In this document: positions 1 through 44,545 of the stretch, piece by piece
How positions within the stretch are numbered: the first letter of the stretch is position 1
How the letters are laid out: each line of letters begins with the position of its first letter
Assembly (NCBI GenBank): GCA_018831195.1
Contig: JAHJDP010000038.1
Location: 1-44,545 of the forward strand
DNA length: 44,545 bases
Direction of reading: 5' to 3'
DNA from: Candidatus Eisenbacteria bacterium
GTDB taxonomy: Bacteria > Eisenbacteria > RBG-16-71-46 > CAIMUX01 > JAHJDP01
Program-made: the position numbers and the translations under genes
The notes under the pieces: generated by a model
Seen by the model: the letters and a program-made list of their open reading frames with translations, nothing else
Told to the model about the DNA's origin: nothing
Database searches by the model: none

Positions 1-150
1 AGATTCTTCTGGTTTAATGAAGTCACTCGAAATGCCCTCCTTGGCGGTTTGTTTGTTTCTTGTACAACCAATTTATCGCCTCTGGACGGGCATTTCGAGC
101 TCTTTCTCTTACAAAACCTCCTAAATCGCGCTTATATTGGGCCTAGATAG
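1..150 (+). CDS. Open frame entering from the left edge (3' end of a possible gene)
   Basis: Frame 1 is open from the first base to a TAG at 148-150, giving about 49 residues (begins RFFWFNEVTRNALLGG, ends LLNRAYIGPR). It overlaps the start of the next gene by 14 bases, as in the tight overlaps elsewhere in the window. It may be the tail of an upstream partner of the KaiC-like cluster. It could also be the true N-terminal part of the next gene, separated from it by a +1 shift near 136-142. The composition is as A+T-rich as the genes that follow. I do not recognise the family, and a chance open frame of this length is possible. Confidence 0.25.
   Translation, partial: RFFWFNEVTRNALLGGLFVSCTTNLSPLDGHFELFLLQNLLNRAYIGPR
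26..99. repeat. 12-bp perfect inverted repeat, 50-base spacing
   Basis: CTCGAAATGCCC at 26-37 is the exact reverse complement of GGGCATTTCGAG at 88-99. The flanking bases no longer pair, so the arms end sharply. The repeat lies just upstream of the 324-residue gene, or inside the open frame that runs in from the left. It could be a long-looped hairpin, an operator pair, or chance. Confidence 0.5.
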
Positions 151-1111
151 CGTAATCAAACATCTCGCCCTTGGGGATTCAATCAAACAAAGCCTCCGCA
201 GGTGGCAGAGCTACTTCGCTCGCGCCCGTGAGTCGCTCAAAAAGATCATCGACCTATATCGCAGCAAAGAGAATATCGATTCACGCTTGGAAGGATATGA
301 GTTACTCGATGTCAATAATAATATTCACATCGATCCCATGCTTGCCGAGGCACTCCTTCAATACGGCGATAAAACAGATATTACTATATCAAGGCTTCAT
401 CGACCTGGACAGAATACCAACAATTCCCCACTCCATACTTTCCTAGAGGCCATTTCTCATGATGAGAAGGAAGGCTATCTATGCGTAGATATCGCCCGCA
501 GCATCCTCTCGCCATTCGCAAGATATCGGGCATCTAGGTTCTTGCCTGTTGATTCAATTCGCATCAATCCAGCGGCAGTCCGGATACATTCGGGAGAAAA
601 GCCAAATGCCAAGAATGAAATAGTGCCGGCAGGTCTTGATATCGTTATAACATATTGGTGGATCGAGAGTTGGGCCGATGAACTCTTCCGCCTCATTCGC
701 TATCACAACGAAAAGGATTTTTATGATTTGGGATTTCTTGATGTCATTCGTTTTAACATTCCATTGTTTTTCTCAAAACTAAATACGCCCATCAAGCGAA
801 ATAAAGATCCAATCCCAGTTATCCGTTTCTTCTACAAGAAACATACTATAAAAAACAATGAAACCAATAACTTAGATAATATTGAAGCAATTGATTTCGT
901 GATCGGCAAATTGAAAAGTGCATCTTCCCGTTTTCCATTCACATCGGAAAATATCAAAGCACTCCGCTCATGCTCTCCTTCTTCTATACACCAGAAGAAA
1001 CTTGATCGGCCCCCGCAACCAGAATGCGCATTCTATGAAACCGCTGATGGGCTAATCCCAGGCAGTTTTGAGATCCTGGCGATCCTTAATACCTTTCTTG
1101 ACCTGGAGTAA
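137..1111 (+). CDS. Unrecognised 324-aa protein, upstream partner of the KaiC-like ATPase
   Basis: A soluble, charged protein with no signal peptide or membrane segment that I can see. The N-terminal 60 residues are basic and helix-prone. The middle has FLPVDSIRINPAAVRIHSG followed by IVITYWWIESWADELFRL. The end reads DGLIPGSFEILAILNTFLDLE. I recognise no family. The start is uncertain: TTG at 137 is the first possible start after an in-frame TAA at 122-124, and no good Shine-Dalgarno sequence precedes it. The gene may instead continue from the open frame at 1-150 through a shift. It ends six bases before the ATG of the large KaiC-like gene, so the two are almost certainly co-transcribed and probably work together. 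Codons are A+T-rich like those of its neighbour. Confidence 0.6.
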   Translation: MGLDSVIKHLALGDSIKQSLRRWQSYFARARESLKKIIDLYRSKENIDSRLEGYELLDVNNNIHIDPMLAEALLQYGDKTDITISRLHRPGQNTNNSPLHTFLEAISHDEKEGYLCVDIARSILSPFARYRASRFLPVDSIRINPAAVRIHSGEKPNAKNEIVPAGLDIVITYWWIESWADELFRLIRYHNEKDFYDLGFLDVIRFNIPLFFSKLNTPIKRNKDPIPVIRFFYKKHTIKNNETNNLDNIEAIDFVIGKLKSASSRFPFTSENIKALRSCSPSSIHQKKLDRPPQPECAFYETADGLIPGSFEILAILNTFLDLE

Positions 1112-1117
1112 AACGCT

Positions 1118-4100
1118 ATGTATTCGAACATGGAGCTGGCGCATTTAACAGGCATACCATTGGGCAGAGTTTCTGGATTATGTAATTTGCTTGTGAATAA
1201 GGGGATTTTGATCTTTGATGAAGCATCTGTTCAATATTCACTCTCCCCGGATCCCAAAACTCGTCAAATTCTTGAAATTTTGCGGGAACAGCTTCAGGAC
1301 CCAGCGCAATCCATCGAAATACGATCCAAAATCGAGGATATTCTAGCGCTTGGTAAACCACTGGCTCTATCTCGCCTAATTCATGAAGATACATTTCGTG
1401 ACATTGGTGTCCCGGGTTTGAATAAAATTCTTGGTCGCGATGACCCACAGATGATTTTTAATAAGGATTTCTCATTAATAGCGGAGGATGGTCTTCCTCG
1501 AGGACATTGCTATCTTGTTAAGGGGGCTCCAGGAACTGGAAAAACAACATTGGGTATTCAAATTGCACTCCGCCATGCAAATCGACGAGCCAGATTTCTG
1601 ACATTTGAAGAGGATGTAACTCAGCTCCTGCACGATATGAAACCCTATATCGCTTCCAATGAAGACGTGAAGTCAGAAAAGGTGCCGATCGGGTGGAATC
1701 GACATGATCTTAAGAATATTATACGTCCACTTCGGAAAATTCGGGCTCCTCTTGTGTGGAAGGATCCAGAAGCCGTCATTGATGAGCTCACGGCACTACT
1801 CGACCGCGAATTGCCCAAGTTAATAATTGTCGACTCCATCAGCCGCTTTCGGGATCTTGCAGACAAGGAACGTGCGCGCCATGTTCTTCGTAGATTTATT
1901 CGTATTCTAAAAGCACGGCGTATTACAGCTATATTTTTAGGTGAAGACAGGGGCGAGGAAAATGCTTTTGAGGATTATGAGGTTGATGGGATTCTCGAAC
2001 TTGAATGGATTGGAGATATTATCTATTTAACTGTCGCCAAACTTAGGGGTCAAAGATCTTTTAGGGGTCCCCATTCAGCAAAACTAATCAGTGCTGAAGA
2101 AATCAAGATGCAACCGCCTTTCCTCATATCTCGAGGCAATCATAATAATCATGGCCCCCACCTGACAGTTGGCTTCAATGTCTTCCCCGATATCTCGGTA
2201 TATACAGAGCAGTTGAATAATGAGGAGGAAAAAGAAGTCCCCCTAAAGACCATAGATACCGACTGTAATGGCAATCAAAAGAGAAATATACTAGAAATGG
2301 TCGTTATTAGTAGCGGCACAGAGGGCCTTGATAAACTTCTACCGGTACGTGTCCCCAAAGGAGGGCCAGATAGTTCCAGGGACAAGAAATCAAATACGCG
2401 TCAGGCAAAGGCCACATTAAACCACCCGGAAAATAATAGCCCTGATATTGGAAAGAGTTTCGGTTTCAAGCGTGGTGAAATCGTCTTGCTTGTGGGAAGT
2501 GCCGGCTCGGGTAAAACCCTTCTCGGCCTCAACTTCCTCATTTCCAGACCCGACACGAAGAATATCGTGAACAAGATCAATGAAGGAAAGGGGGATATTA
2601 ATCACAAATCCATCTGGCTCAATCTTGAAGGCAATATTGATACACTTCGATTCGCTGTGGCTGGTTTCGAAGGTCAAATTGGAGAAACTCTAAACAACGC
2701 ACTCCATGGTGCAACAAATAGTGGCTCACTAGGGCCTTGTATAATTAGACACTATACTCCACTAAATCTGGATCTAAACCGTCTCATTTATGAACTAGAA
2801 ATACTCACAAACCAAGATGATTACAAAATCGATCGTTTGGTTATTGACTCTGTAACTGAGCTTGAACGAAGTTCTGCCAAAGGCCAACCTGACATTAAAA
2901 CCTTTCTATCCGGCTTGATTGCCTATCTTCGGGTCAAGAATATTACTACAGTCTTCATCAGCCGTTCCGACACATTTTTCCGATCTATAGACAAAATTGA
3001 AGAGCAGGTTTCTTCCTTGGTTGATCTGATTCTCTGTATCCGCAATTTTGATATCCATAATGAAATCCATAGAGGGATTTATGTGCAAAAAGCCAGAGGA
3101 CGGGTACACACATCCAAGATTATGCGAATGACAATTGATGCACGGAGCGGAATTTCAATTGATGATAGCGGATGGGATCACGAGAATCTCCTTGCCGGAG
3201 ATACACGTTCCATACAACGACCGGAAATATTCTTCAAACTATTCTATGAGAACAAAGCGGAAGAGAATGTTAATTCAGCGATTATTAAGGATTTTAGATA
3301 TAATCGATATCCGGGAGGAGAACCCAAATTCACGCTTGTTCGAAAGCCAAGTATCTATACAGAATTCTGGTCCTTTCGCGGGCAATACAGCGCCGGGCAT
3401 GCAAATACCAGGGTCCTTAGTATTGCAGATTATGTTCTGTCAGCCTTTCGAGACGCCGACCGGCTGGATGGTTTGAAGAACTATGTTAAGGGCGATTTGA
3501 TCTATCGCATCAAAGGCCAGGATCACTTAAGGCGCCTCTACCTCCCTCCTACAGGCCAAGAAGCACCTCAGAAAGTATCCACTTCCAACACACATAATCC
3601 TGACGAATCACTCTTGATTGATGCGATCCCCTGTTATCGTGACTGTGGTTTCATGGCATATAAGAACCCAACATTTTCGGACAATAATCATAATTGCTCG
3701 ACTAATATCAGAGATTCCATTCAAGAGCTAATCACATTACAGAGTAATATGGATGAAGTTTGCACAGAAATACACGCCCAAAAGAAAGCATCCTGGTACA
3801 ATACTTCTTATAGTCCCGCAACACTAAAATATTACACCTGGCCGAAACTCCTTAAATGGATTAAAAGCTTTAATAGGTGTTTAAAGGAGATCGAAGGCGA
3901 ACATGACGAATCAGACAAGACTATTGCCTTCGCTTTCCCACCCCTGGACCATCACTCTGAATTTGTGGCCTTTTTCATGGAACTATTATGGAGTTTTGGC
4001 GGCGACATCTTTGAAATCCAGATCAACAACGTTTTCCATAAAACCAATTTCCGAGAGAAATTTCGCAACAAAATCAGAGATACTATAATCATCGACCTTA

Positions 4101-5554
4101 TTGATTACTACGCAAATAAATGCGAAGCAGCATTTAAAAGACCAGATTGCAATGCTAATGGTAGTGACAATAATAGATGGAAAAGCCAGTTATTAGAGAC
4201 TTTTACGAAGATTCTACAAAATGAAGGAGACGATTCGAAATGCAACAATATGGATGTTTTAAACGATTTGAAGTCCAAATTTAAAGAATACGGATTTCTT
4301 GACCGGGGAATTGAATTTAAGGATGTGTGTCACTGGATCGCGACCTTCGTAGAAAGCATACGAGACAAGGAAGAGGAGGATGGCGTTCTAGATTGGGAAA
4401 AACTCGCGAACGCCCGTGTTCTAAAGCTTAATGATCCGCCCTTTGTTGAATCTCTCACCTTGATCCTCCAACTGATTGTCGATGCCGGAGTAAAAAATCC
4501 CTGCGGTGGGGATTTCCGCGACAGGGCGGTCCTAGCTCGCTACTGGTACAGCCTTCTGCCCAAAAGGGGGGTGCGCAGAGGACTTCGTCAACGAGATAAA
4601 AACTACCACATATTGCCCCTGCCATTAGCTCCTATCGATATGAGTCCAACAGTCAAGGAAATTGGAACAATTTACAGAAGTGTAACCTGTGTAACATACT
4701 GGTTCCTTGCTATGTTAAAGGGTGCTTTATCTCCTGAAATAGGTGGCAATTTCATCGAATCAATGAGTTCACCGGATTATTACAACCATCGTCTTAGAGA
4801 AAACACAGGAATCCCCATTCTCGACTGGGAACTAGAAAAGGAGGAGTATGTACGCCTTGATCCTGAAGCATACAATGTAACAAGAGGGATCATAGACACC
4901 GGAATGAGATACGAGGCAACGCTTGAGAATATTTCAAAACACATATTTATGCTGATGAACAAGAGAGATGCACAATCTTCTCCGGAAAATTCTCCTGTTG
5001 AAAACCCCATGCAAAATTCGGAGCAAAGTGACAATGATGAATCGAAATCTTACATGCATAAAGTCCTCGATAATGACCCTGCTTGTTTACCTCGCGAATT
5101 ACGGGAAGCTTTCAGCAACAAGTCGGAGAAGAAACACAAAAAGAGTACGACGAATATCTTAAATTCTCGCAAATACTTCGCCAAGGCTCGGCAGACCAGA
5201 ATAGCGTTTTATCAAATCGAGCAGGCTCTTCATCACGAGTTGCGCCAATTCTTAGATACAAGCAATCTCGAATCGATAAAAGCCAAGAATGAAAATGCCA
5301 TCGAAAAGGAAAGTCCTCATAAAAGCAAATTGGAAGAGAAAAAGAGGGCGTTTGAAGGTTGCATAAGCAATCAGAAAAAGGACAATTCAGAGGGAAGGGA
5401 TTCAGGCGAAGTCGCAAGACATTGGATATTGGATGGTATCGTAAAGGAAACCAGTGACAACTTCCGATTGCATATTATTTTTGAGCTGATTATTTACTTC
5501 TACCGCTGGGACCGAGATAAAAGTATAACATCCCCATATATCGGGGGAGATTAA
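1118..5554 (+). CDS. Double KaiC-like ATPase fused to a solute-binding-protein-like domain
   Basis: 1478 residues, no signal peptide, so cytoplasmic. Order: winged-helix-like segment (about 5-40); KaiC/RecA domain 1 (about 92-360) with Walker A GAPGTGKTT at 136-144, the acidic pair in FLTFEED (E164, E165), Walker B LIIVDS at 235-240 and a K-x-R-G motif at 308-311; KaiC domain 2 (about 395-690) with Walker A GSAGSGKT at 460-467, LVIDS at 574-578 and K-x-R-G at 658-661. In domain 2 the acidic pair is reduced to L-E-G (503-505). From about 745 to 1270 the sequence follows the pattern of ABC-transporter solute-binding proteins: IDAIPCYRDCGFMAYKNPTF near 834, YTWPKLLKWIK near 906, a FAFP...ELLWSFGGDIFE stretch at 938-966, LPLPLAPID near 1166 and NTGIPILDWEL near 1229. 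The last 190 residues are a polar, charged tail. The KaiC call is firm; the solute-binding call is from motifs and order only. The substrate and role are unknown. Confidence 0.8.
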   Translation: MYSNMELAHLTGIPLGRVSGLCNLLVNKGILIFDEASVQYSLSPDPKTRQILEILREQLQDPAQSIEIRSKIEDILALGKPLALSRLIHEDTFRDIGVPGLNKILGRDDPQMIFNKDFSLIAEDGLPRGHCYLVKGAPGTGKTTLGIQIALRHANRRARFLTFEEDVTQLLHDMKPYIASNEDVKSEKVPIGWNRHDLKNIIRPLRKIRAPLVWKDPEAVIDELTALLDRELPKLIIVDSISRFRDLADKERARHVLRRFIRILKARRITAIFLGEDRGEENAFEDYEVDGILELEWIGDIIYLTVAKLRGQRSFRGPHSAKLISAEEIKMQPPFLISRGNHNNHGPHLTVGFNVFPDISVYTEQLNNEEEKEVPLKTIDTDCNGNQKRNILEMVVISSGTEGLDKLLPVRVPKGGPDSSRDKKSNTRQAKATLNHPENNSPDIGKSFGFKRGEIVLLVGSAGSGKTLLGLNFLISRPDTKNIVNKINEGKGDINHKSIWLNLEGNIDTLRFAVAGFEGQIGETLNNALHGATNSGSLGPCIIRHYTPLNLDLNRLIYELEILTNQDDYKIDRLVIDSVTELERSSAKGQPDIKTFLSGLIAYLRVKNITTVFISRSDTFFRSIDKIEEQVSSLVDLILCIRNFDIHNEIHRGIYVQKARGRVHTSKIMRMTIDARSGISIDDSGWDHENLLAGDTRSIQRPEIFFKLFYENKAEENVNSAIIKDFRYNRYPGGEPKFTLVRKPSIYTEFWSFRGQYSAGHANTRVLSIADYVLSAFRDADRLDGLKNYVKGDLIYRIKGQDHLRRLYLPPTGQEAPQKVSTSNTHNPDESLLIDAIPCYRDCGFMAYKNPTFSDNNHNCSTNIRDSIQELITLQSNMDEVCTEIHAQKKASWYNTSYSPATLKYYTWPKLLKWIKSFNRCLKEIEGEHDESDKTIAFAFPPLDHHSEFVAFFMELLWSFGGDIFEIQINNVFHKTNFREKFRNKIRDTIIIDLIDYYANKCEAAFKRPDCNANGSDNNRWKSQLLETFTKILQNEGDDSKCNNMDVLNDLKSKFKEYGFLDRGIEFKDVCHWIATFVESIRDKEEEDGVLDWEKLANARVLKLNDPPFVESLTLILQLIVDAGVKNPCGGDFRDRAVLARYWYSLLPKRGVRRGLRQRDKNYHILPLPLAPIDMSPTVKEIGTIYRSVTCVTYWFLAMLKGALSPEIGGNFIESMSSPDYYNHRLRENTGIPILDWELEKEEYVRLDPEAYNVTRGIIDTGMRYEATLENISKHIFMLMNKRDAQSSPENSPVENPMQNSEQSDNDESKSYMHKVLDNDPACLPRELREAFSNKSEKKHKKSTTNILNSRKYFAKARQTRIAFYQIEQALHHELRQFLDTSNLESIKAKNENAIEKESPHKSKLEEKKRAFEGCISNQKKDNSEGRDSGEVARHWILDGIVKETSDNFRLHIIFELIIYFYRWDRDKSITSPYIGGD

Positions 5555-5959
5555 TTGAAGGCAGGTAGTGATTATCCAATGGATATAGTACCTTTTACTA
5601 TTTTTACTTTTAGCAGCACCATTGTCGCTTTTGGAAATGGGGGAGAATCCATCCATCTTGAAGAAGGGACAGAGATGGATTTCTATTGCTGTGACATCTA
5701 CGGAAACGAGGGTGGAGACTGGGTCGAATTGATTCTGGATTCCTATCTTCTCAACGGCAATATCTCTTACGATCCATTATTCTGCCATCCGGAGAGCGGC
5801 AATTTCACGCTTCAAGATTGCTCGCCCTGCCTACCGAATGCATTCCCAGAATCCGGTTGTTATGGATTTATAGGAGCTTGCCCCGAGACCGGGTGCAGCT
5901 GCTATGTTCCTGTGGCGCCGACAAGCTGGGGCCGAATCAAGTTGATGTACCAAGATTGA
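5555..5959 (+). pseudogene. 3' fragment of an exported right-handed beta-helix protein
   Basis: The reading frame holds only the C-terminal end of a larger secreted protein: YCCDIYGNEGGDWVE, then GNISYDPLFCHPESGNFTL, then CSPCLPN, ending in SWGRIKLMYQD. This series is typical of the last coils of beta-helix (choice-of-anchor Q-like) proteins in FCB-group genomes, which normally carry a signal peptide and several hundred residues of helix before it. Here there is no signal peptide and only about 30 residues before the motif. An ATG at 5581 is the only sensible start and has no clear ribosome-binding site. The frame begins directly after the stop of the KaiC-like gene, which suggests that this gene's 5' part was lost when the A+T-rich island arrived. 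It is probably not functional. Confidence 0.6.
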
Positions 5960-6059
5960 AATAGGACCCATCATGGAGGGCATAGGCCGCCGCAATTCCT
6001 GATCCGATCGCCATGGCCGATGCCTCAGTATTGGGATACAGTCCCGTCTCCCGCCCTCT
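5937..6059 (-). pseudogene. Possible C-terminal remnant of a flavoprotein (very tentative)
   Basis: On the minus strand, right after the chemoreceptor stop codon, a frame of about 40 codons reads RETGLYPNTEASAMAIGSGI and onward to a TGA at 5937-5939. The G-L-Y-P...A-x-A-x-G-S-G-I-A-A pattern is loosely like the C-terminal FAD-contact segment of FAD-dependent dehydrogenases. There is no start codon or ribosome-binding site for it. It overlaps the 3' end of the beta-helix remnant. A decayed gene or chance are both possible. Confidence 0.15.
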
Positions 6060-8613
6060 AGAAATTCGATAAAACATCCTGGTCGTCGTCATCATCCAGA
6101 GGAATCTCTTCTTCTGGAGTTATTCGCGGCGGCCTACACCTCCGGCTCCTCTCTCTCTCCAGCGATTGGATCAACCGAAGAGGGGGCTGGTCCGTTTCCG
6201 GGAGGGTACCCGGGTAGATATTCGTTGTGAGAAAAGCATTGGTTTGGGATATCTCTTTTGTCAATTTATAGCCTTGCACCATCCTTTTCAGTTCTTCCGC
6301 TTGGGCCGCCAGCTCTTCAGAAGTACTCGCCGATTCTTCCGCATTGGTCACATTCTGCTGTGTCAGCTGATTCAGCTGATCAACAGCGGAGCTGACCTGT
6401 TCGATCCCCATCTTTTGCTGGTTTGAAGCTTCCGCGATTTCCGCAACCACCTCTGTGACTTTATCAATCTGCTCGTTAATCTCTTCGAGGTTTTTTGTGA
6501 CCTCTTCATTGATCGTGACGCCTTCATCCGCATTCTTTACTGAATCCTCAATCAGCTGAGCCGTTGTCTTGGCCGCTTCGGCGCTGCGCAGAGCCAGATT
6601 CCGGACTTCATCAGCGACCACGGCGAAACCCCTTCCGGCATCGCCCGCCCTCGCCGCCTCAACCGCGGCATTGAGCGCCAGCAGATTGGTCTGAAAGGCG
6701 ATCTCGTCGATGGTTTTCACAATCTTCGCTGTTTTATCGGCTGAACCCTTAATCTTAGCCATCGCACTGGAAAGGTTCTGCATATTGGTTTCTCCCCGTT
6801 TTGCCCGGGACCGCGCGCCATCGGCAAGATTGTGGGCTTCCTTGGTGTGGAGCGCGTTTTGTTTTGTGGCGGATGACATCTCTTGGAGGCTGCTGCTGAT
6901 CTCCTCGAGCGAGCTGGCTTGTTCGGCCGCGCCCTGCGCCGACGCCTGGCTCCCCGCATTGATCTGAGCGGCCGCCGAGGTGACCTGGTCTGACGCCATG
7001 GCCACTTGGTACAAGCCCTCATTGAGGTTCTGAACCGCCGTATTCAACGCCTGTTTAATTTTTGCGTAATCACCCTTGTATCGTCCTTTGACGTAGGTGG
7101 ATAAGTCTCTGGATGCGACCCTGGTTAAAACTTCCGCCGATTCATTAACCGGATTGATGACCGCGTCCAGAGTCTCGTTGATGCTCTGAATCATTTTCGC
7201 GTACTCACCTTTGAAATGTGTCGTATCCCCCCGAACATTCAATCGCCCTTCAACCCCCGCTTGAGCCAAGACCGCCATTTCTTGATTCATCATTTTCAGA
7301 TTCTTAATCATTTCAGACATGGCCTTCCCCAGGCTATCCCGCGCCGACGTGATTGGAACCTCGACGGTCAGGTCACCTTCCGCAATGCGGCGCGCCACAT
7401 CGGCTTTGCTCTGCAGGGAGGCGCTCATCTCGCGGAAGGCTTCCGCCAGACTCCCCACCTCATCATCCTGTTGAATATCGATTTGCTGCTGGAGATCCCC
7501 CTTTGCAATTTTCTGCGCCAAATCTCTTATTTTCGTGATCGGGCCGGAAACATTTGCGGCGATACCAAGGGCGAAAAGAATGAGAGCGCAAATTGTGACA
7601 ATACCGACAATGACGACGGCGTTTCGGATTTTATGGATAGGTCTTTGAACTTCAGACAAATGAATTTCAGAGATGCTGGCCCATTTCGAGCCCATAATAT
7701 CAATCGGACTGAAGCAGGTGAGATGGACCATGCCATCATGATGTGTGATGACGGCTTTCCCGGACCTTCCTTTATGGGCCGCCGAAATCGCCTCGGATTC
7801 CACTTTGTAGATACCGGCCTTTTCGAATGTCGAAACCTTTTCAGAATACTCCTCATCTTCGAAGTAGGAATTTGAGCGCAGCAACCCATCCGCGCCCACA
7901 AGATAGCTCGTTCCGGATTTCCCCATCCCGGTTCTTTCCCGCATGATCAAATCGATTTGTTCCATGGGAAGCTGCATACCGACAACCGCTGTGATCTCCC
8001 CGTTGGAATTCCTCAGTGGGGCCCCCATAAAGGCGACGGGTTTCCCTTCTCGCGGTGGATAGGGTCTGAAGTCGACGAAGGATAACTCTTCGGTCTCCAG
8101 AACCGTCCGCCAGAGTTCTCCCAATCCACTGCCTTTCAATGGGCCGGTTCGAAGGTTTTGACCGAGGTCGTCATCTCCCCGGGTTGTATACAATACATGG
8201 CCGTGTTCGGAACAAATGATAAAGGTGTCATCATAGTGGTAGGTTTCGTTGAAGACTTTTAGGTATTCACCGTAGGTCGTATAGAGGTAGTGATATTCAT
8301 CCGACTGGATGGGATACGCATTCTCGTAGCCGGCATTCCCCCAATCCTTATGGGCCTCGAAGGCGCGATAGGCGGATTTCACATCGGGATTTCGCGCGAG
8401 GAGTGTGAGATCATTCCGGCAACGGTCAATATACTCCTCTATCTGAGCCGATTTGATCTTCTGCACCGTCTCCAGATGTTGGAAAGCCTGCGTCATCATT
8501 CCCTTTTCCGCGCGATCCAAACTGAACCACGCAACAACGATCAAGGGCAATAAACCCGCCAGTAGAAACGATCCGATGAGTTTCGGTCTCATCCGAAGAT
8601 CCTTAAACCTCAT
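6058..8613 (-). CDS. Methyl-accepting chemotaxis protein
   Basis: An 851-residue membrane chemoreceptor that signals to CheA/CheW. The start is ATG at 8613, giving [17 protein letters not shown] lies 5 bases upstream, so an in-frame start 27 codons earlier is unlikely. Layout: TM1 about 10-31; a large periplasmic sensor about 32-330, probably Cache-type; TM2 about 332-356; a HAMP domain; then two or more further HAMP-like repeats (GDLTVEVPI near 413, RDLSTYVKG near 502). The signalling domain is about 545-785, with the conserved hairpin tip [20 protein letters not shown] near 637. The tail ends in an acidic DDDDDQDV run with no NWETF-type tether. It is divergent from the antiporter operon. 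No other chemotaxis gene is in the window; the ligand cannot be read from the sequence. Confidence 0.95.
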
Positions 8614-8982
8614 CACCGACCTCCATTGATAGCCAAATCTGGGTGCCGACCCTGGCAGCCGACTTTGGCGGCCATACAGAGCAAAACGCACCAAATGAGT
8701 ACTCTTGTAAACTCTCTTCTTCTCCTTGATCCAATCGGCTAAAGATCATTAGATCTTGAAACGATTCAAGATACCTGGACTTCTCGCGGCTGAGACGGCT
8801 GAGTTCGCAAGGCATCAATCCAGCAGGCCTGATTTTGGAAATACCCAAGAAAATCTAATATTCAAATCCTTGCGCCGCCGGGCCGATACTCCTATCGTGC
8901 CAAGCTGGTCGTGTGTTCAATCGGATGCCCTTCGCGGCCAACCGCAGGTGGTTTTGGGTCCGGATTTTAACCCGGAGTCGGT
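8614..8982. other. Divergent intergenic region between chemoreceptor and antiporter operon
   Basis: 369 bases that must hold the promoters for both directions. I see GGAGGT for the chemoreceptor at 8621-8626 (minus strand), CCCGGAG ahead of the antiporter start, and an interrupted palindrome CTTGAA-acga-TTCAAG at 8755-8770 that could be an operator. An 81-codon minus-strand frame at 8603-8848 has no convincing family and was not called. No clear -35/-10 pair stands out. Confidence 0.4.
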
Positions 8983-9603
8983 ATGGAAGAGAAGAGCGGC
9001 GCACAAGAGATCCCCTCCGCTAAGGGGATCTATTCAGGCGGATTTCGCGATCTCGTGATCCGCTTTATCCTCTTTATGGCCCTGTGGCTGATCTTGTCCG
9101 GCCACTACGACGTGGAGCATATCAGTCTCGGTTTTCTATCCGTGGTCGCCGTGCTGGCGGTCAACGGCCCCGTCCGCCGCTGCCCGGTCGAAGTCGATAT
9201 GGATGAAGACCGGTGGGAATTCGCACCCACCCTCGTTCACTGGGGCCATCTCCTACTCTATATCCCCTGGCTCATCAAAGAGATTGTCATGGCCAGCCTG
9301 CAAGTGGCCCAGCTCGTCCTCTCCCCCAAAATGCCGGTCGATCCGGTGCTGGTCGGGTTCCGTGTCGATCTCCGCAGTCCTCTTGCCCGGACGATGCTCG
9401 GCAATTCGATCACTTTAACGCCGGGCACTTTAACGTTGGAAATTCAGGAGGATTGGTTCCTCGTCCACGCGCTTGTGGAATCGTCCGCGGGGAGTCTGAT
9501 CTCCGGAACGATGCAGAAGCGGGTTGCGGAGGTCTATGGATACGAAAAAGGAATGGTTGGTGAGGCGAAGATCTTTCGCACGATGAAGGAACTGGGCGGA
9601 TGA
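8983..9603 (+). CDS. mrpE: Mrp-type cation/H+ antiporter subunit E (MnhE/MrpE)
   Basis: 206 residues. The family core is clear: two or three N-terminal membrane segments (FILFMALWLILSGHYD, HISLGFLSVVAVLAV) and a cytoplasmic domain containing NSITLTPGTLTLEIQEDWF and HALVE, which is the MrpE signature. The first 22 residues are an extra hydrophilic lead. ATG at 8983 has GGAG five bases upstream. It is the first gene of an eleven-gene antiporter operon and overlaps the next gene by ATGA. In Mrp complexes the E subunit is a small membrane scaffold subunit, equivalent to MbhA of archaeal membrane-bound hydrogenases. Confidence 0.93.
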   Translation: MEEKSGAQEIPSAKGIYSGGFRDLVIRFILFMALWLILSGHYDVEHISLGFLSVVAVLAVNGPVRRCPVEVDMDEDRWEFAPTLVHWGHLLLYIPWLIKEIVMASLQVAQLVLSPKMPVDPVLVGFRVDLRSPLARTMLGNSITLTPGTLTLEIQEDWFLVHALVESSAGSLISGTMQKRVAEVYGYEKGMVGEAKIFRTMKELGG

Positions 9604-9869
9604 ACCACTTCTTCACTATTACCGCAATTATTCTCAGCATCGTTATGGTGCTTCCCTTCTACCGTCTTGTAGTGGGACCCACGGTTTTCGATCGTATGCT
9701 GGGCGCCGGCGCCATCGGTTCCAAGACACTCGTTCTTCTCACCATTGTGGGGATGCTCTACGGCCGCGTAGAGATGTTCATCGATATCGTCATCGCTTAC
9801 AGCCTGCTCAACTTCATCGGTGTTCTTGCCGCCGCCAAATATCTCGAGAAAAAGGGAATTGAACCATGA
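9600..9869 (+). CDS. mrpF: Mrp-type antiporter subunit F
   Basis: 89 residues, three membrane helices. The family motif FYRLVVGPTVFDRMLGAGAI is followed by a helix with MFIDIVIAYSLLNFIGVLAAAKYLEKK, as in MrpF/MnhF and MbhB. The length is normal. The ATG overlaps the stop of the E subunit (ATGA), and the stop overlaps the start of the G subunit in the same way, so translation is coupled along the operon. Confidence 0.93.
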   Translation: MNHFFTITAIILSIVMVLPFYRLVVGPTVFDRMLGAGAIGSKTLVLLTIVGMLYGRVEMFIDIVIAYSLLNFIGVLAAAKYLEKKGIEP

Positions 9870-10168
9870 ACATTCTGGCGGTCATTCTGATTATCGGTGG
9901 TGTCTTCTTCTTGACGGTGGGAAGCCTCGGCGTCATCCGCCTCCCCGATTTTTATTCGCGGACGCATGCTGTCGGCAAATCCGACACATTGGGTCTTCTG
10001 CTGGCGATGGCCGGTCTCGCGATCTATCACGGATGGCACATTGACAGCCTAAAAATCCTCCTGGTGGCTGTCTTTGTCGGATTGAGCAATCCGACGGCCA
10101 GCCACGCCCTCGCGCGTGCGGCGTTGAGAAAAGGGCTGGCGCCTTGGACCCGGGGAGGCCGCACATGA
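9866..10168 (+). CDS. mrpG: Mrp-type antiporter subunit G
   Basis: 100 residues, three membrane helices. GSLGVIRLPDFYSRTHAVGK is the MrpG/MnhG signature, followed by a GLLLAMAGLAIY helix and a VGLSNPTASHALARAALRKG helix end. It is equivalent to MbhC. It overlaps both neighbours by four bases. In Mrp complexes E, F and G form a small-subunit bundle at one edge of the complex. Confidence 0.93.
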   Translation: MNILAVILIIGGVFFLTVGSLGVIRLPDFYSRTHAVGKSDTLGLLLAMAGLAIYHGWHIDSLKILLVAVFVGLSNPTASHALARAALRKGLAPWTRGGRT

Positions 10169-10410
10169 GCTGGGTTGTCGATTTCGTGCTCTTGACGGCC
10201 ACACTGGTCACCGGCTTCCTTGCCCTTCGGGTCAAAGATCTTCTGGCGGCGGTCGTGGCCCTCTCCGCCTACTCCTTCTTCATGGCTCTGCTGTACACCG
10301 TCTTTGGAGCGGTCGACGTGGGCTTCACGGAGGCCGTGATCGGCGCCGGTATCACCGGCGTTCTCTTCGTTGCGGCCATATTCGTTCTAGGTAGGAGAGC
10401 GGCGGATTGA
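10165..10410 (+). CDS. DUF4040 / MbhD-like antiporter subunit
   Basis: 81 residues from ATG at 10165 (MSWVVDFVLL). A start seven codons upstream is less likely, because GGAGG precedes 10165 and the ATGA overlap with the G subunit is the operon's usual pattern. Three membrane helices with FLALRVKDLLAAVVALSAYS and GFTEAVIGAGITGVLF, the DUF4040/MbhD pattern. In classical MrpA this piece is the C-terminal part of a large protein. Here it is a separate gene, as in archaeal Mbh and in many anaerobic bacteria. Confidence 0.88.
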   Translation: MSWVVDFVLLTATLVTGFLALRVKDLLAAVVALSAYSFFMALLYTVFGAVDVGFTEAVIGAGITGVLFVAAIFVLGRRAAD

Positions 10411-10703
10411 AGATCCTATCCTACATCATCCTCATCGCCTTCGGGCTCCTCATGATCATTACGATCGCCGACATGCCGCCCCGCGGAGATATTCACTCAC
10501 CGGCGGCGGAACATGTTTCCCCTGATTATATAAAGAATGCCGAGCATGACATGGCCACACCCAATATCGTCACCGCAATCCTGGCCGACTACAGAGGATA
10601 TGACACGCTGGGTGAAACGACGGTTATTTTCGCGGCGGGCTTGGCCTGCATGCTGATCCTCTATCGGAAAGAGAGGACGATGCAAGAGGGCCGGAAGAAG
10701 TGA
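10407..10703 (+). CDS. MbhE-like antiporter subunit
   Basis: 98 residues with a TTG start at 10407 overlapping the preceding TGA. One N-terminal helix, a hydrophilic middle (NIVTAILADYRGYDTLGETT), and a second helix (VIFAAGLACMLILY). The segment 'P-N-I-V-T-A-I-L-x-D-Y-R-G-Y-D-T-L-G-E' is the conserved MbhE / MrpA C-terminal motif. Together with the preceding gene it replaces the C-terminal half of MrpA. Confidence 0.88.
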   Translation: MKILSYIILIAFGLLMIITIADMPPRGDIHSPAAEHVSPDYIKNAEHDMATPNIVTAILADYRGYDTLGETTVIFAAGLACMLILYRKERTMQEGRKK

Positions 10704-11134
10704 TCAAGAGAACCGACAGCATCATCGTGGCCGTGATGGCCCGGGCCCTGGTTCCTCTGATCCAGCTCTACGCCCTTTATGTGCACTTTCACGGACACTC
10801 CAGCCCCGGCGGCGGTTTTCAGGGCGGCGCGCTGCTGGCAGCGAGCATCCTTCTGATCCGGATCACAATGAGCCCGCAATCATCTCATGAGCAATTCCCG
10901 GCGGACTGGGGTGTCCGCATGGGAGCCATCGGCACGCTGATCTATGCGGGGACCGGCATTCTCTGCCTCTTGGGCGGCGGCCACTTTCTCGATTACGCCC
11001 GAATGATCGGCTTCAGCGGCGAGGCGGCCTCCCTCCGTTCCCTTGGAATTACATTTATCGAAACGGGGGTTCTCTTCGCTGTCATGGGGACAATGGTCAC
11101 CCTTTTTGACCGGATCATAGCGGAGGCGGAGTGA
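10700..11134 (+). CDS. mrpB: Mrp-type antiporter subunit B
   Basis: 144 residues, four membrane helices, starting with GTG at 10700 within the previous stop. HGHSSPGGGFQGGALLAASI is the MrpB/MnhB (MbhF) signature. Its size is normal for the stand-alone form. Equivalent proteins help link the antiporter-like D subunits to the small-subunit bundle. Confidence 0.93.
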   Translation: MIKRTDSIIVAVMARALVPLIQLYALYVHFHGHSSPGGGFQGGALLAASILLIRITMSPQSSHEQFPADWGVRMGAIGTLIYAGTGILCLLGGGHFLDYARMIGFSGEAASLRSLGITFIETGVLFAVMGTMVTLFDRIIAEAE

Positions 11135-11517
11135 TGAGCGAGGCCTTCTTGGGATACTACGCCTATGCAGCAACTGTCTTGCTGCTGCTGCTCGGCCTTT
11201 TTGGGATGCTCATGAAGCGCAATCTTGTCAAGAAGTTGATCGCCATGAACATTCTTCAGACAGCCGTCATCCTGTTTTACATTATCATTTCAACCAAATG
11301 GGGATCGACGATACCGATCCTCGAACATGCCGCTCACGGACAGGAACACGCTATCAATCCAGAACATTTCGCCAACCCCCTGCCGCACGCTCTCATGCTG
11401 ACCGCTATCGTCGTGAGTGTCGCCACAACAGGCGTCTCTCTCGCCCTGCTGATCCTCATCAAGCGGCGCTTCGGCACACTGGAAGAGAATGAGATCTTGG
11501 AGAGAAGCTCGTCATGA
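11134..11517 (+). CDS. mrpC: Mrp-type antiporter subunit C (NuoK-like)
   Basis: 127 residues from ATG at 11134 (TGATG overlap with subunit B; a GTG one codon earlier is also possible). Three membrane helices as in NuoK: GLFGMLMKRNLVKKLIAMNI, then AVILFYIIIS, then ANPLPHALMLTAIVVSVATT. The loop between helices 2 and 3 carries a histidine-rich stretch (EHAAHGQEHAINPEHF). It corresponds to MbhG. A 48-base gap to the next gene is the largest in the operon. Confidence 0.92.
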   Translation: MSEAFLGYYAYAATVLLLLLGLFGMLMKRNLVKKLIAMNILQTAVILFYIIISTKWGSTIPILEHAAHGQEHAINPEHFANPLPHALMLTAIVVSVATTGVSLALLILIKRRFGTLEENEILERSSS

Positions 11518-11565
11518 TACAGGGATCGGTGAAGGGGATGGAACGGAATTCCAGAGGGCGGCGCG

Positions 11566-13044
11566 ATGTCTCCTAGCCTGATCCTCTACATCCCCATGAC
11601 CCTGCTGGTCGGCGGGCTGGTCGTTACGATCTGTGGAACCATCAACCGCAGGCTGGCCTATCCCGTTTTCTGGGTGTTCCTTGCGGGTTCTACAATCGCC
11701 GCTCTCCTCGGGCTTCAACAGGTTCTCCGATTCGGCACGCTTCGCTATGAGTTGGGGGGGTGGGCGCCTCCCATTGGAATTGAGTATGTCCTGGATCCCC
11801 TCTCCGCCTTCATGGCCGCGCTGATAACCTGTGTCGCCGTTCTTGTGATGATCTATGCCAAGAAAAGCGCCGGCGATGAACTGCCCGGCCGCGACACTTC
11901 CTTCTATGGTATGTCGGCCCTCCTCCTTGCGGGTCTGCTCGGCATCGTTGTCACCGGCGATTTGTTCAACCTCTATGTGTTTCTCGAGATCGCCTCACTG
12001 GCCGCCTACGCCCTGCTGGCCACAGGCGAGAAACGGGCGCCGCTGGCGGCTTTCCGCTACGTCCTGTTGGGAACGGTCAGCGCCTCCTTCTATCTCATCG
12101 GGATCGGCCTTCTTTATTCCAGGACCGGAACCCTGAATATGGCCGATATGGCCGCGCAGATGGGCGGGATTACCTCCTTCCGCTCCGTACAACTCGCCGC
12201 GGTTTTTCTAGTCACCGCGATGGGCATCAAGATGGCGCTCTTCCCCCTGCACCTTTGGCTGCCCGACGCCTATACATACGCCCCCTCAACTGTAACCGGA
12301 TTAATCGCGCCCCTCATGACCAAGGTCGGCGCTTATGCCATGATCCGGCTCTTACTCTTTGTTTTGGGTCCGGCTTTCATACGGGACGACCTCGGAGCCA
12401 CGGCATGGATCGCCTGGGTTTCCGCCGCCGGGATCCTCGCAGGCTCCATTATGGCTATCGCTCAGAAGGATCTTAAGCGGATGCTGGCTTACAGCAGCGT
12501 CAGCCAGGTCGCCTATATCGGATTGGGTATCGGCTTGGGGAATGTCTTCGGATTCATCGGCGCCGTGTTGCACATTTTGAATCACGCCCTGATGAAAGCC
12601 TGTCTCTTCCTTGTCGCCGGCATTATCCGGTACAAGCACGGGGCCATCTCCATCCCGCAATTCGCGGGACTGGGGCGCCGCATGCCCCTCACCATGGCGG
12701 CCTTTACCATCGCGGCGCTTTCCATGGTCGGGCTTCCCCCCGCGGCCGGCTTCTTCAGCAAGTGGTATCTCGTACTGGGCGGCATCGAATCCCGCCAGTG
12801 GATTTTTGTCGCCGTGATCCTGGTTTCAAGTCTTCTAAACGCGGTTTACTTCTTTAACGTTTTGGAAAAGATCTATCTCACGCGGAAGGACGATGGCCAG
12901 GAGGATCAAGCCGGATGGGATGAAGCGCCGGTCAGCATGCTGATTCCAACCCTGATACTGGCGGTCGGCATTCTCGCTGCCGGATTGGCCAACGCCGTTA
13001 TTGTGGAGGGCATCTTGAGAAAAGCCCTCCCGCCTGGAATCTAG
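11566..13044 (+). CDS. mrpD: Antiporter-like subunit D (first copy; MrpD/MbhH type)
   Basis: 492 residues, about 14 membrane helices, of the proton-conducting NuoL/M/N family. The key ionisable residues are in place: the TM5 glutamate in LFNLYVFLEIASL, the TM7 lysine in MGIKMALFPLHLWLPDAY, and the TM12 lysine in ILNHALMKACLFLVAGI. It directly follows subunits B and C, as MrpD/MbhH does. The start is ATG at 11566, with a G-rich but imperfect ribosome-binding site (GAGGGCGG). It probably forms an ion channel of the complex. Confidence 0.93.
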   Translation: MSPSLILYIPMTLLVGGLVVTICGTINRRLAYPVFWVFLAGSTIAALLGLQQVLRFGTLRYELGGWAPPIGIEYVLDPLSAFMAALITCVAVLVMIYAKKSAGDELPGRDTSFYGMSALLLAGLLGIVVTGDLFNLYVFLEIASLAAYALLATGEKRAPLAAFRYVLLGTVSASFYLIGIGLLYSRTGTLNMADMAAQMGGITSFRSVQLAAVFLVTAMGIKMALFPLHLWLPDAYTYAPSTVTGLIAPLMTKVGAYAMIRLLLFVLGPAFIRDDLGATAWIAWVSAAGILAGSIMAIAQKDLKRMLAYSSVSQVAYIGLGIGLGNVFGFIGAVLHILNHALMKACLFLVAGIIRYKHGAISIPQFAGLGRRMPLTMAAFTIAALSMVGLPPAAGFFSKWYLVLGGIESRQWIFVAVILVSSLLNAVYFFNVLEKIYLTRKDDGQEDQAGWDEAPVSMLIPTLILAVGILAAGLANAVIVEGILRKALPPGI

Positions 13045-13056
13045 GAGGAGTTTTTG

Positions 13057-14547
13057 ATGAGTTGGGCGCCGGCGGCGGCCATCCTGGTTTCATTGATAGC
13101 CGCTGTCCTTATCATTTTGAGCCGCCGCCATCCGAATCTGCGGGAGGCGTGGACGCTCATTGCGGCTGTTGCCAAGCTGGCGCTTGTCATCTCCATCCTT
13201 CCCTCCATCCTGAGCGGTGGGATCATCGAACTCCGAATTCTCAGGATCGCGTCGGGACTCGATCTCTCGCTTCGCGTCGACCCGCTGGGTATCATCTTCG
13301 CCCTGGTCGCATCGAGTCTCTGGCTGCTGACATCCTTCTATTCCATCGGCTATATGAGGGGATCCGGCGAAAAGAAGATGACCCGCTATTTCGCAAGTTT
13401 CGCCGTCTGCCTCTCCGCCACCATGGGGATCGCCTTCGCCGGCAATATTCTCACCTTCCTGCTCTTCTATGAAATTCTAACGATCGCGACCTATCCCCTG
13501 GTCATCCACAAGGAGACCGAGGAAGCGATCGCGGCCGGCCGAAAGTACTTGGTTTATACATTATCGGCCGGTCTATGTTTTCTGGTGGCGGCCGGGTGGA
13601 CCTATCATTTGACGGGCACCCTTGATTTCAAGAGCGGCGGATTTCTCAACAGTGTCCTGGAATCAGGCGCGGCGAGTCCCCGACAATTGCTGTTCCTCTT
13701 CGGCCTCTTTATCGCCGGGGCGGGAGTCAAGGCCGGCCTTATGCCGCTCCACGCCTGGCTGCCCTCGGCCATGGTGGCGCCGACGCCCGTCAGCGCATTG
13801 CTTCACGCCGTCGCCGTCGTGAAGGCGGGTGTCTTTGCGGTGGTGCGGATTGTTGGATTCGTTTTCGGCCCCACCCTCCTGAAGGAAATCGGCGCCTGGC
13901 AAATTTTGGCTTGGATTTCAGGTTTAACATTAATCATCGCATCCCTTATAGCGATGGGACAGGACAACCTCAAGCGCCGGCTCGCTTATTCGACGATCGG
14001 CCATCTTTCCTATATCGTCTTGGGCGCGGCGCTGCTCAGTCCGGCCTCTTGGACCGGCGCACTGTTGCATATCGTCAATCATGCCACGATGAAGATCACA
14101 CTCTTCTTCTGCGCCGGCGCGATCTATGTCCAAACGCATAAGACCCAGATCAGCCAGCTCAACGGAATCGGCCGGCAGATGCCGATCACCATGGCGGCCT
14201 TTACCATCGGCGCGCTGGGATTGGCGGGAATCCCGCCCATCAATGGTTTTGCCAGCAAGTGGTATCTTGCGAAGGGAACGCTCGAGGCGGACCAGGCTGT
14301 TTTCTTGGTGATGCTCCTCTTGAGCGGCGTCATGAACGCGGCCTACTTCTTTCCGATTGTGCATGCCGCCTTCTTCCGCTCGTCGGAGGACCACCAGCGC
14401 CGTTCCGAGGCGAGCCTTTGGATGGTGGCGCCGCTTGCGATCACCGCCCTGGTCTCGATCATCCTCGGCGTCTATCCCAACGCGCTTTTCCGATTCCAGT
14501 ACCTCGCGCAGACCGTCGCGGCCGCCGTCGTGGGAAATGGACCATGA
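13057..14547 (+). CDS. Antiporter-like subunit D (second copy)
   Basis: 496 residues from ATG at 13057, chosen over TTG at 13054 because AGGAGGAG ends six bases before it. Same NuoL/M/N family: TM5 glutamate in LTFLLFYEILTIATYPLV, TM7 lysine in GVKAGLMPLHAWLPSAM, and TM12 lysine in IVNHATMKITLFFCAG. It is clearly diverged from the first copy, so not a recent duplicate. A second D-type subunit in this position parallels MbxH/H' of archaeal Mbx complexes. Confidence 0.92.
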   Translation: MSWAPAAAILVSLIAAVLIILSRRHPNLREAWTLIAAVAKLALVISILPSILSGGIIELRILRIASGLDLSLRVDPLGIIFALVASSLWLLTSFYSIGYMRGSGEKKMTRYFASFAVCLSATMGIAFAGNILTFLLFYEILTIATYPLVIHKETEEAIAAGRKYLVYTLSAGLCFLVAAGWTYHLTGTLDFKSGGFLNSVLESGAASPRQLLFLFGLFIAGAGVKAGLMPLHAWLPSAMVAPTPVSALLHAVAVVKAGVFAVVRIVGFVFGPTLLKEIGAWQILAWISGLTLIIASLIAMGQDNLKRRLAYSTIGHLSYIVLGAALLSPASWTGALLHIVNHATMKITLFFCAGAIYVQTHKTQISQLNGIGRQMPITMAAFTIGALGLAGIPPINGFASKWYLAKGTLEADQAVFLVMLLLSGVMNAAYFFPIVHAAFFRSSEDHQRRSEASLWMVAPLAITALVSIILGVYPNALFRFQYLAQTVAAAVVGNGP

Positions 14548-14891
14548 AATTAAAGAAACCGACAACACGGCAATTATCCGTCGGAGGGTTTCTCGCCGCG
14601 GCGTTGATACTCGCCGGGTTCCTCATGCCGCCGGGCCATCACGCACAAACGGCGGAAGCGCCCGGGCATGAGATGATGACCCAGACAGAGAATCACAGCC
14701 TCGAAGAGGTCCACGCTTCCGGGAATCAGGGCGCCGAAGAAACACCCGGCTCCGAGGATCATGGAGGCGGATGGCTGGAGTTTCCGGCTTTCTTCGCCCT
14801 TTTCGGTTTTGTCGGGTGCCTTCTGTTGATCATTGTGGCAAAGAGCTTGGGCGCCTTATTCCTTCAGCAAAAGGAGGATATCTATGACTGA
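14544..14891 (+). CDS. Small two-helix membrane protein within the antiporter operon
   Basis: 115 residues, starting at ATG 14544 in an ATGA overlap with the second D subunit; the stop overlaps the third D subunit by eight bases. One helix lies at about 13-28 (FLAAALILAGFLM) and one at about 80-105 (FPAFFALFGFVGCLLLIIVA). The loop between them, about 50 residues, is rich in Glu and contains six His. I know no named family. Its place between two D-type subunits and its coupled translation argue that it is a structural subunit of the complex. The His/Glu loop, probably periplasmic, might bind metal. Confidence 0.8.
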   Translation: MKLKKPTTRQLSVGGFLAAALILAGFLMPPGHHAQTAEAPGHEMMTQTENHSLEEVHASGNQGAEETPGSEDHGGGWLEFPAFFALFGFVGCLLLIIVAKSLGALFLQQKEDIYD

Positions 14892-16629
14892 TATGCCTCC
14901 CGCACTGATTCCCTTGGTCGGGGCCATTCTGCTGCCGTTGCTGCCGAAACGGCTTCGCGGATTTTTCTTCCTGGCGCCGCCTGCACTGTGTCTCTATTTG
15001 CTGACACGGCTGCCGCAAGGTTCCAGCGCCACCTGGGAGTTTCTATCTTATACATTGCACCCTCTCGTCGCCGATCGCCTGTCGCTGCTCTTTGGATCGA
15101 TCTTCAGCATCATCGTTTTTATCGGCGGGGTCTACGGCCTCCACCTCAAAGACCGGTTCCAACAGACGGCGGCCCTCTTATACTATGCCGGCGCCATGGG
15201 CGTCACCTTCGCCGGTGATTACTTGACCCTCTACGCTTTCTGGGAACTGATGGCGGTCGGCTCGGTTGTCCTGATTTGGGCGCGGCGAACCGAAGAATCC
15301 TCCCGGGCGGGCGGACGGTATATCCTGGTTCATCTCGCCGGCGGCGTGATCCTTCTGGCAGGCATCCTGCTTCAGATCCAGAACAGCGGATCCCTCAGCA
15401 TCCAATCCTTTCTGCCGGGCTCCGGCGGGACGGCGGCCTGGCTGATCCTGATCGGTTTCGCCCTTAATGCGGCGGTGCCCCCGCTGCATGCCTGGCTGCC
15501 CGACGCCTACCCCCGCGGCACGGTCACCGGATCGGTCTTCCTCAGCGCTTTAACAACGAAAACCGCCGTCTATGTCCTCATCCGGTGTTACTCGGGCTGG
15601 GAGGTTTTACTCTGGGCCGGCGTCATCATGTCCCTCTACGGCGTGATCTACGCGATTCTCGCGAATGATATCCGCTTGATCCTCGCCTATCACATTGTCA
15701 GCCAGGTCGGATTCATGGTGGCCGGAATCGGCCTGGGAACCGAGATGGCCATCAACGGCGCGGCGGCTCACGCCTTCTGCCACATTTTGTACAAAGCTCT
15801 GCTCTTCATGGGAGCGGGGACCGTTCTTTATCAAACAGGGCACAGCCGGCTGACGGACCTCGGCGGATTGTCAAAGAGGCTGCCCGTCGTGCTGATTCTC
15901 TATATGGTCGGCGCCGTTTCGATCTCAGGCCTGCCCCTCTTCAACGGTTTTATCAGTAAATCGATGACGATCAGTGCAGCCGAGCAGGCGGGTATCATCC
16001 CCGCCTTCCTGCTCCTGGAACTGGCCTCGGTCGGAACCTTCCTCAGCGTCGGTCTGAAGCTGCCCTATTTCACCTGGTACAGCTCTCCAAAACAGGGGCC
16101 ATCAAAAGAAATTGAAATTAATCCGGCGCCGAAAAATATGATTTTGGGGATGAGCCTGGCCGCGGCCGCCTGCTTTCTGTTGGGCGTCGCTCCCGGTCTC
16201 CTCTACCGTTTTCTTCCTTATCCTGTCCACTACCAAGCTTACACTCCCGCGCATGTGGTGGGAGCGCTGCAACTTCTCTTTTTCGCCGGTGTCGTCTTCT
16301 TCTTCCTCATCCCGAAACTCTCGCCGAAACCGGGCTTCCTTATCGATACCGATTGCGCCTACCGTATGCCGGCGCCCCTGGCGCGTTTGTTGTTTGTGAA
16401 ATATGTCGTCTCGGCCTTCGAGAATGTTCAAATCGGCGGCAACCGGCTGGCCGCGGCCCTGGCCCGGAGAAGCAGGAATCCCGTGGCTTTTCTCTCGGGT
16501 TTTGTCGGCCGCCCGGTGGACAAGACCCAAGCCTTCGATCCCGATCGCCAGCGGCCGCCGATTCAGGTCGCCATCTCCCTGACCCTTCTCTTCGTCGTCG
16601 TGATGGCCCTGTGGATCACCCTGCGTTGA
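14884..16629 (+). CDS. Antiporter-like subunit D (third copy, TM7 lysine missing)
   Basis: 581 residues from ATG at 14884, with GGAGG six bases upstream. A start 17 codons earlier is inside the previous gene and unlikely. NuoL/M/N family with the TM5 glutamate in LTLYAFWELMAVGSV, a TM8 lysine in LTTKTAVYVLIR, and the TM12 lysine in HILYKALLFMGAG. The TM7 lysine is replaced: FALNAAVPPLHAWLPDAY has Asn where the other two copies have Lys. A C-terminal extension of about 90 residues carries a polar segment and a last helix. It is the last gene of the operon. This copy may conduct differently or play a structural role. Confidence 0.9.
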   Translation: MTDMPPALIPLVGAILLPLLPKRLRGFFFLAPPALCLYLLTRLPQGSSATWEFLSYTLHPLVADRLSLLFGSIFSIIVFIGGVYGLHLKDRFQQTAALLYYAGAMGVTFAGDYLTLYAFWELMAVGSVVLIWARRTEESSRAGGRYILVHLAGGVILLAGILLQIQNSGSLSIQSFLPGSGGTAAWLILIGFALNAAVPPLHAWLPDAYPRGTVTGSVFLSALTTKTAVYVLIRCYSGWEVLLWAGVIMSLYGVIYAILANDIRLILAYHIVSQVGFMVAGIGLGTEMAINGAAAHAFCHILYKALLFMGAGTVLYQTGHSRLTDLGGLSKRLPVVLILYMVGAVSISGLPLFNGFISKSMTISAAEQAGIIPAFLLLELASVGTFLSVGLKLPYFTWYSSPKQGPSKEIEINPAPKNMILGMSLAAAACFLLGVAPGLLYRFLPYPVHYQAYTPAHVVGALQLLFFAGVVFFFLIPKLSPKPGFLIDTDCAYRMPAPLARLLFVKYVVSAFENVQIGGNRLAAALARRSRNPVAFLSGFVGRPVDKTQAFDPDRQRPPIQVAISLTLLFVVVMALWITLR

Positions 16630-16660
16630 AGGGTTTCATCCGCGGCCGTATACAAACCCT
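16630..16660 (+). terminator. Possible weak terminator after the antiporter operon
   Basis: AGGGTTT (16630-16636) pairs with AAACCCT (16654-16660) around a GC-rich 17-base loop containing CGCGGCCG. Only a short, broken T-rich stretch follows, so termination here is uncertain. Confidence 0.3.
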
Positions 16661-16710
16661 CTAACCTTTTATGTAAGTGCTTTTTAAGCCGGCGCCTCAT
16701 GACAGCGGCC

Positions 16711-16716
16711 TATAAT
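16711..16716 (+). promoter_or_regulatory. -10 box (TATAAT) upstream of the CotH-like gene
   Basis: A perfect TATAAT lies 78 bases before the ATG. No good -35 hexamer is found 16-18 bases upstream. A second -10-like TGCTATCCT follows at 16719. A short hairpin, AGGGTGG-caa-CCACCCT at 16741-16757, would fall in the leader of the transcript. Confidence 0.45.
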
Positions 16717-16793
16717 TGTGCTATCCTTTCTTTACACCTGAGGGTGGCAACCACCCTTCTGTGGCCGTGCACTTCGCTTACCGGAGACACCCT

Positions 16794-19517
16794 ATGGATA
16801 GGCATAGCCTTCTTCATCCCTTTCCAAGACATCTCCCCCTCTTCCCGCGGGTGCTGGCGCTTGCGGCGCTGATGCTCGGCCTCTTGCATCCCCCCGCCCT
16901 GCAGGCGCTCGAGATGGCCTTGAACTGCGGCGGTAATACTTTTATTTCTGAGACCGGCATCACCTATGTCGCCGATCGCGCCTACACGGTTGAGAACGGA
17001 TTCGGTTATACAAACGGCGGCGCGGCGTCGAATTGGCATCCCATCGGAGGGGCGGACACCGACTCCGCGCATTACTCCACACTGCGATCGAACTTCATCG
17101 AGTATCGATTCGATGTTCCGAACGGCGACTATCTTCTTCGCATCCGCACCGCGGAACATGAAAAACACGGCCCTGGTGAGCGGATCTGGTGGATATGGTC
17201 GGAAGGGCATACGGTCATCGATTCGGTTGATATCTTCGCTGAAGTCGGCCGCGATTTCGCCATCGATTACCAATTCCATATGACGGTCACCGACGGGCAG
17301 CTCAATGTTTATGGGGGCAGCTACGCAGCGGCGGTGATCCTCTCAGGTATCGCCGTCGTCTCGAGGCAACCGGATTCACAGCCGCCGGCGACCCCCGGGG
17401 ATTTTCAGATTCTCGATAGTTACCGCGAGATTAATCTCAATTGGGATCCACCGGCCGATGATGATTTGGCGGGGTACAGGATCTATCGCGCCACCGCTCC
17501 AGGCGGTCCGTATACACAAATCAAGGAGAGGCTCGATCTCGTCTCGAGATATATCGATCGGGGGTTGGATCCGGCGGAAACCTATTACTATTACATGAAG
17601 GCGGTCGACGTTTACGGCAACGTGGGCGCGCCCACCGCTATCCTGTCGATCTCGCCTCTGGACCCGTTCAATTCCGAGCTTCGAACATATGAGCTGACCG
17701 TCGATCCCGCCGACATTCTTCTCATGAATCTGAATTTCGCCGAGAACTATTACGTTCCCTGCATCCTGGATTGGGACGGGCAGCAATGGACCGATGTCCG
17801 GATCCGCTACAAAGGGAGCTTTGTCCGTTCTCTGTTCAAGAAATCGTATAAGTTGAATTTCACCGATACTAATTTGATGGAGGATCGCGAGCTGGTTCAC
17901 TTAAATTCCGAGGTTGACGATCCCTATCTCACGCGGAATTACATGACCATCCGCGCGCACAAATTGGCGGGATCGGAGGCGGTTGATTCACAGTTTTTCC
18001 TTTGTTTCCTGAACGATCGTTTTCTCGGTCTCTATCATGATCTCGAGCAATACGACGAGCATTACCTTGATAAGCGTCCCTGGCTCGATCGCGGCGCCAA
18101 CCTCTACAAGGCCGAAGACGGCGCCACCTTGGAATATCTTCCCAACATCAATGACTATGAGATCTATTACGACAAAACGACGAATGAAGCGGAATATGAC
18201 TGGACCGATCTTTCCGATTTGACCTTTGCTATCGATACGTCACCGGATGAAGACCTCTTCTCGGAATTGGCGGGGTTGATTGATCTGGAGGCGATGTACA
18301 CTTATTATGCGACCCAATTGATACTCCAAAACCTCAATTTTGAGGATCACAATTATTACCTCTACCATGATCTCGATCTGAATAAGTGGACATTCCTGCC
18401 GTGGGACACAAGTTTTACCTGGGGGAACCTCGGCGGCTTCAGTCTGGCGACGACATATCTGCGGCCGCCCTCTTATGGGACACAGGATAATCGTCTCCTG
18501 GAACGGATTTTTGACAATGATTTCATGCGCAGACGGTATCTGGACCGGGCTCTTTGGCTGATGAATACGGATCTTTCATCCGCCGTCCGGGACAGCCTTA
18601 TACTGGATGCTTACAATCAGATTATCGAGGCCGGGCAGCGGGATTGGAACAAGTGGCTATGGGAAAACAATGATGTCTTCGTAAATCAGTTGACCACCAT
18701 GACGGCATGGTCGGCGAACCGCGAGAATTATCTCCGCTCTCATATTCCAGTTTACCGCCAAGACCCGGAAATTTATGTTAATGAGTTCATGGCGTCGAAC
18801 AATACAACCATCTCGGATGACTTTGGTGAATTTGACGACTGGATCGAAATTTATAATTCGACGCCGGAACCGATATCACTCCAAGGTTACTACCTTACCG
18901 ACGACCTGACCTGGGGCTCGAAATGGGCTTTCCCCAATACGATTCTCGAGCCTTACGGCCGCTTAATCCTCTGGGCCGACGGCCAGCCTCAACAGGGCAG
19001 CCTGCATACCAATTTCCAGCTTTCCACCTGGGGTGAGGAAATCGGCGTCTTTCACTATGATGTGCAAATGGGACTTCAGCCGGTGGACGCGCTCGGTTTC
19101 GGTGAGCAATCCAGCGACATCTCCTATGCGCGCCGATGTGATGGCAGTGTGACTTGGGAATTCCAGGCGGAGCCGACACCCAATGGACCGAATTGCGAAA
19201 TCAGCGACGCCCCTGAGCCCGCCGCAGGAGCCCTCACCGGGGCCTGCCTGGAAATCGGCGGTCTTCACCCCTTCCTCGAACGGGGAATATTCAGCCTGAA
19301 TCTGCCCCGCACGACATCGGCGACCTTGGCGATTCATGACGTCACGGGACGGAGAATTCGGACACTGATCGATGGACCCGTGGCGGAGGGACCACAGAAA
19401 GTCACCTGGGACGGCCGGAATCAGCAAGGGGCCCAGGTCGCTCCAGGACTCTATTGGGCCCTTCTACAGACACCGGATCGGAGGGAGTCGGTGAAGTTTA
19501 TCCTTCTGCATCCGTGA
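16794..19517 (+). CDS. Exported CotH-kinase / lamin-tail protein
   Basis: 907 residues, secreted. ATG at 16794 is chosen because it gives a normal signal peptide (basic start, then LALAALMLGLLHPPALQALE) and has GGAG eight bases before it. Layout: malectin-like carbohydrate-binding domain about 40-185; fibronectin type III domain about 190-285; CotH kinase-like domain about 290-650, with IRYKGSFVRSLFKKSYKLNF, FLGLYHDLEQYDEHYL and TFLPWDTSFTWG; lamin-tail domain about 675-790 starting EIYVNEFMASNN; FlgD-like C-terminal domain (VTGRRIRTLIDG ... APGLYWALL), probably a sorting or anchoring domain. CotH proteins are atypical protein kinases, and secreted versions of this architecture are common in FCB-group and planctomycete genomes. 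The substrate is unknown. It appears monocistronic. Confidence 0.9.
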   Translation: MDRHSLLHPFPRHLPLFPRVLALAALMLGLLHPPALQALEMALNCGGNTFISETGITYVADRAYTVENGFGYTNGGAASNWHPIGGADTDSAHYSTLRSNFIEYRFDVPNGDYLLRIRTAEHEKHGPGERIWWIWSEGHTVIDSVDIFAEVGRDFAIDYQFHMTVTDGQLNVYGGSYAAAVILSGIAVVSRQPDSQPPATPGDFQILDSYREINLNWDPPADDDLAGYRIYRATAPGGPYTQIKERLDLVSRYIDRGLDPAETYYYYMKAVDVYGNVGAPTAILSISPLDPFNSELRTYELTVDPADILLMNLNFAENYYVPCILDWDGQQWTDVRIRYKGSFVRSLFKKSYKLNFTDTNLMEDRELVHLNSEVDDPYLTRNYMTIRAHKLAGSEAVDSQFFLCFLNDRFLGLYHDLEQYDEHYLDKRPWLDRGANLYKAEDGATLEYLPNINDYEIYYDKTTNEAEYDWTDLSDLTFAIDTSPDEDLFSELAGLIDLEAMYTYYATQLILQNLNFEDHNYYLYHDLDLNKWTFLPWDTSFTWGNLGGFSLATTYLRPPSYGTQDNRLLERIFDNDFMRRRYLDRALWLMNTDLSSAVRDSLILDAYNQIIEAGQRDWNKWLWENNDVFVNQLTTMTAWSANRENYLRSHIPVYRQDPEIYVNEFMASNNTTISDDFGEFDDWIEIYNSTPEPISLQGYYLTDDLTWGSKWAFPNTILEPYGRLILWADGQPQQGSLHTNFQLSTWGEEIGVFHYDVQMGLQPVDALGFGEQSSDISYARRCDGSVTWEFQAEPTPNGPNCEISDAPEPAAGALTGACLEIGGLHPFLERGIFSLNLPRTTSATLAIHDVTGRRIRTLIDGPVAEGPQKVTWDGRNQQGAQVAPGLYWALLQTPDRRESVKFILLHP

Positions 19518-19544
19518 TGGTTAGAGAGTTGAATGCGTCTCTCT

Positions 19545-19574
19545 TTGGTTCAGGAAGGTTGGGTGTGCTATAAT
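19545..19574 (+). promoter_or_regulatory. Promoter of the redoxin gene (extended -10)
   Basis: TTGGTT at 19545-19550, an 18-base spacer, and TATAAT at 19569-19574 preceded by TGC, giving the extended -10 TGCTATAAT. Transcription would start near 19581. This rules out the most upstream in-frame ATG (19573) as the start of the redoxin gene. Confidence 0.6.
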
Positions 19575-19647
19575 GAGGATGTTCTGGAGGATGATGGGTG
19601 GGGAATTCAGACACCTTGGAATCGGGCCTGCAACAATGGCGGGATTC

Positions 19648-20253
19648 ATGATGAAGAAGATCTCACAGAAGCTCAGACACCCCTTGGCTCTCGCGCTTCT
19701 CATCCTCCCCCTTCTCTTTCCCATTCAGGGAGTTTTAGGATTGGATGCCGGGGACCCCGCGCCCTATTTTGTCGTTGAAGATCTGGACGGCAATGTTTAC
19801 AACCTGGTTCAACTTGAAGATACCGTTGTCCTCCTCTTCTTCTTTGATCCCAGTGACCCCTATTGCGTCACCATTGCCCCTCAACTTGAGCAGGCCATTT
19901 GGCAAACCTTCGCCTGGCATGATTTCAAAGTCTTGGGATTGAATATCGGGGATCCCGCGCTGGAAATCGTTGAGAACTTTCGCGATGCGACAGGCGTAAC
20001 ATTCCCATTGATCGCCGACGCCTCGGCTATCGGGCAGGATTACGGCATGCGCAGCAACAGCTTTGTGCTGGTCGACGGACTGGAAATCGTCCGCTATGTC
20101 GCTTCCGGTTCCGGAGCCTACAGCGAATCAGAACTCAAGGAGGCCGTCTCAAACTCTCTTGAGGGCGTCGCGCCCCCGAAGGAAGCCACCTGGGGACGGA
20201 TAAAAAACCTCTTCGGTGAGAAAGCCTACGGCGCTTTAACACCGGCCCAATAA
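19648..20253 (+). CDS. Exported redoxin (thioredoxin-fold) with one cysteine
   Basis: 201 residues from ATG 19648 (MMKK then a hydrophobic stretch ALALLILPLLFPIQG), a normal signal peptide; earlier ATGs would bury it 25 or more residues in. The mature part is an AhpC/TSA-TlpA-like domain: GDPAPYFVVEDLDGNVYNL, then the active-site strand LLFFFDPSDPYCVTIAPQLE, then GVTFPLIAD and NSFVLVDG. At the TlpA C-x-x-C site only the second position is Cys (D-P-Y-C), so a simple disulfide exchange is not possible. The C-terminus carries ATWGRIKNLFG, shared with the beta-helix remnant at 5555-5959. The last 28 bases overlap the 3' end of the convergent glcF. It has its own promoter and no partner nearby. 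Confidence 0.8.
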   Translation: MMKKISQKLRHPLALALLILPLLFPIQGVLGLDAGDPAPYFVVEDLDGNVYNLVQLEDTVVLLFFFDPSDPYCVTIAPQLEQAIWQTFAWHDFKVLGLNIGDPALEIVENFRDATGVTFPLIADASAIGQDYGMRSNSFVLVDGLEIVRYVASGSGAYSESELKEAVSNSLEGVAPPKEATWGRIKNLFGEKAYGALTPAQ

Positions 20254-21509
20254 TCCACCAGCACCTCCGCCAAGTGCCGGGTTTGGACCCCCTCGGAGTC
20301 CAAATGTCTGCGCAACTGCAATAAGCATCCCGGATTGGATGTAACGACAAAGTCGGGATTGGCGCTTTTGAGGATTTCAGCCTTCCGGCGTCCCAGCGCT
20401 TCACCTATTTCATATTCAAGGAGATTAGCAATTCCACCGCTCCCGCAGCAGATCTCCGCTTCGGGCACTTCAACAATATCCAAACCACAGATCTCTTGAA
20501 GCAGCCGCCGGGGAAATTCATGGCCCCTTTGGACATGGCGCAGATGGCAGGGATCTTGAAAAATAACCTGAATTCCGCAGGGGGTATTTGAGGGCGGCTC
20601 TCGGCTCACCAGCCATTCCGAGAGATCCTTCACCCGACTGCTGAACCTTGCAGCCCGCTCGGCATAGACCGGATCATCCTTTAACAATTCGCCATATGAT
20701 TTCAACGCCGCGCCGCATCCGGCTGCTTCGACCAGAATTGTTAAACCGTTCGGCCCATCAAAGGCGTCGATATTCCTTCTTGCGAGCTCGCGCGCCTTTT
20801 TTATATCACCATGATGAAGATGCAGAGCGCCGCAACAAGTTTGCTGGTCGGGATAAACCGGCGTCAAACTCAATCTCTTGACTATTTCATCCATAGAGCG
20901 GCTGACGTCGGGCAGCGCCCAGGGCGTGACGCAGCCGGCGAAGAGCAATACCTCGTCCGGTGCGTCCCCGCAGGATCGCCGGCTGTCAGCACACGGCTCA
21001 AAAGCCCTGGACAAGGGGGGCGCGAGTTTCGCGGCGGCAAGCAGCCAGGGCAGCTCCTCGGCGACCAGCCGTGAAGATTTTAGAAACTCAAGAATTCCCA
21101 TCTTTTGAACAATCTTCAAGACACGGGCGGCCCGCTTCAACATCGGCGGATGGGAAACACCATACAGAAAAAACCACTTCAGCAGCCGGGACCAGATAGC
21201 CCGCGCGAACGGCGGGGACGCCTCACGGGCCATCCTTTCGCGCGCCGCTTCCATCATCGCGCCGAACGGAACACCCGAGGGGCACATCGCCTCACAGGAA
21301 CGGCAAAGGAGGCAACTTTCCAGCGGACCTGAGAGGTCGTCGTCCACACGCAGGTGTTGATCCATATGAGCTTCAATAAGACGGAGGCGACCGCGCGGCG
21401 AGATCGTCTCATCAGCCCGCAATTTGTATGTCGGACACGATTCCAGACACAGGCCGCAATGGATGCAATCGCGATAAAGATCTCCCGAAGGCACCGGCCT
21501 ATCGTTCAT
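20226..21509 (-). CDS. glcF: Glycolate oxidase iron-sulfur subunit (GlcF)
   Basis: 427 residues, cytoplasmic or membrane-associated. Two ferredoxin-type 4Fe-4S motifs (CIHCGLCLESCP near 15 and CLLCRSCEAMCPSGVP near 67) and two CCG domains (TCCGALHLHHGD, EICCGSGGIANLL) are all intact. It passes electrons from the flavin subunit to the respiratory chain. The start is ATG at 21509, with GGGGGA upstream, and overlaps the end of the GlcD-GlcE fusion by 11 bases. It is the last gene of a minus-strand run from queE, and its 3' end overlaps the convergent redoxin gene. Confidence 0.93.
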   Translation of the reverse strand: MNDRPVPSGDLYRDCIHCGLCLESCPTYKLRADETISPRGRLRLIEAHMDQHLRVDDDLSGPLESCLLCRSCEAMCPSGVPFGAMMEAARERMAREASPPFARAIWSRLLKWFFLYGVSHPPMLKRAARVLKIVQKMGILEFLKSSRLVAEELPWLLAAAKLAPPLSRAFEPCADSRRSCGDAPDEVLLFAGCVTPWALPDVSRSMDEIVKRLSLTPVYPDQQTCCGALHLHHGDIKKARELARRNIDAFDGPNGLTILVEAAGCGAALKSYGELLKDDPVYAERAARFSSRVKDLSEWLVSREPPSNTPCGIQVIFQDPCHLRHVQRGHEFPRRLLQEICGLDIVEVPEAEICCGSGGIANLLEYEIGEALGRRKAEILKSANPDFVVTSNPGCLLQLRRHLDSEGVQTRHLAEVLVDYWAGVKAP

Positions 21510-24186
21510 GGGATTCCCCCCGCGTTTTCTGAACGGCCGGCATAAGACCTGGATTCAAGACATCGCCAGGATCAAAGATCCTCTTCAATCGGCGCCACCA
21601 CATGAGTTGCCGGCCGGACGCGGCCTCCGGAGAGCCGCCGCTGCTCCATCCGTCCGGAGCTTGAATTCCTTCCAATACCTCCGGCCGCGCCGCGAGGCTC
21701 AAGAGGCCGGTGCGAAGATGAAGCTGGATCCTCGCCTCGGATCCACGCAGCCGGCGGCATAGAGCGGCGCATTCGCCCGGGCCCCGCACCGGATCAAGAT
21801 AAATGCGGCGGTTGAGTTTTGTTCCGCCGGCGCCGGAAGATAACGGACCCCAGCGGCCGCGCAGATCCTCCTCGACCGAGGAGGTATCCCGCCACTCGAT
21901 ACCGGCCGTTCCTTTAACAATAGTCTCCAACTCCTTGCACAATCTGCCATGAATCTCGGGTGAGCCTTCGCAGCCCACCAGCAGGACCGCTTCCGGTTCA
22001 AGGTTTCCGGAACCTCCCCCACCGGCGGCCATCACCAGATCGAGATGACTCCATGGAAGGTAGGATCGCAGCAGGATCCCGGCCAGACGTTCGAGGATGA
22101 GCCACCGGGCGCAAAGAATCGCCGAGCGCCGGACTGATGGAAAGGGTTCGGCGCGTAGAACCGCTTTGGTAAAAACGCCGAGCGTTCCCATTGAACCGAC
22201 CAGCATATGAGCCACATCGTAGCCGGCGACATTCTTTGAAACCGCCCGGCCCCAGGTCTGACGGCCGTGACCGGGGACGCAGACTTCCAGGGAGAGAACC
22301 CGGTGCCGCAGCGGTCCCCAGCGGCCGCAGCGTTGTCCTGTATAACCCACCGCAAGGATACCGCCGATGGTGGTTCGATCCGGGTCGGGGGCATCCAAAG
22401 GGACCCACAGATTGTGCGGGGCCAGCGCCCGGGTCACATCACTCAGGGTCGACCCGCATGACAATTCAACCGTGAGGTCATCCGGTTCGACCTGGCGAAT
22501 TCCGCGAAGACGGGTGAGGTCCAGTTCAAGATCCGATTCGGGAGATGGATCCATTATAAAATCATTCAAGGGGATGGTTCCGGCGCCAAGAATGCGAATC
22601 CTTCTGCCTGCCCTTTGCGCCTCATCCAGGATTTGTTCAACCTCCGCGCCTGTTTCCGGCTGGAAGGATCCTCCGGCGGCTCCTTCCACAGACCGTCGTG
22701 GGAAGTCGGCGGCGCCCTCTTCCGGCGGGGGGCCATCGAGCGGGTGTTCTTCGGGCGGGTCTTCATCCGGCGGAAAAATCTTTCTTGGATTACTGAGGCC
22801 TTTCGGATTGAAGAGATCCCGAAGCGCCTTCTGAAGATCCATCTGCGCGCCGGTAAAAATCTCTTTCATCAGCCGGCGCTTCTCCAAGCCGACGCCGTGC
22901 TCGCCGGTAATGGTGCCCCCGGCCCGGACACAGAGTTTCAGGATCTCCTCCCCCAGCCGCTCGGATCGCTCCACCTCATCAGGATTCTCGATATCGAGAA
23001 GGATGGTGGGGTGAACATTTCCATCCCCGGCATGAAAGATATTGGCCGTCTGCAGGCGATACTCCGCGGAGAACCGTTTGATCTCTCTCAAGACCCCGGC
23101 CAGCCGGCTTCGCGGCACAACCCCGTCATGCACAAAGTAATTCGATGCAACGCGACCGAGAGCGCCGAAGGTCTTTTTGCGGGCCGCCCACAAGCTCTCG
23201 CGTTCGCCGGGCGTTTGGGCGCGCCGGGAATCCAGCGCTCCGGAAGATTGAAAGATCTCTTCAACACGGGACGCCTCAAACGCGACCGCCTCGGCCAGCC
23301 CATCCACCTCGACGAGAAGAAAGGCCCGTGCCGCGCTGGGTACCGGCATCGAAAAGGTGCGTGAAACCATATCCAGAACGACATCATCAATCATCTCGAC
23401 AGCGGCCGGCAGGAATCCCGAGGCGAGGAGTTTTGTGACAGAATCGACGGCGTCATCGATTGATTTAAAATATCCCGATAGCGTCGCTGTCTTCTCCGGA
23501 GTCGGCGACAGGCGAACGATAGCACGGGTCACAACACCAAGCGTCCCCTCACTTCCCGTCATGAGGCTGACAAGATCCGGTCCCGGAATATCGACGGGCG
23601 GATAGGGCAGCAGATCCTCGAGTCGATCCGCATAGGATGGAAAGACCATGGTGCGGCCATCCGGCAGCACCATCTCCAGCGCGAGAAGATGCGCGCGGGT
23701 GACACCATATTTTAATGTGTGGGGACCGCTGGCGTTTTCGGCGATATTCCCGCCGATGGTGCAAACCGTTTCACTCGAAGGATCGGGGGCGAATTCCAAT
23801 CCCCAGGGAGCCGCGGCCTGTGACAGCGCGATATTGACAACGCCCGATTCCACGACCGCGATCCTTCTCACCGGATCGATCCGATGAATCCGACGGAGCC
23901 GGGCGAGACTGAGCACCGCCTCGAACTCGTCCGCCGCCGCGCCGCCGCTGAGACCGGTTCCGGCTCCACGCGGCACGTAGGGTATCCCGGCGTCATGCAG
24001 CAATTGTATAAGCGGCGCGACTTGATCATATCGCGAGGGGGAGAGAACCATCTCCGGGACGCCCGCTGCGGCCGGCATGGCGTCGGCCGCGAAGGCGTGA
24101 CGACGGGGAAGATCGCGGCCGACGCCCTCGGAGCCCAGCAGGCTTGTCAGGCGATCGAGAAGCTCCGCGCCGATCCGAGACGGCAT
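21499..24186 (-). CDS. Fused GlcD-GlcE glycolate/2-hydroxyacid dehydrogenase
   Basis: 895 residues containing two FAD-linked oxidase (VAO-type) units. Residues about 1-470 are GlcD-like: PRGAGTGLSGGA, CTIGGNIAENASGPHTLKYG, the metal-site HAGDGNVHPTILLD and GTITGEHGVGLEKRRLMKEI. A Pro/Glu-rich linker of about 35 residues follows (starting PPDEDPPEEHPLDGPP). Residues about 510-895 are GlcE-like, with TTIGGILAVGYTGQRCGRWG and VSKNVAGYDVAHMLVGS. In most bacteria GlcD and GlcE are separate proteins. With GlcF this makes a complete enzyme oxidising glycolate or a related 2-hydroxyacid; the exact substrate cannot be read. ATG at 24186 overlaps the stop of the epimerase gene (TAATG). No transporter or regulator is adjacent. 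Confidence 0.9.
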   Translation of the reverse strand: MPSRIGAELLDRLTSLLGSEGVGRDLPRRHAFAADAMPAAAGVPEMVLSPSRYDQVAPLIQLLHDAGIPYVPRGAGTGLSGGAAADEFEAVLSLARLRRIHRIDPVRRIAVVESGVVNIALSQAAAPWGLEFAPDPSSETVCTIGGNIAENASGPHTLKYGVTRAHLLALEMVLPDGRTMVFPSYADRLEDLLPYPPVDIPGPDLVSLMTGSEGTLGVVTRAIVRLSPTPEKTATLSGYFKSIDDAVDSVTKLLASGFLPAAVEMIDDVVLDMVSRTFSMPVPSAARAFLLVEVDGLAEAVAFEASRVEEIFQSSGALDSRRAQTPGERESLWAARKKTFGALGRVASNYFVHDGVVPRSRLAGVLREIKRFSAEYRLQTANIFHAGDGNVHPTILLDIENPDEVERSERLGEEILKLCVRAGGTITGEHGVGLEKRRLMKEIFTGAQMDLQKALRDLFNPKGLSNPRKIFPPDEDPPEEHPLDGPPPEEGAADFPRRSVEGAAGGSFQPETGAEVEQILDEAQRAGRRIRILGAGTIPLNDFIMDPSPESDLELDLTRLRGIRQVEPDDLTVELSCGSTLSDVTRALAPHNLWVPLDAPDPDRTTIGGILAVGYTGQRCGRWGPLRHRVLSLEVCVPGHGRQTWGRAVSKNVAGYDVAHMLVGSMGTLGVFTKAVLRAEPFPSVRRSAILCARWLILERLAGILLRSYLPWSHLDLVMAAGGGGSGNLEPEAVLLVGCEGSPEIHGRLCKELETIVKGTAGIEWRDTSSVEEDLRGRWGPLSSGAGGTKLNRRIYLDPVRGPGECAALCRRLRGSEARIQLHLRTGLLSLAARPEVLEGIQAPDGWSSGGSPEAASGRQLMWWRRLKRIFDPGDVLNPGLMPAVQKTRGESHER

Positions 24187-25232
24187 TATTTGGAATCCAC
24201 CTCTTCGAATCCAGCCCAGCCTTCATCCGGCGTGAGCCCGGTGCCGGGGCCTTCCAGGACCGGTCGCCCCTCCGCATAACTTAGGCCCCGGAAAGGGTCG
24301 GCGGCCAAAAAGAGCGCTGCATCGAGATCGACGGCATCAGCGAGCCCGGTGAGATGCACCGCCGCGCCGATGGCCAGAGAGGTTTCAAAATAGCAGCCGA
24401 TCATCACCTTGAGGCCGAGAGCGCGGGCCGCTCGTATGGTTTCAAGAGACCGCCTCAAACCGCCGCACTTCGCAACTTTCACATTCACCCCGTCGACGCC
24501 GCCGTGGCGCCAGACCCGTGCGACATCCGCCGGCCCGGTGATCTCTTCATCCAAATAGATCGGCAGATCGATCTCACGGCGGATCTCCGCGCATAACGCG
24601 GATTGCCCGACGGGAAAGGGCTGTTCGCAGAACTCAACGCCGGCCGTCTTGAGCATCTTGAAAAGGTACTCCGCATTATAAACAGTCCAGGCTTGATTGC
24701 CGTCGACGCGGATTCTGATTCCGGAACCGACGGCCTCGCGGATTCTGAGCGGCAGTGACGGATCGGTTGCCGTCCCCATCTTCAATTTGAGACATTGAAA
24801 ACCCCGCTGCACCCATTCGCGGGCCTCCCGGATCACCGCCTCATCGTCATCACCGAGGCTGAGCGTGACCGATGTTATCGGGCCCCCCTTGGGAATCCCC
24901 AAAAAGCGGTAAATCGGCAGCCCGAGCTTGCGGGCGAGCGCGTCGTGCAGGGCGATATCGACGGCCGCGCGGGCGGGGAGATCCGCGATCGGCTCCAGGA
25001 TGGCGTCGAAATCCCAAGGATCCCGCCCCAGGGGGAGATTCCCATCCAGAGCTTTCTCCGCCGCATCGTGCTGCATTGTATAAGCTTCACCCCAGCCGGC
25101 CGTATCCCCGATGCGGAGCCGGACAAGGATGTCCCGGTGGGCCAGAATCCGCTTCATATTGGTTCGGAATTCACGACCCAAGCGCACATCCAGCCAGCCC
25201 GAACGGGCTTCATCGATCTTCCAATCATTCAT
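24186..25232 (-). CDS. Dipeptide epimerase (enolase superfamily, L-Ala-D/L-Glu epimerase type)
   Basis: 348 residues from ATG 25232 (MNDWKIDEARSG), which has AGGGGAG eight bases upstream; a start eight codons earlier (25256) is possible. All enolase-superfamily residues are present. Counting from the earlier start: KxK at 157/159 (CLKLKMG), metal ligands D185 (RVDGNQAW), E211 (FCEQPFP) and D236 (YLDEEITG), and K260 in VNVKVAKCGG. The DxD pair in DAVDLDAALFL (310/312) is the mark of dipeptide epimerases, where it holds the substrate amino group. Likely role: epimerising L-Ala-Glu-type dipeptides from cell-wall recycling. Its place between a hypothetical gene and glcDE gives no clear pathway link. 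Confidence 0.85.
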   Translation of the reverse strand: MNDWKIDEARSGWLDVRLGREFRTNMKRILAHRDILVRLRIGDTAGWGEAYTMQHDAAEKALDGNLPLGRDPWDFDAILEPIADLPARAAVDIALHDALARKLGLPIYRFLGIPKGGPITSVTLSLGDDDEAVIREAREWVQRGFQCLKLKMGTATDPSLPLRIREAVGSGIRIRVDGNQAWTVYNAEYLFKMLKTAGVEFCEQPFPVGQSALCAEIRREIDLPIYLDEEITGPADVARVWRHGGVDGVNVKVAKCGGLRRSLETIRAARALGLKVMIGCYFETSLAIGAAVHLTGLADAVDLDAALFLAADPFRGLSYAEGRPVLEGPGTGLTPDEGWAGFEEVDSK

Positions 25233-25273
25233 GTGAAGGACTCCCCTCTTCGGCATCTGTCTTCCCGGTCATC

Positions 25274-26953
25274 TTAGCGGGGAAAGCCGGAGGATTCCAC
25301 CTCCTCCGGAGGGTCGCATAACAATTCCTCAAGAAACGGCTCCGGGCGGTGCGAATATTGTACAAGGGAATCATCCGCCGGGTCATTTGGGGAAAAGACC
25401 TGCTGAATCATCGATCGCGGCGCGCGGGGAGGTTTGGCATCGGCGGGGAATGAGAGGTCTTCCAGTGTACGGGAGGCCCATCGCTGCAACGCCGAGGCGG
25501 CGGTAAGCCCCGAGTACAACCAATCCCACCCTCCCGCCCATCGGAAGGGATGCGCCCAGGCCATGAAGCCGTCTATAAAATCGACTGCCGGATCGATGGG
25601 GATTTGGCTCTCCCGCCCGGCTGCAGGGGATGGATGGGGCGGCCACCATCCCCATTCCCTCAGCGCCGCTTCGAGGACGCCGATTCCTTTCGGCGCCGGA
25701 GGAAATCCCCCCTCCCGGAGGCGGGGACCGAGACGCGCCTCGACAGCGGTCCAATCGCTCCGGGCCCATTCATCCACAACCCGGCGCCACAGCGCGCGGC
25801 CGCGGAATCCTTCTTTACCGAAAGACTGCAAGGGACCCAGCCGTTTGCTGAAAAGAGGTGTCAGAACGATCGCGGGGACGGTACTTCCCACCGGCAGAAT
25901 CCACTGGGGCGGCAGCCCTGGATCATCCGCCAGCTTATTTTCCAAAGCGGTGACGGCGTGCGCATACGAGATCATTTGCGGCCCCGCGGTATGGATGATC
26001 GGAGCCAATCCCCGGCGGAGCCACAGAACGAGAAGGTGAACCCGGGGATGGAGACGGCCGCCGGCGATCGATGGCGCCACCGACTGAGATGTTAAAGTCT
26101 CGCGCCGCCCGCAAGCGCGGCAGACGAATTCCTGCGCATCCGGTTTCTCTGATTTCCGGGTCGCTTGGAGCCGGCCATGGAGTGTACAAGAGGGATCACA
26201 GAGGCCCCAAAAGAGAGAATCCGGCCAAGCCCATGCATCACCCAATCCCAGGGAAGCGCGGCGGATGTCATCCCAACTCCCCTGCGGCCAAGGGGCCGAT
26301 GTCGCCAATAACGATTCCACCTCCGACATAAAACAGACACGAGTCGCCTCAAAACCGCAGAGCTGCAGTAGATTCTTCTGCATCCGGCTCCAGACATGGT
26401 CAGCCCGGCCCTGCTCTTTGCGGTCGAAGGCGGCCGACAAGACCGCCTCCATCGCGGCCGCCACCCGAGCGCCGGAAATATTTTGCCGGGGAATATCTTG
26501 CAGAAGTGTCTGCCGGATACGATCGCGCCATTGGGCGTCCGGCGGCTGCAGTTCGATGGTCGAGACGACCCGCCGCGAATCTCGGGGCAACCGCGGCCAC
26601 TTCCATGACCGGCCGCCGAGGTAGAAAAGCCCCGGGCGGTTGATATCTCCCAACGTGTTGTGATCCAAGGGAAGCACAACCGCCGTCGCATCGACGCCAA
26701 GCAAACGCAGACGCCGGGCCAATCCCTCCCCCAGAAGGATGCGGCCGAGATTCCAGGGTGAGAGGGTCGCCGCCGCATGGTTTGTCGTGAGGATCAGATG
26801 CCCCGTCGGCGGGAGGCCGAGCGCCTTTCTTATCTTTTGTACAACTGGCGGGAGATTCAGCGGCGTGGGAAACTCATTTGCAATACGGCCGGCAAGCCGG
26901 TCGATTTCAGATCCGATGGGTTTGAATCGATGAAACAAATTCGAAGGGTTCAC
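25274..26953 (-). CDS. Unrecognised 559-aa protein, possibly distant BshC-like
   Basis: A soluble protein. GTG at 26953, seven bases after the queD stop, is preferred; the longer frame to 27103 would overlap queD and adds only low-complexity Arg/Ser-rich sequence. Features: LILTTNHAAATLSPWNLGRI then LLGVDATAVVLPLDHNTLGD; four cysteines arranged as C-x3-C ... C-x2-C (CDPSC ... CRACGR), which could be a zinc ribbon; and LAPIIHTAGPQMISYAHAV. The first and last motifs resemble in order and spacing the BshC segments 'GGQQAGLLTGP...EDHD' and 'LLPTLAFIGGPGEISYW', so a very distant relation to this bacillithiol-ligase family is possible. This is from memory and not a search. It lies in the que operon. 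Confidence 0.7.
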   Translation of the reverse strand: MNPSNLFHRFKPIGSEIDRLAGRIANEFPTPLNLPPVVQKIRKALGLPPTGHLILTTNHAAATLSPWNLGRILLGEGLARRLRLLGVDATAVVLPLDHNTLGDINRPGLFYLGGRSWKWPRLPRDSRRVVSTIELQPPDAQWRDRIRQTLLQDIPRQNISGARVAAAMEAVLSAAFDRKEQGRADHVWSRMQKNLLQLCGFEATRVCFMSEVESLLATSAPWPQGSWDDIRRASLGLGDAWAWPDSLFWGLCDPSCTLHGRLQATRKSEKPDAQEFVCRACGRRETLTSQSVAPSIAGGRLHPRVHLLVLWLRRGLAPIIHTAGPQMISYAHAVTALENKLADDPGLPPQWILPVGSTVPAIVLTPLFSKRLGPLQSFGKEGFRGRALWRRVVDEWARSDWTAVEARLGPRLREGGFPPAPKGIGVLEAALREWGWWPPHPSPAAGRESQIPIDPAVDFIDGFMAWAHPFRWAGGWDWLYSGLTAASALQRWASRTLEDLSFPADAKPPRAPRSMIQQVFSPNDPADDSLVQYSHRPEPFLEELLCDPPEEVESSGFPR

Positions 26954-26960
26954 CGGAGTC

Positions 26961-27323
26961 TTAATCGCCGAGGTAGTGGCAACCCGAGTTCTCGGACTCA
27001 AAGACGCTGACCCGGTGCAGATAGGGAATTCCGGCCGTGACCCGCTGCCAAATCCAGGCCGAGAGAATCTCGGCCGTTGGATTTTCCAAGCCGGGAATCT
27101 CATTGAGAATGGTATGGTCCAGCTCCTTCCGGATGGGATCTAAAACGATCGCGATCTCACCAAAATCAACAAGCCAGCCGGTTTCAGGATTGACGGGGCC
27201 GCGAAGCGATACCTCGACCCTGTAAGCATGGCCGTGCATATGCCGGCATTTATGATCTTCGGAAACCTTTGGAAGGTAATGCGCCGCCTGAAATGTAAAA
27301 GTCCGGACCAGCTCGACCATCAT
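26961..27323 (-). CDS. queD: 6-carboxytetrahydropterin synthase QueD
   Basis: 120 residues; ATG at 27323 with AAAGGGGA seven bases upstream overlaps the queC stop (ATGATG). The PTPS/QueD fold is clear: zinc ligands in FTFQAAHYLP and HMHGHAYRVEV, the catalytic Cys in CRHMHGH, PETGWLVDFGEI, LDHTILNEIPGLENPTAE, and a final glutamate region VSVFESENSGCHYLGD. It converts dihydroneopterin triphosphate to 6-carboxy-tetrahydropterin, the first dedicated step to preQ0 and queuosine. It follows queC and queE. No folE/queF is in this window. Confidence 0.95.
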   Translation of the reverse strand: MMVELVRTFTFQAAHYLPKVSEDHKCRHMHGHAYRVEVSLRGPVNPETGWLVDFGEIAIVLDPIRKELDHTILNEIPGLENPTAEILSAWIWQRVTAGIPYLHRVSVFESENSGCHYLGD

Positions 27324-28045
27324 AACGATTCCCCTTTGCCCATCCCGCCGTTTTCCAGCAGCGGATCGGGACATCCGGCTTCCCGGAATCCCTTCTCCCT
27401 CAGCAGACAGCTATCACACCGCCGGCATGGGCGGCCGCCGGAAAGCGGCTCATAGCAGGTGTGTGTTAAACTGTAATCCACACCCAAACTCATCCCCCAA
27501 CGTATAATCTCCGATTTCGTCTTGTTGGCCAAGGGCGCCCGCAAGGCGGGGGGCCGTCCCTCCACCCCCTGGCGCGTGCCCTGCCGCGCCACCTCTTCGA
27601 AAGCGTGTAGAAAACCGGGGCGGCAGTCGGGGTAGCCTGAATAATCAAGGGCGTTGATCCCCAGGAAGATGGCGCCGGCATCCAAGACCTCCGCCCAAGC
27701 CAGAGCGAGCGAGAGGAAGATCGTGTTTCTTGCTGGAACATAGGTGGAGGGGATCTCATCGGAAGCGGCCTCCAGATCGCGGTTTTGCGGCACGGCGCCG
27801 TCGCCCACCAAGGATGATCCGCCCCAGCTGTGAAGATCCACATCGAGCAGCCGGTGTTCGGTCGCACCGAGCGATTCCGCGACACGCCGGGCGGCGGTGA
27901 GCTCATGCTCATGGATCTGGCCGTAGTTGATCGTGAGGGCATGGCACCGCCAACCCTCCGCGACGGCCATGGCGAGAACGGTCGTCGAATCAAGACCGCC
28001 GCTCAGCAGCACGACGGCGTTCTTGTTCGCTCTCATCCGGTTCAT
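27320..28045 (-). CDS. queC: 7-cyano-7-deazaguanine synthase QueC
   Basis: 241 residues from ATG 28045 (MNRMRANKNAVVLLSGGLDS), because AGGGG lies six bases before it. The PP-loop SGGLDSTT near residue 15 binds ATP. INYGQIHEHE and VPARNTIFLSLALAWAE are family motifs. The C-terminal zinc site is intact: C at HTCYEP plus CRRCDSC. It makes preQ0 from carboxy-deazaguanine, ammonia and ATP. It is 29 bases downstream of queE and overlaps queD. Confidence 0.95.
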   Translation of the reverse strand: MNRMRANKNAVVLLSGGLDSTTVLAMAVAEGWRCHALTINYGQIHEHELTAARRVAESLGATEHRLLDVDLHSWGGSSLVGDGAVPQNRDLEAASDEIPSTYVPARNTIFLSLALAWAEVLDAGAIFLGINALDYSGYPDCRPGFLHAFEEVARQGTRQGVEGRPPALRAPLANKTKSEIIRWGMSLGVDYSLTHTCYEPLSGGRPCRRCDSCLLREKGFREAGCPDPLLENGGMGKGESL

Positions 28046-28074
28046 CTTCATCCCCTCACACCATCGCGACGCTT

Positions 28075-28743
28075 TCAAACACCCCGCGTTTCCGGATCCC
28101 AAATAAATTTGTGAAGCTGCAGATTGAGCCGCACCCGCAGACCATCCTCCAATATCCACCCCGTCAGCTCGCGGGGCGTCACCGCGCCGAAGACCGGTGA
28201 GAAATGAACAATATGCCGGTCCTCCAAATCTTTATCCCGAATGAGATCCCGGGACCACTCATAGTCCTTGCGGGAACCGATGACACATTTGATTTCATCC
28301 TCATTCTTAAGATGCGCCAGGTTCTCCCAGCGGTTCCGCTCCACCTCACCACTGCCCGGTGTTTTGATATCATAGATGATCACGACCCGCGGATCGACCG
28401 GCCGGATATCCTCGCTGCCGCCCGTTTCCAGCAGAACCTTGTAACCGCGATCGGCCAAAACCTGCAACAGGGGAATCGTTCCCTTTTGCGCCAGCGGTTC
28501 TCCGCCGGTGACCTGCACCAGGCGGCATTTAAACGGGTCGATGAGCGAGAGGATGCCGTCAATTGTATAGGTCTCCCCACCCTCAAAGGCATAGGCGGTA
28601 TCGCAATAGGTGCAACGAAGGGGACATCCGGTCAGGCGGATAAAAGCGCACGGCCATCCGGCATAGGATGATTCTCCCTGGATGCTCTGAAAAATCTCCG
28701 TTACCCGCAGTGTGATCCGGCCTCTGTCTTTTAAATCCACCAT
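28075..28743 (-). CDS. queE: 7-carboxy-7-deazaguanine synthase QueE (radical SAM)
   Basis: 222 residues. The radical-SAM cluster motif C-x3-C-x2-C is in TGCPLRCTYCDTAYAF, preceded by FQSIQGESSYAGWPCAFIRL, both characteristic of QueE. VTGGEPLAQ is the SAM-contact GGEP motif, and LLETGGSEDIRPVD follows. It turns QueD's product into 7-carboxy-7-deazaguanine. It is the first gene of the minus-strand run that continues through queC, queD and on to glcF. The ATG at 28743 has only a modest AAGG upstream. Confidence 0.95.
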   Translation of the reverse strand: MVDLKDRGRITLRVTEIFQSIQGESSYAGWPCAFIRLTGCPLRCTYCDTAYAFEGGETYTIDGILSLIDPFKCRLVQVTGGEPLAQKGTIPLLQVLADRGYKVLLETGGSEDIRPVDPRVVIIYDIKTPGSGEVERNRWENLAHLKNEDEIKCVIGSRKDYEWSRDLIRDKDLEDRHIVHFSPVFGAVTPRELTGWILEDGLRVRLNLQLHKFIWDPETRGV

Positions 28744-28895
28744 GGCCGTACCTTAGCACGAGATGAGGCCTCCTGTGAAAAGGAGCCACAATTTCGAAAA
28801 TTCACCACAGGGTTTTTGGCAAAACTCAAACCTCCAAGATTCCCATATCATCTTGTCAATATACCGGTTACAGGACCCGTCCGGAACGGCACACT

Positions 28896-28919
28896 TCCCG
28901 CTTATTTAAGCAAGCGGGA
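28896..28919. repeat. 8-bp perfect hairpin in the queE-lipoprotein intergenic region
   Basis: TCCCGCTT (28896-28903) pairs exactly with AAGCGGGA (28912-28919) around an eight-base loop. No T run follows on either strand, so it is not a plain terminator. It lies 75 bases before the lipoprotein start and may sit in its leader. A second, smaller hairpin GGGCC...GGCCC (28962-28979) lies just before the AGGAG ribosome-binding site. Confidence 0.45.
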
Positions 28920-28994
28920 TGGAACAGCGGCACAGATGCCGGACCAAACACTTTAGTAAGAGGGCCGGATTAGAGGCCCGCGAAGGAGAATGAA

Positions 28995-29879
28995 ATGAAA
29001 GTCAGATGGATATCAATCGCCCCGGTCCTCTTGACGGGATTCCTGATCATGACCGTGTGTATGGGTTGCAGTAAGGATGCCCTCAAACCTGAAGCGACCG
29101 GGCCTGTCTCAACTGATCCTGAAGCGCCGGGGCTCCCTCCTGTCGCCTCCATGCAATTCAACTTCGGTCTCTTTGACGCACAGACAGCGGTCGGGATGCC
29201 GCTCGAAGAGGCGGAATTCTCAGCGGCGTCGGAATCCCGGTGGAATTGGTTTAATGCGGCGATCCGCGTGGCCATCTTGAATCTTGTCGTGGCGGAGGTC
29301 GTCGTACCACCGTCGGTCGCTTTCTTCGCCGCCCTGCATACGATACCGAGTTATATCGGCGATAACACTTTCATGTGGGTCTACACTTGGTTTGAAAATC
29401 CTCATCATGAAATTGAGATCCGTCTGCGTGGAACATTACTCGACGATGAAATTGATTGGGAAATGCAGATCAGCGACGACCAGGCGAACCCTCCACTGGA
29501 TCAGGCCACCTGGTTTTCCGGCCGCTCGCATATCGTTGAGGATCGCGGTTACTGGATCTTGAACAATCTTGAGAATGGAGAAGCGGCACCGGCGATACGA
29601 ATCGATTGGAAAGTAGAAGCAGAAGATCAAAAGGAGCTGAGTCTCGAGGTGATCGAAGCCGGTAACGAGATCTTTGGCGACACATTGTCTTATCTGCAGG
29701 AGGGAGTGATTGTCACGGTGGCGTTTTATGACGCATCCGAAAATGTTACGGCAGATATGACCTGGAACGAAGAGACCGGCGCCGGCAGTCTGCAGGCGCC
29801 GGACTACAATGGCGGCGAAAGAGCCTGCTGGGATGAGAACCTGATCGACGCTGAATGCCCGGCGGATGATCCCAGCTAA
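28995..29879 (+). CDS. Lipoprotein of unknown function
   Basis: 294 residues. The N-terminus is a lipoprotein signal (ISIAPVLLTGFLIMTVCMGC, with the cysteine as lipidation site), followed by a Pro/Glu linker. The mature part has one hydrophobic stretch (VVAEVVVPPSVAFFAALHTI) and then a beta-rich region (HEIEIRLRGTLLDDEIDWEM, GYWILNNLENGEAAPAIRID). The end has two cysteines in RACWDENLIDAEC. I do not recognise a family. AAGGAG six bases before the ATG supports the start. It is followed by a strong terminator, so it is monocistronic. Confidence 0.85.
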   Translation: MKVRWISIAPVLLTGFLIMTVCMGCSKDALKPEATGPVSTDPEAPGLPPVASMQFNFGLFDAQTAVGMPLEEAEFSAASESRWNWFNAAIRVAILNLVVAEVVVPPSVAFFAALHTIPSYIGDNTFMWVYTWFENPHHEIEIRLRGTLLDDEIDWEMQISDDQANPPLDQATWFSGRSHIVEDRGYWILNNLENGEAAPAIRIDWKVEAEDQKELSLEVIEAGNEIFGDTLSYLQEGVIVTVAFYDASENVTADMTWNEETGAGSLQAPDYNGGERACWDENLIDAECPADDPS

Positions 29880-29900
29880 GCCGGGTGGAGATTGGAAAAG

Positions 29901-29925
29901 AGCCCGGGTCGAGCTGACCCGGGCC
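29901..29925 (+). terminator. Terminator hairpin, first copy
   Basis: GCCCGGGTC-gagct-GACCCGGGC at 29902-29924, a nine-base-pair perfect stem 22 bases after the lipoprotein stop. Stem and loop are identical to the hairpin after the FG-GAP gene (32624-32646). The trailing T run is weak here (CATTTG). Confidence 0.75.
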
Positions 29926-29956
29926 ATTTGCAGCAACCTCTTCACCTTTACCTAGA

Positions 29957-29990
29957 TGTTAATTCTTAACATATATGCTATAATATTAAC
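29957..29990 (+). promoter_or_regulatory. Promoter of the FG-GAP gene with TTAAC half-sites
   Basis: Extended -10 TGCTATAAT with the hexamer at 29979-29984. The -35 region is weak. A small palindrome GTTAA-ttc-TTAAC (29958-29970) overlaps the -35 region, and another TTAAC lies at 29986-29990 right after the -10, so a regulator may bind here. The leader is about 105 bases and can form a long hairpin: CCTCCA-c-TTGGA pairs with TCCAA-gc-TGGAGG at 30011-30040. Confidence 0.55.
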
Positions 29991-30094
29991 GAGTTAGGGC
30001 TTTTCCTCCGCCTCCACTTGGAATGACTCCAAGCTGGAGGTTCATCGTCTAGGGGACCTTTTACTTAGAGGCCGCGTCGTAGGAGATTTCATCT

Positions 30095-32584
30095 ATGATG
30101 AACAGCCCCATCCGGTTGCTTTGCGACCGCATGCTTTCCATCGGATCATTGATGGCGGTTTTGTTTACACTCGCTAGCTTTTTGGGTCATCCTGCATGGG
30201 GAGAGATCCTTTTCTGGCCAGCCCGTTTGGATTTTCAGGCGGGAGATGGGCCAGGGGCGATGGCCATCGGCGATCTCGACGGGGATGCGATCCCAGATAT
30301 AGTGACGGCCGACCTCAATTCCGATGACATTGCCGTTCTCCTGGGGCAAGGGGACGGAACCTTCGCCCCCGCCTCCTTCTTTGGCGCGGGGGATGGACCC
30401 TGTTCCATCGCCATCGGGGACTTGGATGGGGATACCATTCCCGATCTCGCCATAGCCAATGCCTTCTCAGCCGACATCGCCGTATGCCTCGGAATGGGAG
30501 ATGGAACCTTCACCGCCCCCATATTCTACGATGAAGGGAACGGACCGCGATCTGTCGCCATCGAGGACCTCGACGGAGACGATATTCCCGATCTCGCCGT
30601 CGCCGACGAAGCGTCGGGCGATGTCGCGGTTTTTTTGGGACTCGGAGACGGCGCCTTCGCCGTCCCCGCCTACATCGGCGCTGGGAGTGGTGCGTTTTCG
30701 GTCGCCATCGGCGATCTTGACGGCGATACTTTTCCTGATTTGGCGGTAGCGGTCCGGAACCTCGACGCCGTCGCGGTGCTCCTGGGAAATGGAGATGGGA
30801 CTTTTACGGCCGCCGATTTCTTTTATGTAAACGATGAACCTGTCTTTGTGGCGATCGATGATCTCGACGGTGATGAGATCCCCGATCTCGCCGTCGCGGA
30901 TTATGCTGCGGACAATATTGCCATACTCATGGGTCAAGGCGATGGGACTTTCACAAATCCCGGTTTCTTTGATGCGGGTATAAACCCCGTTTCCGTCGCC
31001 ATCCGGGATTTCGATGGGGATGAGATTCCCGATCTTGCCGTCGCCGCCGAAGCCGCAGGCAGCATCGGCGTTCTTCTCGGACTGGGAGACGGCACTTTCT
31101 CGGCCGCAACCTTCTATGGCTCCGGTGACGGGACGGCCTTCGTCGCCACCGATGATCTCAACGGAGACCATGTCCCTGACCTTGCAACGGCCAACTCCGG
31201 GATAAACACTATCTCTGTCTTTCTCGGGCTTGGGGATGGAACCTTCGCCACAGCGCCTGTCACTACTTCAGGTGATGGATCAATTGCCGTAGCCATCGAT
31301 GACTTCGATGGAGATGGAATTTCTGATGCCGCGGTGGCCGACTATAATTCCGACAATATCTCGGTGCTCCTGGGAGCGGGCGATGGCTCTTTTACCGTCG
31401 CCGGACAGTTTCCTTCAGGGGATGGACCCCATTCCATCGCCGCCCGCGATCTCAACGGGGACACCATCCCCGACCTCGTGACGGCGAATATTTGGGCTCA
31501 TCAGATAGCGGTGCTGCTGGGATTGGGCGACGGAACCTTTGCAGATGCTGACTTATACAATGCAGGTACATATCCCTCATCCGTAGCCATCGGTGATCTC
31601 GATGGGAACAGCACCCCCGACCTCGCCGTGGTGAACCGCAACTCGGACAACATCGCTGTCTTCTCGGGCGTGGGGGATGGGACATTCACACTGACAGCCT
31701 ATTTCAGCACAGGAGACGGACCGACCTCTATCGCCATCGTGGATCTCAATGGGGATGATTTACCCGATCTTGTGGAAACCAATGTCAACTCCAACAATAT
31801 CGGGGTGCTGTTGGGACAGGTCCTCGGCGGCTTTGCTCCGGTTGTCTTCTATGCCGCAGGGGACGGGCCTTTTGCCATTGCCGCCGGCGATCTCAACGGA
31901 GACACCATCCCCGACATTGTCGCCGCGAACGATTATTCCGGGGATATCGCCGTATTCCTGGGATTGGGGGATGGCTCATTTGAGACGGCGGTCCTCTACC
32001 GCACGGGCGATGGACCCTTCTCCGTCGCCATCGGAGATCTCGATGGTGATGAAAATCCGGATCTCGCCGTAGCCTGCGGGCGGTCGGATAACATCCTGAT
32101 CCTGCAGGGACAGGGGGACGGAACATTCGCCGAGGACGCCTTCTATGGCGGTGGTGATGCCCCCCGCTCCATTGCCATCGGGAATTTTAACGGGGATACC
32201 AGCCCCGACCTTGCCGTCGCCAATCTGAACTCGAACAATTTGACGATCCTGTTGGGCGGAAGGCCGGCTTCCAGTGTCGAGAATCCGGCGGATGCCATTG
32301 CATTCCCGTTCAACGTTAAAGTATCCCCCAATCCCTTCCGGACACGGGCGGATATAACATTTGAGTTGGGCCGCTCCGCCGAAGTGCAGCTGGCTGTCTA
32401 CGATATCGCCGGGCGCCGGATCGATTCCCTCCTCAATCGGACACTCCCCGCCGGAGCCCACTCCATTTCATGGCATGGTGTGCGAAATCTTGAAAAGAGA
32501 GCTTCGGGGATATATTTCATCACCCTCACCGTGGACAAGCGGATGGCATCGCGCCGCGTCATTTACCTGCGGCCCCATTCATAA
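30095..32584 (+). CDS. Exported FG-GAP/VCBS repeat protein with FlgD-like tail
   Basis: 829 residues, secreted: signal peptide about 1-36 (MLSIGSLMAVLFTLASFLG...AWG). Residues about 46-731 are fourteen tandem repeats of exactly 49 residues, each with a calcium-loop D-L-D-G-D-x-I-P-D-L-A-V-A and G-L-G-D-G-T-F. Such repeats fold as beta-propeller blades; fourteen fits two seven-bladed propellers. The last 80 or so residues are a FlgD-like domain (VKVSPNPFRTRADITFELG, YDIAGRRIDSLL, SGIYFITL), probably for surface sorting. Likely a surface or matrix binding protein; the ligand is unknown. ATG at 30095 has AGGAG nine bases upstream. It is monocistronic between its own promoter and terminator. Confidence 0.92.
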   Translation: MMNSPIRLLCDRMLSIGSLMAVLFTLASFLGHPAWGEILFWPARLDFQAGDGPGAMAIGDLDGDAIPDIVTADLNSDDIAVLLGQGDGTFAPASFFGAGDGPCSIAIGDLDGDTIPDLAIANAFSADIAVCLGMGDGTFTAPIFYDEGNGPRSVAIEDLDGDDIPDLAVADEASGDVAVFLGLGDGAFAVPAYIGAGSGAFSVAIGDLDGDTFPDLAVAVRNLDAVAVLLGNGDGTFTAADFFYVNDEPVFVAIDDLDGDEIPDLAVADYAADNIAILMGQGDGTFTNPGFFDAGINPVSVAIRDFDGDEIPDLAVAAEAAGSIGVLLGLGDGTFSAATFYGSGDGTAFVATDDLNGDHVPDLATANSGINTISVFLGLGDGTFATAPVTTSGDGSIAVAIDDFDGDGISDAAVADYNSDNISVLLGAGDGSFTVAGQFPSGDGPHSIAARDLNGDTIPDLVTANIWAHQIAVLLGLGDGTFADADLYNAGTYPSSVAIGDLDGNSTPDLAVVNRNSDNIAVFSGVGDGTFTLTAYFSTGDGPTSIAIVDLNGDDLPDLVETNVNSNNIGVLLGQVLGGFAPVVFYAAGDGPFAIAAGDLNGDTIPDIVAANDYSGDIAVFLGLGDGSFETAVLYRTGDGPFSVAIGDLDGDENPDLAVACGRSDNILILQGQGDGTFAEDAFYGGGDAPRSIAIGNFNGDTSPDLAVANLNSNNLTILLGGRPASSVENPADAIAFPFNVKVSPNPFRTRADITFELGRSAEVQLAVYDIAGRRIDSLLNRTLPAGAHSISWHGVRNLEKRASGIYFITLTVDKRMASRRVIYLRPHS
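30230..32287 (+). repeat. Fourteen tandem 147-bp coding repeats
   Basis: The FG-GAP units are all 147 bases (49 codons) with no insertion or deletion between units; the last unit diverges in its final ten codons. DNA is most similar around the codons for GDLDGD and GDGTF. Silent differences between units are many, so the array is old and not freshly expanded. Confidence 0.85.
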
Positions 32585-32622
32585 AAACCATCCGGCTTTG
32601 CGGATGCGAGTTGGTCTTACCG

Positions 32623-32655
32623 AGCCCGGGTCGAGCTGACCCGGGCTTTCTTTTA
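32623..32655 (+). terminator. Terminator hairpin, second copy
   Basis: AGCCCGGGTC-gagct-GACCCGGGCT at 32623-32647, a ten-base-pair stem, followed by TTCTTTTA. It lies about 40 bases after the FG-GAP stop. Core sequence and loop are identical to the hairpin at 29902-29924. Confidence 0.85.
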
Positions 32656-32704
32656 TCCCCTGCCAAAAAAATCTTCCCAGAGCATAAAAAATCCTACCGA
32701 CCCC

Positions 32705-32759
32705 TTTACTTCGTGCCGATTATATGGTACTAATTAGGTACTAGTACTTAATAGGTACT
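32705..32759 (+). promoter_or_regulatory. suf operon promoter with repeated GGTACT boxes (likely Rrf2 operator)
   Basis: GGTACT occurs at 32726-32731, 32737-32742 and 32754-32759, each followed by an A/T-rich stretch. The middle one is also part of a near-palindrome AGGTACTAGTACTT (32736-32749). A possible promoter is TTTACT (32705-32710), 17 bases, TACTAA (32728-32733), so the first box would cover the -10. Rrf2-type SufR/IscR regulators generally bind ahead of their own operon, which makes autoregulation by the first gene the likely reading. Confidence 0.6.
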
Positions 32760-32807
32760 CATTGAGCTCGAGAGAAATGAATGGAGATTGAGAGGTAACA
32801 CTAACTC

Positions 32808-33325
32808 ATGTTTGGGTTTACAAGAAAAACGGATTATGCCCTTGTGGCCCTTGTGGGCCTTGCCGAGCCCCCCGTCAAGGAGGCCGATCAGCAGAGCGCG
32901 CGGCAGATCGCTGAGCGCTTCGACCTGCCGCTGCCGGCTCTCATGGGGATTCTGAAGTGCCTCATGGGGGTCGGATTGGTGCGATCCACCCGGGGACCTC
33001 GGGGCGGCTACTCCCTCGCCCGCAAACCCGCCGACATTTCGGTGAACGATGTGGTGTCGGCCATCGAGGGTCCCGTATCGGTCACGAACTGCTGCAACGC
33101 ATCCGCAACCCGGGGCGCGAGGGTTCCGGGCGACGGATCAACTCATTGCCGGATCCAGGGACGCTGCCCCATCTCGATCTCGGTGCGCGGGCTCAACCGG
33201 CAGATCGGCGATTATCTCAGCCATGTCACATTGGCCGACCTCATGCGAAACGATGGGCGGCCGTTCGCATCATCAGAACCGACCTCCCTTCACCCGGCGT
33301 CAGGTTCCCTCAAGGAGGAAGCGCA

Positions 33326-33329
<4 letters not shown>
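32808..33329 (+). CDS. sufR: Rrf2-family regulator of the suf operon
   Basis: 173 residues, cytoplasmic. N-terminal winged helix: [55 protein letters not shown]. Cysteines at 95, 96, 114 and 120 ([14 protein letters not shown]) are in the region where IscR-type proteins bind an Fe-S cluster, but the spacing between first and second ligand is longer (17-18 residues). Likely senses cluster status and controls the operon. ATG at 32808 has only AGAGG about 12 bases upstream. The stop overlaps the sufB start (ATGA). The symbol sufR here denotes the Rrf2-type regulator by position. Confidence 0.88.
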
Positions 33330-34774
<1,445 letters not shown>

Positions 34775-34826
34775 CAAGAGCATCGGCCAAGACAGGGCCG
34801 GTCAGGAAAGGAAGGTTTACGAGAAG

Positions 34827-35597
34827 ATGATTGAGATCCAGAATCTGCACGCCTCCATCGGCGGCAAAGAAATATTAAAGGGAATCGACCTCGTGATCGG
34901 TTCCGGTGAGGTTCACTCGATCATGGGGCCGAACGGCTCCGGCAAGAGCACCCTCGCCCAAGTGATCGCTGGACGGGAGACCTATAACGTGACCGCCGGC
35001 AGGGTGATTCTCGACGGTAAAAATATACTGGAAATGAGCGCCGACGAGCGGGCCCGGGAGGGCGTCTTCATGGCCTTCCAGTACCCTGTTGAAATCCCCG
35101 GCGTCAGTACGCTCGAGTTTCTCAAGGCGGCCTACAACGCTAAACGCGAGCAGCACGGCCAGGAAGAGGCCGACGCCTTCGATTTTCTCTCCCTCGTTCG
35201 CGAAAAGCTCGCCGTCGTGAATATGGATGAGTCGCTTCTCCGGCGATCGGTTAATGCCGGTTTCTCCGGCGGCGAGAAGAAGAAACATGAGATCTTCCAG
35301 ATGGCGGTCCTCGAACCGCGGTTCGCGATCCTTGACGAAACCGATTCAGGTCTCGACATCGACGCCCTGCGGATCGTCTCAGAGGGGATTAACCTTCTGC
35401 GCTCGCCCGAACGATCCATCCTCCTCATTACTCATTATCAGAGGCTGCTCGATTATGTAAAACCGGACAGGGTTCATGTGCTCATGGACGGGCGCATTAT
35501 ACAAACAGGCGGACCCGAGCTGGCGCTCGAGCTTGAGAAGTCTGGCTATGCCGGTATTGAAGAAGAAGCGGCGAGCCCGGCTTTGGGGAGTGCGTGA
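34827..35597 (+). CDS. sufC: Fe-S cluster assembly ATPase SufC
   Basis: 256 residues. ABC ATPase: Walker A GPNGSGKS near 34-41, the Q-loop AFQYPVEIPGVS typical of SufC, signature FSGGEKKKHEI, and Walker B RFAILDETDSGLDIDAL. Powers the SufBCD scaffold. A 52-base gap after sufB holds only the ribosome-binding region (AAAGGAAGG). The stop overlaps the sufD start. Confidence 0.96.
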   Translation: MIEIQNLHASIGGKEILKGIDLVIGSGEVHSIMGPNGSGKSTLAQVIAGRETYNVTAGRVILDGKNILEMSADERAREGVFMAFQYPVEIPGVSTLEFLKAAYNAKREQHGQEEADAFDFLSLVREKLAVVNMDESLLRRSVNAGFSGGEKKKHEIFQMAVLEPRFAILDETDSGLDIDALRIVSEGINLLRSPERSILLITHYQRLLDYVKPDRVHVLMDGRIIQTGGPELALELEKSGYAGIEEEAASPALGSA

Positions 35598-36991
35598 TGA
35601 CGGTCGAAACGAGAACAGCCGAGACTCCCATCGTGAGGACGCAAACCCAGAACGTCTGGCTCGATGCCGCGGATGAGCTCGCGGCCGGCCGCGGCGCCGC
35701 CGCGCCGGATTGGATCCGCCGGATCCGGGCCGAAGGGCGCTTGCGCCTGGCCGAAGTGGGCCTGCCGGGACCCCACGACGAGGATTGGCGTTTAACGAAT
35801 GGTAAACCGATCACGGAAGGCCGTTTCCGCATTCCGTCACCGAAGGCGGTGGCGTCGGGAGCCGACCTTGATCTCTCCCCCTTTAACTTTCCCGGTCTTG
35901 ATGCCCCTCTGCTCGTCTTTGTCGACGGGATTTTCTCACCAGGGCTGTCGCATATCGACCGCCTTCCGATCGGGGTAACCGTCTCCCCCTTGGCTACCGC
36001 CTGGCTCGCATCACCCCATCTTGTGAAGCCGCATCTGGGGCATCTCGCCCAGAGCGGCGGGGAGCCTTTCACGGCCCTCAACGCCGCCCTCTTTGAGAAC
36101 GGCGCCTTCATCCATGTCACCCCGCGCGTGGCGACAGGCGTTGTGCGTGTGCTTCACGTTGCCACTCAATTTTCAACGGAAGGATCTGAACGGCGGATGA
36201 CGCCTCCAATGGCGCCTTCAATGGTGCACCCGCGCAGCCTCATTGTCGTTGACGAGAGCAGCGAGATCACCGTCATCGAGGATCGTGTCTCCCTCGGCGC
36301 GCAACCCGCCTTGGTCAATGCCGTCACCGAGATTGTTGTCGGCGCGAACGCCCGCGTCCACTATTACAATTTGGCCCGTGAGAACAAGGCGTCACTCGCC
36401 GTGGCTTCGGTCTATGCGTCGCAGGCGCGCGACAGCCACTTCGCATCACACACCGCGCTGCTCGGCGGCCGCCTTATCCGCAGCAACATCTACCCTGTAC
36501 TGAACGGAGAAGGCTGTACCAGCCTGCTCAATGGCTTCTACATTCCGACCGGCTCGCAGCAGCATGATACGAACATGATTGTCCGCCACGCCGCCCCCCA
36601 CGGCCGGAGCCGCCAATTCTATCGCGGCATCCTTGCCGATCAAAGCCGTGCTGTGTTCAGCGGCCGCATCATTGTTGAAGAAGGGGCCCAGCAGACCGAT
36701 GCGAGACAAACCGACATGAATTTGCTTCTCTCCAACGAAGCCGTTGTCGACACAAAACCGCAGCTCGAGATTTACACCGACGATGTGAAATGCACCCACG
36801 GCGCGACCGTCGGCCAGCTCGACCCCGACGCCGTCTTTTATCTCAAGGCGCGCGGCATTCCCGAGGAACAGGCCCGCGGGCTATTAGTCTTTGCTTTCGT
36901 CAACGAGGTCCTTGACCGGATGGAGCTCGGCCCCGTTCGCGACGGCCTCGCCGCCCAGTTGCGCGAGCGGCTTGCGGGTACGGAACAATGA
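35597..36991 (+). CDS. sufD: Fe-S cluster assembly protein SufD
   Basis: 464 residues from ATG 35597 (TGATG overlap with sufC; GTG one codon earlier is possible). SufD features: GLPGPHDEDWRLTNGKPI, YYNLARENKASLA, FYRGILADQSRAVFSGRIIV, AQQTDARQTDMNLLLSNEAV, and the conserved KCTHGATVGQLD with the metal-site Cys/His. It pairs with SufB in the scaffold. The sequence ends at an ATGA overlap with sufS. Confidence 0.95.
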   Translation: MTVETRTAETPIVRTQTQNVWLDAADELAAGRGAAAPDWIRRIRAEGRLRLAEVGLPGPHDEDWRLTNGKPITEGRFRIPSPKAVASGADLDLSPFNFPGLDAPLLVFVDGIFSPGLSHIDRLPIGVTVSPLATAWLASPHLVKPHLGHLAQSGGEPFTALNAALFENGAFIHVTPRVATGVVRVLHVATQFSTEGSERRMTPPMAPSMVHPRSLIVVDESSEITVIEDRVSLGAQPALVNAVTEIVVGANARVHYYNLARENKASLAVASVYASQARDSHFASHTALLGGRLIRSNIYPVLNGEGCTSLLNGFYIPTGSQQHDTNMIVRHAAPHGRSRQFYRGILADQSRAVFSGRIIVEEGAQQTDARQTDMNLLLSNEAVVDTKPQLEIYTDDVKCTHGATVGQLDPDAVFYLKARGIPEEQARGLLVFAFVNEVLDRMELGPVRDGLAAQLRERLAGTEQ

Positions 36992-38247
36992 ATAAAACCA
37001 TAAACAAAATTCATAACGAAACCAGGCCTCCCCTCGACATGGCCCGGATCCGCGGGATGTTCCCCATCCTCTCACGAAGGATGGGCGGCCTGCCGCTTAT
37101 CTATCTCGACTCGGCGGCCACCACCCACAAGCCGCGCCAGGTGATCGATGCGGTCAGCCGCTTCTATGAAGAATCGAACGCCAATGTGCACCGCGGCGTC
37201 CACCGGCTCAGCGCTGAAGCGACCGAGGCTTTTGAGACAGCGCGGGAGAAGATCCGCCGCCACCTGGGCGCCCGCGAGGCCGCTGAGGTCATCTGGGTTC
37301 GCGGCGCGACCGAAGCCATCAATCTTGTGGCGCAATCCTGGGGCCGCCCGCGACTCGGACCCGGCGACGAGATCCTCGTCACGGAGATGGAGCATCATTC
37401 CAATATCGTGCCGTGGCAGATGCTCGGCGAACAGACCGGCGCCGCGCTCAAAGTGGCGCCCATCGCTGATGACGGATCACTGCCGCTCGACGCCTTCAGC
37501 CGGATGCTCTCGCAGCGAACCCGGATGGTCGCCGTTGCGCACGCATCGAATGCCCTTGGAACAATCAACCCCATCAGGCGGATGGTTGACCTCGCGCACG
37601 CCGTGGGCGCCGTCGTCCTCGTCGACGGCGCGCAGGCGGCGGCCCACCTGCCCATTGATGTGACCGCCCTCGATTGCGATTTCTATGCGATCTCCGCTCA
37701 CAAGATGTTCGGCCCCACCGGCATCGGAGCGCTCTACGGCAAGCGCAAGCATCTCGAGTCGATGCCGCCGTGGATGGGCGGCGGCGACATGATCAGCAAT
37801 GTCTCGTTTCAAGGAACGACCTATAATGAGATCCCCTTCAAGTTTGAGGCGGGAACCCCCCATATCGCCGGGGCGATCGGGATGGGCGCCGCCGTCGATT
37901 TCATAGAGGAAGTGGGTCTGGATATCATCGCCGCCCATGAACGCGATCTGCTTGAAACCGGCACGCGGGCTCTCGAAAATCTCGATGGTTTAACAATTCT
38001 TGGGCGGGCGCCCGAGAAGACGGCCATTCTTTCCTTTGTCATGGATGGAATCCATCCCCACGATGTCGGCACCATCCTCGACGGGCGCGGCATCGCCGTC
38101 CGCACGGGCCACCACTGCGCCCAGCCGGTCTTGCAGCATTTCAATGTTCCGGCCACCACCCGCGCTTCGCTTTCAATTTATAATCTTCAGTCGGATCTGG
38201 AAGCCCTCGTCGAGGGGCTCCGCGAAGTCCGGGCGCTGTTCAGTTGA
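36988..38247 (+). CDS. sufS: Cysteine desulfurase SufS
   Basis: 419 residues, PLP enzyme of the class-V, type II desulfurase group. YLDSAATTHKPRQVIDAV, EMEHHSNIVPWQML, VDGAQAAAHLPIDV, the PLP lysine in ISAHKMFGPTGIGALYGK, and the active-site Cys in VRTGHHCAQPVLQHF are present. It takes sulfur from cysteine as persulfide and hands it to SufU. A 16-base gap to sufU. Confidence 0.96.
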   Translation: MNKTINKIHNETRPPLDMARIRGMFPILSRRMGGLPLIYLDSAATTHKPRQVIDAVSRFYEESNANVHRGVHRLSAEATEAFETAREKIRRHLGAREAAEVIWVRGATEAINLVAQSWGRPRLGPGDEILVTEMEHHSNIVPWQMLGEQTGAALKVAPIADDGSLPLDAFSRMLSQRTRMVAVAHASNALGTINPIRRMVDLAHAVGAVVLVDGAQAAAHLPIDVTALDCDFYAISAHKMFGPTGIGALYGKRKHLESMPPWMGGGDMISNVSFQGTTYNEIPFKFEAGTPHIAGAIGMGAAVDFIEEVGLDIIAAHERDLLETGTRALENLDGLTILGRAPEKTAILSFVMDGIHPHDVGTILDGRGIAVRTGHHCAQPVLQHFNVPATTRASLSIYNLQSDLEALVEGLREVRALFS

Positions 38248-38263
38248 TCTTTCGGAGGAAGCC

Positions 38264-38746
38264 ATGGATACGGAACTGAGAGAACTCTACCAACAGGTCA
38301 TTCTCGACCATCACAAGCATCCGCGGAATCACGGCGGCCTCAAGCGCTGCCACCGCCGGGCCGACGGTTACAATCCTCTGTGCGGCGACCGCATCCATGT
38401 GGAGCTTGCGCTCGATGGAGACGGCGTGGGAGACCGCGTCGAAGATGTCGGTTTCGCGGGCGAGGGCTGCGCGATCTGCACCGCCTCGGCCTCGATGATG
38501 ACCGAGTGTCTCAAGGGGAAGACCACCGAGGAAGCGGTTCGTCTTTGCAAGAGGTTTCACGATCTCGTGATGGGCGGCGCACCTGCCGGAAAGGCGGAGA
38601 ATATGGGAAAGCTCGAAGTATTTTCGGGCGTTCGCGAATTTCCGATGCGCGTCAAATGTGCAACCTTGCCATGGCATACACTTCAAGCGGCCCTCCGGGA
38701 TGATAACGAAAGCGAGAACGAAGCCCATGCCGTCAGTACCAAATAG
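38264..38746 (+). CDS. sufU: Sulfur-transfer protein SufU
   Basis: 160 residues from ATG 38264, with GGAGGA six bases upstream; the longer frame from 38000 overlaps sufS. The zinc/cysteine ligands are in YNPLCGDRI, GCAICTASASMMTE and MRVKCATLPWHTL, and the SufU-specific insertion between the second and third sites is present, separating it from IscU. SufU accepts persulfide sulfur from SufS, replacing SufE. Confidence 0.94.
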   Translation: MDTELRELYQQVILDHHKHPRNHGGLKRCHRRADGYNPLCGDRIHVELALDGDGVGDRVEDVGFAGEGCAICTASASMMTECLKGKTTEEAVRLCKRFHDLVMGGAPAGKAENMGKLEVFSGVREFPMRVKCATLPWHTLQAALRDDNESENEAHAVSTK

Positions 38747-39116
38747 CGGCCCGCAAGGTCGTAATTCCGGCCCAATCGACGGCCGCAGATTCAGCACCCG
38801 TTTCGAAGGCCGCACCGAGCTTAAAGTTCCGATTGTGAAAGCCCTCAAAACGGTATTCGACCCCGAAATCCCCGTTGATATCTATGAGCTCGGCCTCATC
38901 TACAGCGTCCATGTCGACGAGAACGGCCGGACCCGGATTGAGATGACCCTCACTTCCCCCATGTGCCCTGAAGCTGAGAGACTCCCGCTCGAAGTCGAAC
39001 TCAAAGTCTCGGCGGTCGAAGGCGTGTCAGGCGTCATTGTCGATCTTGTCTGGGATCCACCCTGGTCCCGGGAATTCATGTCCGAAGCGGCGCGGGTCGA
39101 GCTGGGGTTCTTCTAA
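38727..39116 (+). CDS. sufT: SufT-like MIP18/DUF59 protein
   Basis: 129 residues from ATG 38727, overlapping the end of sufU by 20 bases. After a polar N-terminus of about 30 residues comes the MIP18 domain: VFDPEIPVDIYELGLIYSV, MTLTSPMCPEAERLP with the conserved Cys, and VIVDLVWDPPWSREFMSEAA. SufT proteins help in cluster maturation or transfer to targets. Its position as last gene of the suf operon is typical of SufU-type systems. Confidence 0.92.
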   Translation: MPSVPNSGPQGRNSGPIDGRRFSTRFEGRTELKVPIVKALKTVFDPEIPVDIYELGLIYSVHVDENGRTRIEMTLTSPMCPEAERLPLEVELKVSAVEGVSGVIVDLVWDPPWSREFMSEAARVELGFF

Positions 39117-39147
39117 GCCGATTGTCTCATTTTGATCGTACCGGATT

Positions 39148-41526
39148 TCAAGCGGTTTGTTTCGTTCGCCGGGGAATAAAAAAGAAGAAAAGAAGGATCA
39201 GCACGGCCAGGCTGACGGCGTTGGAGATCTTTCGGATGAGGGAGAGACTGGGAACGAGTTCGATCCGGTGTTCTCCTTCCGAGATCGGAATGACCATCGC
39301 CCCGAAGGCATCCGGGCGGGCGGGCACCCTGAGACCGTCCACACGGCATAGCAGATGGGGGTAGTAGGCATAAGCCAGCCGGAGAAAACCTTTATCCGGC
39401 GTGCGAATGACAAGATTTACCTTTTGACCGGTCCAATCGTGATGGAGACATTCCAATGGGTGAACAGATTCAGACCCGGCTGGATCGCCGCCTGAATCAT
39501 ATAGAGCGGCATCGCGCGGATTCCCTGATTCCCCATACGGATGATAAAAGCTTGCGGCCGATGCGTTGGGGAGATCGATCCGCATGGCATCGATCAACCC
39601 GAGAACGAATTCATTCCTCTCATACCGGCGCGGATCGAGTCCCGGGCGGAGGGTGAGTCCGGGAACTCCCTTCCAGAGCCTGGAAACCGAGTCGGGTATC
39701 GCGGCGAAATGCTTTGCAAAGAGAGCCGGATAAGTATACCTGAGCCGCAGACCGGGCATTTCCCCAATCCGCTCTGTGTAGAGATTCTCCCCCGCGGGAA
39801 CCTTTGTATAACCCTTGCGATCCCCGGCGAGGATGAGACCGACATTCAAAAGCGCCAATCCCTCCGCCGACGGGCGATCGACCGCGCCGGTTCCATTGAT
39901 CGAGAGGGCCGTCTTCATCAGTATCGCATTAGTATAGCGGAATGAAATTGTGCTTCCTTGAATGAAGGGGCCGACAACGGTGGGGATCGACGAGAGCGGG
40001 TAATAGCGCCAGGCCGAGAAGCTCATCTGCTCATTGATCAAAGGCCCTTCCGCCACGCGGCCTCCGGCCGGTGGAAGCGTATCACTGAGAACCGCCATCG
40101 TCTCATAGTCACGGCTTCTGAGATTCGCATCGGTTGTGTAGGTATTCATCAGGGCGAAGGCCCCTTGATCGATCAGGATGAGGAGCAATATGAAGAGACC
40201 GGCCCGGCCCGCGGCGGGCCCCGTGAGGAGAAGGATGCGGTGGATCGCGATACACGCGGGAATGATGAGACCGATGGCGAAGAAGCTCAGCGCCCGGTTT
40301 TCCCCTCCCCAAAACCAGTAATTGAGACAGGCGCCGCCGAGGAAAACAACCGCCAGCAGCCGGTCGGTTTTCCTACCCAGGAAAACGCCCAGCAGGGCGA
40401 GCGCCGGGAGGATCATCCCCTGGTACATTTGTCCAAGGGGGCTCCATCTCACAAAGTTCAACCAATCCCGTATCGGCGGCCCGACCGGCGTGGTCACAAG
40501 ACGCGGCATATTCACCCAATCCCCCTCGATCAGGATCGGCAGCATCAAGGAGAGGCTCAAACAGAGGCCTAAAAAATGCGCCCCGGCGAGACGCCTCACG
40601 GAAGCGGCATGGAGGTTACCGCTCGATGCGAAATGATAAAGAAGAACCGAGAGGTAGAGAACCCAGATTGGAAGGAACGGCGCCAGCATTCCATAGTGCG
40701 CGTGGGGGAGGCATCCGAGGGCGCAGGCTAGCGCGGCGAGGTCTCTTCTATTCGGTCGTTCCATGAGCCTATAGGCGAAGAAAAACGCATAGGGAACGAT
40801 GGCGAGAAAGAGAGCTCCCGTGATCCTTCCGTCCAGCATCACAATTTTGATGTTTTGGCGGAGGATGCAGGTGGCGAAGAGCGCGAGAACGGCGGGCAGT
40901 GATTTCCCCGTCCACGCCCTCAAGAAAAGAAAAATGCCGATCCCTCCGGCAAAATGGCAGATGAAGGCGAGCATTTTCCCGGAAAACATGAGATTGCCGA
41001 AGGCCCATGTCAGGGCGGCGAGGAGGACATTCGCCGCCTGTGAGTAGAATAATCCGAACGGGTATCCCATATACCATTGGAAGGCCCAGATCGGAAGCCG
41101 TCCCTGCTGAATTTCTTGAAGGAAATACTGCGCCCGATAGAGATGCGTTCCCGTATCCCCCAGGGTCATATCGCCGGGTGCGAGATAGATGGCCCCGGTG
41201 ACCGCCGCCAGCGCACTCACAAAAAGAATCGGCCGGGACCCTGGACGATCCGCCTCAAAAAGAAACCCGCTTAAGGAACGCCTTCGCCACTCAAAGACGG
41301 CGAGAATCACTAAGACGGCAAAACCCGCCGTAACGGGTCCGATGAGGGATGGGGCGAGAATCCGCGCCATCGCCGTCCAATCGAGCATGCGGGCGCCGGA
41401 TGCGGCGAACCTGCGGGACAATTCCCCTTTGACGGAAGGGATGGCCGCCATATGGAGATAGAGAAAATCCATCGCCAATAGTAAACAACCGGCGATAGCG
41501 ATTTTGTGTCCGATTCTTCGGATCAT
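39148..41526 (-). CDS. Polytopic membrane protein, GT-C / PTPS-related type
   Basis: 792 residues with about a dozen membrane helices in the first two thirds, then a soluble C-terminal part and a last helix (SNAVSLAVLILLFFFFIPRR). The first large loop has GDTGTHLYRAQYFLQEIQQG, then LPIWAFQWYMGYPFGLFYSQ, the acidic-residue-plus-'G-x-P-x-W...G-Y-P' pattern of membrane glycosyltransferases (GT-C fold) and of the 'PTPS-related' and YfhO-like families. It probably adds or moves a sugar on a lipid carrier; donor and acceptor are unknown. It is the last gene of a three-gene minus-strand operon, 23 bases after the DUF4412-like gene, with AGGAT before the ATG. Confidence 0.75.
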   Translation of the reverse strand: MIRRIGHKIAIAGCLLLAMDFLYLHMAAIPSVKGELSRRFAASGARMLDWTAMARILAPSLIGPVTAGFAVLVILAVFEWRRRSLSGFLFEADRPGSRPILFVSALAAVTGAIYLAPGDMTLGDTGTHLYRAQYFLQEIQQGRLPIWAFQWYMGYPFGLFYSQAANVLLAALTWAFGNLMFSGKMLAFICHFAGGIGIFLFLRAWTGKSLPAVLALFATCILRQNIKIVMLDGRITGALFLAIVPYAFFFAYRLMERPNRRDLAALACALGCLPHAHYGMLAPFLPIWVLYLSVLLYHFASSGNLHAASVRRLAGAHFLGLCLSLSLMLPILIEGDWVNMPRLVTTPVGPPIRDWLNFVRWSPLGQMYQGMILPALALLGVFLGRKTDRLLAVVFLGGACLNYWFWGGENRALSFFAIGLIIPACIAIHRILLLTGPAAGRAGLFILLLILIDQGAFALMNTYTTDANLRSRDYETMAVLSDTLPPAGGRVAEGPLINEQMSFSAWRYYPLSSIPTVVGPFIQGSTISFRYTNAILMKTALSINGTGAVDRPSAEGLALLNVGLILAGDRKGYTKVPAGENLYTERIGEMPGLRLRYTYPALFAKHFAAIPDSVSRLWKGVPGLTLRPGLDPRRYERNEFVLGLIDAMRIDLPNASAASFYHPYGESGNPRDAALYDSGGDPAGSESVHPLECLHHDWTGQKVNLVIRTPDKGFLRLAYAYYPHLLCRVDGLRVPARPDAFGAMVIPISEGEHRIELVPSLSLIRKISNAVSLAVLILLFFFFIPRRTKQTA

Positions 41527-41549
41527 TACGATGCCATCCTAGACGTGGC

Positions 41550-42851
41550 CTATCGAATGATCCAACGCGGTTCGGTCGTCTCCGCGCGCTTGTCCACGAT
41601 GTACTGGACTCTGACCCGGCCGGTCTGGATCATGAAACTCAATTCTGTAACATTATCCGCTTTGGTATATTCAAAACTCTTCACTTGGCCGTCGGCGAGT
41701 TCAAGCTCGAATGAGTCGGTCTTACTCTTATCCCACGGACCTGTGCTGACGCTGAACTCCCCGAGAGCCGCGGGAACCGTGGAGCCTTCCTCGAGATCTC
41801 CCGTGAAACGGATTGATAGCCTTTCATATGGATCGTTAAGAGTCCAGCCCTTGGCGCCCGTCGAAAAGTACTCCTCGCGTGTCGCCAGAACGACAGGCTG
41901 CTGTCCAACAAATGTCATCTCCAAAGATGCCTCGCCGCCTTCCCCGGTCCCGGCAACAATCAGGTCGGGGCGCATCTCCCCGGCAAGCGTGAAACTGACC
42001 GGCGCGCTATAGGTGCATGCGGTGGACTCTTTCAAAGCTTTGCCACCCTTGTAGGGTATGACGAATAGATTGAACGGTTTGTCAAAGGCCTCTTCGCTCT
42101 TGACCCTAACCTCAACGCCTTCGCGAATGAGTACCTGCATCTCATGGCCGGGTCCCATCAGGCTGGAGAGCTTCACCTTGACCCGTCTTGTTTTTTGCCA
42201 TGCTTCAGTCTTCGCCGTTAGATCAGGATCCGCCTCCCCCCGCATGGCGACCGCTTCCCAAGTGGACTTCTCGAAATCCGCGGGAACCTGGAACATGGAT
42301 TCGCCTATCGGTTCTTCTTTGATCCCGCTGAGTTCGGTGTATGTATCCTCCTGCATGAGCATTTTGATTTTAAGAGGGAATCCAAGTTTATCGCAAACCC
42401 ACCGATTCATAATCTGCGACTCGCTGTATTCGCTTTTGGAGAGAATGAGCTGCTTGGTGCATTTGTATCCCGCAATTGTCTCGCTTCCCATTTCCTCGAG
42501 TGAATAATTCGCAATCATGAATTCGGCGGCTTGGAATGGATCATTCATTAGGCTCATCTGATCGCTGCTGGGCATTTCTATATACGCTTTGTACATTGGA
42601 ATTAATACTTTTGTCATCTTGGCGGTCTGATCCACAATCACAACAACATCCGGCCCGATTGGTGTCTGCAGATCCATGCGGTACCGCGCATCGTCGACAT
42701 ACACTCGGCCCGTCGTTATCATGAGATCCATGCTCTGGATTAAATCGGCTGAAAATTGGGCGGCATGGAGCTTTCCGGCACAAACTCCGGCCAGAAGCGG
42801 GAATGAGACAACAAGTCCGCCCACCAGATGAAACCACCTTCTTGTTTTCAT
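41550..42851 (-). CDS. Exported DUF4412-like protein
   Basis: 433 residues with a signal peptide (LVGGLVVSFPLLAGVCAGKLHAA). The N-terminal half follows the DUF4412/LolA-like pattern of curved beta-sheet lipid-binding proteins: QFSADLIQSM, TTGRVYVDDARYRMDLQTP, VVIVDQTAKMTKVLIP, AGYKCTKQLI, VCDKLGFPLKIKM and FQVPADFEK. The C-terminal 200 residues are a second, unrecognised beta-rich part. It probably acts in the periplasm or at the outer membrane. It starts directly after the upstream gene's stop, with TAGGAG overlapping that stop. Confidence 0.75.
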   Translation of the reverse strand: MKTRRWFHLVGGLVVSFPLLAGVCAGKLHAAQFSADLIQSMDLMITTGRVYVDDARYRMDLQTPIGPDVVVIVDQTAKMTKVLIPMYKAYIEMPSSDQMSLMNDPFQAAEFMIANYSLEEMGSETIAGYKCTKQLILSKSEYSESQIMNRWVCDKLGFPLKIKMLMQEDTYTELSGIKEEPIGESMFQVPADFEKSTWEAVAMRGEADPDLTAKTEAWQKTRRVKVKLSSLMGPGHEMQVLIREGVEVRVKSEEAFDKPFNLFVIPYKGGKALKESTACTYSAPVSFTLAGEMRPDLIVAGTGEGGEASLEMTFVGQQPVVLATREEYFSTGAKGWTLNDPYERLSIRFTGDLEEGSTVPAALGEFSVSTGPWDKSKTDSFELELADGQVKSFEYTKADNVTELSFMIQTGRVRVQYIVDKRAETTEPRWIIR

Positions 42852-42861
42852 CGGTTTTCTC

Positions 42862-43473
42862 CTAGTTCCCCGAGACCAGTTTGCCGATCAAATCAAAGTC
42901 GATCGCCTCCGCGTAGGCCAGCAATTCGCTCTCATCGACATTCGAGCCTTTCACCGTAATCATAACAACATTGTGTGCGACCAGGATGATTTCACCCGAG
43001 CGGTCTTCCGGATTGTACTCCCAGGCCGCCTTTTGCCCCTTGATTTGCTTTAGTTTCTTTCCACTGCTGGACATGACCATCGGATTGTTGAACATCATCA
43101 TTATCCCTTGAAGCATCGGGGACTCACTAATGAGTTGGATATTTACTTCCGCGTCATCTTTTGTATAGGTACGCTCCGCAGAGATCCCGCCGCCGAACAT
43201 CGCTCCTGACATCGACGACGTCTCAGCCTCTTCAGCCTGCCATCCCGGCAATGCCGCCGGAAGAGCCTCGGCGGCCCGGGCGGCCTGCAACTCACGAATT
43301 TGCATCGCGGCGAAATCCAGGCCCGAAACGGCCCCGCTGTAGTCACCCTGCTTGTACAATTCCATTGCTTCATTAATCTGGTCGAGTATCTCGTCGGCCG
43401 TCGCCGTACCAAGCGCGAAGAACAATCCGCACGCAAGGATCCCGATCAACATCAGCCCTGTAAATCTCTTCAT
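42862..43473 (-). CDS. Conserved exported protein of unknown function
   Basis: 203 residues from ATG 43473, which has AAGGAGG seven bases upstream and gives a clean signal peptide (GLMLIGILACGLFFALGTATA). The longer frame to 43668 is not supported. The mature part begins with a helical segment (ILDQINEAMELYKQGDYSGA), then ALPGWQAEEAE, a Gly/Met-rich stretch MSGAMFGGGISAERTYTK, and SPMLQGIMMMFNNPMVM. It resembles a small family of uncharacterised exported proteins that I recall only as hypothetical. First gene of an operon with the DUF4412-like and GT-C-like genes. A strong hairpin (43492-43511) lies just before its ribosome-binding site. Confidence 0.75.
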   Translation of the reverse strand: MKRFTGLMLIGILACGLFFALGTATADEILDQINEAMELYKQGDYSGAVSGLDFAAMQIRELQAARAAEALPAALPGWQAEEAETSSMSGAMFGGGISAERTYTKDDAEVNIQLISESPMLQGIMMMFNNPMVMSSSGKKLKQIKGQKAAWEYNPEDRSGEIILVAHNVVMITVKGSNVDESELLAYAEAIDFDLIGKLVSGN

Positions 43474-43877
43474 CTGTAGCCTCCTTATGTTGGCCGGCTG
43501 ACCTGCCGGCCTCATTGCCTGCCATCCACGCCAGATACTGAATAGGATCGTCGGGCTGCACAACCCCCAAGTGCCGGGCCCACCACCGACCAGCAACCGA
43601 TCCAACCACACTGAAAATCCTCTAATGCATCTCAGACAAAATACTAATGGCCTTTGTTGAAAAAGCACAGAAAATTATCTTCTTGGATCTTGTGCGCACG
43701 CCCCGGGAATTCTAGACTCCGCTGGATTGTGCCCGACTCAGCTGTTTACCAAGCGCCAGGCATCCGCCTCGCACTCAATTCACCGAAACAGCCGTCGATT
43801 TAAATGCGTTCACCGACCTTCGAGGCCGGCAGCCCGGTATGTGCTTTGTCTGATGAGGTTCCAAAGGAGGATTTGAA
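43474..43877. other. Divergent intergenic region
   Basis: 404 bases between the minus-strand exported-protein operon and the plus-strand lipoprotein. It contains the perfect hairpin GGCCGGC-tgacct-GCCGGCC at 43492-43511, next to the minus-strand Shine-Dalgarno, and AAAGGAGG at 43863-43870 for the lipoprotein. I see no convincing promoter hexamers, gene or repeat in the rest. Confidence 0.4.
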
Positions 43878-44545
43878 ATGTTAGCGTGTTACCAGAGAGT
43901 GTATTGTATAATTGCATGTCTCCTCGGAGTCTTGATAACGGGATGCGGTGACGATGGGGGCACCTCTCCAACGGATACGGCGCCGCCGGCGACGATTTCA
44001 AACCTGACAGTCCAGACAATCACACAGACCACGGCCACTCTCACTTGGACGGCCCCTGGGGACGACGGAACCAGCGGCCAGGCGGCAAGTTACGATCTAC
44101 GCTATTCTCCTGTACTTGGCGCAGCCTTCCAGTGGGATCAAGCGATCCAGGCCACCGGGGAGCCATCTCCACATGCGGCCGGATCTCAAGAAACATTTAT
44201 CATCAATGGCTTGACTGCGGATACAGACTATACATTCGCCGTGAAGGCAGCTGACGAAAAGCAGAATTGGTCCGGTTTGTCGAACCTTGCCCAAGCACAT
44301 GCGCCGGCGGGCGGTGTAGTTTGTGCCGTGGAACCAACGGCACTCATTTTCGGTCAAGTAAACCTTGGTTCGACGGCGGATCTTTCCTTCTCGATTACGA
44401 ACAACGGCACGGGAACGCTGTCGGGTTCCGTCAGCGAAAGCTGCAGTCTCTTCAGCATCGTCTCGGGAAGCGGCGCTTATGCTCTGGCAACCGGGCAGTC
44501 CCAAACGGTGACGGTGCGCTACGCTCCCACCGAGGCCGGCAACCA
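43878..44545 (+). CDS. Lipoprotein with fibronectin III and HYDIN-like domains (cut by right edge)
   Basis: The frame is open from ATG 43878 to the window end (222 full codons). AAAGGAGG seven bases upstream supports the start. The N-terminus is a lipoprotein signal ending LLGVLITGC, with DDGG after the cysteine. Residues about 35-145 are a fibronectin type III domain (ISNLTVQTITQTTATLTWTA, NGLTADTDYTFAVKAADEK). From about 150 a choice-of-anchor D / ASPM-SPD2-HYDIN-like domain begins (VEPTALIFGQVNLGSTADLS, ITNNGTGTLSGSV, GQSQTVTVRYAPTEAGN). A surface-exposed protein, likely much longer than seen here. Partners are beyond the edge. Confidence 0.85.
   Translation, partial: MLACYQRVYCIIACLLGVLITGCGDDGGTSPTDTAPPATISNLTVQTITQTTATLTWTAPGDDGTSGQAASYDLRYSPVLGAAFQWDQAIQATGEPSPHAAGSQETFIINGLTADTDYTFAVKAADEKQNWSGLSNLAQAHAPAGGVVCAVEPTALIFGQVNLGSTADLSFSITNNGTGTLSGSVSESCSLFSIVSGSGAYALATGQSQTVTVRYAPTEAGN

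Follow-up and report, generated by a model that had tools for sequence, protein, structure and literature searches.

A KaiC-like double ATPase fused to a carbohydrate solute-binding protein homologue and encoded next to an HD phosphohydrolase looks like a new kind of intracellular molecule-triggered switch

Organization of the locus

We analyzed a stretch of 44,545 nucleotides from a Candidatus Eisenbacteria bacterium (contig JAHJDP010000038.1; referred to here as the window), the first features of which are collected in Table 1. According to the open reading frame (ORF) listing of the window, a single unbroken ORF (1118-5554, forward strand) encodes a protein of 1478 amino acids. As read from its sequence, this protein is made up, in this order, of a winged helix, two KaiC domains and a homologue of carbohydrate ABC solute-binding proteins (SBPs), and it is preceded by the remains of a gene for an HD-domain phosphohydrolase. 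The helix-turn-helix (HTH) is the very start of the chain, the N terminus is not hydrophobic, and neither a signal peptide nor a transmembrane segment was found in the 1478 residues (maximum 19-residue Kyte-Doolittle mean of 1.36). The original prediction, made from the same DNA, had already noted the lack of a signal peptide and of a nearby permease, and indeed there was no transporter permease among the scanned ORFs, a subset of all those in the window. The carbohydrate SBP fold usually sits outside the inner membrane; since here it has neither an export signal nor a cognate permease among the scanned ORFs, we do not consider this domain a transporter component. The predicted winged helix occupies a conserved position in the homologues, but its profile matches stay below the cut-offs.

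Table 1. Features at the start of the window and the evidence for each
Feature	Position	Strand	Evidence or remark
Multi-copy repeat end, probable mobile-element end, interrupting the HD gene	1..146		Four recurrences in the genome; HD coding resumes after it
HD-domain protein, C-terminal part	147..1111	+	Listed ORF (137-1111) has its start within the repeat; metal-binding Asp segment YGDKTDIT, conserved
Winged-helix-like N-terminal domain	1118..1306	+	Residues 1-63; HTH_IclR E 0.0036, HTH_24 E 0.017, both below cut-off; kept in homologues
KaiC domain 1 (CI-like)	1406..2164	+	Residues 97-349; Pfam PF06745, motif scan, alignment to KaiC CI
KaiC domain 2 (CII-like)	2306..3211	+	Residues 397-698; alignment to KaiC CII, motif scan
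Ser632-Ser633	3011..3016	+	phmmer alignment to KaiC; position of autophosphorylation sites Ser431-Thr432
Carbohydrate SBP-like (SBP_bac_1/MalE-type) domain	3224..5551	+	Residues 703-1478; HHalign, HMM ranking, PDB matches 6dtq/1eu8, AlphaFold and Foldseek
Helical insert within the SBP domain, family specific	4025..4420	+	Residues about 970-1101; HHalign gain on removal
Second insert, poorly conserved, ahead of the last SBP segment	4952..5155	+	Residues about 1279-1346; alignment

Relatives and the HD phosphohydrolase

Five proteins retain the fusion; their three genomes belong to Aminicenantes and to the window's own phylum. Four of them (L015, L016, L027 and L028), found in two Aminicenantes genomes, are homologues with the same architecture, of the kind that the original prediction had proposed to search for. 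The distribution is patchy, with three paralogues within one 8.2-Mb genome. L027 and L028 were recovered by genome search only, because the contig scan relied on exact peptide patterns and missed divergent members. There were no further members in the rest of the window's phylum (47 genomes), in three other small phyla or in the phage, plasmid and viral-contig collections, and across 396 genomes of the phylum of genome G060, the match was in G060 alone.

The original prediction recognized the KaiC, winged-helix and SBP components but overlooked the co-encoded, sometimes fused HD phosphohydrolase. The conserved order in the family is HD-wHTH-KaiC-KaiC-SBP. In the window and in L016, the HD gene lies 4 to 6 bp upstream of the KaiC-SBP gene, and in L027 the two are adjacent; in L015 the HD frame continues into the winged helix with no stop between them, and in L028 all five domains form one chain of 2032 amino acids. 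The HD part of L028 scored above the Pfam cut-off of 27 for HD-CE (PF24391) (31.1), and that of L016 scored below it (22.7). Along with this match, the family shares the H..HD..HH..D motifs of the HD-CE phosphohydrolases, and the HD, HH and GDK..IT motifs are kept in the alignment wherever the corresponding parts are present. Unlike HD-CE proteins, the HD domains of this family are joined to KaiC-SBP and have a long extension at the C terminus whose conservation is restricted to the family. No close relatives of these HD proteins appeared among plasmid, phage or PDB sequences.

Two lesions, an inserted repeat and a stop codon, disrupt the HD gene of the window. Bases 7 to 146, whole or in part, have four further occurrences elsewhere in the genome, with 88 to 99% identity, and the coding sequence that follows is 41% identical to residues 296 to 570 of the intact 573-amino-acid HD protein of L016. 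The half with the HD motif, which contains an in-frame TAA, is carried by the end of a different contig (G000:C77:202754-203317). We rejected a simple end overlap as the origin of the contig break; the start of the window is a multi-copy repeat. With the HD gene disrupted, the window's copy of the system, if HD is its output, may either be decaying or function independently of HD.

The KaiC domains

KaiC-like ATPases are widespread outside clocks, and their inputs and roles are mostly unknown. The two KaiC/RecA domains of the original prediction were borne out by Pfam (PF06745, E 1.1e-42), with three stretches spanning both ATPase domains (the best at residues 97-313), and by a motif scan in which both Walker A/B pairs were intact (residues 136/235 and 460/573). 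The first domain has Walker A GAPGTGKT at 136, catalytic EE at 164-165, Walker B at 235 and KxRG at 308, and the second has Walker A GSAGSGKT at 460, E504, Walker B at 573 and KxRG at 658. The region covering both domains matched PDB entries of KaiC, and residues 561-698 aligned to residues 361-496 of KaiC CII. In the phmmer alignment, eeqvSSlvd of the window protein falls over dshiSTitd of KaiC, so the autophosphorylation dyad (S431/T432) is kept as a candidate Ser632-Ser633 pair. Ser633 is invariant in the five family members and Ser632 is present in four, being missing in L028, where the CI catalytic glutamates are lost too (LTFSGD).

In the clock, KaiA pulls on the A-loop of KaiC. In the alignment to KaiC, CII similarity stops at residue 698, the SBP then starts, and the C-terminal A-loop or KaiA-binding tail is absent, with the SBP domain in its place; thus, this is not a clock KaiC. 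The N-terminal winged helix and the HD partner are further differences, as is length: KaiC homologues surveyed previously ranged from 101 to 741 amino acids, the bacterial ones being almost always about 500 (PMC5520375), versus 1478 in the window protein and 2032 in L028.

The SBP domain

The original prediction had read SBP landmarks in the right order in residues 745 to 1270. All of those quoted are present, are kept in the four homologues and align to real SBPs well above controls, so the identification stands, but the boundaries do not: homology begins at about residue 703 (FFKLFYEN..AE.., equivalent to the SBP N-terminal strand and helix) and extends to at least residue 1378 (RQTRIAFYQIEQ, equivalent to the RPxTPxYxxI segment of SBPs), with two inserts. 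The SBP part is therefore larger than predicted, running through most of the C terminus and including helical inserts.

The five-member family profile matched SBPs from end to end, over essentially their whole length (HHalign, 85.9%, E 5.2e-6 uncut), and the value rose to 96.5 to 96.8% once inserts were removed (96.5% with one insert out). With the insert at about 970-1101 cut out, the HHalign P value fell to 9e-10 (from 5e-6), and 317 columns aligned instead of 184. Reversed and column-shuffled profiles reached at most 0.6%, and block shuffles that kept the landmarks reached up to 39.5%. When 232 ORFs were ranked with an SBP HMM, the five family members took ranks 1 to 5. On the strength of this ranking and of the reversed, column-shuffled and KaiC-part controls, we rejected a chance likeness of the landmarks. 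In contrast to the family profile, single-sequence scans gave no match to PF01547 or PF13416 in any member, indicating that the relation to SBPs is distant; the Pfam and NCBIfam scans returned only a sub-threshold MalE match in L028 (E 0.0097), and a DUF7809 match (E 0.012) was discarded as spurious.

Among PDB entries, the SBP part matched 6dtq and 1eu8, and the best match of the most divergent family member was a trehalose/maltose-binding protein (E 0.005). An AlphaFold model whose alignment was guided by SBP rows (pTM 0.76) had SBPs as all of its best 50 PDB matches in Foldseek, whereas the model from the five family sequences only, without SBP rows, was uninformative (pLDDT 37). Nearly all of these best 50 are carbohydrate SBPs (MalE3, trehalose/maltose-binding protein, LpqY, SmoF and others). 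The profile match to such proteins (PF01547 superfamily) is end to end, and the guided model resembles them in fold, but the window protein differs from them in having no signal peptide, in the absence of transporter genes among the scanned ORFs, in its fusion to KaiC and in its inserts and extensions, which add up to about 330 residues. Of the two outcomes that the original prediction named as counter-evidence, a structure model lacking two alpha/beta lobes and an absence of profile matches to SBP families, neither was seen, the structural one being judged on the SBP-guided model. Overall, the interpretation of the protein as an SBP-KaiC fusion is supported.

Six residues that are invariant in the family (E715, Y840, D842, W1143, W1195 and R1358) are candidates for the sugar-contacting positions of alpha-glycoside SBPs. 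The Foldseek list includes the mutant SBP structures D118A, W287A and R356A, which may point to the same sites.

Proposed mechanism and alternatives

The domain make-up, the order of the domains and the intact ATPase motifs are the established part of an explanation whose gating steps we infer. We give about even chances to a sensor-effector system in the cytosol, built from two proteins that are encoded together and sometimes fused (an HD phosphohydrolase and winged helix-KaiC-KaiC-SBP), in which the SBP ligand would gate the KaiC ring and the ring would control the HD or DNA-binding output. The KaiC domains would form a double-ring hexamer, and the SBP domain, placed where KaiC has its regulatory C-terminal tail, would bind a small molecule present in the cell, for which a sugar or glycoside is the likeliest candidate. 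Closure of the SBP clamshell might alter the ATPase activity or the autophosphorylation of CII, an effect comparable to that of KaiA on the A-loop; passing along the ring, the change would reach the CI side, where it could control the HD enzyme (nucleotide or nucleic acid hydrolysis) and perhaps also the binding of the winged helix to DNA. Points against this explanation are the dependence of the AlphaFold model on SBP sequences, the lack of a single-sequence Pfam call for an SBP in any member, the loss of the CI catalytic glutamates and of Ser632 in L028, the broken HD gene in the window's genome and gene neighborhoods that contain no sugar pathway. The ligand-gated ATPase of the original prediction would be the core of this scheme. 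A narrower version, which we put forward only tentatively, is a self-contained, KaiA-free KaiC switch in which the C-terminal sugar SBP would take over the part of KaiA within the same protein: driven by its ligand, it would set how far the KaiC ring is phosphorylated and thereby toggle the attached HD nucleotide hydrolase.

A somewhat unlikely alternative is an anti-phage or conflict system, in which the SBP would detect a molecule or protein made during infection, the KaiC ring would amplify the signal, and HD would destroy nucleotides or nucleic acid. Matches of the HD part of L028 to Cas3-like HD domains and to HD-CE, which from its name we take to be a conflict-element family, would fit such a role, as would the neighbors of L027 (TIR-NB-ARC-TPR and NB-ARC-TPR STAND genes) and of L028 (an AAA-ATPase/PD-(D/E)XK gene), the patchy distribution with its three paralogues and the low GC content of the window's copy (43% versus about 57%). 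However, PADLOC gave no full-length match to a defense model, the KaiC part showing only generic partial P-loop similarity (mad8/IetA) and HD a partial one to Cas3; the neighborhoods of the other two relatives resemble housekeeping ones, and the mobile-element and viral collections searched lack the family.

We consider it improbable that the protein is an SgrR-like metabolic transcription regulator, whose SBP would sense an intracellular sugar or sugar phosphate, with KaiC as a timing or oligomerization module and the winged helix as the real output. There is a precedent in SgrR/DsvR, where an HTH is joined to a cytosolic SBP_bac_5 domain (PMC13060122), that is, an SBP fold likewise retained inside the cell; this SBP is of the peptide type and that of the window of the carbohydrate type, and SgrR/DsvR has neither KaiC nor HD. 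The HTH-like N terminus and the survival of an intact KaiC-SBP ORF beside a broken HD gene would also fit a regulator. Nevertheless, the HTH matches are weak, no conserved target operon lies nearby, and a pure regulator would leave unexplained the most constant feature of the family, the co-encoding or fusion of HD. Least probable of all, in our view, is an SBP domain that has lost ligand binding and serves as a scaffold to recruit a partner; its large family-specific inserts and the apparent replacement of the R49 position of alpha-glycoside SBPs by an invariant Trp751 would agree with this, but the invariant residues include those proposed for the pocket.

Implications

Literature searches found no described MalE-type intracellular ATPase sensor, and we know of no such case. 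A MalE-type carbohydrate-binding fold would here have been put to use inside the cell as the sensor of an ATPase, and the KaiC-SBP protein, with its adjoining or fused HD phosphohydrolase, looks like a new kind of intracellular switch triggered by a molecule. Since both the input (SBP) and the outputs (HD and winged helix) are attached, covalently or by operon, ligand, ATPase and effector could be tested on one purified protein.

Domain composition and relatives of the KaiC-SBP protein

The window is a complete contig (C38, 44,545 bases) from a 5.24-Mb genome of a small phylum represented by 47 genomes, and its gene at 1118-5554 is an uninterrupted frame of 1,478 residues. As the original prediction had it, the product contains two KaiC ATPase domains, CI and CII, both covered by the Pfam KaiC profile (E = 1.1e-42), and a motif scan found the Walker A and B motifs and both KxRG motifs intact. 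The CI catalytic glutamates are also intact, CII retains its conserved glutamate, and CII can be aligned to that of cyanobacterial KaiC up to residue 698, with S632-S633 at the positions of phosphosites S431-T432. The sequence, with a weak profile match, indicates that a winged helix likely forms the N-terminus. The predicted absence of a signal peptide was borne out by a sequence scan, which detected neither such a peptide nor a membrane segment.

The C-terminal part, used as the query against 85,000 species genomes, retrieved two Aminicenantes MAGs, and searching these genomes provided two further, divergent paralogues. The family comprises five sequences, the four relatives (at loci L015, L016, L027, and L028) all coming from MAGs, retaining the fusion, and being alignable with the window protein along the whole length; identity to the latter is 44 to 46% for L016, L015, and L027 and 28% for L028. 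No more members were found in 142 genomes of the relatives' class, in 396 of their phylum, in the window's own phylum, or in viral, phage, and plasmid collections. In L028, the CI catalytic glutamates are degenerate, Ser is absent at the first phosphosite, and the SBP part has longer inserts.

Features of the window and related loci
Location	Feature	Remark
Window 1-146	Multicopy repeat at contig start	Bases 7-146, whole or partial, at four other genomic places
Window 1-6000	Low-GC region	GC ca. 43%, versus ca. 57% in remaining contig
Window 137-1111	C-terminal half of HD protein	
Window 1118-5554	KaiC-SBP gene	
Window 5555-5959	134-aa ORF immediately after KaiC-SBP stop codon	No significant family match in profile scans (DUF5123 at E = 0.22 only)
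Window 16716-19517	CotH kinase with malectin, lamin-tail, and FlgD-Ig domains	One secreted-type protein
L016:20242-21021	DruA-like domain, then DDE_Tnp_1-associated segment	DruA-type domain heading transposase-like ORF
L019:16640-17396	N-terminal half of HD protein	End of contig C77, same genome
L027:12093-18887	TIR-NB-ARC-TPR and HATPase_c_4-NB-ARC-TPR genes, HNH-like ORF	Beside L027 copy
L028:6649-12747	Single-chain form	2,032 aa

Homology of the C-terminal part to solute-binding proteins

Taking all the evidence together, we regard the homology of the C-terminal part to ABC solute-binding proteins (SBPs) as established, with high confidence. The five-member profile matched an alignment of ca. 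25 bona fide SBPs from the window's relatives, picked with PF01547, at an HHalign probability of 85.9 (E = 5.2e-6). The reversed profile and the KaiC part each reached 0.2%, and none of 60 column shuffles exceeded 0.5%. Shuffling 20-column blocks, which keeps single landmarks whole, gave up to 39.5%, with a score of 40 versus 53 for the real order, indicating that the order of the landmarks counts and not their content alone. When a family insert of ca. 132 residues between FMELLWSFGGDIFE and LKLNDPPFVESLTLILQLIVDAG was cut out, the match rose to 96.5% (P = 8.9e-10, 317 columns), and adding the C-terminus extended it to 350 columns, including the last SBP segment. Along similar lines, the five proteins ranked 1 to 5 among 232 ORFs of the loci against an SBP HMM (L028, E = 9e-7). 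In PDB sequence searches with the family profile, MalE3 was the sole match in one and one of two in another, not significant alone, and L028 by itself matched the trehalose/maltose-binding protein 1eu8 in two collinear pieces (E = 0.0047). According to PMC8603345, LpqY is structurally close to both of these proteins.

AlphaFold with the five family sequences alone gave an uninformative model, whereas adding 22 SBPs to the alignment gave a pTM of 0.76, and the best 50 PDB matches of this model in Foldseek were all ABC transporter SBPs, nearly all for carbohydrates (top match MalE3, E = 3.6e-6). Being guided by SBP rows, the model is supportive and not independent evidence.

The HD partner

An HD protein is encoded 4 bp upstream in L016 (573 aa; HD-CE and HD profile matches below the cutoff), shares an unbroken frame with the winged helix in L015, and is part of a single HD-wHTH-KaiC-KaiC-SBP chain in L028, where it exceeds the HD-CE cutoff and also matches Cas3'' HD. 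The HD, HH, and GDK..IT residues are kept wherever the corresponding parts exist. In the window genome, the N-terminal half lies on another contig and contains one in-frame TAA, at a position occupied in L016 by an Asp that is not conserved; together with the repeat copies elsewhere, this indicates a repeat-interrupted gene that is probably dead. At locus L068, too, the repeat adjoins a broken gene, there one for a methyltransferase, which is what the end of a mobile element should show. The KaiC-SBP gene is intact even though its operon is partly broken. The low GC content of the region suggests horizontal acquisition of the locus.

Possible function

SgrR/DsvR (PMC13060122) offers an earlier example of an SBP kept in the cytosol and attached to a regulator, but its SBP is of another class and it lacks an ATPase. 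Surveyed bacterial KaiC homologues have ca. 500 and at most 741 aa (PMC5520375), versus 1,478 in the window protein and 2,032 in L028. Since literature searches on such fusions found no KaiC fused to an SBP or HD domain, we take the combination of these known parts to be unreported. The HD-CE domain and the TIR-NB-ARC-TPR genes adjoining the L027 copy make a role in defense conceivable.

Six residues invariant in the family (E715, Y840, D842, W1143, W1195, and R1358) presumably occupy, by motif alignment, the sugar-contact positions of alpha-glycoside SBPs; mutant entries among the Foldseek matches (D118A, W287A, R356A, and R49A) mark residues tested by crystallographers. On the same basis, we take W751, found in five of five members, to stand at the R49 position, so the ligand may differ.

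Input to KaiC comes from KaiA, which works on the tail at the C-terminus of CII; outputs dock on CI. The family described here has the SBP instead of this tail, while HD and the winged helix precede CI. Read most simply, this arrangement suggests that SBP closure driven by a ligand may substitute for the action of KaiA, in which case HD and/or DNA would be the output.
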